NCBI GenBank assembly: GCA_041530395.1 | Contig: CP136945.1 | Location: forward strand, 1,860,001 to 1,924,000 | Source: Thermosynechococcaceae cyanobacterium Okahandja | GTDB taxonomy: Bacteria > Cyanobacteriota > Cyanobacteriia > Thermosynechococcales > Thermosynechococcaceae | Length of the DNA stretch: 64,000 bases | Direction: 5' to 3' | Shown here: positions 1 to 64,000 of the stretch, in pieces | Layout of the letters: every line of letters begins with the position of its first letter | How positions within the stretch are numbered: position 1 is the stretch's first letter | Notes under the pieces: model-generated | What the model was told of the DNA's origin: nothing | The model's database searches: none | Seen by the model: the letters and a program-made list of their open reading frames with translations, nothing else | Made by a program: the position numbers and the translations under genes

Positions 1-149
1 GACAGTTCGGGATTGTCGGGGGTAATCACCACAGACTCAATCCACTTCATCCAGAGGGGCATTTTTTCGAGGTCTGACCACAGCGCCCACACCAAATCAA
101 TATCTGCCGCCACTTCAATTTGCACCGTGTGCTCTAGCCAGTGGGTCAT
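1..149 (-). CDS. SRPBCC-family protein (partial)
   Basis: Only the N-terminal 49 residues lie in the window; the gene runs off the left edge. The translation starts [20 protein letters not shown] and continues with a Trp-rich [15 protein letters not shown] segment, which is the opening strand and helix of the SRPBCC/START-like (COQ10/polyketide cyclase) lipid-binding fold. Its ATG overlaps the TGA of the upstream zeta-carotene desaturase gene (ATGA), so the two are co-transcribed and probably translationally coupled. The same pairing occurs in other cyanobacteria (slr0940-slr0941 in Synechocystis, from memory). A role in handling a hydrophobic carotenoid or quinone-like ligand is an inference from fold and context; no ligand can be read from the sequence. 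Confidence 0.8.
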
Positions 150-1585
150 TGGCCGCCTCCTGCCATGATGGCTTGCGCCGCTTGTCGACCCGACATGGTT
201 GCTCCCTCCATGCTGTCAATGTAGTCCTGCTGGGTATAGCTGCCCGCCAAAAAGAAATTAGGCACCGGTGTTTTTTGGGGGGGGCGATAGGGATCCATGC
301 CGGGAGCTTCGCGGTACAGGGACTGCGCTAGCTTGACGACACTGTACCATGTCATGTTCAGGGTACGGGCGGAGGGAAATAACTCATGCACCTGCCGCAA
401 AACGTGCTGGGCAATCTCTTCATTGCTGGCCTTAATGAAAGGGTCGCCGGGGGTGAGCACCACCTGTAGCAGGGATCCTTGACCCTCACGGTAATAGTCT
501 GCTGGGCTGGTGAGGGCTAAATCGGCAAAGCAGGAAAAGTCCGCATCGGCAGTATAAAGCAGATTATCAATACCGGTGGCAGCCACCTGCTTTTGCTGAC
601 TGGGGTCTTGCAGTTCGGTAACCCAACCGTCAAAACGCAGTTGCACCGTGGCAACAGGGACGGCATCGAGCTTAAAGATGTTGTCAAACAGGGGGTGCGA
701 TCGCCACGCCTCCGGAATCAGGCGCTGAATACCGGGGACATCGCAGGCACACAGATACGCATCCGCCGTAACGGTTTCGAGCTCGTCTCCTGCCGGAATC
801 ACCAAGCCCTCAACCCACCAAGTGGCTGGATCGCTACCCCTAAAACGGATCTCTTTAACCCGCCGCCGCAGATGGATGCTTGCCCCCCGCGCTTCAATGT
901 AGTTTACAAGGGGCTTGAGCAGGTATTCCGCGGGCGACCCCTTGAGCATATTTAAGCGGGAGGCCTCGGTTTTGGCAGCAAACATCATAAAAATTGTCAG
1001 CATACAGCGCGCCGACATTTGCTCAGTATCAATAAACCCCAAGGCGTAGGCAATGGGGTTCCAAAGCCGCTTGAGGCTATTTTCTGAGCCACCGTGCCGC
1101 CGGAACCACTCGGCAAAGCTGATGCGATCCAGCGCCCGGATCTGCGCCATGGCTCCTTTATAGTCGAGCAAGCCCCGTACCACCGGACTGGTGCCTAGGG
1201 CGATGGCGTTAAAAAATTTATCGGCTAAGGATAACTGACCCGTCGTGAAAAAGGCTTTGAGGCCGTTAAAAGGGGCACCCAAGGGAAAACGAAAATCTAG
1301 CTCCCCCACATGGCCGCCACGATTGATGAAGGTGTGGGTGTGGGCTTTGGGCAGCAGGTAAGCGATCGCCCCCACCTTGGTCATTAACTCAAACAGGTTG
1401 GCGTAGTTATAAAAAAAGACGTGCAGCCCCATCTCAATATGGTTGCCGTCCGCGTCTTGCCAACTGCTAACTTTGCCCCCCACAAAGGGGCGCGACTCGT
1501 AAATCTCAACGGTGTGGCCTGCATCCACCAAATCCACGGCGGCGGCCAACCCCGCCAAACCCGCACCGACAATAACAACCCGCAT
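146..1585 (-). CDS. crtQ: Zeta-carotene desaturase
   Basis: A 479-residue FAD-dependent desaturase that converts zeta-carotene via neurosporene to lycopene in the plant-type carotenoid pathway, acting at the thylakoid or plasma membrane. The N-terminus carries the dinucleotide-binding motif [13 protein letters not shown] (residues 4-16) followed by the acidic ribose-binding EIYESR. The C-terminal [19 protein letters not shown] is the amino-oxidase FAD signature seen in phytoene and zeta-carotene desaturases. Length and both termini match the plant/cyanobacterial Zds family rather than bacterial CrtI, which is longer. The ATG at 1585 directly opens the FAD motif. It is followed with a 4-base overlap by an SRPBCC gene. 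PDS (crtP) is the close paralogue and the main alternative call; the [19 protein letters not shown] start favours Zds. Confidence 0.93.
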
Positions 1586-1735
1586 CCGTGATTCCAGAAA
1601 ACTTCACAGATTTTAACATTTTTCGCGAACGGCCATGGCGCAACCATTAAGAAAGTTGGCAGAAGCCCACCACCGCCAAACCCCTGTTCTATGATCAAGG
1701 TAATCTTTGCCCATAGAATCGCTCACGCTCACGGT

Positions 1736-1912
1736 ATGCTTATGGCTTCGCGTCGCGTTCTTCGATTTCCCCTCTGGCTCTATCTCAACCAGCCCCTGTT
1801 TAACGGTCGTTTGGTGCTCAACCCAAAGCGGTTTTGGCTAGAATACCGCAATGCTTACCTTGAACGCTGCTGGCAGCAAGAGTACACCTCCAAAGGAGAA
1901 CCCTCCTGTTAA
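1736..1912 (+). CDS. Small basic hypothetical protein (doubtful)
   Basis: A 58-codon reading frame from ATG 1736 (further ATGs at 1691 and 1742) to TAA. The product is basic and aromatic, with segments such as RFPLWLYLNQPLFNGRLVL and PKRFWLEYRNAYLERCW that look more like protein than chance translation. I do not recognise a family. It lies in the 440-base gap between divergent crtQ and sir, where nothing else is evident. No strong Shine-Dalgarno precedes any of the ATGs, which lowers confidence. If it is not a gene, this gap simply holds the two divergent promoters and a long 5' leader for sir. Confidence 0.35.
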   Translation: MLMASRRVLRFPLWLYLNQPLFNGRLVLNPKRFWLEYRNAYLERCWQQEYTSKGEPSC

Positions 1913-2025
1913 TCGTTCCCGCGGTTCGCTAGAATGGGATAGCTCACTTTCCCGATCAAGATTAGGGGCTTTAGTGGGTATGACGTTGCACTGTCTCGGT
2001 CCCGGCTGCTGGAACACAGAACACT

Positions 2026-3936
2026 ATGGTTGCTTCTCCCCCTTCTGCGAATGCGGTTGCTAAGCGCTCTAAAATTGAAACCCTCAAGGAACAGAGTCAG
2101 CACCTGCGTGAACCCATTGCCACAGAACTCCTAGAGCCAACAAATCGCTTTAGTGAAGAGGGCGTTCAGATCCTCAAGTTTCATGGGTCTTACCAGCAGG
2201 ACAACCGCGATAACCGCGTCAAAGGGCAGGAAAAAGATTACCAATTTATGTTGCGCACCCGCAGCCCGGCGGGCTACATTCCACCCCAACTCTACTTAAC
2301 GCTGGATCGCTTGGCGGATGAATACGGCAACCATACGCTGCGGGCAACGACTCGCCAAGGGTTTCAGTTACACGGCATTCTCAAGAAAAACCTTAAGGCA
2401 ACCATTGCTGCCATTATTCGCAGCATGGGATCAACCCTTGGTGCCTGTGGGGATTTGAACCGCAATGTGATGGCCCCCCCGGCTCCCTTTCGCGATCGCC
2501 CCGAGTACACCTTGGCCTATGAGTATGCCCACCGCATTGCCGACTTGTTAACACCCCAAACCGGTGCTTACTACGAAATTTGGCTCGATGGCGAAAAGGT
2601 CATCTCTGGTGAAGAACATCCAGAGGTGAAAGCGGCTCGCCTGCGCAACGGCAACGGCACCATCTTTGCCAACAACGAAGAGCCAATCTACGGTGACCAC
2701 TACATGCCACGCAAGTTTAAGTGCTGTGTCACCGTCCCGGGGGATAACTCGGTGGATTTGTTTTCCCAGGATCTGACACTGGTGGTCATCACCAGCAAAA
2801 ACGGGGAGCTAGAGGGCTTTAACATCTATGCGGGGGGTGGCTTGGGGCGCACCCACAACAAAGAAGAAACCTTTGCCCGTATGGCGGATGAAATTGGCTT
2901 TGTGGCGGCAGCCGATGTATATGATGCCGTCAAGGCCATTGTTGCCACCCAGCGGGACTATGGCGATCGCTACAATCGCCGCCATGCGCGGCTCAAGTAC
3001 CTCATCCACGATTGGGGGGTGGCCAAGTTCAAAGCCAAAGTGGAAGAGTACTTTGGTAAACCACTGGCTCCCTTTCGCCCCCTACCGCCGTGGCAGTATC
3101 AGGATTTCTTGGGCTGGCACCCCCAAGGGGATGACAAGTTCTTTTATGGCCTCTCGATTGCCAACGGGCGCATCCTCGATCAGGGCAACTTCAAACTTAA
3201 GGCAGCACTCAAGAAAATCGTCAAGGAGTTTGATCTGCCCCTGCGGGTCACCCCCCACCAAAACCTGCTCATCTGCGATGTGCCTGCCAATGCCCAAGAT
3301 GCCATTCAACTGATTTTGCAGCAGCACGGTATCCGCGATGTCAGCGCCATTGATACCCTAGAGCGCTACAGCATGGCCTGTCCGGCACTGCCCACCTGTG
3401 GTCTCGCCATTACCGAATCGGAGCGGGCGATTCCGGGGGTACTGGAGCGCATTCGCCGCCTGATGAACAAAGTGGGACTACAAAACGAGCATTTTGTGAT
3501 TCGGATGACGGGCTGCCCCAATGGTTGTGCTCGCCCCTACCTAGCGGAACTGGGCTTTGTCGGGATTGTGCCGGGCACCTATCAAACATGGTTGGGGGGC
3601 AGTCCCCACCAGACGCGCTTGGCGCAGGTATATATCGAGCGGTTGCCAATTACGGAACTCGAGGCCACCCTTGAGCCGCTGTTGGTCTATTATCGCGATC
3701 GCCGCCAAACGGGAGAATCCTTTGGGGACTTTTGCCATCGGGTGGGGTTTGATGCCCTGCGGGAATTTGCCGCCCACTATACACCGCTAGCTACGCATCG
3801 CAAACGGTATCGCGTGGATGTTCCCGCCGAGCAGTATCAGCAACTCAAGGTGCTGGCGGCCGCAAAGGGGGTGTCTCTGGCCGCCCTCACCCGCGCTGCC
3901 CTTGAGCAGTATCTGGAACAGGCGACCTCAACGTAA
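2026..3936 (+). CDS. sir: Ferredoxin-dependent sulfite reductase
   Basis: A 636-residue assimilatory sulfite reductase that reduces sulfite to sulfide with six electrons from ferredoxin, using siroheme and a [4Fe-4S] cluster. The cluster/siroheme ligands are visible as CPALPTC (about residues 451-457) and CPNGC (about 496-500). The repeated ferrodoxin-like and siroheme half-domains ([26 protein letters not shown]; later [14 protein letters not shown]) are in place. SIR-type context [15 protein letters not shown] separates it from nitrite reductase. The last 47 residues (about 590-636) are an extension beyond the catalytic fold with the pattern of a ribbon-helix-helix domain ([19 protein letters not shown], then [19 protein letters not shown]). 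The gene stands alone; sat at 43.5 kb belongs to the same pathway. Confidence 0.95.
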
Positions 3937-4030
3937 AGAGATCCTGTACTTGGCCGGGAATCGACAGCGATCGCGGTAGAACTAAGGCAAGGGCCGATGA
4001 CTCACCGCCTAGTTTGCGAGGATTCCCACC

Positions 4031-6547
<2,517 letters not shown>

Positions 6548-6610
6548 GATAAGCCCCCGGTCTGCTGTTGGCTAAGATAGAGGCACAACCGCTCCTGAAG
6601 GAGTTTGACA

Positions 6611-8011
6611 GTGGGGCAACTAGTTGGCCAAGTTCTCGGCGATCGCTACGAGTTGGTACAGGAGCTAGGGCACAATCCGGGGCGGCGCACGTATCTTGCC
6701 TTAGATCGGCGGCGCTACGAACAGGTCATCCTCAAGTTACTGCTGTTTGGCCTTGACATAACGTGGGATGATTTTAAGCTCTTTGAGCGCGAAGCCGCCG
6801 TGCTGCAAGCCCTAGATCATCCTGCAATTCCCCGCTACCTTGACTTTTTTGAGGTGGAGACACCAACCCTGCGCGGTTTTGCCCTAGTACAAACCTATAT
6901 TGAGGCCAAGTCCCTTGCCGCTTGGCTCGCCGCTGGACGGGTCTTTAGTGAAGCGGATCTCGAGAGTCTGGCGGATCGCCTGCTGGATATTTTGGTGTAT
7001 CTGCACGCCCGTCAACCGCCGGTGATCCATCGGGATATTAAGCCCACCAATATTCTCTTGGGCGATCGCTCCGGCCATGACCTAGGCAATGTTTATTTAA
7101 TTGATTTTGGGGCGGTGCAAACCGTCATTGCAGGGGCAACCCGCACGGTAGTTGGCACCTACGGCTATATGCCGCCGGAGCAGTTTGGCGGCAAAACCGT
7201 TCCGGCCACCGATCTCTATGCCCTAGGCATGACCTTAATTTATCTCGCTAGCGGCATCCCGCCGGATCAACTCCCCCAAAAAGACCTACGGGTGGATTTT
7301 CAAACTGTTGTCCATCTTAGCCCGCCCCTGATCCGGTGGTTAGAAAAACTGGTGGAACCCTCCTTGGAGGAGCGCTTTAGTTCTGCTAGTGCCGCCCGAG
7401 CCGCCCTGCGACGGCTGCAAGAGGCCAGCATCAGCATTCCCGCCACCCTAGAGGAACAGCCCTACGGCAGCCGCTTACGGGTGCAACAGACATCTCAGGG
7501 TTTGGTGGTTCAGGTGCCCCCCGTAGGATTCAATATCAGTCTGTTATTCCTCGTTCCCTTTACCGTTGCCTGGAATGGGTTTCTTGTTCTCTGGTACACC
7601 TTGGCGATCGCCTCGGGTAACTGGATTATGGCTATTTTTGCCATCGGCCACCTAGCGGTCGGACTGGGTCTCATCGGTACCGTGCTATACATCCTCTTTG
7701 GCAGCCAAGTCCTCACGATTACCCCTCGGGAAGTGCGGTTTCAGCAACATATTTTAGGGCTACGCTGGCGGAAACCAAAAGTACTGCCCGTCTCCGTCAT
7801 TGAACAGGTGGAAGTGCAGCCCAAGGGGTTTTATCGCAACCGCGACGGCGAGCGGGAACAGGTTACGGCGAAGTTGGTGATTCGAGCGGGCACCCAAACC
7901 ATAGAACTAGAGGAAGTCCAGTCCCACTTAACCTCTCAGGAACTGGAGTGGCTCGGCTACGGTATTGGCCGTTATCTGGCCTGCCGCGTGGTGCAAACGC
8001 GCCTGCCGTGA
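6611..8011 (+). CDS. Serine/threonine protein kinase with C-terminal membrane domain
   Basis: A 466-residue Hanks-type kinase. The kinase domain covers about residues 1-270: RYELVQELGHNPGRRTYLAL (glycine-loop region, unusually poor in glycine), the lysine of VILKLL at about 43, catalytic HRDIKPTN near 139 and DFG (LIDFGAVQ) near 163, then the activation segment GTYGYMPPEQFGG. About residues 308-362 form two transmembrane helices (ISLLFLVPFTVAWNGFLVL and following), and a hydrophilic C-terminal domain of about 100 residues resembling a membrane-anchored PH-like module follows. I choose the GTG at 6611 because AAGGAG sits seven bases upstream; the in-frame TTG at 6605 is too close. Substrate unknown. 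Close spacing to glgP allows co-transcription. Confidence 0.88.
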   Translation: MGQLVGQVLGDRYELVQELGHNPGRRTYLALDRRRYEQVILKLLLFGLDITWDDFKLFEREAAVLQALDHPAIPRYLDFFEVETPTLRGFALVQTYIEAKSLAAWLAAGRVFSEADLESLADRLLDILVYLHARQPPVIHRDIKPTNILLGDRSGHDLGNVYLIDFGAVQTVIAGATRTVVGTYGYMPPEQFGGKTVPATDLYALGMTLIYLASGIPPDQLPQKDLRVDFQTVVHLSPPLIRWLEKLVEPSLEERFSSASAARAALRRLQEASISIPATLEEQPYGSRLRVQQTSQGLVVQVPPVGFNISLLFLVPFTVAWNGFLVLWYTLAIASGNWIMAIFAIGHLAVGLGLIGTVLYILFGSQVLTITPREVRFQQHILGLRWRKPKVLPVSVIEQVEVQPKGFYRNRDGEREQVTAKLVIRAGTQTIELEEVQSHLTSQELEWLGYGIGRYLACRVVQTRLP

Positions 8012-8024
8012 ACGTTGGTAGGTG

Positions 8025-9062
8025 TTATTTATTGGCATGGATTGTGCCCGAACCCAGCTTGGCTTCAAGGGCACGCACGCGCTTTAGCAGTTCGGGTAAT
8101 TGCTTGACGGCAGCCGAAACCCGCAGGTAGAGACTTTGCTCCATGGCCGGGATACCCCCCATGCGTGCCTGAGCGGGAACCGAGCTACTAATGCCCGATT
8201 TGGCAGAGACAATGGCGCGATCGCCAATACTGAGGTGCCCCGCTGCCCCCACTTGCCCAGCTAAAATGACGTGATTACCAACATGGGTGGAACCCGCCAA
8301 GCCAACTTGGGCGCAAAGAATCGCATGTTCGCCAATCGTACAGTTGTGCGCCACCATGGTCAGGTTATCAATTTTGCTGCCCGCCCCCACCTTGGTTTCG
8401 CCGAGGGTCGCCCGATCAATCGTCGTACCTGCGCCAATTTCAACGTCATCACCAAGCACGACTGTTCCCACTTGGGGAATTTTATAGTGGCGCCCATCCG
8501 GTAGGGGCACATAGCCAAAGCCATCTGCCCCTAAAACCACACTGTTTTGTAAAATAACCCGATCGCCCAGTTTGACCCCTTCGCGCAGGGCGCAGTGGCT
8601 GTGGATGAGGCAGTCAGCCCCCACCACCACGTTATCGTACAGGGTGCAATGACTATGAATTACGGTGCGATCGCCAATACGGACGCGATCGCCAATCACG
8701 GTGTAGGCACCAATGCTCACCCCTGCCCCCAGTTCCACCTCCTCGCCAATAATAGCTGTGGGATGAATGCGACCGGATGGCTGCGGTTGCGGATAAAACA
8801 ACTCAATGCACTGGGCAAAGGCAAGGTAGGGATCCGGCACCCGTAGTAACGGACAGGCCGCCTCTCCCTCAAAATCGGGACGCACAAAGACTGCCGCTGC
8901 CGCCGTACGTTGCAGGAGCGACGTGTATTTCGGGTTGGCTAAAAACGACACATCCGTTGCCGTGGCCGCCTCAAGGGGAGCTACTCCCAACACCGGGCGA
9001 TCACGGGCTTCAACGGCCTCTAGGGACGCACCAAACCTTTGGGCTAGCTCGCTAAGCTGCAT
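8025..9062 (-). CDS. lpxD: UDP-3-O-acylglucosamine N-acyltransferase
   Basis: A 345-residue acyl-ACP-dependent N-acyltransferase of lipid A synthesis, cytosolic and normally trimeric. The N-terminal uridine-binding domain (MQLSELAQRFGASLEAVEA, then VSFLANPKY) is followed from about residue 105 to 310 by hexapeptide repeats of the left-handed beta-helix, for example IHPTAIIGEEVELGAGVSIG. The catalytic histidine is in MVAHNCTIGEHA near residue 238. The C-terminal helix (LPELLKRVRALEAKLG) is the acyl-ACP recognition helix. It converges on the kinase gene with 13 bases between stops. An extended -10 element (TGCTACACT, minus strand) lies at 9097-9105, upstream of the start and inside the 3' end of the neighbouring TnpB reading frame. 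Confidence 0.94.
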   Translation of the reverse strand: MQLSELAQRFGASLEAVEARDRPVLGVAPLEAATATDVSFLANPKYTSLLQRTAAAAVFVRPDFEGEAACPLLRVPDPYLAFAQCIELFYPQPQPSGRIHPTAIIGEEVELGAGVSIGAYTVIGDRVRIGDRTVIHSHCTLYDNVVVGADCLIHSHCALREGVKLGDRVILQNSVVLGADGFGYVPLPDGRHYKIPQVGTVVLGDDVEIGAGTTIDRATLGETKVGAGSKIDNLTMVAHNCTIGEHAILCAQVGLAGSTHVGNHVILAGQVGAAGHLSIGDRAIVSAKSGISSSVPAQARMGGIPAMEQSLYLRVSAAVKQLPELLKRVRALEAKLGSGTIHANK

Positions 9063-9065
9063 CCT

Positions 9066-10340
9066 TCACTCTCCCCGACATCCGCCACTCTTGCTCAGTG
9101 TAGCACCTGAGTAAACTACCCGACTCCGACCTTGCCCCCTTGCCCCCGCGTGCGGGGGTTTGGGGGTACGGAGCGGGCTTTCAGCAGCCCTCAAGACAAC
9201 ATCTTCCAAAGAGCAGGACATTGCCTCGGAACCTCCAGGGCGGTTTACAATCGCCCCCAATGTAGCGATATTTTTCGCTCCATTCACATCCGCATCGCCC
9301 ATCCAACCACAGGATAGGTTCAAGCACTCAAATGTTTTGCCTTGGCGATTGCCAATCACCTTGCAGCAATGGCACGTCTTTGACGTATAACGCGGATCAA
9401 CCAAACGGACATCCACGCCAAACTTCACGCCCTTGTAAATCAGGAATTGGCGGAGTTGGTAGAACGCCCAACTGTTTAACCGCCTCCGTTCTGTCTTGGA
9501 GCGGGGCAGTTGGTTCAGACGCTCCCGAATGCCCGTCAAGTCCTCTAGGGCGATCGCTTGGTTCGATTCCTTTGCCTGCTGGATCAGTCGATAGCTGATG
9601 GTGTGGTTCAGCCATGTTTGAAACCTTCGTTCACGTCCACTCAACCGTTGCAAGACCTGTCTCGCTCTTCTGCGAGTAGACCTTGTGCCTTTGGACGCTT
9701 TACGTTGTAACGAAGCTCGTACACGGCTGTGTTTATCTCTAGTCTGTGTGATCTGCTTTCCGCTAAATGTTCCTCCCTCTGATGTCACAGCAATATCTGT
9801 AAGCCCCAAGTCCACTCCCAACACCTTGTCTGTGGCTGGAATAGCGGGTGGTTCAGACTCCAACTGGATGTGCAGGTAGAAACTGCCATCCTTGCGCTTG
9901 ACCAGCACGGCTGATTTAGGGTGTTGCCCTTGCAGCAGATGCTTCTGGTAATGACCGATGTGCAGCTTGAACCTCTCTCTGCCCTTCAACAGGGTGAGAC
10001 TGACCGTCCAATCGGACTCCCTGAACGTGAAGATGCGGCTGTCATAGTCAACAGAGGTGGGGGCAAACCCTTTCACAGACTTACCCTTCTGTTTCGCTGT
10101 CTTACGATTGGCACAGACACGCCGGATGGCATGGATGGTCAGTTGGGCGGACAACCCAGAATGCGCCCGCGCCTCTTTGTAAATCAAGGACTGCACGGCC
10201 ATCTGGTTGGTCAGCTTTTCGGGAGTCTTTGTATTCACGAACTCACAGCACTTTGCAAAAGCGGAAAGCACCGCCTCAAGTTTTTCAACCTGCTGCGGCG
10301 TGACCATCAATTTACAGGAAACCGTGAGAACCTGAGGCAT
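9066..10340 (-). CDS. tnpB: TnpB, RNA-guided nuclease of IS200/IS605 element
   Basis: A 424-residue TnpB (OrfB) protein, ancestor-type of Cas12, expected to be an RNA-guided nuclease acting on the donor site. The RuvC triad is intact: Asp in LGVDLGLTDIAV (about 174), Glu in ALEDLTG (about 265) and Asp in GDADVNGAKN (about 349). The zinc ribbon is present as CHCC and CLNLSC just before the last Asp. The final 50 or so residues (ESPLRTPKPPHAGARGQG and on) are translated from a GC-rich palindromic repeat and from lpxD promoter DNA, so the native stop was probably lost or the frame simply runs out of the element. It stops 3 bases before the lpxD ATG, inside its ribosome site. Confidence 0.88.
   Translation of the reverse strand: MPQVLTVSCKLMVTPQQVEKLEAVLSAFAKCCEFVNTKTPEKLTNQMAVQSLIYKEARAHSGLSAQLTIHAIRRVCANRKTAKQKGKSVKGFAPTSVDYDSRIFTFRESDWTVSLTLLKGRERFKLHIGHYQKHLLQGQHPKSAVLVKRKDGSFYLHIQLESEPPAIPATDKVLGVDLGLTDIAVTSEGGTFSGKQITQTRDKHSRVRASLQRKASKGTRSTRRRARQVLQRLSGRERRFQTWLNHTISYRLIQQAKESNQAIALEDLTGIRERLNQLPRSKTERRRLNSWAFYQLRQFLIYKGVKFGVDVRLVDPRYTSKTCHCCKVIGNRQGKTFECLNLSCGWMGDADVNGAKNIATLGAIVNRPGGSEAMSCSLEDVVLRAAESPLRTPKPPHAGARGQGRSRVVYSGATLSKSGGCRGE
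9097..9105 (-). promoter_or_regulatory. Putative extended -10 promoter of lpxD
   Basis: Minus strand TGCTACACT, an extended -10 (TGnTACACT), about 35 bases before the lpxD ATG, with a GGGGAGAG ribosome site in between. It overlaps the last codons of the tnpB reading frame, which suggests that this DNA is native lpxD upstream sequence into which the IS reading frame reads through. Confidence 0.45.
9118..9175 (-). repeat. GC-rich palindromic repeat, copy 1
   Basis: On the minus strand, CCCCCGC-AC-GCGGGGG followed by CAAGGGGGCA. Bases 9133-9160 are identical (28 of 28) in reverse complement to 23323-23350, and similarity continues outward in both directions (GAAAGCCC on one side, AGGTCGG-GTCGGG on the other). 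Here it forms the 3' part of the tnpB reading frame; the second copy lies between grxD and hspA with no tnpB. Confidence 0.85.
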
Positions 10341-10378
10341 TTCCAGATGAAGTTTATTGCTTGGATTCTAGCTGATTT

Positions 10379-10462
10379 GGCAGGCTTAGGGACATCGAGT
10401 CCCGTTGCCTGCCGCGCATTCCTCCCGGCGCTCGGCTTTGCCAGAGCGCGGGACTCCTGCTG
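10379..10462. repeat. Left-end hairpins of the TnpB element
   Basis: Two inverted repeats upstream of tnpB. The first pairs 10379-10385 with 10407-10413 (7 bp) and 10389-10393 with 10399-10403 (5 bp). The second pairs GCGCTC with GAGCGC around a GGC-TTT-GCC inner stem at about 10431-10455. Subterminal hairpins of this kind are the recognition structures of single-strand-transposing IS200/IS605 elements. The 278 bases between tnpB and the next gene contain nothing else I can identify. Confidence 0.6.
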
Positions 10463-10618
10463 CTCTAGTTGACTGTGGTCAGCCTATCAACAAATTCTTT
10501 ATGCCCTGCCCCAAAGCCGTTATGTTTGGAGCACGGTAGCGAATCTTGCACAGGGGATTGTTCCTGATCCTACCGATTAGGGTCATAATGGGGGGGGTAA
10601 CGTTGAGCGATCGCGCCT

Positions 10619-10873
10619 ATGGCAAGAACCCCCTCTGAGTTTGCTGTCCATTTATTCCTTGATGGTGGACACCGCGAAGAAGTGCGATTTCCCTCGATTC
10701 AAGACTTTCAGAAGTGGTACAGCAGTGAATTGGTGGCTAAAGCCGATTCTAATGACTTTGTGTCGGTGCCCATTAAAAATATTCAAGGGGAGTACATGGT
10801 GGTGCGTCCCTCAAAGGTGTTTGCCATTCGGGTGGAGCCAATTTTTGCCTCGAGTGTGGATCGGTTTGCGTAG
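10619..10873 (+). CDS. Conserved cyanobacterial hypothetical protein (84 aa)
   Basis: A small soluble protein starting MARTPSEFAVHLFLDGGHRE, with alternating hydrophobic pattern (VHLFLDGG, VRFPSIQDFQKWYSSEL) and a basic IKNIQGEYMVVRPSKVFAIRVEP segment that suggests an alpha/beta fold. I recognise it only as the kind of short protein conserved among cyanobacteria; no function is known to me. The ATG at 10619 follows a HIP1 site. It is separated from mltA by 6 bases, so the two are very likely one transcript. Confidence 0.8.
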   Translation: MARTPSEFAVHLFLDGGHREEVRFPSIQDFQKWYSSELVAKADSNDFVSVPIKNIQGEYMVVRPSKVFAIRVEPIFASSVDRFA

Positions 10874-10879
10874 GGAACC

Positions 10880-12055
10880 ATGGCAGGCTTGATGGTTGGG
10901 TTTTCCCAAACAGTGGTCATGCTGGCCACAGCGGCGATCGCGACGGCAGCAGCAACTCCAGTACTCACTCCCCGCCCCACAGCAGAACTACCGCCAACCA
11001 TTGGCCTAGATACGGCTCTTTGGCAGCAGCAGGGCGATCGCGCCCGGCTCATCGCAGCGATTGACCACAGCCTGCGCTACTTGCGCACCCTCAAGGCACA
11101 GCAGGACTACGCCGCCTACACGGCTCCCGGCCAACCCGGCGCCAGTTTGGGACCCGGATTGCAGCAACGGGTAATTCGTTCCCTCGAGCGGTTTCGCCAC
11201 TTAGTACACACCAGTCGCTCTGCTGCAGAACTGCAAGCCGCCGTCAAGCGGGAGTTTGTCTTTTATCAATCCATTGGCACCGATGGCCAAGGCCGGGTGG
11301 AGTTTACCGGTTACTATGCCCCCACCTATCGCGCCAGCCTCGTCCCCACAAGCGAGTATCGCTATCCCCTCTTTCGCCGCCCCCCCAACTTCAACCAGTG
11401 GCCAGAGCCACACCCCACCCGCCTTGAATTGGAAGGGGCGGATGGCCAGCAATGGCGCAACGGCCCCCTAAAGGGGTTAGAACTGGTGTATTTGCGCGAT
11501 CGCCTCGAAGCATTCTTAGTCCAAGTGCAAGGCTCCGCAGAGTTGCAACTGCCCAATGGGCGGCGACTCACGGTGGGCTACGCCGGTAAAACCAATCATC
11601 CCTACACCAGCATTGGCCAAGAACTGATCAAAGACGGTAAAATCCGCCGCGAAGAATTGACCCTACCACGGCTCATGGCTTACTTTCAGGCCAACCCCAG
11701 CGAACTGGATCGCTACTTACCCCGCAACGCCAGCTTTGTCTTTTTTGAGAATACCGAAGGTCGCCCCCCCAGTGGCAGCCTTTCGACCCCCGTCATTCCC
11801 GAGCGCTCCATTGCCACGGATAAGTCCCTGATGCCCCCGGGTGCCCTCGCGATCATTGAAACCCAACTTCCGATGCCGACGGCGGGTCAATGGCAGCAAC
11901 GCCCCATCAGCCGTTTTGTCTTAGATCAGGATACGGGGAGTGCTATTCGCGGCCCCGGGCGGGTGGATATTTTTATGGGCACCGGCGAGGTGGCCAAGGC
12001 ACGGGCGGGCTTAATTAACACCCCCGGCCAGTTGTATTATTTATTGCTGCCCTAG
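10880..12055 (+). CDS. mltA: Membrane-bound lytic murein transglycosylase A
   Basis: A 391-residue peptidoglycan-cleaving lytic transglycosylase. Residues 1-25 (MAGLMVGFSQTVVMLATAAI and on) are a signal peptide; no lipobox cysteine is visible, so it is probably periplasmic rather than a lipoprotein. The MltA domain runs from about 110 to 270 (GRVEFTGYYAPTYRASL, YLRDRLEAFLVQVQGSAEL). The C-terminal 3D domain ends in DTGSAIRGPGRVDIFMGTGE, containing the conserved aspartates of the catalytic region. It is tightly linked to the upstream 84-aa gene and overlaps the convergent channel-like gene by 15 bases at the 3' ends. Confidence 0.92.
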   Translation: MAGLMVGFSQTVVMLATAAIATAAATPVLTPRPTAELPPTIGLDTALWQQQGDRARLIAAIDHSLRYLRTLKAQQDYAAYTAPGQPGASLGPGLQQRVIRSLERFRHLVHTSRSAAELQAAVKREFVFYQSIGTDGQGRVEFTGYYAPTYRASLVPTSEYRYPLFRRPPNFNQWPEPHPTRLELEGADGQQWRNGPLKGLELVYLRDRLEAFLVQVQGSAELQLPNGRRLTVGYAGKTNHPYTSIGQELIKDGKIRREELTLPRLMAYFQANPSELDRYLPRNASFVFFENTEGRPPSGSLSTPVIPERSIATDKSLMPPGALAIIETQLPMPTAGQWQQRPISRFVLDQDTGSAIRGPGRVDIFMGTGEVAKARAGLINTPGQLYYLLLP

Positions 12056-14380
12056 GGGATACAGGCGCACCCTCACGAGTTGCTGCAACTGCTGAGCAAG
12101 GCGATAGACCTGCTGCTCGTAAAGCTCTAGGGTTAGGGCAGCGGGCAGTTGTTCAATAAAGGCGCGGGATTGGGGCAGGGGTAAGCCAGTAATTTTCGTA
12201 ATCAGATTGCCAATATCTAGGGCAACATCGGTGTTGCGTGGTGCGTCTAACCACAGTCGCCACGATCGCCGCGGCGCTAGCGATCCCTGCTCAATCCGCC
12301 GCAGACCATGAATTGTTGCTAAAATCACGAGGCGATCGCCCACAGTAAGCTGTAGGGTATCACTGGGCAGGTATTGCTGCGTTCCTTCGCTGCCAAGCAG
12401 TTGTTCATGACGGTTGTAAAACACGGGCACTACCCCATACCCGTAGGCCACATCGCCAATGAGTTTGCCGACTAACGTATCGGTGGCGGTGACCGTATAA
12501 TCGGCAATTAAGATGGTTTGCTGCTCAATTTGAAACAACCCCAGCATTGTTTCACCAAAAGCGGCACCAGCAAAGGCTTCCGCCGCAAGGGCATAGGCGC
12601 ACAATGGCTGGGCGTGGGGCAGTAAATCCTTCAGATCGCTACTGAGAATGGGGTCGTAAATACCGACCACTAAGCCCAAGGGAGAGGGGCGGGTTTCGGT
12701 GGCCTGCCGTGCAATCAGGGCAATCTCGAGGTTGAGCATTTCGTCCGCTGTGGTCACCACCATACTTTTAGCGGTGTCCAGATGGCTTTTTGCCAAGGAG
12801 TCCGTCAGAGATCCCCAAACAGCGGGAACCTGTGGCACTGCCGTGGCCTCTTCGGGCTGCTCCACCAGAAGGAGGAGGGGCTGCTGAAACGATTGCAGCA
12901 AGCGCACCACCGCCTCACCCATTTTGCTGCGGCCGACCACAATCACATGGTTGGCCGTGGGCAGGGGCGGACGGCGGCGCAAAAAATCAAAGCGAGCCTG
13001 TAGCAGTTTTTCCGCCAGCAACCCTAAAACCCCCAAAATAAACAGGAGGCTGACGATCGCAATCAGGATACAGATCAGCAGCAGCCAAGGGGGCACGGGA
13101 TCCTCCTCTAGGCCGCCAAACACATCGCTAAAGCCCCCCAGCAGTAGAATAAACCCGGCGGTAAAGGCTTTTTGCCAACTGATCCCGGGCACGTTATAGC
13201 GCAGCAACAGGGTGGTCAATAGCCACAGGCCACTGCCAATACACAGGCCGCTAAAGATCAGTTGCCGGGAGCGATCGCCTTGGATCCACTGCCATGCCTG
13301 TCTGAGGTGGGTCGGTAGGCGGCGCAAGCGCTCTAGCCACTGCTGCTCTGCCGATTGAGCCGGGGGGGCAGACGGCTTCAGGCTCTCGACCCGTTCAATC
13401 CAAATGGGGCGATCCCCCAATTGCAACAGGCGATCCGGCGACCAATGATAAAAGATGCGGTGGGGGCGGGACGGTTGCAAAAGGGAGGCAGGGGCACCCT
13501 CCGACCGGATACTGATCAAGCGCTGCTGCCGTTTGTAAAAGCGGTAGGTGGGGTAGCCATAGAGGGGGTCTGTGGGGGTGCTAATCCGATGTTGGAGCAC
13601 CCGAAATTGCTCGCCCTCAATTGTAAAAGCGGCCAGAATATCCTCCTCAAGGGCGGCCAAGGCAAAGGCGGGGGCGGGTAGTTCCGTTGGGTTCAAGGCA
13701 ACAAAGCTGCCCAACTTTTGCTGGAGGAGCGCGTTCAGGTTATCGCGACCCGAGCGCACCACCAAGTGGACGTTGGGGTTCAAGCGCCGCGCCACAATCG
13801 CGGTGGCAATATTCGTGGCCTCATCGCTGGTAACCGCCAACAGGGCACGGCACTGGTCAATACCTGCTGCGCGCAGGGTCTCCTCTTGGCGACAGTCGCC
13901 GATGTAAAGGGTATTCTGTAATTGCTGCCGCAGATGGGGGATGTCCCACTCAATGGTGGCATAGCGTTCAATGGCGCACACTTCAATGGGCAGGCGATCG
14001 CCACCAAACTGGAGTAAGCTCTGAAGGCAAAACTGCCCCAGACTGCCTAAGCCACACACAATAAACCGATCCGGTGCCACACTGTTCGGGCTTGGGTTCG
14101 AGGCAGCAGCGGTGGGTGTTACCGATGACGCGGCCCATCGATGGTGCCAATAGGGAAAAGGCTGCCCGGGGCTTGCCACCCCAATCAGGAGCACGGTAGA
14201 ACCTGCCCCAAGCCACCTCTGCCAGCAGTGATCTCCCCACGCCTGAATGGCTGCCAGATCTAAATTTTCTCCCTCAATCCAAAGCCCGAGGTGGCGATCG
14301 CCCGCGTCAATGAACCACGTAGCCTGCCCCCCCAGTAGTTGCCGCAGTTGCTGATCAATGATCTGGGGCAGACTAGCCAT
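12041..14380 (-). CDS. Two-RCK membrane protein, potassium-channel-like
   Basis: A 779-residue protein with an N-terminal unknown region (1-100), a first TrkA-N/RCK domain (RFIVCGLGSLGQFCLQSLL near 105; DCRQEETLRAAGIDQCRALLAVT), two transmembrane helices at about 372-460 with a re-entrant loop between them, a second TrkA-N domain (HVIVVGRSKMGEAVVRLLQ near 480) and a TrkA-C-like end. The arrangement resembles two-TM potassium channels with gating-ring RCK domains. The loop reads ILLLGGFSDVFGG where channels carry TTVGYGD, so the selectivity filter is altered. Function as a K+ channel is therefore uncertain; a NAD-sensing ion-transport regulator is the alternative. It is 12 bases downstream of glcD on the same strand. 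Confidence 0.75.
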   Translation of the reverse strand: MASLPQIIDQQLRQLLGGQATWFIDAGDRHLGLWIEGENLDLAAIQAWGDHCWQRWLGAGSTVLLIGVASPGQPFPYWHHRWAASSVTPTAAASNPSPNSVAPDRFIVCGLGSLGQFCLQSLLQFGGDRLPIEVCAIERYATIEWDIPHLRQQLQNTLYIGDCRQEETLRAAGIDQCRALLAVTSDEATNIATAIVARRLNPNVHLVVRSGRDNLNALLQQKLGSFVALNPTELPAPAFALAALEEDILAAFTIEGEQFRVLQHRISTPTDPLYGYPTYRFYKRQQRLISIRSEGAPASLLQPSRPHRIFYHWSPDRLLQLGDRPIWIERVESLKPSAPPAQSAEQQWLERLRRLPTHLRQAWQWIQGDRSRQLIFSGLCIGSGLWLLTTLLLRYNVPGISWQKAFTAGFILLLGGFSDVFGGLEEDPVPPWLLLICILIAIVSLLFILGVLGLLAEKLLQARFDFLRRRPPLPTANHVIVVGRSKMGEAVVRLLQSFQQPLLLLVEQPEEATAVPQVPAVWGSLTDSLAKSHLDTAKSMVVTTADEMLNLEIALIARQATETRPSPLGLVVGIYDPILSSDLKDLLPHAQPLCAYALAAEAFAGAAFGETMLGLFQIEQQTILIADYTVTATDTLVGKLIGDVAYGYGVVPVFYNRHEQLLGSEGTQQYLPSDTLQLTVGDRLVILATIHGLRRIEQGSLAPRRSWRLWLDAPRNTDVALDIGNLITKITGLPLPQSRAFIEQLPAALTLELYEQQVYRLAQQLQQLVRVRLYPLGQQ

Positions 14381-14392
14381 GGTGCATCTCGG

Positions 14393-15856
14393 CTAAAAGA
14401 CCTCGGCTTGGGGATAGAGATTAACGTGGTGCGCCGCCTCACCACAGGTACGGGGGGTTGGAAACACCTTTTCGGGATTGGCCAGCCGCTTGGGATCAAA
14501 GGCGGAGCGCACCTGCTGCATCGTCTCTAGATCGGCAGGACTAAACATTTCCCTCATAAAGCAGGCCTTGTCGCTGCCAATGCCGTGCTCACCGGAAATA
14601 CTCCCCCCCAAGCGCACGCACAGCTTGAGAATTTCGCCCCCCAGCGCCTCCACCTCCGCTAGGGCACCCTCCACCGCCTGATCGTACAGAATTAACGGAT
14701 GCAAGTTGCCATCCCCAGCATGGAACACGTTGGCAATGCGGTAGCCACTGCGCTGGCTCAGTTGCTCAATTTCCTTCAACACCGTTGCCAATTGACTGCG
14801 GGGAATCACCCCATCTTGGACAAAATAGTTGGGACTCAGGCGACCCGCCGCCGCAAAGGCCGCCTTGCGCCCCTTCCACAGACGCAGGCGATCCTCTGGT
14901 TCAGTCGCCACAGTAACGTGACGCGCCCCTTGGGCGTAGCAAATCTGGCTGACCCGCTCTTGCAGAATCGGCACCTCCACATCTAGGCCATCCACTTCCA
15001 CCAAGAGTACCGCGCCAGCATCGCGGGGATAGCACTGGGTGGCCACTACGTCCTCCACCGCGTTGATGCTGAGGTTATCCATAATTTCCATACCGGACGG
15101 GATAATGCCCGCACGAATAATGGCCGAAACCGTTTCTCCCGCCGCCTCAATGGTGGTAAAGTCGGCCAAAAGAACCGCAATCGCCTCCGCTTGCTTGAGG
15201 ATGCGCAGGCGAATTTCAGTGGCAATGCCCAGCGTCCCTTCCGAGCCAACAAACACGCCCGTGAGATCATAGCCCGGCATTTCGGGCACAGCGCCGCCCA
15301 ACTCTACAATGTTGCCATTGGGCAAGACCACCGTCAGCCCCAAGACGTGGTTGGTGGTGACACCGTACTTCAGGCAGTGCACCCCGCCGGAATTTTCCGC
15401 CACATTGCCACCAATCGAGCAAATGATCTGACTGGAGGGGTCGGGGGCGTAATAGTAGCCCTGATCCGCAACGGCTTGGGTCACCCACGCATTAATGACC
15501 CCAGGTTGTACCACCACCTGCTGATTCGCCAGATCCACCCCTAAGATTTGGTTCATGCGGGAGGTGACGATGAGGATACCCTCCGCCAAGGGCAGGGCAC
15601 CGCCCGAAAGACCGGTACCAGAGCCACGGGCCACAAATGGCACCCGATAGCGATCGCACACCTTGAGGATGGCCGCCACCTGCGCGGTTGTGGTGGGTAG
15701 CACCACCAACTTGGGGCGCTGGCGATACATCGCTAAGCCATCGCACTCATAGACTAAACTTTCCGCCGCATGGGTCACTAGGCCGTTAGCGCCCACAATG
15801 GCCTGTAGCTCTTCGGTAATGCGCTGCCAAGGCGTGGTTTGTTCGAGCGTTTTCAT
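14393..15856 (-). CDS. glcD: Glycolate oxidase/dehydrogenase subunit GlcD
   Basis: A 487-residue FAD-linked oxidase that oxidises glycolate (or D-lactate) to the keto acid, relevant to photorespiratory glycolate. The PCMH-type FAD domain is at about 45-230 (VPFVARGSGTGLSGGALPLAEG, PDPSSQIICSIGGNVAENSGG). The C-terminal substrate and cap region has HAGDGNLHPLILYD near 380 and GGSISGEHGIGSDK near 420. It is the usual 480-500 length. Neighbouring GlcE/GlcF subunits are not in the window. The upstream peroxiredoxin gene ends 7 bases before it, so the order is prx, glcD, RCK protein in one likely transcript. D-lactate dehydrogenase is the nearest alternative call. Confidence 0.9.
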   Translation of the reverse strand: MKTLEQTTPWQRITEELQAIVGANGLVTHAAESLVYECDGLAMYRQRPKLVVLPTTTAQVAAILKVCDRYRVPFVARGSGTGLSGGALPLAEGILIVTSRMNQILGVDLANQQVVVQPGVINAWVTQAVADQGYYYAPDPSSQIICSIGGNVAENSGGVHCLKYGVTTNHVLGLTVVLPNGNIVELGGAVPEMPGYDLTGVFVGSEGTLGIATEIRLRILKQAEAIAVLLADFTTIEAAGETVSAIIRAGIIPSGMEIMDNLSINAVEDVVATQCYPRDAGAVLLVEVDGLDVEVPILQERVSQICYAQGARHVTVATEPEDRLRLWKGRKAAFAAAGRLSPNYFVQDGVIPRSQLATVLKEIEQLSQRSGYRIANVFHAGDGNLHPLILYDQAVEGALAEVEALGGEILKLCVRLGGSISGEHGIGSDKACFMREMFSPADLETMQQVRSAFDPKRLANPEKVFPTPRTCGEAAHHVNLYPQAEVF

Positions 15857-15863
15857 TGTTAAC

Positions 15864-16400
15864 TTACAATTTCTGTAGTTCTTCTAGGCGAGCCAGAACT
15901 TCCTGACTATGAATGGCCGGGTTCACCTTCACATAGCGCTCCCGTAAGATACCCTCTGGGTCAATAATAAAGCTATGGCGCAGGGAGACAAACCCCAACC
16001 ACGAGCCGTAGGCCTTACTCACGCGACCATCAGGATCCGAGAGCAAGGGAAACGTAAGTCCCTCACTGTCGCAAAAGTCCGCGTGGGACTCCACGGAATC
16101 GGCGCTCACACCAATAACTTCGGCATTGTGGGCATGAAACTGCTCAATATCCTGCTGGAACCGCTGTGCCTCAAGGGTACAGCCAGAGGTAAAGTCCTTG
16201 GGGTAAAAGTAGAGCACCACCCACTTGCCGCGATAGTCTCCTAAGCGAATGGTGTTGCCGCTGGTGTTACTGGGTAACGCAAAGTCGGGTGCTGGCGCAT
16301 TGAGGGGCGGCAGTTCTCCCCCCAAAGCGATGCTCGGGGCAGACCACCCCCAAAAGATGAGCAGACTGACCAGACAAGAGAGGAAAACGCGCAGAACCAT
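15864..16400 (-). CDS. Exported PrxQ/Bcp-type peroxiredoxin (1-Cys)
   Basis: A 178-residue thiol peroxidase with an N-terminal signal peptide (VFLSCLVSLLIFWGWSAPSIALGG, cleavage near 27), so it probably acts in the thylakoid lumen or periplasm. The peroxidatic cysteine is Cys74 in FTSGCTLEAQRF with the usual preceding YFYPKDF. Classical PrxQ has a resolving Cys five residues later, but position 79 is Gln here; the only other mature cysteine is in DFCDSEG. It therefore works as a 1-Cys enzyme or uses that distant cysteine. It sits immediately upstream of glcD, whose oxidase type reaction could produce peroxide; a functional link is inferred from position only. Confidence 0.9.
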   Translation of the reverse strand: MVLRVFLSCLVSLLIFWGWSAPSIALGGELPPLNAPAPDFALPSNTSGNTIRLGDYRGKWVVLYFYPKDFTSGCTLEAQRFQQDIEQFHAHNAEVIGVSADSVESHADFCDSEGLTFPLLSDPDGRVSKAYGSWLGFVSLRHSFIIDPEGILRERYVKVNPAIHSQEVLARLEELQKL

Positions 16401-16478
16401 GGGCCAACCGTTAGACTAGCAGTAGCAAAACCTAAGAGCACTGTAACCTACCCTTCAGAATTTTTCGAGTTCGGTTCC

Positions 16479-19346
16479 ATGCGCCAGCGTTCCCTCGGTC
16501 GCTCACTTCTGTACTGGCTTGGTTGGTTGGCAGGGGCGATCGCCCTTGGCATTGTTATCTGTCGGCTGGTGGCGGAAAGTCTGTGGTTCAATCACTTGGG
16601 CTACGGTGGGGTGGTCTGGCTGCGGTGGGGCGTACAGGGACTCCTCTTTACGGTTGTGGTTGGCCTCTCAGGGGCGTTCTACCATTGGCAGCAGCGTTGT
16701 GCCCTAGGGCGGCGAACCGTGACCTTAGATGCTTCGCTGACGGCGGCGAGTCGCTACGGGGGCTTACAACTGGCGGGTCTATTAACCACAGCGATTGGGA
16801 TCATTACCCTCTTAATCGTGGCCACGTACCATATTGGGGCGATTGCTGTGCAGTTATGGCAGCAGCGCAGTGAGATTACCATCAATACGCCCTTGCTCCC
16901 GCAGCTCAGTGTCTGGCGCATCGCAGACTTACTGCAACAAATGACCCAACATCCATGGTTACTCCTACTGAGCAGTGGCGCACTCCTCCTAGGGCTATGG
17001 GCACCCCTCCTACTGTTTCGCAGCATTAGCGTGATCTTGAGTGTGGCCATGGGGGCGATCGCCCTGATGAGTTGGTCAGCCGTCCTGACCGGCCTGTTTG
17101 GAGTCAGCGATCCCCATACGGAACCCCTGTTTCATCGCTCCATTAGCTTTTACCTATTCCGGCTGCCGCTCCTTGAACTGCTGCGCCTGTGGCTTGTGAA
17201 TCTCAGCGTTGTTAGCCTTGGGGGTGTTGCCCTCACCTACCTGCTGGCCAACGAGAGCCTGAGTCACGGTAAATTTCTGGGCTTTGTGCGATCGCAGCGC
17301 CGCCATTTACAGGGCCTCAGTGCCTTTGTCTTTGCCACCGTTGCCTTTAGCTTTTGGCTAGAGCGCTACAAACTGCTTTACTCCACCAAGGGTGCCGCCT
17401 TTGGGGCAGGTTATACCGATGTTAGCGTGCGGCTGCCCCTCTACGGCTGGTTGTGCGTCTCGGCACTTGCGGTGGCAGTGCTACTGGGCTGGTCTGCCAT
17501 TCGTCGCGGGGGTCGCGGGCAACGGCGTTTAGGTCCGATTGCCCCCGGCTTGTTTAGCTTTACCCTTGGCTATCTGGTGGTCATCTTGATGGCGGATTGG
17601 CTGCTGCCCACAGCCATTGAGGCAGCCATTGTCCAACCCAACCAACTGGAGCGGGAACTGCCCTACATTCAGCGCACCATTACCCACACCCGCGAAGGCT
17701 TTAACCTAGAAGCCATGCGGGTCGAACCCTTCCAGCCCGAAAATAGCCTCAACGCCGCCGTGATGGCTGCCAATGAGGCCACCACCCGTAATATCCGCAT
17801 TTGGGATACCCGGCCCCTGTTGGAAACCAACCGCCAACTGCAACAGTTGCGTTCCTACTATCGCTTCCCCGCCGCCTTTTTAGATCGCTATTCCCTCAAA
17901 CTCACCCAGCAGCAGACCGCCCCCGAAACCCGTCAGGTCCTCATTGCCGCCCGCGAAATTGACTACAGCGCCGTGCAGCAGTTTGCCCGCAGTTGGATTA
18001 ACGAACACCTCATCTTTACCCATGGCTATGGCTTTACCATGAGTCCGGTGAATACCGCCGAGGCCAATGGTTTACCCAAGTATTTTGTGCGCGATATTGG
18101 CGAAAATGGTGAGCTTCTAACCTTTCCCCCCCAACTGCGGGAGAATTTCCCCTTCTTTTATCCACGGCTGTACTACGGCGAACTCACCAATACCTACATC
18201 TTTGCGCCCTCCGCTGTGCCGGAACTAGACTTCCCCCGTGGCGCGGATAACGTCTATAACCACTACGACGGCAGCGGTGGTGTGGCCATTGCGGCCTGGT
18301 GGCGGCGACTCGTCTATGCCGTCTATTTTCGGGATTGGCAACTGTTGCTCACCCCCAACCTACGCCCCGATTCACGGGTGCTGTTTCGGCGCACGATTCA
18401 AGAGCGGGTACGGGCGATCGCCCCCTTTTTGCGCATTGACAGTGAACCCTACTTGGTCATTGCCGATCCGCGCTCCGAGAGTGACATCAAAGCCAGTCAC
18501 AGTGCCGCCGGGGTCAGTTACTTGTACTGGATTATTGATGCCTATACCCTCAGTCGCCATTATCCCTACGCCGACCCAGGACAGCATTCCTTTAACTACA
18601 TTCGCAACTCCGTCAAAATTGTTGTCGATGCCTATAACGGCGATGTCACCTTTTACGTGGTTGAACCGGAGGATGTTATTTTGCAGACATGGCAGCGCAT
18701 CTTTCCCCAGTTATTTCGCCCCATTAGTGCCATGCCCCACCGGCTCTATACCCACATTCGCTATCCCGTGGATATGCTGCAAGTGCAGTCGGAGCAACTG
18801 TTGCAATACCACATGACGGATCCGGTGGTGTTTTACAACCGCGAAGACCTCTGGCAAATTCCCAAGGAAATCTACGGCGAAACCGCTCAACCCATTGCCC
18901 CCTACTACCTCATTACCAAACTGCCCATTGGCTATACCGAAGAATTTGTGCTCTTGGTGCCCTTTACCCCCGTAAATCGCCCCAACCTCATTGGCTGGTT
19001 GGCCGCCCGATCCGATGGCCAAAACTACGGCAAATTACTGCTTTACGTGTTTCCAAAGCAGGAACTGGTCTTTGGCCCTGAGCAAATGGAAGCCCGCATT
19101 AATCAAGATCCCGCCATTTCCCAGCAAATTTCCCTGTGGAATCGTCAAGGCTCCCGCTCCGTTCAGGGGAACCTGCTGATTATCCCCATTGAGCGATCGC
19201 TCCTGTATGTGGAGCCGATCTACCTTGAAGCCAGCCAAAACAGCCTGCCCACCCTTGCCCGTGTCATTGTCATGGATAACGAGCGGGTGGTGATGGCCCC
19301 GACCCTTGAGGAAGGCTTGCGGCAACTGTTTCCCCCCGCTAACTAG
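16479..19346 (+). CDS. UPF0182 family membrane protein
   Basis: A 955-residue protein of uncharacterised family UPF0182. The N-terminal 380 residues hold about seven hydrophobic helices (LYWLGWLAGAIALGIVICRL, LLQLAGLLTTAI-type segments and on) and the remaining 570 residues form a large extracytoplasmic domain with family blocks such as SYYRFPAAFLDRYSLKL, HLIFTHGYGFTMSPVN and YYGELTNTYIF. Length fits the family (850-1000). Function is unknown. The ATG at 16479 is preceded by a pyrimidine-rich leader and diverges from the peroxiredoxin gene with 78 bases between starts. It stands alone; downstream begins an accessory island. Confidence 0.92.
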   Translation: MRQRSLGRSLLYWLGWLAGAIALGIVICRLVAESLWFNHLGYGGVVWLRWGVQGLLFTVVVGLSGAFYHWQQRCALGRRTVTLDASLTAASRYGGLQLAGLLTTAIGIITLLIVATYHIGAIAVQLWQQRSEITINTPLLPQLSVWRIADLLQQMTQHPWLLLLSSGALLLGLWAPLLLFRSISVILSVAMGAIALMSWSAVLTGLFGVSDPHTEPLFHRSISFYLFRLPLLELLRLWLVNLSVVSLGGVALTYLLANESLSHGKFLGFVRSQRRHLQGLSAFVFATVAFSFWLERYKLLYSTKGAAFGAGYTDVSVRLPLYGWLCVSALAVAVLLGWSAIRRGGRGQRRLGPIAPGLFSFTLGYLVVILMADWLLPTAIEAAIVQPNQLERELPYIQRTITHTREGFNLEAMRVEPFQPENSLNAAVMAANEATTRNIRIWDTRPLLETNRQLQQLRSYYRFPAAFLDRYSLKLTQQQTAPETRQVLIAAREIDYSAVQQFARSWINEHLIFTHGYGFTMSPVNTAEANGLPKYFVRDIGENGELLTFPPQLRENFPFFYPRLYYGELTNTYIFAPSAVPELDFPRGADNVYNHYDGSGGVAIAAWWRRLVYAVYFRDWQLLLTPNLRPDSRVLFRRTIQERVRAIAPFLRIDSEPYLVIADPRSESDIKASHSAAGVSYLYWIIDAYTLSRHYPYADPGQHSFNYIRNSVKIVVDAYNGDVTFYVVEPEDVILQTWQRIFPQLFRPISAMPHRLYTHIRYPVDMLQVQSEQLLQYHMTDPVVFYNREDLWQIPKEIYGETAQPIAPYYLITKLPIGYTEEFVLLVPFTPVNRPNLIGWLAARSDGQNYGKLLLYVFPKQELVFGPEQMEARINQDPAISQQISLWNRQGSRSVQGNLLIIPIERSLLYVEPIYLEASQNSLPTLARVIVMDNERVVMAPTLEEGLRQLFPPAN

Positions 19347-19483
19347 CCACTGCCACTGCATCTTTCTTGAGAAACCCGCGCCCTTTCCCCTAGAGATAAG
19401 CATCCGGTATGTCATCCATCTGGGCAGCTTTAGCCGCAGGTTATAATGACGCTATCTTGCTTAAATTGTCTGAAATTCACCTT

Positions 19484-19518
19484 TGACATCCTCCCCTCCC
19501 TAAAAGAAGGGGTTTTTC
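19484..19518. repeat. Solo IS200/IS605-like end hairpin
   Basis: TGACATCCTCCC at 19484-19495 is identical to the outermost 12 bases of the right end of the TnpB element at 44662-44673. It is followed by a CCCCT-CCCTAAA-AGAAGGGG hairpin and a T-run. No tnpB of matching orientation adjoins it, so it looks like an orphan element end. It forms the immediate 5' flank of the vapB-like gene, and its T-run could also act as a terminator or attenuator. Confidence 0.55.
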
Positions 19519-19528
19519 GGAGGTTTTG

Positions 19529-19807
19529 ATGAGCCAGCAGTTAACCCTAGAAATCAGCGATGAAGTTTACGCTGATCTACAGCGTCAGGCTAGTGCAGTA
19601 GGCATCTCTATAACAGAGTGGATAGTTACCGTTCTCAGCCAGCAACGAGCGGTAGCTAGCAGGGCGATGCTGTCTATCGAGCAACAAGAGCTAGCACGGC
19701 AGAAGTTTAAGAGTCATGCAGGTGCTATTAGTCTAGGGTACGCAACAGGTATAGACAACGAAGGAATTGATACAGACCTTGCCAACGCTTACGCTGACGA
19801 GTACTAA
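19529..19807 (+). CDS. VapB-type antitoxin
   Basis: A 92-residue small protein directly upstream of a PIN toxin. The N-terminus SQQLTLEISDEVYADLQRQA followed by SITEWIVTVLSQQ reads as a ribbon-helix-helix DNA-binding module. The C-terminal half (FKSHAGAISLGYATGIDNEG) is the polar toxin-binding tail, ending in an acidic segment. The ATG at 19529 has CGGAGG six bases upstream; an in-frame TTG at 19526 is less likely. It probably neutralises the toxin and represses the operon. The 15-base gap to the toxin start supports co-translation. Assignment as antitoxin rests on architecture and position. Confidence 0.82.
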   Translation: MSQQLTLEISDEVYADLQRQASAVGISITEWIVTVLSQQRAVASRAMLSIEQQELARQKFKSHAGAISLGYATGIDNEGIDTDLANAYADEY

Positions 19808-19822
19808 TGGTAGGGTTCTTTG

Positions 19823-20227
19823 GTGCTTTTAGATACATCCGGCTTGCTGTGCTACCTGCATCGCGATGAGCCACAGCATGAAAAAGCTGTGCAACTTGTT
19901 ACTGATTCAACCAGTAGGCTTTTGACTCACAGCCATGTTCTGGCTGAGTTGGTCGCTCTTGCTTTGGTTCGCCGCTTCCCTCGGGCTCAGGTTTTAGAAT
20001 TTGTAGTTGACTTGGTTAATAACCCAGATATTGAAACGATTTGGGTTGATGAGCAACTGCATCGAGAAGCTATGCAGCTTTTGCTTGTCCGGCAAGACAA
20101 GAGGTATTCCTTGTGCGATGCAGTAAGCTTTGTCCTTATGCGCCAGCGGGGGATAACCCATGCATTGACAACAGATCGCCGTTTTGAGCAAGAGGGATTT
20201 ATTAGACTATTACCTCCACTTAGCTAA
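19823..20227 (+). CDS. VapC-type PIN-domain toxin
   Basis: A 134-residue PIN-domain ribonuclease, expected to cleave specific RNAs when free of antitoxin. The four acidic positions are visible: Asp in MLLDTSGLL near residue 4, Glu in HVLAELVALAL near 41, Asp in SLCDAVSF near 97 and Asp in LTTDRRFEQ near 116. Length is typical of VapC. GTG 19823 gives MLLDTSG; an in-frame TTG at 19820 is an alternative, and no ATG exists in frame. It follows the antitoxin gene and lies in a low-GC accessory stretch next to a decayed tnpB, consistent with horizontal gain. Confidence 0.87.
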   Translation: MLLDTSGLLCYLHRDEPQHEKAVQLVTDSTSRLLTHSHVLAELVALALVRRFPRAQVLEFVVDLVNNPDIETIWVDEQLHREAMQLLLVRQDKRYSLCDAVSFVLMRQRGITHALTTDRRFEQEGFIRLLPPLS

Positions 20228-20316
20228 GACTGCATTAGTGGGCATGGCACAGAATCATTTCAACGATACTTGAGCAACTTGAAACGCACCACCTTTTACC
20301 AATGCAAGCGGGAAAG

Positions 20317-20340
20317 CCCCCACTTCGGAATAAGTGGGGG
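20317..20340. repeat. Left-end hairpin of decayed TnpB element
   Basis: CCCCCACTT at 20317-20325 pairs perfectly with AAGTGGGGG at 20332-20340 across a six-base loop. A TTTTAC tract lies about 20 bases upstream (target-site-like for this family). Confidence 0.75.
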
Positions 20341-20432
20341 ATGAAAGCCGAGCTAATGTTGTCCGGTCAATCTCGGCAAAATTAGCCAACAATGTCTGAC
20401 AACTAATCAGTACATTTCTTATAGTTACTCCC

Positions 20433-21603
20433 ATGGGTAAAGTAACCACGACACTCAAGCTAAAGTTCCTAAACCTGAATCGAGTAAAGGCAGATTTGTT
20501 TGCTCAGATGACGCAGGCATGCACCGATCTGGCAAACGAACTACTGAAACTGAGTCAGGCGGAACGGAGAAAGATGACCACGGCAAAGGTCGTCACTCCG
20601 CTCATGAGTGCAGTGGCAAATCAGGTGATTCGAGCAACAACCGCTCGGACAACCGTGAAGACGTTTAAGCGACTGCCCCCTGAAATCAACTGCCAGAACT
20701 GGAAGCTAGAGAAGAATGGTCGCACCTACTCGGTGTCATTCCCCACGCTCAAAGGGACTAAACGAGTCCGCTCATGCCCACTATCAGAACATTCTAGACC
20801 GGCTAATCGGCCAGGACGGAACGGTAAAGGGTGGGTCACTGAAGATCGTGCAGATGCGAGGGCAATGGTACGCGCTGATTTCGGTCACAGAGGAAGTTCC
20901 AGATGTGCCGTCATCCACCCGTGTGGGAGTAGATCGAGGACAGAACAACTTAGCGGTTGCGGTGCTGCCCAATGGTCAGTGTCTCTTTTTTCATGGTCGT
21001 CACGTCAAACACCTTCGCAGACAGTATCAACGGCTCTACCAAGACTTGCAAAAGGCGGGAAAATGGAGAGCCTTAAAGCGGCTGAAGCGATCTGAATCGC
21101 GGTGGATGAGCGAGATCAATCATGCCATCAGCAAACAGATTGCCGATTTTGCCGATCGCCATGATGCGGATGTGGTGTTGGAAGACCTGAAAGGGATTCG
21201 CCAAACCAGCCGGCAGCGCCAGAAAAATAAGTCAGACGCAGGCGAGAACCGGGATCGTTGGGCGTACTTTCAACTGGGGCAATATATCCAGTACAAGGTA
21301 GCGAAACGGGGACGGCAAACGCACATTAGACCTGCGCCTTATACCAGCAAATCTGACCACCGCAACGGCATCATCGGTAAGCGTGATAAGCATCAGTTCA
21401 TTGGATTTGACGGGTATCAGTGCAACGCCGATTGGAATGCCGGAGTTAATTTGAGTCAGTGGGATGGATTTGCCTGCCCGTTGGGGCTATATGTTCTTGC
21501 GGGTGGGGTGCTTGAAGCCCCCCAGAGCTTCGCCTCAGACTCGTTAGAAGTAGCGAGTATGCAACTCAGTGAATACGCTCCGACTTCGGTTGGAGTGGGC
21601 TAG
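20433..21603 (+). pseudogene. tnpB: tnpB with internal frameshift and lost zinc ribbon
   Basis: The 5' part reads from ATG 20433 (MGKVTTTLKLKFLNLNRVKA) to about 20765 (FPTLKGTKRV), then continues in the +1 frame (AHYQNILDRLIGQDG and on) to 21603, so one frameshift near 20760-20775 separates the N-terminal domain from the RuvC part. In the second part the RuvC acidic residues remain: Asp in RVGVDRGQNNLAV, Glu in VVLEDLKGIR and Asp in CNADWNAGVN. The zinc-ribbon cysteines have gone: SDHRNG replaces the CxxC block and FIGFDGYQC the second. I call it a pseudogene; a deliberate split or RNA-editing-type rescue is unlikely. An RNA-binding remnant cannot be excluded. Confidence 0.82.
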
Positions 21604-21613
21604 AACTGGGAAT

Positions 21614-21644
21614 CCCCCACCTCTTAGCGAAGCCTAGGTGGGGG
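21614..21644. repeat. Right-end hairpin of decayed TnpB element
   Basis: CCCCCACCT at 21614-21622 pairs with AGGTGGGGG at 21636-21644. It may also terminate transcription from both sides, since it lies between convergent genes. Confidence 0.75.
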
Positions 21645-21648
21645 AGCT

Positions 21649-22536
21649 TCAAATAAGAAAGTAACGCCGCAGGCCATAGATCATCCACTCCGGCACTTCA
21701 AGGTGCGGCAGCACCCCTGCCTCTGGGATACGATAAAACCCTTGAATTCGATCTGGGGCACTGGCGTAAAGCCGCTCACCAAGGGAAAGGGGAGTGAGTT
21801 TTGCCGCTTCGCCCCAAAAGATCACCGTGGGGGTTTGTAGCTGCGGCAAATACTGGCTCAGATCAAAAGACAAATTGCCCTTGAGGGTACTCAAGGCGGC
21901 CCATTCTGCACCATAGCGGCAGGCGGATTCCAGATAGGCGGCAACGGTTTCCTCCCGCAGGCGTTGGGGGTTGGCAAACAAAAACTGGGTCAGGAAATTA
22001 CGAACGGCAAGGGGGTTGGCTGCCGCTGCCGCATAGATAAGCCGATCAAGGGCTGGCACACTGAGGATAGCCCGCGCTAACCCTTGACCTTGATCTTCGC
22101 CAAAATCATTGAAGCCACTGGGACACACTAAGCACAGATGACTGAAGAGATGGGGCTGTTGAATTGCTAGCCGTACCACAATGCCCGCGGTCAGGGAAGA
22201 GGCCACCACCCGTGCTGGCGTGCCCACCATCCGTAGTAGCTCGGCAATCATCAGCCAATAGTCACTGCTGTAGTACTCCCGCGCCGGATGATCCGAGGCA
22301 CCCCAACCAATCAAGTCAGGGGCAATCACTCGATAGCGACTGGCAAAGGCAGGATAGACCTGCGACCATTCATAGTGGCTTGAGCCGCCCCCAAGGCTGT
22401 GTAAAAAAATGAGGGGCGGGCGTTCAAGGCTGTTACCCCAGTAGCGATCGCTAGCGGTGTAATACACCAACTTGCCACTGCTCGTCGTTAGGGTTTGAGC
22501 CACAAAAGTGGGCGGGCAAAAGGCCGTGCTCGGCAT
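21649..22536 (-). CDS. Alpha/beta-fold hydrolase
   Basis: A protein of 295 residues from ATG 22536 (TTG codons further upstream at 22548 and 22545 are possible). The core has PPLIFLHSLGGGSSHYEW (oxyanion HG-like loop), a conserved PDLIGWGASDHP block and a nucleophile elbow VVASSLTAGIVVRLA, where the usual GxSxG is reduced to AxSxT. The late acid (FWGEAAKLTPL) and a His near the C-terminus (GVLPHLEVPEW) are present. Substrate unknown; cyanobacterial relatives are generic hydrolases. Its TGA stop lies in the terminal bases of the adjacent IS right end, so the last residues may have been changed by the insertion. Confidence 0.85.
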   Translation of the reverse strand: MPSTAFCPPTFVAQTLTTSSGKLVYYTASDRYWGNSLERPPLIFLHSLGGGSSHYEWSQVYPAFASRYRVIAPDLIGWGASDHPAREYYSSDYWLMIAELLRMVGTPARVVASSLTAGIVVRLAIQQPHLFSHLCLVCPSGFNDFGEDQGQGLARAILSVPALDRLIYAAAAANPLAVRNFLTQFLFANPQRLREETVAAYLESACRYGAEWAALSTLKGNLSFDLSQYLPQLQTPTVIFWGEAAKLTPLSLGERLYASAPDRIQGFYRIPEAGVLPHLEVPEWMIYGLRRYFLI

Positions 22537-22656
22537 ACCAATCAACAATCCAAATCACTACGGCAGTGAGACCCTTAGCCTAGGCGGCGTAGGAGCGTCT
22601 CTGATAAACTATTTAGATTAGCTAGATTAGTTGCCTAAAAGCATTTTGTGTCATCT

Positions 22657-22908
22657 ATGGTTACCCCTGAACAACTCACACAACTGATCCGAACTACGCT
22701 GCCGGATGCCATTGTCCACGTGCAGGACTTGACGGGCGGTGGCGATCACTACGAGGCAGTGGTTGTCTCTGCGGCCTTTGAAGGCAAACGGCTGGTACAG
22801 CAACATCAATTAGTGTACCGTGGCCTTAATGGCGTAATGGCCACAAATGAACTGCACGCCCTTTCCCTGAAAACCTATACGCCAGATCAATGGGCAGCAA
22901 CTCGCTAA
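22657..22908 (+). CDS. BolA-family protein
   Basis: An 83-residue BolA/IbaG-like protein. The sequence [20 protein letters not shown] leads into the class signature [31 protein letters not shown], with the conserved His of LVQQHQ and the C-terminal [13 protein letters not shown]. BolA proteins form [2Fe-2S] bridged heterodimers with CGFS monothiol glutaredoxins, and exactly such a glutaredoxin gene follows 49 bases downstream. A GTG at 22648 is an alternative start. The pair probably acts in Fe-S trafficking or iron sensing. Confidence 0.92.
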
Positions 22909-22957
22909 ACTGAGTGTAGCCCCTTTACAGTTGTCTCCTTTACGTAGGCAAACAACG

Positions 22958-23281
22958 ATGACCCCAGAACTCCAAGCCAAAATTGACAACCTTGTCAAAA
23001 ACAATAAAATTATTGTTTTCATGAAGGGCAGTAAGCTGATGCCCCAGTGCGGCTTCTCCAACAATGCCGTACAAATTCTCAACGCCTTGGGGGTGCCCTA
23101 CACCACCGTCGATGTCCTAGAGGATTTTGAAATTCGCCAAGGCATTAAAGAGTACTCCAACTGGCCCACGATCCCCCAAGTGTATATCAATGGCGAGTTT
23201 ATCGGCGGCTCGGATATTCTGATTGAGCTATACCAAAGTGGCGAACTGCAACAGCTTGTCGAAGTGGCACTTGCGTCTTAG
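22958..23281 (+). CDS. grxD: Monothiol glutaredoxin (Grx4/Grx5 class)
   Basis: A 107-residue CGFS-type glutaredoxin. The cluster-ligating Cys31 is in [33 protein letters not shown] carries the cis-Pro and the glutathione-binding GG(S)D motif. Such proteins hold a labile [2Fe-2S] cluster with glutathione and pass it to carriers, rather than reduce disulfides. ATG 22958 is chosen over an upstream in-frame TTG because the family begins shortly before the [11 protein letters not shown] helix. Operon partner: the BolA gene. Downstream lies the GC-rich repeat copy 2 and then convergent hspA. Confidence 0.95.
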
Positions 23282-23290
23282 CTCCTCTCG

Positions 23291-23375
23291 CGAAAGCCCC
23301 GCACCCTAACCCTAAACCCCCCAACCCCCGCACGCGGGGGCAAGGGGGCAGCGACAAGGTCGGTGTCGGGAGTAC
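23291..23375 (+). repeat. GC-rich palindromic repeat, copy 2 (solo)
   Basis: The 95 bases between grxD and hspA consist of a copy of the repeat found at the 3' end of the tnpB at 9.1 kb. Bases 23323-23350 are identical to the reverse complement of 9133-9160, with weaker similarity on both flanks. The palindrome CCCCCGC-AC-GCGGGGG may serve as bidirectional terminator for the convergent genes. It is either a solo IS right end or a dispersed intergenic repeat. Confidence 0.8.
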
Positions 23376-23376
23376 G

Positions 23377-23814
23377 TCACCCAAGGTTCACTTTCACCAC
23401 ACGGTTTTTCTCTTCTTCCGCTTTCGGCAGCGTCAAGTGCAGGATGCCGTCTTTATAGTCTGCCGTGACAGCGGTATTTTGAATCCGTACCGGTAAGGGA
23501 ATCACCCGTTGGAACTTGCCGTAGCGGAATTCGCTGCGTTTGATGCCGTTGCTTTCGCTGTGGGTTTCAGACTTGCGTTCGCCGCTGATAGCCACAGCTT
23601 CGCTCGTGACTTGTACATCCAGTTCTTTGGCATCAATGCCCGGTAGTTCAACCTTGAGCAATAGCGCTTCTGGGGTTTCTTCTAGCTCGGCAGCCGGTAA
23701 AAAGTGGCTTTCGCTGGCGCGATCGCTCAGGGGCATCAGTTCATCAAACAGGCGATTCATTTGGCGTTGTAGGGTGTCAATTTCCCGAAACGGTTCCCAA
23801 CGTACAAGTGCCAT
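23377..23814 (-). CDS. hspA: Small heat shock protein HspA (Hsp20)
   Basis: A 145-residue alpha-crystallin-type chaperone that binds unfolding proteins and thylakoid membranes under heat. The N-terminus MALVRWEPFREIDTLQRQMN is as I remember cyanobacterial HspA. The alpha-crystallin domain (PEALLLKVELPGIDAKELDV, then GKFQRVIPLP and ADYKDGILHLTLPKAE) and the C-terminal anchor region (NRVVKVNL) follow. ATG 23814 is preceded by GGGAGGA with ideal spacing; earlier in-frame codons are leader. Upstream, a TATAAA-like box and an inverted repeat at 23864-23918 lie in a 205-base non-coding stretch that could hold heat-responsive control. Confidence 0.95.
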   Translation of the reverse strand: MALVRWEPFREIDTLQRQMNRLFDELMPLSDRASESHFLPAAELEETPEALLLKVELPGIDAKELDVQVTSEAVAISGERKSETHSESNGIKRSEFRYGKFQRVIPLPVRIQNTAVTADYKDGILHLTLPKAEEEKNRVVKVNLG

Positions 23815-23863
23815 AACAATGTCCTCCCATATGACTCGATTTGCCCAAGGGGTATGCCACAGA

Positions 23864-23918
23864 GGCAACAGATAAATTTGTTTATATTGGCCACCTGATG
23901 ATGCCTGTTATCTGTGCC
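23864..23918. promoter_or_regulatory. Inverted repeat upstream of hspA
   Basis: GGCAACAGATAA (23864-23875) and TTATCTGTGCC (23908-23918) are inverted copies apart from one extra A, with a 32-base spacer containing a TTTATATTGG tract. Position 50-105 bases upstream of the hspA ATG fits an operator or a structured leader. Not a CIRCE element. Confidence 0.4.
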
Positions 23919-24019
23919 TTTTGCCTGTGGCCTACTTTTAGTCTAGAGGATGCAAAGTCTTCTGCAAGTAGGGTTTCACGCCCTTTAGAGGTTCCTTTTT
24001 CCGAACTGCCACAGCAGGC

Positions 24020-24646
24020 TCAGGTAGCTAGGGCAGTGGTGGCATCCGCCTCAACCACAATAGATTGCAAAACCTGTTGGCCATTAGCAATGACCCCTGC
24101 CCCCCGCAAAAAGCCAAGGTTCGCCCCCGGGCACAGGTAGGCGAGGGGACGCTGGGCACAAAATGCCTGCAGTGCTTTCAAGCTGCGGATTTGTCGTGGC
24201 CAATGAAAGGTTTTAGCGGTTTTTAAGGGCAGGAGGTTGCCACTGGGGCTAGGGAGCAAATGCCGCCCGGTAAAGAGCACGCCCCCCTGCTCGCGCCAAT
24301 ACACGCAACAACTGCCCGGGGAGTGGCCGGGGGTCCAGAGGATCTCTAGGGTGGGGGTGAGGGCACAGTAGTCTGTAACGGTGGTCACGCTTAGGTTGGG
24401 GAGCAAGTAGGCTTCTTGGGCATGGATGATGACGTCGCATTCAAAGGTGCGCTGAAACTCCCGCACGTGGGCGATCGCCCCCCGATGGGTCAGAATCAAC
24501 CGCTTGAGTCCCCCCTGCTGAACCAACCACGCGGCTGTGGGTTCCCCCCACCATGGCGCATCAATCAGGGTATTGCCATCCTTTTCTACAATGAGATAAG
24601 CCGTTCCCCCTAAGGTCTCGCGATTTGGCGCAAACCCATAGACCAT
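24020..24646 (-). CDS. MBL-fold protein with degenerate metal site
   Basis: A 208-residue protein of the metallo-beta-lactamase fold from ATG 24646 (MVYGFAPNRE). Strand order is recognisable: TAYLIVEKDGNTLIDAPWW, RLILTHRGAIAHVREFQ, LEILWTPGHSPGSCCVYW, GGVLFTGRHLLPSPSG and AYLCPGANLGFL. The HxHxDH motif is replaced by HRGAIAH, the bridging Asp of FTGD is Arg, and the last His (PGH) is Ala. Only the H of TPGHS matches a canonical ligand. It is thus either non-catalytic or uses other residues. It diverges from the site-2 protease gene with 54 bases between starts, suggesting a shared control region. Confidence 0.8.
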   Translation of the reverse strand: MVYGFAPNRETLGGTAYLIVEKDGNTLIDAPWWGEPTAAWLVQQGGLKRLILTHRGAIAHVREFQRTFECDVIIHAQEAYLLPNLSVTTVTDYCALTPTLEILWTPGHSPGSCCVYWREQGGVLFTGRHLLPSPSGNLLPLKTAKTFHWPRQIRSLKALQAFCAQRPLAYLCPGANLGFLRGAGVIANGQQVLQSIVVEADATTALAT

Positions 24647-24700
24647 TGGTAATACCTGACGGGGGAGTTTCTGTTGTTGAGCCACAGGGTACCGCAACGT

Positions 24701-26122
24701 ATGACATGGATATCCCTTATTGTATTGGGTCTGGTTTTGCTGTTGATTGTGCGGCAAAGTGCGGCTCGGGTCAGTCAAACCCCCTGGTGGCTGTTGTGGC
24801 TGGTGCTGATGCTACCAGCATTTTTTATTGCCGGTTGGATGGCGCTCTACGGTAACACACCGGTTCCCTCTGGCTGGCTGATTTTACTGTTTGTGACCAG
24901 TTCGGTACTCTACCTTGTGCTGTTACGCCGTGGCCAGCAAGCGGCTCCGGCTCCGCCCCTGCCGGTGGAAGAGCCACCCAAGCTCTTGAACCGCGATGAA
25001 GAGGCGCAACTCCAGAATTGTTTCCCGTGGGGCATTTACTATCTGCAACAAATTGAGTATCGTCCGCAGGCGGTCATTTGCCGTGGTCAAATGCGCGGTG
25101 AAGCCAACCATGTGTATCAAACGGTGGCGCGCAACATTGCTCAACGCTTTGGCGATCGCTTTTTGGTGATGTTTCAGATGGGCATCAGCAATAAACCGTT
25201 TTTTGCCCTCATTCCCCGCGATCGCCTCCCTCAACCCCAGCAACTCTGGCGACCGGGGTTGAGCCTTGGCTTGCTAGCGCTCACGTTTTTGACAACAACC
25301 CTTGCGGGGCTGGCGTTGGTGGCACCGGACTTAACGACGGCAGAACTGCGCCAGAATCCTGATGTGCTCTGGCAAGGCTTGCCCTACAGCATTGGCCTAC
25401 TCTTAATCTTGGGCATCCACGAACTGGGGCACTTGGTGACTGCCCTCTACTATCGGGTGAAGGCCACGCTGCCCTACTTTATTCCCCTCCCCTTTGCCAT
25501 GGGTACCCTTGGTGCGTTTATCCAGATGCGATCGCCCATTCCCCATCGCCGTGCCCTGTTTGACATTAGTGTGGCCGGACCGTTGGCTGGGTTGGTGGTC
25601 ACGCTGCCGCTGCTGATTTGGGGACTGCACCAGTCAGACATTGTGGCACTGCCGACCCAGAGTAGCGAAAACTCCCTGAATCCGCAGGCTCTGAACCCCC
25701 GCATTTCAATTCTTTTTGCCCTCATTGCCAAGGCGGTCTTTGGCCGTGCCCTCACAGAAGACAGTGTCCTGAATTTACACCCACTGGCGATCGCCGGGGT
25801 GCTGGGGCTAGTGGTAACGGCCTTGAACCTGATGCCCGTGGGGCAGTTGGATGGTGGCCATATGGTTCACGCCATGTACGGCCATCGGGCGGGTGCGGTC
25901 ATCGGTCAAGTGAGCCGTTTACTGGTGCTAATTCTCTCGTTTGTTCAGCCGTGGCTCTTTATTTGGGCACTGATTCTCTTTTTCTTGCCCGCCTTTGATG
26001 AACCCGCCCTCAATGACGTGAGTGAACTGGACAACTGGCGTGATAGCTTGGGGCTGATGGCGCTTGTCCTGCTGTTGCTGATTATTTTTCCGGTACCTAG
26101 GCCGTTAGCGGCATTGCTGTAG
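24701..26122 (+). CDS. Site-2 protease family membrane metalloprotease
   Basis: A 473-residue polytopic protein of the M50/site-2 protease family. Two N-terminal helices (ISLIVLGLVLLLIVRQ; WWLLWLVLMLPAFFIAGWMA) precede a soluble domain of about 130 residues, then a core with HELGHLV (zinc ligands and catalytic Glu near residue 239) and LMPVGQLDGGH (third ligand Asp near 383). The architecture resembles cyanobacterial and plastid EGY-type proteases that process membrane proteins. ATG 24701 fits the first helix; TTG 24674 is a longer alternative overlapping the divergent gene. Substrate unknown. Confidence 0.9.
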   Translation: MTWISLIVLGLVLLLIVRQSAARVSQTPWWLLWLVLMLPAFFIAGWMALYGNTPVPSGWLILLFVTSSVLYLVLLRRGQQAAPAPPLPVEEPPKLLNRDEEAQLQNCFPWGIYYLQQIEYRPQAVICRGQMRGEANHVYQTVARNIAQRFGDRFLVMFQMGISNKPFFALIPRDRLPQPQQLWRPGLSLGLLALTFLTTTLAGLALVAPDLTTAELRQNPDVLWQGLPYSIGLLLILGIHELGHLVTALYYRVKATLPYFIPLPFAMGTLGAFIQMRSPIPHRRALFDISVAGPLAGLVVTLPLLIWGLHQSDIVALPTQSSENSLNPQALNPRISILFALIAKAVFGRALTEDSVLNLHPLAIAGVLGLVVTALNLMPVGQLDGGHMVHAMYGHRAGAVIGQVSRLLVLILSFVQPWLFIWALILFFLPAFDEPALNDVSELDNWRDSLGLMALVLLLLIIFPVPRPLAALL

Positions 26123-26141
26123 CGAGCCGATAAAAAAATAT

Positions 26142-26505
26142 GATGAGTTAGACGTAAGCCGGGTTCTGTTCGAGGGTGGTTATCTATCTGGGACACCTGT
26201 TACCAAGTGCCTCTAGCGGCTCTGGCTAGCCAAGGACTGGGGAAAAGACCAACCCTGATCCTTTAGCGCTAGCACACCTTGCTTCCAGCCGGGGTTTGCC
26301 GAGCCAACACCTCTCGATGTTGCTGGTGCGCTCTTACCGCACCGTTGCACCCTTACCTGTGAGGTTTCCCTCCATCGGCGGTATATTTCTGTGGCACTAT
26401 CCTCGCGGTCACCCGCACTGGGCGTTACCCAGCAAGCTTGGTCTTTCGGAAGCCCGGACTTTCCTCAGGAGTGGGGTACTCCCGCAACCACCGCGCTAAC
26501 TCATC
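26142..26505 (-). ncRNA. rnpB: RNase P RNA
   Basis: The catalytic RNA of RNase P, which matures tRNA 5' ends. Terminal helix P1 is exact: 5' GATGAGTTAG (complement of 26496-26505) pairs with 3' CTAACTCATC (complement of 26142-26151). Close to the 5' end is the conserved AGGAAAGTCCGGGC block (CR-I, P4 5' half), and near the 3' end GAACCCGGCTTACGTC. Size of about 364 nt fits a type A bacterial RNA. Its 5' end is only 5 bases from the stop of the DUF928 gene on the same strand, so its promoter must lie inside that gene or the RNA is processed from a joint transcript. Confidence 0.96.
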
Positions 26506-26509
26506 GCTA

Positions 26510-27247
26510 CTATTGTACAGATTGTACAAGGGGTGCTTGGGCAATGGCCTCGAGGCCAACGGCACTGAGAACCGCCTGCCACTCACTGCGGGCTATCTCT
26601 TTGGTGGTGGTTTGCCGTTGCAGATCCGCAAGAATCGCTAAGGTTTCGTACCAAAGTCCGGCATCGGCAGCGGCACTGAGGCGATCGCCCGCGTTATTTG
26701 CCGCCAGCTTTTTCGCCAAGTCACTACTGGGCTGAATCCGCGCCACAACACCGCTCACGGAGATCATTGCCGACGGATCATCTGCATCGGCACCGCACAG
26801 CAGGGTAAAGAACCAGCGATAGTCTTCCCCTGGGTTGAGGTCTGTTGTGGGCTGCAGAGCCAGCACCCCGGGCTCAGTGGGCAAATCCACAACGCGGGTA
26901 CTCACTTCGCGGTTCTGAGCATCAAGAATAACCAACTCCCCTTGGCGAGCGGTACTGGTGGGCACAAACACAAAGAATGTGGGCTTAGCCGCCGCGGTTT
27001 GCCCCAGATTCGTGGTTGGCAAGAGTGCCGTTAAGCGTTGGTTCCCTATCACGCAACTGCCGCGGGTTGCACCACCAAAACGGTTGCCGGGCACCCCCCG
27101 ATTCGGCAGATTCGCCCGCAGCCGCGCCGCTAAACTACTGGCTTGGCTGGCAACCATCGGAGCCGACTGAGCAACCGCAAGCCCCCCTATAGTCAAGGGC
27201 AAAAGGCTCAGAGCAAGAGCGGGAACAAGCACACCAAAGCGACGCAT
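26510..27247 (-). CDS. DUF928 exported protein
   Basis: A 245-residue protein with signal peptide (MRRFGVLVPALALSLLPLTI, cleavage after AVAQSA). The mature part contains a DUF928-type module: TRGSCVIGNQRLTALLPTTN, PTFFVFVPTSTARQGELVIL and EDYRWFFTLLCGADADDPS, then a helical tail (LAADAGLWYETLAILADL-type). DUF928 proteins are common in cyanobacteria, often beside CHASE2 or filamentous-haemagglutinin genes; the function is unknown. ATG 27247 has GGAGAA at proper distance. It is unusual in lying directly upstream of rnpB. The 3' end of its frame leaves no room for a separate promoter. Confidence 0.85.
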   Translation of the reverse strand: MRRFGVLVPALALSLLPLTIGGLAVAQSAPMVASQASSLAARLRANLPNRGVPGNRFGGATRGSCVIGNQRLTALLPTTNLGQTAAAKPTFFVFVPTSTARQGELVILDAQNREVSTRVVDLPTEPGVLALQPTTDLNPGEDYRWFFTLLCGADADDPSAMISVSGVVARIQPSSDLAKKLAANNAGDRLSAAADAGLWYETLAILADLQRQTTTKEIARSEWQAVLSAVGLEAIAQAPLVQSVQ

Positions 27248-27384
27248 GGATTCATTCTCCTTGAGCAACCAACGATATGTTCCCACCATAGAGCCACACG
27301 CGGTACAGTTCTGTGAGATAACGCGGTTACTGGTGGTGAAGTTGCTCACCGGTTACGGGTGATCGCGATCACTTTAAGGCCGGT

Positions 27385-27858
27385 TTAGGTGGGTGTGGCG
27401 GCCAGTTCCCTGAGCACCTCAAGGGCTTTGTCGATGTGGCCGTTGAAGTTCAACATAGCATCAAACACGTAGCGCACAACACCGGCCTTGTCAATCACGT
27501 AGGTCACCCGCCCCGGAAACAGGCCAAAGAGGGTAGAAGCGCCGTACTGCTGCCGCACCTGATTGCCGGGGTCACTGAGGACTAAAAATGGCAGTTGATG
27601 GTGGCTCTGAAAGCCTTTTTGTTTCTCTAGGGGGTCGCCACTAATGCCAATGACCTCAGCGTCTAGCTCTTGAAACACGCTATAGGCATCGCGAAAGGCG
27701 CACGCTTGAATGGTGCAGCCCGGGGTTTCCGAGGCTGGGTAAAAGTAAAGGACAACATTCTTGCGTCCTTGAAAGTCCGATAGGCGCACAGTCTGACCAT
27801 TGGCGGCCTGCAGTTCAAAATCCGGGGCGCGATCGCCCACTTGAATTGTCGAAGCCAT
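27385..27858 (-). CDS. Peroxiredoxin, Bcp/PrxQ type (2-Cys)
   Basis: A 157-residue cytosolic thiol peroxidase. Peroxidatic Cys48 and resolving Cys53 appear in TPGCTIQACAFRDAY, the classical atypical 2-Cys PrxQ arrangement, unlike the exported paralogue at 15.9 kb that lacks the second cysteine. The remaining fold signatures (LYFYPASETPG, VIGISGDPLEKQKGF, RVTYVIDKAGVVRYVF) are in place. It is 3 bases downstream of the DUF2996 gene on the same strand, so the two form an operon. Confidence 0.93.
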   Translation of the reverse strand: MASTIQVGDRAPDFELQAANGQTVRLSDFQGRKNVVLYFYPASETPGCTIQACAFRDAYSVFQELDAEVIGISGDPLEKQKGFQSHHQLPFLVLSDPGNQVRQQYGASTLFGLFPGRVTYVIDKAGVVRYVFDAMLNFNGHIDKALEVLRELAATPT

Positions 27859-27861
27859 GCC

Positions 27862-28245
27862 CTAGTTGCCCCCGAGCCACTTTTGGGCATTCAGCCGTTG
27901 CACAACCCCAAACACCAGCAGGTCAAGGGTCACTTTGCGCTCATCGCTTAAAAATGGCTCAATCGTACTGGGAGTCGTGCCATAATTGCTACAGACAAAG
28001 GCCTTAGTACCTTGGATATCACCATCAAGGAAGTAGAGGCGAAATTCGTGTGCCCCCTTGCCCCACGTGCCAACGACGGTGGTATCCTCAAGTCGCAGGG
28101 TTAAATCCTGAACCTTGTCAGTCAGTGCTTGGGTTAACGCGGGTAAGAACGCCTCATGGATAAACTCGGCAAAGGGTTTGTTTTCGACGGCTGGCGGCTT
28201 TTCTCTTTTTGCAGGAGTTGTGGGGGTCTGTTCGGCCATGACCAT
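27862..28245 (-). CDS. DUF2996 protein
   Basis: A 127-residue soluble protein limited to cyanobacteria and plastids. A Pro/Lys-rich N-terminus (QTPTTPAKREKPPAVENK) leads to a compact domain (FAEFIHEAFLPALTQALTDK, VVGTWGKGAHEFRLYFLDGD, STIEPFLSDERKVTLDLLVF). Function is unknown to me. Two close ATGs (28245, 28239) are possible starts. It is coupled to the downstream peroxiredoxin gene and diverges from rimI with about 55 bases between. Confidence 0.85.
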   Translation of the reverse strand: MVMAEQTPTTPAKREKPPAVENKPFAEFIHEAFLPALTQALTDKVQDLTLRLEDTTVVGTWGKGAHEFRLYFLDGDIQGTKAFVCSNYGTTPSTIEPFLSDERKVTLDLLVFGVVQRLNAQKWLGGN

Positions 28246-28299
28246 TGCTCGTGTAAACCGTTACCCCGATAATACCACTCCAGTTCTCTGGCAACAGCG

Positions 28300-28875
28300 A
28301 TGCCCCTATTAGAATTACGTCCCTTAGCCATTGAGGATTTAGATGGCATTGTCCAACTGGATCAGGTCTGCTTAGGCGGCTTTTGGTCGCGCCAGAGCTA
28401 TGCCCAAGAATTGGTGAAGCCCCACCATACGCTGCTAGTGCTGGCCACGCTGGAGCAGATCTGGGGATGTGGCCTCACGTGGGGGATTGGCGATGAGCTA
28501 CACCTAGTCCTGCTGATGGTGCATCCCCACTGCCGCCGTCAGGGCTTGGCGGGGTTACTGCTGTGCCGTCTGCTGCAATTGGCACACCAGCGGGGCGATC
28601 GCCAGTGGGCCACCCTTGAAGTCCGCCCGAGCAATACCGCCGCCCTGCGCTTATATCAACAGTTTGAATTCACCGTCGTGGGTCGTCGTCCCCATTACTA
28701 CGACCACCCGCGGGAAGATGCCCTCATTCTGTGGCGCAACCACCTCAACACCGCCGCAACCGGTGTCACTTTAGGGCACCAGTGGCACCAATGGCAGACC
28801 CGAGTGAGTCGCCATGGTTGGCAGGTGGTGACCCGCCCCGCCTCAGAAGGATGCTTGCAGGGCGAGGGTAGCTAA
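28300..28875 (+). CDS. rimI: Ribosomal protein S18-alanine N-acetyltransferase-like
   Basis: A 191-residue GNAT acetyltransferase. The acetyl-CoA loop is in LLMVHPHCRRQGLAGLLLCRL (Q/RxxGxA motif) and the RimI-type C-terminal block is LEVRPSNTAALRLYQQFEFTVVGRRPHYY. It would acetylate the N-terminus of ribosomal protein S18 using acetyl-CoA, though other protein N-termini are possible. The GNAT fold ends near residue 148; the last 43 residues are an extra tail without recognisable domain. The 3' end overlaps the convergent ABC transporter by 4 bases. Confidence 0.88.
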   Translation: MPLLELRPLAIEDLDGIVQLDQVCLGGFWSRQSYAQELVKPHHTLLVLATLEQIWGCGLTWGIGDELHLVLLMVHPHCRRQGLAGLLLCRLLQLAHQRGDRQWATLEVRPSNTAALRLYQQFEFTVVGRRPHYYDHPREDALILWRNHLNTAATGVTLGHQWHQWQTRVSRHGWQVVTRPASEGCLQGEGS

Positions 28876-30689
28876 AGCGCGGCACGTCCAGCCGTATCCT
28901 CAGTGATCTCCGATAATGCTTGGAGGCGGTAGAGGTTAGCATAGACCCCATTGCGCTCAAGCAGTTCTGTGTGGGTACCCTGCTCGACCAATTTGCCCCG
29001 CTTCAGCACAAAAATGCGATCCACGTGGCGGATCGTGGCAAGGCGGTGGGCAATAATAATCGCGGTGCGATTCACAAGGAGGCGGTTTAGGGCGGCTTGA
29101 ATCATGACTTCGGTTCCCACATCTAGGTTGGCGGTCGCCTCATCCAAGACCAGAATTTGGGGATTGCGAATTGCCACCCGCGCAAAGGCCAACAGTTGGC
29201 GCTGTCCGGCAGATAGGTTGGTGCCGCGCTGCCGCAGCAGGGTATCGTAACCCGCGGGCAGTTGCTCAATAAATTCGGCAATATTCATTTCGGCGGCCAC
29301 TCGCTGAATCTGATCGAGGGGGTAGGCATCCCCAAGGGCAATGTTGCTTTTCACATCGCCAGAAAAGAGAAAACTATCCTGCAAAATCACACCAATGTGC
29401 TGTCGCAGTTCTGCTTGGCTAAACTCACGGACATTGCGCCCATCAATGAGCACCTCACCGCGACTGGGTTCGTACAGACGGCACAGTAGGCGAATAATTG
29501 AGCTTTTACCCGCACCCGTAGGGCCAACAATGGCCACCTTCTCGCCCGCCGCAATCTGAAAAGACACCCCCCGCAGCACGTAATCCTCCTCTTTATAGGC
29601 CAACCAGACATTGCGAAATTCGACGGCGTACGGGTTATCGTGGCGAACAGGAGTGCGTACCCGGTCGGGGTCTTGGATTTCAATTGGCTCTGATAGCAGG
29701 TCATTAATCCGTTCAATGGCCGTTAACCCCGCCTGTACGATGGTAAATTTTTCCGCTAACTGGCGCAGCGGATCAAAGACTCGCTGGGAAAAAAGAATAA
29801 ACGTGGCCAAGGTGCCAAAGTCTATGGTGCGCTGCTCTACGAGGGCACCCCCAAGCCACAGGACACCGGCGATCGCCACAAAGGCAATCCACTCTAGGGT
29901 TGCCGAGACGGCTGAATCATAAAAAATGGTGCGATCCACTTCCCGAATGTAACGTTGGTTGCGCCGCCGGAATAGATTGCTATTAAACGCCTCCCGCCGA
30001 AACAACTGCACCACCCCAATACCCGTAATATTCTCTTGCAGGTTGGCATTCAGGAGCGACAACTCCTCACGGGACTTGTAGTTCGCCAGCCGATAGCGGT
30101 TCTGAAAGTAGATAATGAGCGCCGTAATCGGCAGCACCAGCGCCAACAGCAGCGTCGCCAAGGTGTGGTCAATCAAGAACATCGTCAGGATAACCACCAC
30201 CATGGAAAACACATCGCTAATCACCCCCACGGCTCCGGTGGCGAACACATCCCCAAGGGCATCCACATCACTCGTCAAACGGGTAATCAGCTTTCCCACA
30301 GGGGTGCGATCAAAAAAGCGGGAGGATAAGCGCAGGACGTGATCAAACAAATCGTGGCGAATATCGGCGGTAATCTGCTGGCCAATTTTTTGAATCCAGT
30401 AGCCCTGAGCCGCCTGCAGGGTAAACCGCAGGATCACGGTGACCAGCAATGCCATGCTCAGCAGATCAATGCCTTGGGTTAAGGACAAGGGCTTGAGAAA
30501 GGCGTAGGTGCTCTCCTCCTGTTTGAGGAAGGCGATCGCTTGGCCAATGATAATGGGTTGCAGGGCAGCCGCCGCCGCCAAGGGAACCAACAGTAACCCA
30601 CTCCCCAAAAGTGCCCAGCGGTAAGGCCGCAGGTAGGGGATCAAGCGCTGTAGCAATTGCCAGTCAGTGGCGCGGGCTGCAGATGTCAT
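28872..30689 (-). CDS. ABC exporter half-transporter (MsbA/BmrA type)
   Basis: A 605-residue fused permease-ATPase. Six transmembrane helices occupy residues 20-330 (LLGSGLLLVPLAAAAALQPIIIG, ISDVFSMVVVILTMFLIDHTLATLLLALVLPITAL). The ATPase has Walker A GPTGAGKSSIIRLL (about 389), signature LSAGQ (about 495), Walker B ILVLDEATANLD and the switch His in IIIAHRLATIRH. It likely acts as a homodimer exporting a lipid or drug-like substrate; the substrate cannot be read. It precedes by about 120 bases, on the opposite strand, the promoter described at 30772. Confidence 0.92.
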   Translation of the reverse strand: MTSAARATDWQLLQRLIPYLRPYRWALLGSGLLLVPLAAAAALQPIIIGQAIAFLKQEESTYAFLKPLSLTQGIDLLSMALLVTVILRFTLQAAQGYWIQKIGQQITADIRHDLFDHVLRLSSRFFDRTPVGKLITRLTSDVDALGDVFATGAVGVISDVFSMVVVILTMFLIDHTLATLLLALVLPITALIIYFQNRYRLANYKSREELSLLNANLQENITGIGVVQLFRREAFNSNLFRRRNQRYIREVDRTIFYDSAVSATLEWIAFVAIAGVLWLGGALVEQRTIDFGTLATFILFSQRVFDPLRQLAEKFTIVQAGLTAIERINDLLSEPIEIQDPDRVRTPVRHDNPYAVEFRNVWLAYKEEDYVLRGVSFQIAAGEKVAIVGPTGAGKSSIIRLLCRLYEPSRGEVLIDGRNVREFSQAELRQHIGVILQDSFLFSGDVKSNIALGDAYPLDQIQRVAAEMNIAEFIEQLPAGYDTLLRQRGTNLSAGQRQLLAFARVAIRNPQILVLDEATANLDVGTEVMIQAALNRLLVNRTAIIIAHRLATIRHVDRIFVLKRGKLVEQGTHTELLERNGVYANLYRLQALSEITEDTAGRAAL

Positions 30690-30771
30690 GCTGTCTCGCA
30701 GGGGGTAGTCTCCTATACCAGTCTAGGGCGAGGTCAGTAATAGTTTGTAACAGTTTTTCGGCGCAACAGGG

Positions 30772-30800
30772 TTGTCATCCGCCGTTGGCTTAGCTATAGT
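30772..30800 (+). promoter_or_regulatory. Sigma-70 type promoter for an unannotated transcript
   Basis: TTGTCA (30772-30777), a 17-base spacer, then TATAGT (30795-30800), pointing along the plus strand into a gap where both neighbours are on the minus strand. The 14-mer TATAGTAAAGGTAG (30795-30808) recurs, in the other orientation, as the -10 region of the small gene at 47.3 kb (47392-47405). Confidence 0.6.
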
Positions 30801-30806
30801 AAAGGT

Positions 30807-30975
30807 AGTTCGGGCTATCAATCCCCCGCATAGCCCCACTAAAATCCCCGAAAAGGTAAGTTACTCCGAAAGGGTAATGCTCAAATCAAAGATCCTGTAG
30901 CCGCCGCTTCAGAAAATGGTATGGATGTCTTTGATGCCGAAGGGATTTTTTCCAAATTTACCTAAAATATAGGGC
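30807..30975 (+). ncRNA. Candidate small RNA or small-peptide transcript
   Basis: Downstream of the promoter at 30772-30800 the presumed transcript begins near 30807. It starts with a perfect 7-bp hairpin (GGGCTAT 30812-30818 with ATAGCCC 30830-30836) exposing a CCCCC-containing 11-base loop. The rest contains no classical gene, but one frame stays open from about 30842 to TAA 30966, ending MDVFDAEGIFSKFT, without an acceptable start codon and ribosome site further up. A GGTAT/ATGCC stem followed by a T6 run lies near 30930-30958 as possible terminator. Whether this is an sRNA, a leader peptide or a decayed gene is open. Confidence 0.4.
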
Positions 30976-30979
30976 GTAC

Positions 30980-31594
30980 TTAGTGCGTGCTATCGCTAAT
31001 GCGGCGGAGTACACCATTTACAAAGCGGTGACTGCCTTCGTCGCTATAGCGTTTAGCCAGTTCAATGGCCTCATTAATGGCCACTTGTTTGGCCACATCG
31101 AGGTACGTCATTTCCGTAATGGCAATTTCAATGATGTGGCGATCGACTTGGGTCAGGCGCTCCACCTGCCAGTCCACCATTGAGGTCTCGAGCCGCTGCT
31201 CAATGGCCGCCTGATGGCGGTGTAGGTGCTGCAAAATAGCCACGGCGTAGGTTTGCACCTCCTCTTGGTGGGCAAAATAGAGAATTTCGGGTAAATCTAG
31301 GGCGGCACCGACGCGATTAATGCAGCGTTCTGCCCGCTGGAGTGCTTCCCGCAGCAGCAATTGAACCTTCTCAAGCTGAGGGAGTTGTAACTCGCTCTCG
31401 TGCAGCAGCCGTTGCCCCTCACTTAGCTCACTCCCGGCCTGCTCTAGGGTATCGCGCACATCGCTGGCGAGGGTACGGACGGCCATTAAAATCAGGCTGC
31501 GACAGTCGGCATCACTGAGAGCCTTGGGTTGACGCAGGAGTTGGGCGGCACTCAGCAGCGCCAATTCACGGGCAACACGGCGAGCGGTGGTCAT
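30980..31594 (-). CDS. nusB: Transcription antitermination factor NusB
   Basis: A 204-residue NusB with an N-terminal addition of about 60 residues compared with the 140-residue E. coli protein. The all-helical RNA-binding fold is recognisable from [16 protein letters not shown] (residue 5 on) and the C-terminal blocks [31 protein letters not shown] and [11 protein letters not shown]. NusB joins S10 (NusE) on boxA RNA to antiterminate rRNA transcription. The start overlaps the end of the upstream DUF502 gene (ATGA), so the two are translationally coupled; that pairing is common in cyanobacteria. Confidence 0.93.
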
Positions 31595-32286
31595 GGGGTG
31601 TTCCTCGGCAATGGCTTTAGGATGGGGGGAATGGCACCGGAGGTGACTGAGGGCAGTGGGGTGCCGGGAGTCACGATGCCGCCGGAGATGATCAGCTTAA
31701 AGGCATCCTCAATGGAGATGTTTAGGTCCTGTACCTCCCGCTCACTGGCAATGACGTACCAGCCGGTTGTGGGGTTGGGGGAGGAGGGCACAAATAAACT
31801 GAGCATCGGCTCGGTAAACGTGGTTTGCAGTGAACCATTAATTGTACCCGTTACAAAGGCAACCGCCCACAGACCCGGGCGGGGATACTCAACGAGGACA
31901 ACGCGGCGAAAGCGATCGCGCGAGTCCCGCAGGATCGTCTCTAGGAGTTGTTGCAGGACGTTGTAGAGGGTACCCGCAAGGGGGATGCGCTTGAGCACAC
32001 GTTCACCGGTTTCTAAAAACCAGCGACCCACGATATTACGCGCCATCAGGCCAATGAGCAAAATGCCACTGAGGGGCACAAGAAGTCCCACGCTGATATT
32101 GAGTAGATCGACTAGGAGGGGATGCCATGTTTTGAAGGGGTTGACTTGTTTGGGAATGCGGGTCAGTAGGTCTAATACCCAGCTAGATACTGAAATGGAC
32201 AGCCAGATCGTGGTGGCAAGGGGAATGACCACAAGCAAACCGGCAATGAGGTCGTTTTTAATCGCTTGTTTGAGTCGATGGAGCAC
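31591..32286 (-). CDS. DUF502 membrane protein
   Basis: A 231-residue protein with two transmembrane helices (about 12-37, [20 protein letters not shown]; about 63-87, [20 protein letters not shown]) and a soluble C-terminal domain including [21 protein letters not shown] and [19 protein letters not shown]. This is the DUF502 family, of unknown function, related to plant LIKE-COV proteins. The gene overlaps nusB by four bases. The Pro-rich tail ([18 protein letters not shown]) is probably disordered. Confidence 0.88.
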
Positions 32287-32342
32287 GGCAAACTCGGAAC
32301 AGGGCGTGTATTCCTAGCTTAACGGCTGTGGGGACGGCTTTG

Positions 32343-33443
32343 TTAGCTGGCGCAGCGGTGAAAGGCCAAACTGCTATAGAGCATAAAGGCGGCATCCCAG
32401 AGGCTCTCTTCGCGGCGGAAGAGGTTGAGGTGGGGGCGGATTTTACTCAGTAATTCGCTAAATTCAAGGGCGGTTTCGGCAAAGCTACTAAAGTCGTTCC
32501 AAACGGGGCGATCGCCCCAAGGCTGCTGCCATACCTGCGAAAGCTGCCGCCATTTAACCCACGAGGTGGCCTGATCCAGTTCGAGGTCGGTGGTGGTGGC
32601 CGTGGGATCAAGCGCGGCTAAATCAATCCCCTGATTAAACTGATAGCCACCGCGATAAAAGCGCAGAATTTGATTTTTCTCCCTCAGGTGCAGGTCGCAG
32701 CACTGGGCATGATCTTGGATTTGCTCTTTACGGCTGACTTTGCCTTGGCGATCGCGATCAAAGACCAACTCAAAAATGGGCAGTAACCCCTCCACCCGCT
32801 GCGTTACCTCGGACCACTGAAACGTGAGGGTAAAGGGCTGCGGTTGCAGTGAACTGGTACAGACCACTCGGGGCTGGGGCGAAATTGCCTCAAAATAGCG
32901 AACCTCCAGCACGGGGGTTTGGGTCAGCGCCTCCATGGGGACGCAAAATAAAGGTAAGCCCGCCGCCTGTAGCTCTTGGCGGTACACCATCAATTCGGCA
33001 AAATTACCGCAGCGGATCAACCGCCATCCCCGAGTCGGGATCAGGAGCCGCGCTGCATAGGGATCAATTTTTAGGATAGTCGCCAGATGCCGGGCTAGGG
33101 GTGCCTTCGCCTCTGGATTAGAAACGCCTTCTAAAACCAGTAGCCCCTGCTGTTCAATGCCAACCACCGCATGGGTCTGGGCGATCGCCCGCTGTCGCTG
33201 CTGCTGCCGCACCTCCTCAATGTCCTGGAGACCTTGGCGCGCTGCTTGGGTCAACTTAGGGCCACAGTTCAGTCGCAGTAAATTCCGAAACGTTGCTTCC
33301 GCTTCACCGAGGCGATCGGTCTTCAGGTACAGCCGTCCTTGGCAGAGTAATACCCGCGGGTCTTCGGCAGGAAGCTGCCCCAACAAGTGCTCCGCCTGCT
33401 GGTAGTTCCCCTGCTCCAGTGCTGCCAAAATCTCTGTAATCAT
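32343..33443 (-). CDS. TPR-containing cyanobacterial protein
   Basis: A 366-residue protein. The first 90 residues form tetratricopeptide-like helices (LAALEQGNYQQAEHLLGQL, LLCQGRLYLKTDRLGEAEATFRNLL). The remainder is a globular region without recognised domain (KIDPYAARLLIPTRGWRLIR, FTLTFQWSEVTQRVEGLLPIFE, LRFYRGGYQFNQGIDL). I know no function. It lies 33 bases downstream of dnaJ on the same strand, so it may belong to the dnaK-dnaJ transcript, and a role with chaperones or stress is a contextual guess only. Confidence 0.8.
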   Translation of the reverse strand: MITEILAALEQGNYQQAEHLLGQLPAEDPRVLLCQGRLYLKTDRLGEAEATFRNLLRLNCGPKLTQAARQGLQDIEEVRQQQRQRAIAQTHAVVGIEQQGLLVLEGVSNPEAKAPLARHLATILKIDPYAARLLIPTRGWRLIRCGNFAELMVYRQELQAAGLPLFCVPMEALTQTPVLEVRYFEAISPQPRVVCTSSLQPQPFTLTFQWSEVTQRVEGLLPIFELVFDRDRQGKVSRKEQIQDHAQCCDLHLREKNQILRFYRGGYQFNQGIDLAALDPTATTTDLELDQATSWVKWRQLSQVWQQPWGDRPVWNDFSSFAETALEFSELLSKIRPHLNLFRREESLWDAAFMLYSSLAFHRCAS

Positions 33444-33476
33444 TGATATGCTGACCCACTGCTGCGCCGTCGAATC

Positions 33477-34604
33477 CTAGCCGCCAAACAGACCCCCTAA
33501 AAAGTTCTCTAACCCCCCCTTGCCGAGGCGCTCACCACGAATTTTAGCCAGTTTTTCAAGGAGTTCGCGCTCCTCGTGATTAATCCGGGTGGGAATCTCC
33601 ACATCAACGGTAATTAGGTGATCCCCTCGCGCTACCGGATTGCCGACCCGGGGTACCCCATGCCCCTCTAGGGTCAAAACAGTTCCGGGCTGGGTGCCCG
33701 CAGGGATCGTCAGTTCGGCTTCGCCATCGACGGTGTTCACCATCACGCGGCAGCCAAGAATCGCCTGCAGGTAGCTAATTTTTAACCGCGACAGAATGTT
33801 ATTACCTTCCCGCTGGAACTCGGGATCCGCCTCCACGTACAAATACACGTAGAGGTCACCCGCAGGGCCACCCCGCTGACCGGCATCCCCCTCTCCCGAC
33901 ACCCGCAGCCGTGTGCCGGTATCCACTCCGGCGGGAATGGTAATTTTTAACTTTTTGCTCACCTGAGTGTAACCTTGACCACCACAGGTACTACAGCGGT
34001 CTTCCACCATCGAGCCAGAGCCACCGCAGGTAGGGCAGGTGGTTAATTGGGTAAAACTGCCAAAGGGGGTACGGGTGGAGCGGCGCACTTGGCCAACCCC
34101 ATTGCAGGTACTACAGGTCACCGGGCGGGTACCGGGCTTCGCACCTGTCCCTTTGCAGGTTTGGCAGGTTTCTAGATGGTTGAGGCGAATTTCCTTTTCA
34201 GCGCCAAAAACCGCTTCACGAAATTCCAGCTTGAGGTCGTAGCGCAGGTCATCACCCCGGGTTGGGCTTGGACGACGGCGGCCAGTGGTACCCACGCCGG
34301 TACCAAACCCCCCAAAGAACGTTTCAAAAATGTCGGCAAAGCCGCCCATATCGCCAACGCCAAAGTCGCTGAAGCCCGCCGCACCGCTGACACCCACTTC
34401 ACCAAAGCGATCGTAGTTGGCGCGCGCCTGAGGGTCTGAGAGTACCTCGTAGGCACGGTTGATTTCCTTGAAGGTTTCCTCGGCGCCCGGCTCCTTATTC
34501 ACATCGGGGTGATATTTGCGGGCTAGGCGCCGATACGCTCGCTTTAATTCCTCGGCATCGGCAGAGCGCGAGACACCCAATATCTCATAGAAATCACGAG
34601 CCAT
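33477..34604 (-). CDS. dnaJ: Chaperone DnaJ (Hsp40, type I)
   Basis: A 375-residue co-chaperone that stimulates DnaK ATPase and delivers clients. J domain at 1-70 with HPD in [10 protein letters not shown], glycine/phenylalanine-rich linker at about 75-115, four zinc-binding CxxCxGxG repeats at about 145-210 ([32 protein letters not shown]), then the C-terminal substrate domain. The start is ATG 34604, after an in-frame GTG at 34610. It follows dnaK by 17 bases: a dnaK-dnaJ operon. grpE is not in the window. Confidence 0.96.
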
Positions 34605-34621
34605 AGCCACAGCTACCTAAA

Positions 34622-36577
34622 TTAATCAACAGCTTCATAATCCGAAACAACTGTTTCTTCATTATCGCTGATTACTGTGGCATCACTATCCAAAACTTGG
34701 GTCGCTTGGGAACTAATGGTTGACCCGCCCCGAGTTGGGTTGGGTGCCATCATGGAGCCGCCCGCCGTTTGCTGATAGACCACCGTGCCAAGGGCGACCA
34801 AGGCTTGTTGCAGCGCCTCCATCCGTTTGCGAATTTCATCTGGCGTGATGGTGTCATCCACCATCGCCGCTTGCATACGTTGCACCGCTGGTTCAATGCG
34901 AGCGCGCAGGTCAGGAGGCAGGCTGATGCCGTGGTTTTTCAGGGTGGATTCGTAGCTATACAGCAGCGTGTCAGCTTGGTTACGCAGCTCTGCCACTTGT
35001 CGCTTCATTTCGTCGGCTTGGGCATAGATGGAGGCCTCTTGGCGCATCCGCTCAATTTCCATACTGCTGAGGCCGCCTCGGTTGGTAATGCGCACACTCT
35101 GCTGGCGGCCGGTGGCTTTATCCACTGCCGAAACACTGAGAATGCCGTTGGCATCAATATCAAAGGTGACATCAATTTGGGGCACACCGCGGGGCGCGGG
35201 GGGAATCCCGGTCAACTCAAAGCAGGCCAGTTGCTTATTGTCTTTGGCAATGGGGCGCTCCCCTTGATAGACGGCAATTTCCACCACCGTTTGGCCATCG
35301 GCAGCGGTGGAAAAGCTTTGGGTCTTACTGGTGGGCAGGGTGGTGTTGCGCTCAATGATTTTAGTGAAGACGCCACCCAAGGTTTCTAGACCAAGAGACA
35401 GGGGAGTCACATCCAGCAGCAGTAAATCTTTGACGGTGGTTTCTTTGCCGAGGATTCCCCCTTGGATGGCAGCACCGATGGCAACGGCTTCATCGGGGTT
35501 AACGGAGCGATCCACCGGTTTGCTGCAAAACTGCTTGACAATTTCTTGAATGGCGGGGATGCGGGTTGACCCCCCCACCAGTAGCACCCGGTCAATATCG
35601 TCAACACTCAGGCCCGCATCGGCAAGAGCCTGTTGCATTGGCGCAAGGGTTGCTTGGACAAGGTGAGCTGAGAGTTCTTCAAATTGACTGCGGCTGAGGT
35701 CAATTTCAAGGTGCTTGGGGCCGGTGGCATCGGCGGTAATAAAGGGCAGGTTAATGGAGGTGGAAAGGGTGCCCGAGAGCTCCACTTTGGCTTTTTCAGC
35801 GGCTTCCCGTAGCCGTTGCAGCGCCATCTTATCACTGGATAAATCAATCCCTTCTTGCTCTTTGAAGGTGGCCAGCAGCCAGTCGAGGATACACTCGTCA
35901 AAGTTATCGCCGCCTAGGTGGTTGTTGCCAGCGGTGGCAATCACTTCAAAGACCCCGTCCCCCAGTTGCAGAATCGACACGTCAAAGGTGCCACCCCCAA
36001 GGTCAAAGACCAGTATTCGTTGATCTTGATCCTGTTTGTCAATCCCATAGGCCAAGGCGGCGGCGGTGGGTTCGTTGATAATCCGCATCACTTCAAGGCC
36101 CGCGATCGCCCCAGCATCTTTGGTGGCTTGGCGCTGGGCATCGCTAAAGTAGGCGGGCACCGTAATCACGGCCTGGGTGACGGTTTCCCCGAGGTAGGCT
36201 TCCGCATCCTGCTTTAGTTTTTGCAGCACCATGGCGGAAATTTCCTGTGGGGTGTAGGTGCGATCGCGAATTTGCACATCCACCGTGCCGTCCCGCCCCT
36301 GCACACAGGTGTAGGAGACCCGCTGCCGTTCGGCGCTTGTTTCATCCCAGCGGCGGCCAATGAAGCGCTTAATACTAAACACCGTGTTTTCGGCATTGGT
36401 CACTGCCTGACGCTTGGCCAACTGCCCCACCAAGCGTTCGCCAGATTTGCCAAAGGCAACAATACTTGGGGTTGTCCGGCCACCTTCAGCACTGGGGATA
36501 ACGACGGGGCTACCGCCTTCTAAGACTGCCACACAACTGTTTGTGGTTCCAAGGTCGATGCCAATGACTTTACCCAT
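34622..36577 (-). CDS. dnaK: Chaperone DnaK (Hsp70)
   Basis: A 651-residue Hsp70. The ATPase domain starts [41 protein letters not shown] and [13 protein letters not shown] are present. The substrate-binding domain ([39 protein letters not shown]) and helical lid follow, and the tail ends acidic ([11 protein letters not shown]) rather than EEVD-like. The start sequence resembles the cyanobacterial DnaK2 type, the stress-induced form. No CIRCE inverted repeat is visible in the 160 bases upstream, so HrcA control is not indicated. Confidence 0.96.
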
Positions 36578-36736
36578 AGCCGCAAATCACTTGTTCTAGA
36601 ACGGTGTTGATCAATGTTGTTCAGCAGCAGAAGACGCACTGCCGCAAGGCACAGATAATCTTTTTCTAGGTTGCCCCAAGAATGATGCTATGGTAACACC
36701 CTAATTCTAAAAAGAAGATATTCACTAACAATCTTG

Positions 36737-37300
36737 TTAAACTGTAACACCCCCATGGCTGGGTTGACGAATCAGGGCAACGGCAATGCGATCTGCGTCT
36801 AGAGCCTGAACCTCTACCGCAATATGGGGGCCAAAGAAGGTTTCCATTTTGGCTTGCTTGGACTGCCAGACCGCAAGGGGAATCGCGGGAGAGGCAAACT
36901 CCAAAATCAGGGTGTAGGCTCCATCCGTGAGGGTCTCGGCGATCGCCACCAGCACCGGACGCGCCACATCCGAAGGACTCAGCCCCAAGCTAGCCAATGT
37001 ACTGTCTAGATGAGCCTCTTGGCCATAGCGATAGCGGGTAACATCCTTGCGAATTTGGGTTTGGGTGGGAGTGGCTTGGGCACGGGCAGCAATGACGGCT
37101 GCCGTCGGTGGCTCACGGTAGGGTACGGGCTTAAGTTCAGCGGCTTTGAGCGCCAGCCCCCCCAGTAACAAGGGCACCCCATAAAAGAAACCCGCCAAAT
37201 TCACGGTGGCATTGCCAGTGGCGTAGGCGACGATCCCCACCACCGTCAGGACGGATCCTGCGATTAACCCTAAGCTGCCCAAGGAAAATGAACCCAGCAT
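36737..37300 (-). CDS. DUF2854 protein, membrane-associated
   Basis: A 187-residue protein with two N-terminal transmembrane helices (LGLIAGSVLTVVGIVAYATG; AGFFYGVPLLLGGLALKAAEL) and a soluble domain beginning VTRYRYGQEAHLDSTLASLGL and RPVLVAIAETLTDGAYTLILEF. It matches the DUF2854 family of cyanobacteria and plastids, function unknown. It lies 17 bases downstream of yajQ-type gene on the same strand. The SPAIPLAVWQSKQAKMETFF block is characteristic of the family as I remember it. Confidence 0.85.
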   Translation of the reverse strand: MLGSFSLGSLGLIAGSVLTVVGIVAYATGNATVNLAGFFYGVPLLLGGLALKAAELKPVPYREPPTAAVIAARAQATPTQTQIRKDVTRYRYGQEAHLDSTLASLGLSPSDVARPVLVAIAETLTDGAYTLILEFASPAIPLAVWQSKQAKMETFFGPHIAVEVQALDADRIAVALIRQPSHGGVTV

Positions 37301-37317
37301 CGCGATCGCCCACGCCC

Positions 37318-37809
37318 CTAACGGTAGTTCGTAAATTGTAACGGCACCGGATAGTCTGCGGCCTTTAACCGTTGAATCACCGCCTGTAAATCATCCTTAG
37401 ACTTGGCGCTCACCCGCACCACATCCCCTTGAATAGAGGCCTGCACCTTCTTAAACTCTGTCCGGATTAATTTACTGATCTCCTTCGCCAATTCAGAATT
37501 AATGCCGCGGCGCAGTTGGATTACTTGCTTGACGCGGTTACCACTGGCCGACTCCACCGCGCCATAGTCAAAAATCTTGAGGGACAACTGCCGCTTGGCA
37601 GCCTTTTGCTGCAAAATCGTGTGTACCGCATTGAGGGTAAACTCGCTATCGGTTTGCAGCGTCAGCCCCTCCTTGGTTAGCTCAAGGGTGGTTTGGGTGT
37701 CTTTAAGATCGTAGCGCGCCTTAATTTCCCGCTCTGTTTGATCCACGGCATTGACTAGCTCTTGCCAGTCAAAGTCACTCACAATATCAAAGGAAAACGT
37801 ACTTGCCAT
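37318..37809 (-). CDS. YajQ-family nucleotide-binding protein
   Basis: A 163-residue member of the YajQ/UPF0234 family, two-domain alpha/beta fold related to RNA-binding folds, reported to bind cyclic di-GMP in Xanthomonas and to bind nucleic acid elsewhere. Family hallmarks are [20 protein letters not shown] at the N-terminus, [13 protein letters not shown] and the C-terminal [19 protein letters not shown]. It follows the amino-acid-binding lipoprotein by 2 bases, on the same strand. Ligand in this organism is unknown. Confidence 0.93.
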
Positions 37810-37811
37810 GC

Positions 37812-39086
37812 CTAGGGTTTTTCAGGGTTGACCTTGCCAATCACTTCTAATTTACCGTCATCCGTGACTCGCCAAATGTCATAGACCCCCACGACATCCC
37901 CATTTTCATCAATATCCACATTGCCACTGGCTCCTTGGTAGTTAATTTCCTTACCCTCACGCAATAGGGCAAGGGCTGCGCACACATCATCCACCTCCTC
38001 GCCCGGACCATTGGCCACCTCGCGCAGTTTCGAGCGAATGCCTTCGCCGGTATTTGCGTTAGCCGCCTCAGCCGCCAGAACCAGCAGCGCCGCCGCATCC
38101 CACGCCTGCGCCGCAAAGGCCGGCAGTTCGCCCCCTTTTTTAGTGCGCCACAGATCCCGCAAAGCGGCCAGCGCTTGGCCATCGGCGCCCGGCACCGTGC
38201 CCTTTGCCCCGGCAATAATATACTTGCCGTCTGCCGTGCGTCCCACCTGCTCTGGAAAACTTTCGGACTTCACGCCATCGGTTAGCAAAATGGCTACGTT
38301 TTGGGTGAGTCCCTGCTCAAAGGCCGACTTCAGCAGCAGGCTACCGGTTTCGGGATATAAAATGGCGACAACCGCATCAGGGTTGCCCGCAAAGGCCGCG
38401 GCGGCTTCGGTGGTGAAGGTGGTTGCCCGCTCATCGTAGCGCGTGGGGCGATCCGCATTGATGACGGTTCCGCCAAGGGCCTTGAAGGCTCGGGTAAATT
38501 CTTCTTCAAAGCTACGGCCATAGTCATTGTTAATGACCACCGTCGAGACCCGCTCAAACCCCTGCTCCTTGGCCAGTTGCGCCAGCGCCTGCGCTTGGTA
38601 GTTGTCAGGCGGTGCGGTGCGCGCCCAGTAGCCATTAAAGTCACCCCTTTTAGCCCGTTCCGTCAGGAGGGTGCTTGTACTGCCCGGAGAAATCAGCATC
38701 ACCTGACCCCGGGTGGCAATATCCGCCGCGGCATTCGAGACACTACTGCCAAAAGACCCGACCACACCGGCCACCCGATCAATTTCCACCAATTTGGTCA
38801 TGGCTTCTGCCCCCGATGCCGGGTTGGACTGATCATCCGCCGCAATGAGGGTCACGGGCTGGCCATTTACCCCGCCACAGGCATTCACCGTTTCCACCAG
38901 CAGCGGTACGGTTTCGGCAATCGGAGTGCCCACGGAGGCAAGGTCACCGGTCGAGGGCAGCAGCGAGCCAATACGCAGGCCATTGCCATTGGTGCCACCG
39001 GTCGTGCCAACATTGTTACAGGCACCCAAGCCCAACAGAACCAGCAGACTAGTAAATGTTTTGACCCACGATTGTTGCTGCCCCAT
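37812..39086 (-). CDS. ABC transporter substrate-binding lipoprotein (branched/neutral amino acid type)
   Basis: A 424-residue Leu/Ile/Val-binding-protein-type periplasmic binding protein. The signal sequence ends in lipobox LGLGAC (Cys23), so it is membrane-anchored. The type I fold is clear: [60 protein letters not shown] and [19 protein letters not shown]. It resembles cyanobacterial NatB of the neutral amino acid uptake system. No permease or ATPase gene adjoins, so the partners are elsewhere. Of several in-frame ATGs, 39086 gives a normal-length signal and an upstream AGGTGA; 39095 is possible. Downstream coupled to YajQ. Confidence 0.87.
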
Positions 39087-39155
39087 TGCTGTCATCACCT
39101 CACAGTTTGCAAGCATCCTACTGCAAGCTGAAGGTCTTTTCAACCGCTCGGGTGT

Positions 39156-39839
39156 TTAGCTGAGGGGACGAATTAAATAACCGCAGCGATGCTCACCATC
39201 GACAATCCAGTGGGTACGCTCCACGGCACAATCCTCAAGGGCGATCGCAAACATCTGTAACTCATGATCACACACCGCCGGAAAGGACTGCGCTACCGCT
39301 GAAATGGCACAGTTGTACTCCGTAAATAAATAAGCCGCAGGTTGATCAACATCCTGCACCGGGTAAAATTCCGCCATGTATCCTTCCTGTTGACGCAGCG
39401 CCACCAAGCGTCGCAGCCGCTCCGCCAGCGAACCCGTACCGATTTTTTGGCGATAGTCTATGGCCTTGCGTTGCCATGCCATCTGCAACACATCATGCAC
39501 CTGCTCCGGCCCTAAGGTGGCCGCCACCGACTCTAACAACTCCACCGCAAATCCTTTGGCGCTACTAGCGTGCTGCCGCCGCTGCCACTGCCGCAGTTCC
39601 TCCCGCCCGGCCTCACTAATGGCGTAGCGATACTGGGGCCGACCCACAGTTCCCGAGAGCACCTCGTAGGTGACCAGTTGCTCTGCTTCCAAATCCTTAA
39701 GATGGCGGCGCACCGCCTGGGGGCTAATGGCCAACTGTGCCGCCAACTCTTGGGCGCTCAGGTGCCCATCCCGGAGCAGGCAGTGTAAGATGTCATGTTT
39801 AGTGTCGGATGTAGGAGTCACCGCTGTTTTCATCCTCAT
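39156..39839 (-). CDS. sufR: Fe-S cluster biogenesis repressor SufR
   Basis: A 227-residue DeoR-type regulator that represses the suf genes when holding a [4Fe-4S] cluster. The winged helix-turn-helix is at about 15-75 (LSAQELAAQLAISPQAVRRHLKDLE, then VGRPQYRYAIS). Four cysteines near 177, 190, 204 and 219 have the SufR spacing C-X12-C-X13-C-X14-C, followed by GYLIRPLS. It diverges from sufB with 183 bases between, and this space contains two SufR-type inverted repeats, so it likely represses sufB and itself. ATG 39839 or 39833 may start it. Confidence 0.96.
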   Translation of the reverse strand: MRMKTAVTPTSDTKHDILHCLLRDGHLSAQELAAQLAISPQAVRRHLKDLEAEQLVTYEVLSGTVGRPQYRYAISEAGREELRQWQRRQHASSAKGFAVELLESVAATLGPEQVHDVLQMAWQRKAIDYRQKIGTGSLAERLRRLVALRQQEGYMAEFYPVQDVDQPAAYLFTEYNCAISAVAQSFPAVCDHELQMFAIALEDCAVERTHWIVDGEHRCGYLIRPLS

Positions 39840-39922
39840 TCACTCCGTTGGCGACACCTGCCACAGGCACACGATAGGCGCAACGGCAGTCCCTGCTAAA
39901 CGTAACCCAGCCTTGACTTAAA

Positions 39923-39936
39923 CAACCATTTTATTG
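39923..39936. promoter_or_regulatory. SufR operator, imperfect site
   Basis: CAAC-CATTTT-ATTG, one mismatch from the known SufR palindrome CAAC-N6-GTTG. It lies closer to sufR, 37 bases before the perfect site. One perfect plus one imperfect site is the layout described for Synechocystis sufR-sufBCDS. Confidence 0.65.
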
Positions 39937-39959
39937 CTAAATTAGTCCTAGAGATAAAG

Positions 39960-39973
39960 CAACGGTCTTGTTG
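39960..39973. promoter_or_regulatory. SufR operator, perfect site
   Basis: CAAC-GGTCTT-GTTG, an exact match to the CAAC-N6-GTTG sequence bound by cyanobacterial SufR, 50 bases before the sufB ATG and overlapping its probable promoter. Confidence 0.82.
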
Positions 39974-40022
39974 CTTAATATACTCGAAACTCTGCCCCTT
40001 CTTCATCCAAAGAGAACACTCG

Positions 40023-41459
40023 ATGTCGGCAACGGTACAATCCCTCGTCAATCAGCCCTACAAGTACGGCTTTGTTACCCAGATTGAGACCGATAGCATT
40101 CCCCGCGGTCTCAACGAAGAGGTCATTCGCCTCATTTCCGCCAAGAAGAACGAGCCGGAGTTTATGCTCGAGTTCCGGTTACGGGCCTATCGGCAGTGGC
40201 TCACGATGCAGGAGCCAACGTGGCCGCAGGTGAGCTACCCGCCCATCAACTACCAAGATATTGTCTATTACTCGGCTCCCAAGCAAAAAGAGAAGCTCAA
40301 GAGCCTTGATGACGTTGATCCGGTGCTGCTAGAAACCTTTGAAAAACTGGGGATTCCCCTCTCAGAGCAGAAGCGCCTCAGCAATGTAGCGGTGGATGCC
40401 ATCTTTGATAGCGTCTCGGTGGCTACCACGTTCCGCGAAGAATTGGCCAAGCAGGGGGTTATTTTCTGCTCTATTTCGGAAGCGCTACAGGAGTATCCCG
40501 AGCTAGTGCAGAAGTACCTCGGGAGCGTGGTTCCCATTGGCGATAATTTCTATGCGGCCTTGAATTCGGCGGTGTTTTCCGATGGCTCGTTTGTTTATAT
40601 TCCCAAAAACACCCGCTGTCCGATGGAACTGTCCACCTATTTTCGGATTAACAACGGCGAGTCGGGGCAGTTTGAGCGCACCCTCATTATTGCCGAGGAG
40701 GGCAGCTACGTCAGTTACCTCGAAGGTTGTACGGCGCCCATGTTTGATACCAATCAACTCCATGCGGCGGTGGTGGAACTCGTTGCCCTCGATAACGCCG
40801 AGATTAAGTACTCCACGGTGCAAAACTGGTACGCTGGCGATGAAAACGGCAAAGGCGGTATTTACAACTTTGTCACCAAGCGTGGCCTGTGCCTAGGGCG
40901 CAACTCTAAAATTTCGTGGACGCAGGTGGAAACCGGTTCAGCAATTACCTGGAAGTACCCCAGTTGTGTGCTGGTGGGCGACAATTCCGTGGGTGAGTTT
41001 TACTCCGTGGCTCTGACAAATCATCGCCAGCAGGCGGATACGGGCACCAAGATGATCCACGTGGGCAAGAATACCCGCAGCACCATTGTCTCGAAGGGTA
41101 TTTCTGCAGGCCACTCTCGCAATAGTTACCGTGGCTTGGTGAAAATTGGCCCTAAAGCGGCAGGGGCACGCAACTATTCCCAGTGCGACTCGATGCTCAT
41201 TGGCGAGCAGTCGAATGCCAATACGTTTCCCTATATCCAAGTGCAAAACCCCACCGCTCAGGTGGAGCACGAGGCCTCGACCTCCAAAATTGGTGAGGAT
41301 CAACTGTTCTACTTTGCCCAGCGGGGCATTGCGGCGGAGGATGCGGTCTCGATGATGATCAGTGGGTTTTGTCGGGATGTGTTTAACCAACTGCCGATGG
41401 AGTTTGCGGTGGAAGCGGATCGCCTGCTGAGCCTGAAGCTGGAGGGCAGTGTGGGTTAG
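40023..41459 (+). CDS. sufB: Fe-S cluster assembly scaffold SufB
   Basis: A 478-residue SufB, part of the SufBC2D scaffold that assembles Fe-S clusters. Sequence blocks from [20 protein letters not shown] to [22 protein letters not shown] and the C-terminal [27 protein letters not shown] are typical; the Cys in SYLEGC is conserved. Unlike the sufBCDS order of Synechocystis, no sufC, sufD or sufS follows: a convergent WD40 gene overlaps the sufB stop by 4 bases. SufC, D and S must be encoded elsewhere. Control by SufR is supported by the operators upstream. Confidence 0.96.
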
Positions 41460-42493
41460 CTGCCCGGGAAAATGCGCCACACTTTGACGGTGCCGTCTTC
41501 GCTGGCCGAGATCAATTGGTCTTGGCCAAAGACAACGCTATAGACGGCTCCCGAATGTCCTTTGAGGTTGCGCAGGAGTTCACCGGAGAGTGTCCATAAC
41601 TTTACGGTTTGGTCGCCGTGGCCACTGGCAATGGCACTGCCGTCGGGACTGACGGCAACGCTAAAGACTTGACCACTTTCGGTGCCAAACTGGTGCGTGA
41701 GTTCCCCCGTGGTGAGGTTCCATACCTTAATGCCATCCTGATCGCTGCCGCTCACTAGTTGCTCACTGTTGGGGGTAAAGGCGAGGCTATTGACATCGCT
41801 GGTGTGGCCTTCAAGGGTGCGCAGCAGCCGCTGAGTGTCTAAATCCCAGAGGCGGATCTGAGTATCAACGCCACCGGTGGCTAAAAACCGGCCATTGGGG
41901 CTAATGGCTACCGTGAGCATAATGCCGCCATGGCCGCCGAGGGTCGTCACTTCTTCTAGGGTACTCAGGTTCCAAAGTTTGACGCTGTGATCGTAGCTGG
42001 CACTGGCTAGGGTGCGCCCATCGGGGCTGAGGGCTAAGCCATTGACAAAGTCGCGGTGACCGCTGAGGGTGGCGCGGAGTTGGCGATCGCCCGTGTTCCA
42101 GAGCTTAATTTGGTTGTCTTTACTGCCGCTGATGACGGTTTGACCATCGGGGGTCATCACCAGCGCATAGATCCAATCGGTGTGGCCACTGGCTTGACCC
42201 AGTTCAGTGCCGGTAGCCAAGTTCCAAAAGTGGAGCAGGCGATCGTCGCCACCACTCACCAGTAGGTTGCCGTCAGGACTGAGGGCTAGGGCGTTGACCT
42301 CGTCTTCGTGACCCCGCAGCGTGGTGGCTAAGGCAACTTTTTGCCACCTTGAGGGGGCGGTTTCCGAGATAGTCGGGGTGTTGCCCCCACCCCAGCGGCT
42401 GGTGAGTTGCCAGTAGGCCACTCCGGCCACAAGGGCGCTCAGGACAAGGGTACCCAAGAGCAGACCAATATCAGAACTGCGTTTGTTGGTCAT
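41456..42493 (-). CDS. Membrane-anchored WD40-repeat protein
   Basis: A 345-residue protein with one N-terminal transmembrane helix ([20 protein letters not shown]) and seven WD40 repeats forming a beta-propeller, for example [19 protein letters not shown] and [19 protein letters not shown], ending [11 protein letters not shown]40 propellers bind protein partners; no enzymatic domain is present. ATG 42493 has GGAGG upstream and overlaps the end of the upstream alpha/beta hydrolase by 23 bases, so the two are co-transcribed. Partner unknown. Confidence 0.9.
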
Positions 42494-43409
42494 GGCGGGA
42501 AACCTCCAAAACGTGGCGGTCAAGCCACTCCAAAATGATTCGGTTCACCTCAGTTGGCTGTTCGTCGTGGGGGCAATGCCCAGCAGCGGCCAGTCTCACT
42601 AATTGTAGGGTGGGATGCACCTGCTGGAATAGGGACGCAAGCTGGGGGGGAATCAAGCGATCCTGCTCGCCCCAGAGGAGCAGTAGGGGCTGTGGTATCG
42701 CTTGCAGCATGGTTTTGGCGCTCGGGCCAAAGCTGGCGCGGGTCATGGCCTGAATAATCTGGCCAAAGGCGCGATCGGCGTGAGTATCGTAGGCGGGACC
42801 AAGCAGAATATCCAGTAATTCAGCATCCACACAGGCGGGATTGGCGTAGGCCAGTTGTGCCCAGCGCTTGACAATGGCGGGGCGACGCACGGCATAAAAT
42901 AGACCCCGCAACAGCCACTGGGCGGTAAAGAGCCGCTCAATGCCCTTGACAAGGGGGGCGATCGCCCGTGGGATAAGCTCGTCGCGAATGGCCGGATCCG
43001 GTAAGCTGAGCATCACGACCCCTGCCGCCATCTCGGGGTAGCGGTAGGCACAGGTAAGGGCAATCAGGGCACCAATGGAATTGCCAACCAGAATGGTGGG
43101 TGTGCCGATGAGTTCCTGCCAGAAGCCATAGACTTGCGCCGCCCAAAAGTCGGCACTATACGCGGCAATAGGTTTTACGGCAGCGCCGAGGCCAATTAAA
43201 TCTAAGGCGTAGGTGGGATGGTGGCTGCCCAGCGCCCGCAGGTTATACCGCCAATGCCGCAGCGACGCGCCAAAGCCGTGCAGCAATAGCAATGGCTGGC
43301 CCGCTGGCGTAGATGGTTGCCAAAAACTATAGCGACTCTGCCATCCCCGCCAGCACCAGTCGCGTTCGATGCCGTAGCGGTAGGCCTGCCGATCTGCCAG
43401 TTGTGTCAT
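42471..43409 (-). CDS. Alpha/beta-fold hydrolase
   Basis: A 312-residue hydrolase with complete catalytic elements: LLLLHGFGASLRHWR (oxyanion loop), nucleophile elbow LVGNSIGALIAL (Ser near residue 109), acid in LLLLWGEQDRLIPP and His in AAAGHCPHDEQPTEVN. The fold matches the group of cyanobacterial and plant esterase/pheophytinase-like hydrolases; an esterase or thioesterase role on chlorophyll or lipid derivatives is possible but not shown. It overlaps the WD40 gene at its 3' end, and starts 70 bases from divergent sat. Confidence 0.9.
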   Translation of the reverse strand: MTQLADRQAYRYGIERDWCWRGWQSRYSFWQPSTPAGQPLLLLHGFGASLRHWRYNLRALGSHHPTYALDLIGLGAAVKPIAAYSADFWAAQVYGFWQELIGTPTILVGNSIGALIALTCAYRYPEMAAGVVMLSLPDPAIRDELIPRAIAPLVKGIERLFTAQWLLRGLFYAVRRPAIVKRWAQLAYANPACVDAELLDILLGPAYDTHADRAFGQIIQAMTRASFGPSAKTMLQAIPQPLLLLWGEQDRLIPPQLASLFQQVHPTLQLVRLAAAGHCPHDEQPTEVNRIILEWLDRHVLEVSRHDQQTQF

Positions 43410-43479
43410 GCCCCTATTCGGTCAATAATGTCTCCTATGTTATGAAGTTTTGCAACGAGTGGCCGCAAGGAGTTTCATT

Positions 43480-44664
43480 TTGAGTGCAGTAAACGATGCG
43501 ATCGCCCCCCATGGGGGTGTCCTGGTTAACCGGATTCTCTCGCCTGAGCAAAAACAATACTGGCGCGATCGCGCCCATGAATTACCGCGGCTGCGCCTTG
43601 ACGAGCGAGCCGTGTCCGACCTAGAACTCATTGCCATCGGTGGCTTTAGTCCCTTGACCGGGTTTATGGGGCAGGCGGACTACGAACGAGTCGTGACGGA
43701 CATGTACCTCGAGAATGGTCTGCCGTGGTCGATTCCCATTACCCTTTCTGTCACCGCTGAGGTGGCGGCCTCCCTTGAAATTGGTCAAACCATTCGCCTT
43801 GATAACGCCGCCGGTGAGTTCCTCGGCATCCTTGAACTCACGGAAAAATATACCTACGACAAGCGCAAAGAGGCTCGCTGTGTTTACCGCACCGAGGACG
43901 ACAAACACCCGGGCGTAAAAGTAGTCTATCAGCAGGGGGAGGTAAATTTAGCCGGACCGATTTGGCTGCTGGAGCGGCACCCCCATCCCCAATTCCCAAA
44001 CTACTGCATTGATCCGGCAGACTCCCGTGCCCTCTTCCGCGCCAAAGGCTGGCGTACGATTGTCGGCTTCCAAACCCGTAACCCCATTCACCGTGCCCAC
44101 GAATACATCCAAAAATGCGCCCTAGAGATTGTGGATGGTCTCTTTTTGCATCCCCTCGTGGGCGTCACCAAGGAGGATGACATTCCTGCCGATGTGCGGA
44201 TGCGCTGCTACGAGATTATGCTAGAGCACTACTACCCGCAGGATCGGGTGGTGCTGGCCATTAACCCCGCCGCCATGCGCTATGCAGGCCCGCGGGAGGC
44301 CATCTTCCATGCCCTTGTGCGCAAAAACTATGGCTGCACCCACTTTATTGTTGGGCGTGACCATGCCGGGGTGGGCGACTACTACGGCACCTACGATGCC
44401 CAGCACATTTTTGATGAATTTGATCCGGCAGCCCTAGGGATTGTCCCCCTCAAATTTGAACACGCCTTCTACTGCACCCGCACCCAGTCGATGGCCACCA
44501 GCAAAACCAGCCCCAGTAAGCCCGAAGAGCGCATCCACCTCTCCGGCACCAAAGTGCGGGAAATGTTGCGGCGCGGTGAACTGCCCCCGCCGGAATTTTC
44601 GCGACCCGAAGTGGCGGCTGAACTGGCCCGCGCCATGCGCCAACCCCAATTGAGTGCCTCGTGA
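43480..44664 (+). CDS. sat: Sulfate adenylyltransferase (ATP sulfurylase)
   Basis: A 394-residue enzyme that forms adenosine 5'-phosphosulfate from sulfate and ATP, the first step of sulfate assimilation. The nucleotide-binding [15 protein letters not shown] (HxxH) and [17 protein letters not shown] blocks are present, and the C-terminal region [24 protein letters not shown] is intact. The likely start is TTG 43480, seven bases after AAGGAG; there is no good in-frame ATG. The TGA stop is also the first bases of the adjacent IS end (TGACATCCTCCC), so the final residues could have changed at insertion. Pathway partner sir is at 2.0 kb. Confidence 0.94.
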
Positions 44665-44670
44665 CATCCT

Positions 44671-44693
44671 CCCACGCTGAACTACAGCGCGGG
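44671..44693. repeat. Right-end hairpin of TnpB element
   Basis: CGCTG (44675-44679) pairs with CAGCG (44685-44689), extended by CCC (44671-44673) with GGG (44691-44693). It lies directly after the sat stop codon and may also terminate sat transcription. Confidence 0.75.
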
Positions 44694-44795
44694 ATTCCCA
44701 ACCTCACGATTGGGCATTCCTGCCCCACGCCACTTGTCTAGGTCAACGACCCCCGACAGACCGACTTGACAGGCGGTTTCCCTTCCCCAGCGTCC

Positions 44796-45947
44796 CTAGG
44801 CTACTACATTTTCTAATCCACGATGCAACACCCTCTCTGCCGCCGCATGGTCACGATGCGTCCGATACCCACACTCCGGACAATCATGCTCTCTGATGCC
44901 CAACTCTTTCCTTACGGTGACAAGGCACTTAGGGCAGGTTTGACTGGTGCCGTTGGGGTTGACTTTCGCAAAGTACACCCCACGTTTCCAGCACACCCAT
45001 GCCAGCAGAGATAAAAACTGTCCAAAAGCGGCATCCACACAATCTTTCCGCAGTATTCCTCTGGCCAATCCTTTAGCGCTGAGGTCTTCGGCAAAGATGG
45101 TTTGAGCGTGGTCACACAGTTGATGTGCCGTCTTCAGATGGAAGTCTTGCCGACGGTTTGCTATCCGATGGTGCTGTCTAGCCACTTTCGTTTGGGCTTT
45201 TTCCCAATTTCGAGACCCTTTTTGTTTTCTCGCCGCTCTGCGTTGCAGCAATTTCAGCTTGCCTTGCGCCGACTTGAACAACTTGGGTCGCTTGTAGAAA
45301 CTGCCATCCGAAAGGGTTAAGAATCGCTCCAATCCAAGGTCAATGCCAATGGCCCGACCATGAACTGGAGGGTCAGGAATCGACACGTCCGACTCGATGG
45401 TGACCACAACGTACCATTGCGTCCCCCGTACTCTGGACACGACTCTCACCTGCTTCACCTTGAACCCGTCAGGGATAGGGCGATGCAGGTTGATACGCAC
45501 TTCCCCGATCTTGGGCAGCTTGATAACATTGCCCTTGATAGGGTTGTCCTTGAACTGGGGGAACACAAAGGACTTGAACTGACCGGCTTTTTTGAAGCGC
45601 GGGAATCCATACCCACGCTCCTGAAAGGCTTCCCAAGTATCGTGCAACCGACGAATTGTCGTCTGCAACACCTGAGAATGCACCCTGCCCAAAGGAGGGA
45701 ACTGTTTTTTGGCTTTGGGCAGGTTGTTTTGCTGACGGTGATAAGACGGAAACGGCTCATTGGCAGGAATGATGTATTCCTTTTCCAACGAGCATCGGTC
45801 TATTGGACACTTACGGGCAGCCATCCAGTCTTTGAGTTCGCGCAAAGCGTAGTTATACACGCCTCTGCACGTCTCCAGCCACTCCAGCAGTTCAGTTTGT
45901 TGTGCGGCACTTGGATAGATGCGGTAGGTGTAGTTCAGGGTCAGCAT
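44796..45947 (-). CDS. tnpB: TnpB, RNA-guided nuclease of IS200/IS605 element
   Basis: A 383-residue TnpB of normal length with no frame damage. N-terminal helix-turn-helix region (MLTLNYTYRIYPSAAQQTEL, then GVYNYALRELKDW), the RuvC Asp in AIGIDLGLERFLT (about 200), Glu in IFAEDLSAKGLA (about 289) and Asp in THRDHAAAERVL (about 363). The zinc ribbon CPKC...CPEC (about 337-358) is complete. This copy is thus likely active as an RNA-guided nuclease, in contrast to the decayed copy at 20.4 kb. The two other copies are only distant relatives. Confidence 0.92.
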   Translation of the reverse strand: MLTLNYTYRIYPSAAQQTELLEWLETCRGVYNYALRELKDWMAARKCPIDRCSLEKEYIIPANEPFPSYHRQQNNLPKAKKQFPPLGRVHSQVLQTTIRRLHDTWEAFQERGYGFPRFKKAGQFKSFVFPQFKDNPIKGNVIKLPKIGEVRINLHRPIPDGFKVKQVRVVSRVRGTQWYVVVTIESDVSIPDPPVHGRAIGIDLGLERFLTLSDGSFYKRPKLFKSAQGKLKLLQRRAARKQKGSRNWEKAQTKVARQHHRIANRRQDFHLKTAHQLCDHAQTIFAEDLSAKGLARGILRKDCVDAAFGQFLSLLAWVCWKRGVYFAKVNPNGTSQTCPKCLVTVRKELGIREHDCPECGYRTHRDHAAAERVLHRGLENVVA

Positions 45948-45983
45948 GGCGACAGTTTACACAAACCATGCTTACTGGTAAAT

Positions 45984-46018
45984 GCTTGTCTCATCCCCAT
46001 CGTGGGGAATCGACAAGC
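45984..46018. repeat. Left-end hairpin of TnpB element
   Basis: GCTTGTC (45984-45990) pairs with GACAAGC (46012-46018), with inner CCCCA/TGGGG. It is followed by GCGCGGGACT, shared with the left end of the element at 10.4 kb. Confidence 0.7.
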
Positions 46019-46030
46019 GCGGGACTTATC

Positions 46031-46658
46031 GCTCCCTGAACCTCTCATTAGTTAACCACCAAGAGGGGGGCATCCCTACCCCCATAGACAAAACGAGGGG
46101 GTCAAGTTGACGGCAACCTGACCCCTAAGGAAGTTAGCAATGACGATCGTTACTCAACAACTAAGGTGGACAAAACGTGGTTCCTTGTAACAACCCAGTC
46201 CCTTTCTCGCATCTTAACCGATTAGGCTTGGAGTCATGCACCCTTAGCATTCCCTCAGCGTACTCTTGGTGTCAACGTTGACGGTACTTTAGTGTGCTAG
46301 CAACTATCTCTTAACTGAAAGAGAGCTAAGTTGAGTTTTACTCCCTCTTTGCAACAATGTTGGGACTTCGACAGTAACCACTACAGCGACAAGGCTGGAC
46401 AAAGCGATAGAAAACAGTGAGCGTAGAATTAGTTAACTTGGTTGAATACTACTCCCAAGACTGGCCTAATCACGACAGGCATAAATTTATCTTGGTGTAG
46501 CTTTGCTTTATCCTGAACTTGAGAGCGGGGCGGCACAAGCTCTAAGTTCACTCTTGTCACTAGCTGTTATTTACTGTGCCTACTATCAAGTTAGCATAGC
46601 CCTTGGGAATGCGCCAAACGTTAAGCTGAAATTAAATATCTGTTATATTCCTTAACCT
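46031..46658. other. Gene-free stretch with one strong hairpin
   Basis: About 630 bases of lower GC than the surroundings. No reading frame on either strand looks like a known protein. The most notable structure is a hairpin at 46098-46125: GGGGTCA/TGACCCC, inner GTTG/CAAC and an ACGG loop. A short minus-strand open stretch (46301-46430 or so) translates to a hydrophobic segment but has no convincing start. TTATAT just before 46659 may be the -10 of the TolB-like gene. The stretch could be a decayed insertion beside the IS, or hold an unrecognised RNA. Confidence 0.5.
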
Positions 46659-47204
46659 ATGCTGCAACATGGTGTTAACTTGTTCCTTTATGGACTGTTG
46701 GTGGTATTTTTAGGGGGCTGTTGGGGTGGTAATTATCTATTACTCCCGACAGAACCGCTGGGGGGTGGGTTGAATTCCTTAGCGCGAGAAGAGTCCCCAC
46801 AGCTTTCCTACGATGGCCGTTATCTGGTATTTGTTAGCGATCGCCCCGGGTATCGTGCCATTTTTTTGTTTGATGTGGCGCAGCGGCAACTCCTGCCTTT
46901 ACCCGGCTTGAATCGACCGGGAATGGTTCAGGATCAACCCAGTATTAGTGGCGATGGGCGCTATATTGCCTTTCGTTCAGAAGCGCGGGGTAAATCCGAT
47001 ATTGTCGTGTACGATCGCCTAACGCGGCAGCAAGAGATTATTACGGCCACGTGGCAGGGAGAGGTACAATGTCCAGCGATTAGCGGCGATGGCCGCTTTG
47101 TAACGTTCCAATCTGACCGCAGCGGTCAATGGAATATTGAAATTTATGATCGCGGTGTGCGCTCTCCGTTGCCCGTGGCTCCAAACCGTCAGACATTCAA
47201 CTAG
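46659..47204 (+). CDS. TolB-like beta-propeller lipoprotein
   Basis: A 181-residue protein with signal peptide and lipobox (LVVFLGGC, Cys near residue 21), then PD40/TolB-type propeller repeats: SPQLSYDGRYLVFVSDRPGYR, QPSISGDGRYIAFRSEARGK and CPAISGDGRFVTFQSDRSGQW. Only three blades are present, so it is much shorter than TolB and would need to oligomerise or pair with another propeller. Function is unknown; a periplasmic or lumenal scaffold is plausible. Its stop lies inside a 17-base tandem duplication that also contains the stop of the convergent small gene. Confidence 0.85.
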   Translation: MLQHGVNLFLYGLLVVFLGGCWGGNYLLLPTEPLGGGLNSLAREESPQLSYDGRYLVFVSDRPGYRAIFLFDVAQRQLLPLPGLNRPGMVQDQPSISGDGRYIAFRSEARGKSDIVVYDRLTRQQEIITATWQGEVQCPAISGDGRFVTFQSDRSGQWNIEIYDRGVRSPLPVAPNRQTFN

Positions 47205-47233
47205 CTTTTACGGGCAACTAGCTTTTACGGGGA
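47200..47233. repeat. 17-base tandem duplication over two stop codons
   Basis: ACTAGCTTTTACGGG occurs at 47200-47214 and again at 47217-47231. The first copy contains the TAG of the TolB-like gene; the second contains the stop of the small gene on the other strand. Confidence 0.8.
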
Positions 47234-47361
47234 CGAGTTCCCGTAAAGGGCTGTGCCCCCGTGGAAGGATAGTGGTCGTCGCGGGGGGTAAAAATACGCC
47301 CAAAGGCTTCCATTAAAAACTCCATCATACCCCGCAGTTTTTGCCGCAATGCCTTAAACAT
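47218..47361 (-). CDS. Small conserved cyanobacterial protein (47 aa)
   Basis: A 47-residue protein starting MFKALRQKLRGMMEFLMEAF, continuing GRIFTPRDDHYPSTGAQPFTG and ending basic. An amphipathic N-terminal helix precedes a RIF-P-DD-YP-TG-QPF motif that I remember from short conserved cyanobacterial proteins of unknown role. TAGGAG lies upstream of ATG 47361 and a TATAGT -10 box lies at 47400-47405 (minus strand), giving a leader of about 30 bases. The signals together support a real gene. Membrane-surface association is an inference from the helix. Confidence 0.8.
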   Translation of the reverse strand: MFKALRQKLRGMMEFLMEAFGRIFTPRDDHYPSTGAQPFTGTRPRKS

Positions 47362-47391
47362 AGGTCAACTCCTAAGACAGCAATTTAACCT

Positions 47392-47405
47392 CTACCTTTA
47401 CTATA
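47392..47405 (-). promoter_or_regulatory. -10 promoter region of the 47-aa gene
   Basis: Minus-strand TATAGTAAAGGTAG, whose first six bases are a good -10 box. The same 14-mer occurs at the promoter at 30795-30808. No clear -35 box. Confidence 0.55.
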
Positions 47406-47584
47406 AAAAATTGATCCCCATTGCTGAGAAGGCCTGAGATAATTGTTGATAACCTCCATAAGGAAGGTATTAATATGTAAATAAGTATTGTGTTATGTTG
47501 CACCTAGCCCAACACCAACCAGTGATGCGCTCTATCCGATTCCCAAGGACGAGTCTCCGCCTACCCTAAGCCAACAGGGAATGG

Positions 47585-48235
47585 CTAGGGAACAAGGGCA
47601 GCCTGCTGATCTGCTAATTCTTCGGCTAACAGTTGAGTGTAGATCTCTTCGAGGTGGGGGGTAATCAGGTTGCTTTCAATCCCGTAGCCAAGGCTGGTCC
47701 AAGTATCTGACAGCAGGGCAAAGACCGCCTGCACTTCCCCTGCACGCAACAGTTGCGGGATATTGGCGTTCCAAGCATCGGGATCGGTTAGCCAGCGATA
47801 CACCACTTGATCTTGGTATTCGGGGGCAAAACTGTACTGGTTCCAAAACCACGTGGGGGGGGCAGGGTGATACCGGGCGGCTTTTTCTGCCCATGTGGAA
47901 CTCAGGAATTGATAGCGTCCGGCAGCGGTGGTACACAGGTGCTGGTTGGGGCCACGGCGAATGGGAATACAGCGATCGGGATGCCGACTCAGATCCTGAA
48001 CATGCTCTCCGCCGTAGAGCAAGGTGTAGGGGCTAGCATCGTTAGCTTCGCTCGCCGAAATGGTGCGCATGAGGGCACGCACGTAGGGATCGCCACCGTC
48101 CATGACGAGGGGAGCAATTTTACCGGGTTGCCAGCGGTACCACAATAGGGCAGGCGATCGCCCCCCCACAAACGGATAACTTACCCCCACCACCAATGCT
48201 GCCACTAGAAACCAGCGCCAAAAACGCACGATCAC
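47585..48235 (-). CDS. Lambda-lysozyme-like muramidase (GH104-type)
   Basis: A 216-residue protein with an N-terminal signal anchor (FLVAALVVGVSYPFVGG) and a domain resembling phage lambda endolysin, a lytic transglycosylase cutting peptidoglycan glycan strands. The catalytic Glu63 is in RTISASEANDASPYTLLYGG, and TTAAGRYQFLSSTWAEKAARY is the second family block. Unlike phage versions it is membrane-anchored or exported, and there is no holin or other phage gene nearby, so it is a domesticated cell wall enzyme. It ends near the gene-poor gap at 47.4-47.6 kb. Confidence 0.85.
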   Translation of the reverse strand: MIVRFWRWFLVAALVVGVSYPFVGGRSPALLWYRWQPGKIAPLVMDGGDPYVRALMRTISASEANDASPYTLLYGGEHVQDLSRHPDRCIPIRRGPNQHLCTTAAGRYQFLSSTWAEKAARYHPAPPTWFWNQYSFAPEYQDQVVYRWLTDPDAWNANIPQLLRAGEVQAVFALLSDTWTSLGYGIESNLITPHLEEIYTQLLAEELADQQAALVP

Positions 48236-48241
48236 CCAACC

Positions 48242-48910
48242 TCACACCGACGGAACACAGCGGAATAACTCAGCGTAGTCCGAGGGAGGCCGATCAGGGC
48301 GACTCACCACCTCAAAAATTTTATTGGCGGCGGCGGCTTCACCAAGGGCGGCAACACAGATGTCGGCCACTTGGGCGCGGGGGATACTGCCTTCAAAAAG
48401 GGTATCGGCAGCAGCAATGACCGGAAACCCTCCCGCGTCGGTATCTTTGAGTCCTCCCGGACGCACAATCGTATAGGTTAGACCACTGTCCTGTAAATAA
48501 CGTTCCGCCTGCTGCTTCCAATACAGAATTAGCCAAAAGAGATTCAGGGGATGAAAGAACTGGGACACACAGAGGGAGGAGACCAGAATAAACTGCTGTA
48601 CCCCTGCCTGCCGGGCTGCATCCACCAAGTTTTTGGTGCCTAAGTAGTCAACGCTAAACGGTTCGAGGGGGTTGACGCTGGGGCTGGCTCCTGTGGCGCA
48701 AATTACTGCCTCCGCCCCCGTCAAGGCACTCCCGAGGCTCTGGGGTTGGGTCACATCCCCATAGCGAATGGCGATCGCCCCATCGGGCCAGTGGGACTGC
48801 GCCTTCGCCAAGTTACGGACAACCGCAATGGGGACATGTCCCGCCCGTAGGAGCGCATTCACAATCCGGTGACCGGTACGGCCGGTGGCACCAACAACAG
48901 CGACATTCAC
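48242..48910 (-). CDS. NAD(P)-binding atypical SDR protein
   Basis: A 222-residue short-chain-dehydrogenase-like protein with N-terminal nucleotide motif NVAVVGATGRTGHRIVNALL (GxxGxxG) and NAD(P)H-binding fold (NADB). The YxxxK catalytic pair is only partly kept (LYWKQQAERYLQDSGL), as is usual in this NmrA/atypical SDR group, which often has regulatory or assembly roles. The closest family name is the SDR5-type NAD(P)H-binding protein found in cyanobacteria and plastids (Tic62-like). It is 6 bases upstream of the lysozyme-like gene in one transcript. Confidence 0.85.
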   Translation of the reverse strand: MNVAVVGATGRTGHRIVNALLRAGHVPIAVVRNLAKAQSHWPDGAIAIRYGDVTQPQSLGSALTGAEAVICATGASPSVNPLEPFSVDYLGTKNLVDAARQAGVQQFILVSSLCVSQFFHPLNLFWLILYWKQQAERYLQDSGLTYTIVRPGGLKDTDAGGFPVIAAADTLFEGSIPRAQVADICVAALGEAAAANKIFEVVSRPDRPPSDYAELFRCVPSV

Positions 48911-48943
48911 GATAATTTTCCTGCAAACTCAGCCCTAAGGAGA

Positions 48944-49474
48944 TCATAAATTGATGTCCCAATCCGCGTCATCCTCGGGGCGATCGCTGGGGGGTGGGGG
49001 GGTAAGAATGCGGTAGTCAGCATCAACCACTGACGGGGGCGGCGGTGCCGCAGAGGAACTCTTACGGGAGGGCCGATATTGATAGGAATAGGAGGAACTG
49101 CGACGGGGGGGTGAATCTTGAATGACGGGTTCGGGGGGGGGTGGCTCAGACTCCTCAAACCAATCCTCCACATCCGCAACAGGGTCGGTGTCCTCTGGTG
49201 GTGGCCGCATCGACGGATCCTCTGTGGCAACGGTTGGCTCCGGCGATCGTCGCCGCTGGGGTCTGCGGGGTTCTGCCGCTGGACTCCCACTGAGGAACAG
49301 CAGGATGCGTCCCCAAAGGATGCCAACCATGGCCGCCGCGGCAATCCACAGGGCAAGGGGCAACGGCGGTGTTTGCTGCCCTAAAAACCGCAAGGGCAGA
49401 ACTGGCTGCCAATTTTGGACAACGAGTATTGCCAACAGGGCGATCGCCCCCAAATAGACCCACGCTTGCGACAT
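48944..49474 (-). CDS. LapA-like membrane protein with proline-rich tail
   Basis: A 176-residue protein starting MSQAWVYLGAIALLAILVVQ. Two transmembrane helices (about 5-22; about 38-60, LPLALWIAAAAMVGILWGRI) with the NWQPVLPLRFLGQQTP linker resemble the LapA domain. The remainder is a disordered Pro/Ser/Glu-rich cytoplasmic tail ending in an acidic DDADWDINL peptide that could be a docking motif. Function unknown. The ATG overlaps the stop of ubiX (TAATG), so they are coupled; another frame over this region is a shadow. Confidence 0.8.
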   Translation of the reverse strand: MSQAWVYLGAIALLAILVVQNWQPVLPLRFLGQQTPPLPLALWIAAAAMVGILWGRILLFLSGSPAAEPRRPQRRRSPEPTVATEDPSMRPPPEDTDPVADVEDWFEESEPPPPEPVIQDSPPRRSSSYSYQYRPSRKSSSAAPPPPSVVDADYRILTPPPPSDRPEDDADWDINL

Positions 49475-50094
49475 TAGGTAATTGGTCCTTGCCAACGCTT
49501 CAAGGGCACACAATCTAACCCTAGCTGATCAAGGGCGCGAGCCACGACAAAATCCACTAGGTCTTCAATGGTTTCAGGGCGGTGATACCACGCCGGAATA
49601 GCGGGGACAATCCGCGCCCCAGCCATGGCAAGCTGAGTCAGGTTCTGTAAGTGAATCAGGCTAAAGGGGGTTTCCCGCGGCACGAGTACTAGGGGGCGCT
49701 GCTCCTTCAGGTGGACATCCGCCACCCGCTCCAGTAAATCCGAACTCAAGCCTGCCGCCAGCTTAGCCACCGTGCTCATGCTACAGGGAATAATCACCAT
49801 CCCAAGGGTACGAAAGGAGCCACTGGCGATCGCGGCGGCCACATCTGTGGGTCGATGGCAGGTCAATTCCCCATCCCAGACCTGTGCTTGCTCCTGCCAA
49901 AAGAGGGCTTGTTTATCCGGCTGCACGGGCATCGTCAAACCACATTCCGCTTGCCACACCTGATGGACAGCCTTTGATGCCACTAATTGAATAGGATACC
50001 CTGCTTGTAATAGAAATTTTATGGTGCGCACTGCGTAGAGCAAACCAGACGCGCCGGTCACACCCAAAATAATCGGAGCAGAAGAGGAGGTCAC
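49474..50094 (-). CDS. ubiX: Flavin prenyltransferase UbiX
   Basis: A 206-residue enzyme that attaches a dimethylallyl group to FMN, making prenylated FMN for UbiD-type decarboxylases, used in quinone synthesis. The N-terminal ILGVTGASGLLYAVRTIKFL and MVIIPCSMSTVAKLAAGLSSDLLERVADV blocks, and RPLVLVPRETPFSLIHLQNL, are family signatures. A UbiD gene is not in the window. Coupled to the LapA-like gene downstream. Confidence 0.94.
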   Translation of the reverse strand: MTSSSAPIILGVTGASGLLYAVRTIKFLLQAGYPIQLVASKAVHQVWQAECGLTMPVQPDKQALFWQEQAQVWDGELTCHRPTDVAAAIASGSFRTLGMVIIPCSMSTVAKLAAGLSSDLLERVADVHLKEQRPLVLVPRETPFSLIHLQNLTQLAMAGARIVPAIPAWYHRPETIEDLVDFVVARALDQLGLDCVPLKRWQGPIT

Positions 50095-50203
50095 AATTTA
50101 CGCCATACTAAACGCAACGCTCATCACCCCGGCAAAACCCTAGGGCTTGGCAACAACTCCATTCTAAATTGCCAACTGGTACGCTCTCCTAAGTGGCTGC
50201 AAC

Positions 50204-50692
50204 ATGACAATTCCTGATCCGGCTTTTTCCCCTGAACACCCAACGGATAGTCTGGCGGCTATACCGCCGGAGTTGATGCGCGAGTTGTTTGATGCGGCAC
50301 TCCTAGAGGCATTAGTCTCCCCAGAATTGCCGGATCTCGACCAATTATTTGTGAACCTAGAACCCCTGCGATTGGAGTCCCAAGGCCACTGTCTGTCGCA
50401 AGAGCAGTGGCAACAACTGCAGGTACAGCAACAAACCATTGCACGACAGCTTGAAGAAACACTCACCTATTTGGCCAAGGTCAAAGCGGTGGCGTACCAA
50501 CTCCAAGCCGTGGCCAGTGAGTTTGTGCCGACACCCAAACGGCGGCAGCGCCAAGCACCGCCCCCTCACCCCCTAGAATACTTGGCGGCAGAACTCCTCC
50601 GGGCGATTGCCCACACCCAAGCGGCACTAGAACCCGTTTATGAACCCCTGCACCAACTCGGGGATACCCTATCTGGTACCATAAAATCCTGA
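50204..50692 (+). CDS. Hypothetical helical protein (162 aa)
   Basis: A mostly alpha-helical acidic protein of unknown function. The N-terminal third ([20 protein letters not shown]) and a Gln-rich central helix ([20 protein letters not shown]) suggest coiled coil; the C-terminal half has [21 protein letters not shown] recognise no family. It begins at ATG 50204, and its spacing of 49 bases to trpG on the same strand allows co-transcription. Base composition is like its neighbours. Confidence 0.75.
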
Positions 50693-50741
50693 TTTAAATG
50701 ATGGGGTTCTCCGAACACGCACCATTGGAGGTGGCTGGCTA

Positions 50742-51344
50742 TTGATTATTGTTATCGACAACTATGACAGTTTCACCTATAACTTAGTCCAATACTTGGG
50801 GGAACTAGCCGCTGAATTTGCTGTTGCAGGGGATCTGCGGGTGTTTCGCAACGACAAGATCACCCTTGCCGACATTGACGCACTGGCTCCCGCTGGCATT
50901 GTCATTTCCCCGGGGCCGGGACGACCTGCGGATGCCGGAATTTCGGAGGCGGTGATTCGTACCTATGGGTCTAAATACCCCATTTTAGGGGTGTGCTTAG
51001 GGCATCAAGCCATTGGCGAAGTCTTTGGGGGCACCATTGCCCTCGCGCCAACGCTGATGCACGGTAAAACCTCAGAGATTTACCACCGGGGGGTGGGGGT
51101 CTTTCAAGACTTGCCCCAACCCTTTACTGCCACTCGCTACCATAGTTTGGTAATTGATCGTGAGACCTGCCCCGAGGTTCTAGAAATTACTGCATGGACT
51201 GATGACAACCTGATTATGGGGGTGCGCCATCGCCAGTATCCCACCCTTGAAGGGGTGCAGTTCCATCCCGAAAGTATCTTGACCCGCTGTGGCAAGGACT
51301 TGCTGAGGAACTTTTTAGCAAGCGTTAGCCGTCAGCAGGCTTAG
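50742..51344 (+). CDS. trpG: Anthranilate/aminodeoxychorismate synthase glutaminase
   Basis: A 200-residue class I glutamine amidotransferase that supplies ammonia to TrpE (tryptophan) and often also PabB (folate). The catalytic Cys is in [15 protein letters not shown] (about residue 85) and His/Glu are in [10 protein letters not shown] (about 173-176). The N-terminus [20 protein letters not shown] is typical. The start is TTG 50742, ten bases after GGAGG; no in-frame ATG fits the first strand. TrpE is not in the window, so the partner is unlinked. Confidence 0.94.
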
Positions 51345-51416
51345 CAAATTTTGTAGAACTCGCGCAAGCGGCCAATTTTCTCTATACTTGGCTGGGAATG
51401 AACTGTGGGGAGACCT

Positions 51417-52166
51417 ATGGAACGGCGGCAGTTTTTGCGCTGGGCGCAAGTGGGGGCGATCGCCAGTTTAGGCGGTCATTGGGCAGCACACGCCCAAGGA
51501 GCAGGGCTGTCGCTCCAATGGCTAGGGCACACCTGTTTTCTCTTTAGCGGCAGTGGTCAGCGGGTTCTGGTAAACCCCTTTCGCCCCATCGGCTGCACCA
51601 AAGGGCTACGGCCACCGCGGGTTGCTGCCGATATTGTGATGATTAGTAGCCGCCTCCTTGATGAGGGCTACATTGAAGGGCTGCCCGGGCGACCCAAGCT
51701 GCTGTTTCAGCCGGGCAACTACAACGTCAATGGCCTCAAAATTCAGGGGATTCGCACCAACCACGATCGGGTAGGGGGCTTTCGCTTTGGGGTGAATGTG
51801 GTGTGGCGCTGGCAGCAGGGGGGCGTCAATATCCTCCACATGGGGGGAATTGCCATGCCCCTCAGCATTGAGCAAAAAATTCTCATGGGACGGCCCGATG
51901 TGATGATTGTGCCCGTGGGGGGCAGCGATAAAGCCTATACGGCAACCGAAGCCAAAGCGGCCATTGACCTATTGCAACCCCGCTTAGTCATCCCGTCCCA
52001 CTTTCGCACCGCCGCCGCCGATCCCAACAATTGCGACTTAACAGGTTTAGAGGACTTTTTAGCCGTGATGGAAGGTACCCCGGTGCGCCGCAGTGGCGGC
52101 AACTCCCTCACGGTTTCTGCGGCGAACTTGCCCCAAACAACCACCATTCAGATTCTTAGTATCTAG
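51417..52166 (+). CDS. Tat-type exported MBL-fold protein with incomplete metal site
   Basis: A 249-residue protein with twin-arginine-like signal (MERRQFLRWAQVGAIASLGG) and a UlaG-type metallo-beta-lactamase fold: LQWLGHTCFLFSGSGQRVLV, then IRTNHDRVGGFRFGVNVV and ILHMGGIAMPLSIEQK, then LQPRLVIPSHFRT. The HxHxDH block reads SRLLDEG, and the usual D of the GD motif is G. The His in IPSHFRT is kept. Catalysis through a binuclear zinc site is doubtful. ATG 51417 has GGGGAGA upstream. It overlaps the convergent protease gene by 4 bases. Confidence 0.8.
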   Translation: MERRQFLRWAQVGAIASLGGHWAAHAQGAGLSLQWLGHTCFLFSGSGQRVLVNPFRPIGCTKGLRPPRVAADIVMISSRLLDEGYIEGLPGRPKLLFQPGNYNVNGLKIQGIRTNHDRVGGFRFGVNVVWRWQQGGVNILHMGGIAMPLSIEQKILMGRPDVMIVPVGGSDKAYTATEAKAAIDLLQPRLVIPSHFRTAAADPNNCDLTGLEDFLAVMEGTPVRRSGGNSLTVSAANLPQTTTIQILSI

Positions 52167-53776
52167 CGGTTTTCAAGCTGGCGGATCACGGTCATCAACT
52201 CTTCGTAGGATTCGCGGTTCCCTTGGCGGCGGTACAATTCTGCCGCTTGACGCAAATCCGGTAGGCTAGCGCGTGGGTTTTCTTCGAGTAGGTAGGTGAC
52301 CCCCCGCACCGCAAAGGGCATGGGGTCGTTGGGGGTTAAGCGGGTGAGTTCCCCCCAACTGGGACGACTGAGGGCATAGTCTCCCATTAAAAAGGCGGCG
52401 ACCCCCCGCAGCAGATGGTAGTCGGTGCTATCGGGGTTGGCGGCAATCAGTTGGTCAAAGGCAGGAATACTGCGGCGAAAATCGCCACTCAAGAAGAGGG
52501 CAAGGGAGCGAATGACTTGGAGGTCACCGTTGGCGGGGGTAATGACAAGGGCGCGATCAATGTCGGCGACGGCATTGCCAAAGTTACCTAAGAGCAAGTT
52601 AAAAAAGCTACTCACACCGTAGGCTTCGGCATAGTTCGGGTTGAGAGCCATGGCTTTGGCAATATCCTGCTGTAGGGTACCCGGCTGTTGCGCCACATTG
52701 CGGCTAAAGGTGTCTAGCAGGGGAGTCGGCGGGTTGGGCGGGAAGGCATCTTTGAGGATGGGGTTGCCCTGCGTCAGACGGCTGAGGTGTTTCACCCCCA
52801 ATTCTTCGCCAAGCTGGGTAAAGTCTTGGTTGGGGACAAGGGCAAAAAACTGAGCCACGGCACGGCCAAGGTAGGCTTCGGCATAGTTGGGATTAAGGGT
52901 AATGGCTTGGGTGTAGGCCTCAACGGCCCCGGCAAAGTCTTTTTTCTGAAAGCGGGCCTCTGCCGCAAGGAAGTAGTCCGCCGGTTTCATGGGCAGACTT
53001 GGGGGGATGTTAGCGGTGGCGATCGCGGCTGAACCGGTGGTGCCCGTACCATTGATGGCCGGTAGGGGGGTCGGAGTGGCCAAGCTGACGTAGGTATTAA
53101 TCGGAATTCCTAAATTAAAGCCCCGCTTGACAAAGACATTGTTGGTACTGCTGCCCTCCTGAATCAGGGTTGAGGCCACATCACCACTGCCGTGGACACC
53201 AATGAGGCGGCCGTTTTCATCGAGCACTGGCCCACCGCTCATGCCGGGCAGCGTGGCGTTGCTATAGACCAAGGCATAGCCATCTTGGATGGGGCGGGAG
53301 GCATTAGCCGTTAGCCGCCCCTCGGTAAACTGGTAAATGCCGCCCAAGACGGAGGCATTCTGGGAGGGAAAGCCAGCCACAAAGACGGGCATCCCTTCAA
53401 TGGCCTCGGTGGAGTTGCCAAGGGTGGCTAGGGCGTACTCGCGGGTGGTTTCAATTTCAAGGGTGGCCAGATCCACCCCCGGAAAGGGACGAATGGAGTT
53501 GGGTTTAATGCTATGCCGCTGGCCATCGGCGGTTTTAACGGCGTACTCCCCGGGCTTTTCAACAACGTGGTGTGCCGTCAGGATGATATAGGTGTTGCCA
53601 CGGCGCTGCAACAAAATGCCGGAACCGTGGGTTCCCTTACCTTCAATAAGAACGGTAATACTTTTAGCAATCCGTGCCACTTCCGTGACCGATGCAGCGG
53701 CGGCTGCCCTTGGCTGGACAAGTTCCACACCGGCGATCGCCACCCCAAGAACCGCCCAAACATTCCAGCGAGCCAT
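52163..53776 (-). CDS. Exported trypsin-like serine protease with TPR domain
   Basis: A 537-residue protein with signal peptide (AVLGVAIAGVELVQPRAAAA) and a trypsin-like domain: His in YIILTAHHVVEK (about 70), Asp in PGVDLATLEIET (about 100) and Ser in LPGMSGGPVLDENG (about 180). From about residue 260 to the end are tetratricopeptide repeats (AVEAYTQAITLNPNYAEAYLG, YGVSSFFNLLLGNFGNAVADIDRAL, YHLLRGVAAFLMGDYAL). It is probably periplasmic or lumenal, cutting partners held by the TPR part. It lies 73 bases downstream of the phycobilisome-like genes on the same strand, possibly the end of that transcript. Confidence 0.9.
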   Translation of the reverse strand: MARWNVWAVLGVAIAGVELVQPRAAAAASVTEVARIAKSITVLIEGKGTHGSGILLQRRGNTYIILTAHHVVEKPGEYAVKTADGQRHSIKPNSIRPFPGVDLATLEIETTREYALATLGNSTEAIEGMPVFVAGFPSQNASVLGGIYQFTEGRLTANASRPIQDGYALVYSNATLPGMSGGPVLDENGRLIGVHGSGDVASTLIQEGSSTNNVFVKRGFNLGIPINTYVSLATPTPLPAINGTGTTGSAAIATANIPPSLPMKPADYFLAAEARFQKKDFAGAVEAYTQAITLNPNYAEAYLGRAVAQFFALVPNQDFTQLGEELGVKHLSRLTQGNPILKDAFPPNPPTPLLDTFSRNVAQQPGTLQQDIAKAMALNPNYAEAYGVSSFFNLLLGNFGNAVADIDRALVITPANGDLQVIRSLALFLSGDFRRSIPAFDQLIAANPDSTDYHLLRGVAAFLMGDYALSRPSWGELTRLTPNDPMPFAVRGVTYLLEENPRASLPDLRQAAELYRRQGNRESYEELMTVIRQLENR

Positions 53777-53849
53777 GACCACCACTCCCAAGTTGCAGGC
53801 TAACCTATGTTAACCCTATCTTATCCCTTGACCTGTTCAGCAGGCGGGG

Positions 53850-54320
53850 CTATTCGGCCAAAATAGATTGGGTTAAGGCTAGCACTGGCTTCATCAGAGG
53901 CGCAGCTTCCGAACCAAGAACCTGATTGACCGCCATCGGCAACACCTGATAGGTGGCCTGAGCCGCCTTCTCATCCTTAAAGGCTTTAATAATGGTGCGG
54001 TACCACAGCAGGAACCCATCCCGTAGGGCATCGAGATCGGCAAAGAGCATCGCAGCGGCGGCTAAGCGCAGCACACTGCGGCGATCGCGCTGGCACACCG
54101 CCGCGTAGTCCTGATTCCCTTTGCGGAAAATATGGGGGTTTTGGGCACGTAACTGTTTGTCCACCTGCTCAATAATTGCCTCTTCCGCATCACGGATTTT
54201 TTCGTAGGCACTGATGCGCTCGTCAGCAGTGGCAAGATAGTTTTTGAGGAACTGTAGCTCCGCTGCCGTAGCATAACGACCATCCGCCTCAAGGCTGAGT
54301 TTTTCCAGTTGACGCAGCAT
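53850..54320 (-). CDS. Phycobilisome-like (globin-fold) protein B
   Basis: A 156-residue protein with the phycobilisome-linker-free alpha/beta subunit fold. The block AAVCQRDRRSVLRLAAAAMLF aligns with the bilin region of phycobiliproteins, where Cys in C-x-RD is the chromophore attachment; the rest (LSLEADGRYATAAELQFLKNYL; LWYRTIIKAFKDEKAAQATY) is like the other copy. It is not a normal light-harvesting subunit by length and termini. Similar genes occur in the PAP operon of Synechocystis (slr0144-slr0152), needed for photosystem II assembly. Whether it binds a bilin cannot be told. Confidence 0.85.
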   Translation of the reverse strand: MLRQLEKLSLEADGRYATAAELQFLKNYLATADERISAYEKIRDAEEAIIEQVDKQLRAQNPHIFRKGNQDYAAVCQRDRRSVLRLAAAAMLFADLDALRDGFLLWYRTIIKAFKDEKAAQATYQVLPMAVNQVLGSEAAPLMKPVLALTQSILAE

Positions 54321-54380
54321 ACATCTCTGTGGGGGTAAGTGAACAGTACGAGCAGGTGGCTGCTGGTAAATTGCTACCCT

Positions 54381-54854
54381 CTAGTGTGACAAAATTGAAC
54401 TACTGAGGGCAAGCACCGGCTGCATGACCCGCTGTTCTTCAGGAGTTAGCAACTGCTTGATCAGGCTCGGCAGGAGGTTGCCGTAGGTGGAATCTGCCAT
54501 TTTCTCATAGTTAAAGGCTTTGACAATGGTGCGGTACCAGAGCAGGAAATTGTCCCGCATGAGGTCGAGTTCCGCAAAGAGCATGGCCGAGGCACACAGG
54601 CGAATGGCATCCACCAGATCGCGGCGGCAAATTTCACTTCTGTCCCGCTGACTATAGTGAAAACAGTAGGGGTTTTCCGCCTTTTGCTTGGCCTGAATTT
54701 TATCGGCCATGAGTTCGCCTTCGGCACGGATTTTTTCGTAGGCGCTAATGCGCGTTTCCACTGTGGCAAGGTACTCCCGCAAGAAGTCTAACTCTTCAGC
54801 ACGGGCATAACGGCCATCGGCAGCAACGGTCAAGTGATTTAATTGACGGAACAT
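54381..54854 (-). CDS. Phycobilisome-like (globin-fold) protein A
   Basis: A 157-residue paralogue of the following gene, from ATG 54854 with GAGGA upstream. It starts MFRQLNHLTVAADGRYARAE, and carries ICRRDLVDAIRLCASAMLFAELD, aligned with the phycobiliprotein C-x-RD chromophore segment. The pair are about 50% identical by eye, so the two arose by tandem duplication, perhaps to form a heterodimer like alpha and beta phycobiliprotein subunits. Position between a V4R gene and its paralogue matches the PAP operon arrangement. Function in photosystem II assembly is by analogy. Confidence 0.85.
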   Translation of the reverse strand: MFRQLNHLTVAADGRYARAEELDFLREYLATVETRISAYEKIRAEGELMADKIQAKQKAENPYCFHYSQRDRSEICRRDLVDAIRLCASAMLFAELDLMRDNFLLWYRTIVKAFNYEKMADSTYGNLLPSLIKQLLTPEEQRVMQPVLALSSSILSH

Positions 54855-54915
54855 AGGAAAATCCTCGCAATTGAACACAAAAACCAAACCCCAACCGTAG
54901 GGGTACACACCTGCT

Positions 54916-55653
54916 CTAGGTTCTGACGAACTCCCCTTGACGTAAACGCTTTTCAATATCGCGAGCGGTTGCCCCCTCGTTTTGCCAAAAGGCGGCAGCA
55001 TCAATGCGATCCTGCTTACCCACCAAAAACTTGCAGTAGGTTTCCCCCATGGCGTAACACTGTAGTTCGATACACCCCAAGGGCTTTTGAATCAGCCCCG
55101 TAAAGAATCCGGCAAACAAGCCAGCGTAAATGTAGCACACGGGTTTGCCCACATCCCCAAGGGTGCGCGCCACCACCGAGTCAAAAATATTAATGAACAT
55201 AAACCCATTTTTTTGCTCGGTTAAATCCACTTCCCAGTTGCCCCAGCCTTGGGTGGTAAAGGGCCACCACCATGCTTCCAAAATAAACGTCAGGGCCGCC
55301 TTGCGCAGTTCCCGCTTGTAGTCCTGCTCAAAGTGTTGCTTAAAGACTACCGCATCCTGTTTGCCCCATTCTTCGCCAATTTTGTACATAACCAGCGCTG
55401 AGGCCGGGCCGACTTCTTCCTCTAGCCCTTCAACAAGGCCAATGACAAAGTCCTCTGTAACGAGTGTCACCCGCTGATCGTACCAATCCTGAATGGTGCC
55501 CTGCTGTCCATTAAATTGCAGGTAGTCGCGGAGGCTGTAGTGGTTTGTGCGGTGGGGATGGGTGCGATGGAGTTGGTGTTGATAGGGTGGCGTGGCAATA
55601 GTGGGCATCGGTGAGGGCTTGCCTAGGGGTTGGGAAGGACTGACTGAGACCAT
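54916..55653 (-). CDS. V4R-domain protein (PAP-operon type)
   Basis: A 245-residue protein with a disordered His/Pro-rich N-terminus (about 1-40) and a V4R (4-vinyl reductase) domain from about 90 to 215, where ALVMYKIGEEWGKQDAVVFKQ, VYIYAGLFAGFFTGLIQKPLG-like and LQCYAMGETYCKFLVGKQDR hold the small-molecule-binding fold. Slr0144 and Slr0147 of the Synechocystis PAP operon are of this type. The two phycobilisome-like genes follow within 61 bases. The V4R ligand could be a tetrapyrrole or other hydrophobic molecule; this is inference. ATG 55653 is chosen over TTG 55659. Confidence 0.85.
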   Translation of the reverse strand: MVSVSPSQPLGKPSPMPTIATPPYQHQLHRTHPHRTNHYSLRDYLQFNGQQGTIQDWYDQRVTLVTEDFVIGLVEGLEEEVGPASALVMYKIGEEWGKQDAVVFKQHFEQDYKRELRKAALTFILEAWWWPFTTQGWGNWEVDLTEQKNGFMFINIFDSVVARTLGDVGKPVCYIYAGLFAGFFTGLIQKPLGCIELQCYAMGETYCKFLVGKQDRIDAAAFWQNEGATARDIEKRLRQGEFVRT

Positions 55654-55710
55654 AGTCAACGTATGGGAGTAGGGGTAACAAAGATCGAAAACCTTGCTAT
55701 ACTCCCTAAG

Positions 55711-58790
<3,080 letters not shown>

Positions 58791-58792
58791 TC

Positions 58793-59782
58793 CTAGGGGG
58801 TTGATTTGAATGGACTCCGTTTGCGTGAACCCTTTTTCTGTTTCACTTTTTCGTAATCCAATTCTTTGAGTTTACGCAGAATTCGCGTGAAATACTCCTG
58901 TAAGTATGCGTCAAGGGTCAGCGTTTCGCTGGGATCCAGATCAAACAGGCGATAGACCTCCGCCATGGGGGCATTCAGGGGGGTGCCACTGGCAATCACC
59001 TCCGTAAAGGCAAGGCGATCGCTAATGTTCCAGGTCCACTGAAACCACTGGGTCATCTGCCGCGCTGCCCGCAGTACGCCAATGGGCAGACGGGTAATTT
59101 TAGCCTCCTGTCCTGAAAGTGTTTCACATAACTTAATAATTTGATCAGCCGTCCACGGCTGCGTACCGGCCAAATCAAAGGCTTGACCGTAGGTGGCCGG
59201 ACGCTCTAGGCAGCGGATTGCAAACTTGGCCACATCTTGGGTATCCATGTAGGCAATGGCGGTGGACTCGCCCATCACCCAGATGGACTGATTTTCGAGA
59301 ATGGGGATGGCGTACTGGCCAATCAGTCCCTGAAAAAAACCACAGGGGCGCAAAATCGTATAGTTTAGCCCCGACTCCCGCAAAAAGTCTTCGGTACACT
59401 GCTTAATTTGCATCAGGGGTACGTGGGGATAGTCTTGGGCACCCATGATGGAGAAAAAGATAAAGTGCTGAATATTGGCAGCTTGAGCCGCCTGAATCAG
59501 ATTAACTTTTCCTTGCCAATCGACCGCTTCGATGGTGAGCGTATCGGTGGGGCGGGTGGTGGCGGCATCAATAATTACCGTCGCACCAGAGTACTTGAGC
59601 GCCTCCTGCAGGGTCTCTGGATAGCACAGATTCCCCTGGAGTAGCGTGGCTCCCCACTCCCGTAAAAATGTGGCTTTGGCGGGGCTGCGGACTAAGCAAT
59701 GCACCTGATGTCCCTCGTCTAAGGCCCGGCGCACAATTTGCCGCCCCAGCGTCCCCGTTCCACCCACAATCAATACGTTCAT
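58793..59782 (-). CDS. ycf39: Photosystem II assembly factor Ycf39
   Basis: A 329-residue atypical short-chain dehydrogenase with [23 protein letters not shown] at the start. Ycf39 forms a complex with high-light-inducible proteins HliC/HliD and chlorophyll synthase that delivers pigment to newly made D1. The sequence ([44 protein letters not shown]) is of that type rather than the other SDR at 48.2 kb. The basic C-terminal tail [14 protein letters not shown] is distinctive. It is 2 bases upstream of nadK, so expression is coupled. Confidence 0.9.
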
Positions 59783-59872
59783 GAAAAGCTCTAGTCATAA
59801 ATCTTAACTTTTGTAATACTTTATCAGAATTTCCCTCCTTAATATCGCCCCCGAGGGGATCCCCTCGGGCAG

Positions 59873-60394
59873 CTAGGTGTCAAAATCCTCGCAGTGTAAG
59901 GTTTCACGGGTGTTGCGGCCAGTAACAGGGTTGCGGCCACTGGCCACTGCGCACAGCAACCGCTGGGCATCTTCGCGCAGATCAACATCGGTGAAATCGG
60001 CGCCGGTAATCGTGGCACCGTCAAATTTGGTATTGAAGGCAAAGGCACCTTCGAGAATGGCATTAGTGAGGTTGGCTTTGGTTAGCCGTGCGGTATCTAG
60101 GGTGGCGTAGCGCAGATCTGCCCCTTCCAGATTGGCGGCTTCGAGGTTGGCGGCAAAGAAGCTCACCCCCTGGAGATTGGTGTGGCTAAGGTCACTATGG
60201 AAGAGGTTGGCCTTGGTGAACTGCGAGTCCCGCAGATCGCGGCCAGAAAAGTCGGTATTGATGAGGGCTTCTTTGGTGTAGTCTTCGGCGATCGCGCCCC
60301 TCGGGGTCAACACAATGAATAAAAGGGCAAGAACCAGTGCCACCAGCCATCGCCAGTAGCGATAACGCTCGCGAATTCCAGATAGACACATCAT
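59873..60394 (-). CDS. Lumenal pentapeptide-repeat protein
   Basis: A 173-residue protein with signal peptide (WLVALVLALLFIVLTPRGAIA, cleavage near 36) and about nine tandem A(N/D)Lxx pentapeptides from residue 45 to 135 (NTDFSGRDLRDSQFTKANLF, AANLEAANLEGADLRYATLD). The C-terminal cap RLLCAVASGRNPVTGRNTRETLHC resembles the plastid lumen proteins TL15/TL17 and their cyanobacterial relatives, with two cysteines that may form a disulfide. It is probably in the thylakoid lumen. Function unknown. It lies upstream of ycf39 on the same strand with 90 bases between. Confidence 0.9.
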   Translation of the reverse strand: MMCLSGIRERYRYWRWLVALVLALLFIVLTPRGAIAEDYTKEALINTDFSGRDLRDSQFTKANLFHSDLSHTNLQGVSFFAANLEAANLEGADLRYATLDTARLTKANLTNAILEGAFAFNTKFDGATITGADFTDVDLREDAQRLLCAVASGRNPVTGRNTRETLHCEDFDT

Positions 60395-60459
60395 AGGTAA
60401 AATCGGCAGAAAGGATCACTTCCTATGATCCCATTCTGGGTCGCCACAGGCAGCTAGCA

Positions 60460-61116
60460 ATGTTGAACTCCAAGTTGAACGCCAATTTTCGCCGCTGGAG
60501 CGCCGCCAAGATTCAACAGATGATTATCGAGCAGGGCTATGCCCAAGGCTATTTTTTAATGGGGGAGGGCGATCGCCTGCAATGGTACAGCAGTTACCGA
60601 CGCACCCTCATTCCCTTAGATGAGCGATTTCGCTACCCGCGATCGCTACAACGGGTTCTGAACCAAGGGCGCTTTCAGGTGGCCATTAACCGGGATTTTA
60701 AGGGGGTGGTTGAAGGCTGTGCGGCTCGCCCCAGCACGTGGATTACCCCACCGCTTAAGGAACTTTATTACCGTCTGTACGAGACAGGCTGGGCGGTGAG
60801 TTTCGAGACGTGGCAAGGAGACGAGTTAGCCGGAGGCATTCTGGGCATTGTTTTTGGGGGTGCCTTCATTGGTGAGTCAATGTTTTACCGCATCCCCGAT
60901 GGCTCGAAGGTGGCCATGGTGAAGCTGGTGCAGCACTTGCGATCGCGCGGATTTATCCTCTTTGATGCTCAACTGCCTAACCCTCACCTGAGCCGCTTTG
61001 GCGCTTATACCATTAGTGAGGCAGACTACCAGCAAACCTTGGTGCAGGCTCTACAGTGCCGGTGCCAGTTTTTGCCCTACCAGCTTGATTTAACCACGCC
61101 CGGCAGCAGTCCCTGA
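60460..61116 (+). CDS. aat: Leucyl/phenylalanyl-tRNA-protein transferase
   Basis: A 218-residue transferase that adds Leu or Phe from aminoacyl-tRNA to N-terminal basic residues, marking proteins for ClpS/ClpAP degradation (N-end rule). The core [24 protein letters not shown] and [22 protein letters not shown] are family signatures, and [27 protein letters not shown] follows. The 3' end overlaps convergent rpsN by 40 bases, unusually large. Confidence 0.94.
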
Positions 61117-61379
61117 TGAGCCATCTCCCGCAGGGCATTGCGACACAGGCCAAAATCGCGGAAATACCCCCGCGGACGACCCGTGAGCCAGCAGCGATTC
61201 CGCAGCCGTGAGGGGGCGCTATTGCGGGGCAGTTGCTGGAGTTGGCGATGAATGCTCATGACCTCTTCTTGGGTTTCCGCCATGGCCAGCTGTGTCTTTA
61301 GCTCCTGCCGTTTGGCAGCGTACTTGTTCACTAGGCGCTGGCGTTTTTTCTCCCGTTCGATCATGCTTTTTTTGGCCAT
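61077..61379 (-). CDS. rpsN: Ribosomal protein S14 (long, zinc-free type)
   Basis: A 100-residue uS14 from ATG 61379. It starts [20 protein letters not shown] and ends [38 protein letters not shown]. The CxxC pairs of the short zinc-type S14 are absent and the length equals the plastid/cyanobacterial form. It is a standalone gene, as in other cyanobacteria, and its 3' end overlaps aat on the other strand by 40 bases, so transcripts of both would form a duplex. Confidence 0.96.
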
Positions 61380-61475
61380 GGGGGGGTGTCTGTCCTCGGT
61401 TGAATGATTTGGTATCCTATATCCTATCAAAGGTCGATTTGTTGCTGCAATAGTTACCCATTGCGGGGTGTTTCT

Positions 61476-62930
61476 GTGCCCTTACGTTTGTACAATACCC
61501 TATCCCGAAGCCTAGAGCCGTTTACCTCCCAAGAGGCTGGCCGTGTCAGCATTTATGCCTGCGGTGTCACGGTTTACGATTACTGCCATTTGGGACATGC
61601 GCGCTCCTATGTGGCCTGGGATGTGCTGCGCCGCTACCTAACGTTTTTGGGATATACCGTCCACTACGTGCAGAACTTTACCGATATTGATGACAAAATT
61701 CTGCGCCGCGCCCAAGAGAATGGTGAATCAATGGCGACGGTGAGCGATCGCTACATTGCCGCCTATCACGCGGATATGGCACAGCTTAACATTTTGCCCG
61801 CCACAGACTACCCCCGCGCTACGGCGGTGATTCCGGCCATTATTGATCTCATTCAGGCCCTCATTGATCGCGGCTGTGCCTACGTGGCCAATGGCGATGT
61901 GTACTACGCCGTGGAGCAATTTCCCAACTACGGCAAGCTCTCCGGGCGGCACCTGTCGCAACTGGTGGCGGGTGCCAGTGGCCGGGTTGAGGAGGCGGAT
62001 CAGCGGAAGCGCCATCCCCTTGACTTTGCCCTGTGGAAAGCAGCGAAGCCGGAGGAGGCCAAGGTCTATGAACCGTGGCCCTCACCCTGGGGAGCGGGGC
62101 GACCCGGATGGCATATTGAATGTTCGGCCATGGTGCAGCAAGCGTTTGGCACAACCGTGGATATTCACTGCGGTGGCATGGACTTAATTTTTCCGCACCA
62201 CGAGAACGAAATTGCCCAGTCAGAGGCGGCAAGCCAGCGCCCCCTAGCTCGCTTTTGGCTCCACAACGGCTTTGTGACGGTCAACGCCGAAAAAATGTCG
62301 AAGTCCTTGGGGAACTTCACCACGATCCGCAACCTCCTGCAACAGGGGGTGGAGCCCATGGCCTTGCGGTTGCTGGTGTTGCAGGCCCAATACCGCAAAC
62401 CCCTCGATTTTACGGAAACGGCCCTAGAGGCCGCCGCAAAGGGCTGGCAAACCCTCGCCGAAGCGCTGCAACTGCACCAAACCTTACCCCTAGACCCAAC
62501 GGGGGCGATCGCCGTCAAGGATCACCCCAGTACAGCAGCCTTCTGTGGGGCAATGGACGATGATTTGAACACCGCCGCCGCCTTAGCCGTCCTGTTTGAT
62601 CTGGCCAAATCCCTAAACCGCGAGCAGCACCGCTATCTCCATGGGGGTGAGTTGGGGCGATCGCTGCGTGACCTGAGTGGTGACTGGCACACCCTGACCC
62701 GCCTTGCCCAAGTGCTGGGGCTAGAGGTCAAAACAACTGACACCTCAGAGCGTGGCCTCAGCGAGCAGGAGATTGAAGCCCTGATTCAGGAGCGTAACGC
62801 CGCCCGCAAGGCTAAAAATTATGCCGAAAGCGATCGCCTACGGGACGTACTGCTTGCCCAAGGGATCAAATTGGTTGACCAAAAAGATGGCAGTACCCAC
62901 TGGTTTCGCGTCCCCATCCCCTCTGCCTAG
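61476..62930 (+). CDS. cysS: Cysteinyl-tRNA synthetase
   Basis: A 484-residue class I synthetase charging tRNA-Cys. The HIGH motif is HLGHAR ([18 protein letters not shown]) and KMSKS is in [19 protein letters not shown] (about 273). The zinc ligands are in [20 protein letters not shown] and HHENE. The start is GTG 61476 (V-PLRLYNTL), which opens the first strand; longer frames upstream are leader. Transcribed with pyrE 26 bases downstream. Confidence 0.95.
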
Positions 62931-62956
62931 GGGGGGCACTGTTACGGAGTTTTTGC

Positions 62957-63535
62957 ATGGATGATTCATTACTAGACCTGCGGCAAGAGCTATTAGAGGC
63001 CCTGTGTCACAATGCCTACCGAGCGGGAGACTTTACCCTCTCTTCCGGTCAAAAAAGTAGCTACTACATCAACTGTAAACCCGTCACCCTCTCTGCGCGG
63101 GGTGCCTATTTGGTGGGGCGTTTGTTTCTGGCGCAACTGGCTCCCGAGGTAACGGCAGTTGCCGGGCTAACCCTTGGAGCCGACCCCTTGGTGGTGGCGG
63201 TGAGTGTTCTCTCGAATGTGCAGGGGTCGGATCGCGCCGCCCTAATTGTCCGCAAAGAAGCCAAAGGCCATGGCACCATGAGTTTTATTGAAGGCCCTAA
63301 GTTACCCGCAGGATCAGTGGTGACGGTGCTCGAAGATGTCATTACCACCGGCGGGTCAGCCCTGAAGGCCGTTGAACGCCTGCAAGCTGCTGGCTATCAG
63401 GTCAATGAAGTGCTGGCAATTGTGGATCGGGACGCGGGAGGTACGGCTGCCTTTGCCGCCAAGGGTATTCCTCTGCGCTCCCTCTTTCAAATTCGTGAGT
63501 TGCAGGCCTATGTTGCGGCGGTTGCCACCCGCTAA
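62957..63535 (+). CDS. pyrE: Orotate phosphoribosyltransferase
   Basis: A 192-residue enzyme of pyrimidine synthesis that joins orotate to PRPP, giving orotidine 5'-phosphate. The PRPP loop is in [20 protein letters not shown], and the N-terminal [20 protein letters not shown] and central [15 protein letters not shown] blocks are typical. ATG 62957. It is followed after 14 bases by a pseudouridine synthase gene, both probably in the cysS transcript. Confidence 0.95.
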
Positions 63536-63549
63536 GTACCGCAAGCCCC

Positions 63550-64000
63550 ATGGTCTATCGCTACGTCATTCTGAATAAGCCCTATCGGGTTCTGTGCCAG
63601 TTTCAGGATCCGCAAGGTCGTCTTACCCTTAAGGACTATGTGCCCATTCCCGATATTTATGCCGCAGGTCGCCTTGACTATGACAGCGAGGGGTTGGTGC
63701 TACTCACCAATGATGGCCGCCTCCAACATCGGCTGACGGATCCCCGCTACGGTCATCCACGCACCTACTGGGTACAGGTGGAAGGCGAGCCAACCGCTAC
63801 CGCTCTTGAGCAGTTGCGCCAAGGGGTGCTGCTTCAGGGCAAGCCCACACGTCCGGCCAGCGTTACCCTATTACCAGAAGCTCCCCCTGTGCCCCCGCGA
63901 GATCCACCGATTCGTTACCGTCGCCACATTCCCACCCCATGGCTGAGCCTAACGCTACGGGAAGGCCGTAACCGCCAAGTGCGACGCATGACTGCTGCTG
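63550..64000 (+). CDS. Pseudouridine synthase, RsuA/RluE type (partial)
   Basis: The first 150 residues of a family-RsuA pseudouridine synthase; the gene leaves the window at the right edge. It starts [20 protein letters not shown] and contains the catalytic Asp motif [17 protein letters not shown], followed by [10 protein letters not shown]-type sequence and [11 protein letters not shown] near the end of the window. No N-terminal S4 domain is present, and the [12 protein letters not shown] start is like RluE (23S rRNA U2457). A gene symbol is withheld as the 3' part is missing. Confidence 0.88.

Follow-up and report, generated by a model that had tools for sequence, protein, structure and literature searches.

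Locus and predicted transcript

The window, i.e. the complete stretch of 64,000 nucleotides that was analysed (contig CP136945.1 of Thermosynechococcaceae cyanobacterium Okahandja, positions 1,860,001 to 1,924,000), contains an intergenic region that is bounded by the genes for an ABC exporter and for NusB, both of which lie on the minus strand, as the first-pass annotation had it (Table 1). The same annotation had reported a promoter and a hairpin on the plus strand of this region, and both were recovered: the motif TTGTCA-N17-TATAGT is present at 30772-30800 and the 7-bp hairpin GGGCTAT/ATAGCCC with loop CAATCCCCCGC at 30812-30836. An RNA transcribed in this direction has the exporter gene as divergent and nusB as convergent neighbour, and the nusB stop lies about 30 nt beyond the presumed end of the RNA and its U-tract.

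Table 1. Positions in the window of the predicted RNA, its parts and the flanking genes
Feature	Position	Strand	Remarks
ABC exporter gene, divergent neighbour	28872..30689	-	product name as in the first-pass annotation
Predicted -35 element TTGTCA	30772..30777	+	promoter scan; TTGTCA in 9 of 10 genus copies, TTGCCA in L002
Predicted -10 element TATAGT	30795..30800	+	promoter scan
5' hairpin H1	30812..30836	+	stem 30812-30818/30830-30836, loop 30819-30829, C-run 30823-30827
Closing stem P1, 5' strand	30843..30848	+	pairs with 30942-30947
Diverged c-di-GMP-I (GEMM) aptamer	30845..30947	+	model R2, 78.4 bits, E 1.4e-18
G, equivalent of G20	30855	+	G in 99 of 99 copies
GAAA-tetraloop hairpin	30860..30878	+	tetraloop 30868-30871; both alignments
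A, equivalent of A47	30883	+	A in 99 of 99 copies
Second arm	30885..30935	+	stem 30885-30892/30928-30935
Second arm, inner part	CC 30894-30895 / GG 30923-30924	+	resembles GAAA-tetraloop receptor
C, equivalent of C92	30937	+	C in 90 of 98 scorable copies
Closing stem P1, 3' strand	30942..30951	+	runs into U-tract TTTTTT 30946-30951
nusB, convergent neighbour	30980..31594	-	PF01029, E 1.3e-26

The promoter-like site is the only one within 30000-32000, and shuffles of that stretch contain on average 1.0 such site, so that the site taken alone is not beyond chance; the exact motif is present a single time in the window and in none of 100 shuffles. Transcription would start near 30807. The fold of the RNA as a lone sequence is not unusually stable either (z = -1.23; 24 of 200 shuffles fold at least as well), and because promoter and fold are each weak by themselves, the significance of the element rests on its conservation. 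The first-pass annotation had also pointed to a 14-mer, TATAGTAAAGGTAG, that is shared between 30795-30808 (plus strand) and 47392-47405 (minus strand), where it precedes a small ORF. The repeat is indeed there; since the -10 region varies in relatives we give it no weight, and the sharing is probably a coincidence.

Identification of the aptamer

The stretch 30808-30951 appears as an RNA of two parts, namely a hairpin at the 5' end that carries a C-rich loop (H1), followed by a diverged c-di-GMP-I (GEMM) aptamer, an aspect that is absent from the first-pass annotation. The aptamer is not recognized by the curated models. A search of the element against Rfam yielded no family match in the window, either at the gathering score or at E-values up to 10, the whole window gave only RNase P at the gathering score, and the window copy fails the score of the covariance model of RF01051 (the c-di-GMP-I family). 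The corresponding loci of 11 relatives behave variably: five reach the RF01051 cut-off, L014 stays just below it, L012 matches the related GGC family below the cut-off of that family, and four give no match. When 291 genomes of the class were searched, RF01051 turned up at 45 places, distributed over 21 genomes; 17 of these genomes belong to the same family as the window genome, with scores within that family of up to 55.8 bits, and nothing was found in the 11 genomes of the genus.

To avoid circularity, a second covariance model (R2) was limited to sequences from outside the genus, namely 18 RF01051 hits that all lie above the cut-off. With R2 the window copy is the sole hit in the window at E-values up to 10, and the model recovers all ten copies of the genus plus L145, as well as 33 places in 32 canonical c-di-GMP-I loci (taken from a set of at least 119). 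As R2 thus matches the window, the genus and the canonical loci alike, it is close to certain from sequence that the element is a diverged c-di-GMP-I aptamer.

The anatomy agrees with this assignment. The window copy shares with the other copies the GAAA-tetraloop arm and a second arm with conserved pairing, and the CC/GG in the latter presumably corresponds to the GAAA-tetraloop receptor motif. Three positions in the window were mapped onto the numbering of the Vibrio Vc2 aptamer, in which we take G20, A47 and C92 to be the residues that contact the ligand. Of the 98 scorable copies, 90, including the one in the window, have all three equivalents intact; the C92 position holds C in 90 copies and U in eight (L102, L098, L116, L091, L096, L092, L146 and L142) and is missing in one truncated copy. 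The copies with U may differ in their ligand preference. Four of them (L091, L096, L102 and L146) adjoin homologous genes, the one tested being a W/Y-type tRNA synthetase. The window copy carries a U-U mismatch at a pair next to the ligand site, which was seen in 3 of 21 sequences.

Distribution of the RNA

At the DNA level, the region 30690-31000 matches 18 of 39 genomes including its own: nine of the ten other genomes of the genus, eight of twelve others of the family and none of the 16 from outside the family. After alignment, the conserved part corresponds to a plus-strand RNA of about 140 nt. A covariance model that includes the 5' hairpin (R1) extends the distribution considerably. Within the family it finds 71 places, 28 of 29 genomes being positive with 1 to 13 copies each; a second family contributes 30 places, spread over 30 of 38 genomes, and a third family one genome (G042). 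In a sample of the phylum (386 genomes), searched with stricter filters, nine genomes were positive, all of them within the first two families. All 45 RF01051 places fall among those found with R1, as compared by eye. The total amounts to 102 copies in three families, of which 99 (94 distinct sequences) were analysed; of the 71, a truncated copy (G021:C241) and two weak ones (E 2e-4 to 3e-4, in G014 and G011) were left out, and all 30 of the second family were retained. The copies are related to one another, with 24 of the 99 stemming from one genus. Given this spread, the element is, as far as comparison of genomes can establish it, a real and conserved RNA element, and an unannotated plus-strand RNA is probably present at the locus.

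The ten genomes of the genus that bear the RNA have one copy each. The remaining one, G007, also has no close homologue of the ABC exporter (best 37%), which makes a gap in the draft assembly and a loss indistinguishable. At the other extreme, the draft genome G017 has thirteen copies, two of which (L133:2853-2989 and L133:3172-3308) share a strand and start 319 nt from each other; a second genome has a same-strand pair with starts 521 nt apart (L118 was noted alongside L133). In L110, L123, L124 and L125 several tens of bases are inserted in the tetraloop arm, resulting in RNAs of 175-178 nt. No DNA match to the element was found in phages, and none in plasmids for two copies from other genera.

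Conservation of structure and the question of a peptide

Compensatory change in the stems clearly exceeds that in both shuffled and slid controls: in an alignment that was fitted to the structure, 27 of 31 pairs show two-sided changes and the covariation is 0.461 versus 0.227 after shuffling. The structure-free alignment made with MAFFT agrees, with 14 of 31 pairs and 0.311 versus 0.175, although the number of pair types, which is one of five measures taken on it, is unremarkable (85 of 500 shuffles reach it). In the structure-fitted alignment, two-sided changes occur in all six modelled pairs of both P1, in which 98.1% of the cells are paired, and H1. The latter is the least paired helix in both alignments (70.6% and 85.6% of the cells), in part owing to shifts of register, and its stem is highly variable in sequence, e.g. 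GGGCTAT/ATAGCCC versus AGACCCAT/GTGGGTCT.

These changes bear on the two readings that the first-pass annotation had offered, a small RNA or a short peptide gene. A frame does run open to a TAA, with stops upstream, as had been claimed, the TAA being located at 30963-30965 and not at 30966; it equally holds that there is no usable start, as the sole in-frame ATG (30921) leaves only 14 codons. Against an encoded peptide stand, apart from this, the double changes that preserve the stems and the length changes in relatives: a 1-nt insertion is present in L010 from the same genus, the second-arm loop varies in length in other genera, and the length changes, most of which fall in that loop, break the frame. 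Conservation in relatives, when checked, thus held for the hairpin and failed for the frame. We regard a peptide gene as barely credible. The small-RNA reading fares well, as the position of the promoter and the hairpin with its loop are conserved and pairs change in a compensatory manner.

The ends of the RNA

Close to where the RNA begins, each of the 99 copies carries a TANNNT hexamer that reaches a combined promoter score of at least 6, versus about 42 expected from shuffles, and a promoter-like pair with a score of at least 8 lies directly 5' of H1 in 67 of 99, versus about 13 from shuffles. As the promoter-like pair occurs just ahead of H1, this hairpin is probably the 5' end of the RNA. 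At the other side, 30946-30951 is the presumed 3' end. The T content 3' of P1 is 0.55, versus 0.28 in the background, and TTTT follows P1 in only 76% of the copies; a separate terminator beyond P1 was found in only 19 of the 96 loci with enough sequence, and a consensus scan of L151 found none downstream of P1.

Genomic context of the RNA

The window copy is not positioned like a cis riboswitch, because the next gene, nusB, lies on the opposite strand. Among the other nine copies of the genus, eight have a different, co-directional gene 152-184 nt downstream and L082 has other neighbours again. Counted locus by locus, 61 of the next ORFs are on the opposite strand and 31 on the same strand, and at seven loci the contig ends before an ORF is reached. 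To count independent cases, loci with homologous neighbours were taken together and groups of mixed orientation were scored by majority (the group of the window copy counting as same-strand): of the 44 resulting groups 23 are opposite, 18 are same-strand and three lie at contig edges, which for the 41 that can be scored comes close to an even split (binomial p = 0.53). By the same ORF rule, canonical c-di-GMP-I loci are same-strand in 86 cases and opposite in 21 (among the matches listed), and the difference in orientation with the RNA groups is pronounced (Fisher p = 3.6e-5, with the canonical loci ungrouped and among the matches listed). The control derives from a pattern scan of at least 119 stretches, which gave 121 matches, 14 of them near an end and set aside; a smaller control of 80 stretches yields 57 same and 16 opposite (p = 0.0004). 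The 21 opposite cases of 107 lie far above the published share, which implies that the ORF caller is noisy.

The neighbours themselves are diverse. Ten were tested against Pfam and comprise a tRNA synthetase, a PALP enzyme, PhoH, a sugar transferase, an EamA protein, NusB, a MoaA-like radical-SAM protein and an SMC-like ATPase, while two have no family; as far as the families tell they are unrelated to c-di-GMP. In one genus of the second family (L151-L153 and L155-L175) all 24 copies are convergent to the next ORF, the tested neighbour being MoaA-like, and in several of them a strong hairpin separates the RNA from that ORF.

Could the RNA nevertheless be an ordinary cis riboswitch whose co-directional target gene lies at some distance downstream, the orphan copies being relics? 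A co-directional next gene is found in the 18 same-strand groups and in 8 of the 10 copies of the genus, and P1 with the U-tract could serve as a ligand-dependent terminator. We nevertheless judge it quite improbable: apart from the orientation, which differs from that of canonical loci, the gaps to the co-directional genes range from 53 to 990 nt, versus a canonical median of 98 nt (among the matches listed), and the core features are also kept in copies that have no co-directional gene, the one in the window included.

The convergent arrangement, on the other hand, brings to mind the riboswitches that act through antisense RNA, in which the aptamer is likewise convergent to a neighbouring gene, as described in PMC9943018. 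When c-di-GMP is lacking, read-through past the U-tract would then repress the convergent gene, which in the window is nusB, with its end about 30 nt past that tract. The survey in PMC9943018 lists c-di-GMP as the family of riboswitches that tends most strongly to antisense placement (152 antisense versus 2,554 sense), and the preponderance of convergent next ORFs (61 of 92 loci, the group of 24 included) agrees with such a role. Yet the convergent gene changes with the lineage, an adjacent nusB homologue being found in the window genome only among the ten copies of the genus; the independent groups are near even, 18 of the 41 not being convergent; and in several loci of the 24-locus group the strong hairpin that separates the RNA from the convergent gene is preceded by an A-run, as would be expected of a terminator for the opposite strand. 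Antisense control therefore seems improbable to us.

The fact that the next gene is opposite in 23 of 41 groups, together with the unrelated flanks, makes it likely in our view that the RNA stands alone, rather than being a cis riboswitch. Furthermore, the combination of hairpin and aptamer recurs in related groups, which suggests an RNA that reads a signal and does not control an adjacent gene.

The C-rich hairpin

What all copies have in common in front of the aptamer is a run of cytosines. At least five C's are present in the hairpin region, and CCCCC lies within RNA positions 9-30, in 99 of 99 analysed copies, as compared to a CCCCC in 3 of 117 canonical c-di-GMP-I loci (among the matches listed), for which a longer stretch 5' of the aptamer was considered. 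A simple search finds a stem of at least five pairs around the longest C-run in 97 of 99 copies, and of the two exceptions L145 is artefactual, the search having been misled by a C-run in the 3' strand.

The exact complement of the loop, GCGGGGGATT, occurs 22 times in the genome itself, once as the RNA gene and 21 times elsewhere. Most of these sites are inside ORFs and just one (L341) is located about 30 nt before the start of an ORF, as given by a crude ORF caller; with only one site within 40 nt 5' of an ORF start, no target is picked out. In the 11 genomes of the genus the complement is about two- to fivefold more frequent than the reversed pattern, which composition may explain. Pairing between the loop and the 3' strand of P1 was considered as a general switching mechanism and rejected, since it amounts to at least 6 bp in 43 of 97 copies and to at most 3 bp in 31. 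P1 itself retains at least 6 bp in 77 of the 84 copies with a recognized 5' strand.

An alternative in which the hairpin is merely a protection of the 5' end is that of a reservoir: an abundant RNA that buffers free c-di-GMP. Such a role has already been proposed for merRNA of Bdellovibrio bacteriovorus in PMC3627812, and it suits an aptamer that stands alone without a consistent gene partner and that occurs in 1-13 copies per genome, two of the genomes having closely spaced same-strand pairs. A protective hairpin, however, needs no fixed loop, whereas the C-run is kept in every copy even though the stem sequence changes, and all ten genomes of the genus that contain the RNA make do with a single copy. 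We consider a reservoir rather unlikely.

Relation to known RNAs

The RNA shares with RF01051 the architecture of the aptamer, the GAAA-tetraloop arm and the equivalents of G20, A47 and C92, and homologues pass the gathering score; it differs in the divergence of the window copy, which puts this copy out of reach of the Rfam model, and in having a conserved C-rich 5' hairpin and no consistent gene under its control. The closest published description that we found, among the matches listed, is that of merRNA, for which PMC3627812 describes a c-di-GMP riboswitch within a non-coding RNA and no conserved downstream ORF. The same holds for the present element, the aptamer being located within a predicted non-coding RNA that has no conserved ORF downstream. 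According to that source merRNA measures 445 nt, is reported in Bdellovibrio only and was measured to be massively expressed. The present RNA, with its approximately 140 nt, its occurrence in three families and its C-rich hairpin, is thus set apart from merRNA as far as the description of the latter goes.

Among the matches listed for c-di-GMP riboswitches, merRNA and small RNAs of the genus, a literature in which subscription papers mostly fall outside the scope, no such cyanobacterial RNA was encountered. Yfr1 and Yfr2 are conserved cyanobacterial small RNAs encoded in intergenic regions. The present RNA resembles them, judged by their description in PMC2662882, in being small, conserved and intergenic, and differs by its aptamer body and by the absence of an Rfam family match for the window copy. 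The RNA elements that the cluster lists of that paper predict for Thermosynechococcus could include the present one. The c-di-GMP effectors named for cyanobacteria in the part of the literature at hand, for instance in the table of PMC10519070, are proteins, and riboswitches are mentioned there only in general terms.

Proposed mode of action and implications

The host is likely to make c-di-GMP, since its genome encodes 13 GGDEF domains and c-di-GMP signalling has been published for Thermosynechococcus, the genus named in the first-pass annotation (PMC5871770). Comparison of the copies reveals an element in which the position of the promoter is conserved, as is the 5' hairpin with its C-rich loop; the aptamer has retained its presumed ligand residues, P1 leads into U-rich sequence, and downstream no particular gene recurs consistently. 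The reading that we favour, with somewhat better than even confidence and on sequence evidence, is that of a stand-alone small RNA of about 140 nt that senses c-di-GMP and has the C-rich hairpin as its output. Binding of c-di-GMP by the aptamer would stabilize P1, and the stabilized P1 together with the U-tract would act as a terminator and so determine where the RNA ends and how stable it is. The further steps are put more cautiously: the C-rich hairpin might pair with G-rich stretches of target RNAs or bind a protein, and the amount or the fold of the RNA could in this way report the level of c-di-GMP in trans. Action in trans through the C-rich hairpin is our working hypothesis.

At a higher level, and tentatively, the copies might represent a family of ligand-gated small RNAs, in which the aptamer is built into one molecule with a C-rich hairpin and the latter acts on many RNAs in trans, so that c-di-GMP would be a direct post-transcriptional signal in the bacteria concerned; the copies would then have multiplied and be diverging, with up to 13 in a genome and some with a changed ligand residue. 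A free-standing c-di-GMP aptamer RNA that is found in three families, with one kind of hairpin in 99 of 99 copies, would add a branch that leads from the signal to RNA, a branch that in the genus would have been overlooked by Rfam. MerRNA would thereby gain a wider counterpart, and the role of such RNAs would become amenable to genetic tests.
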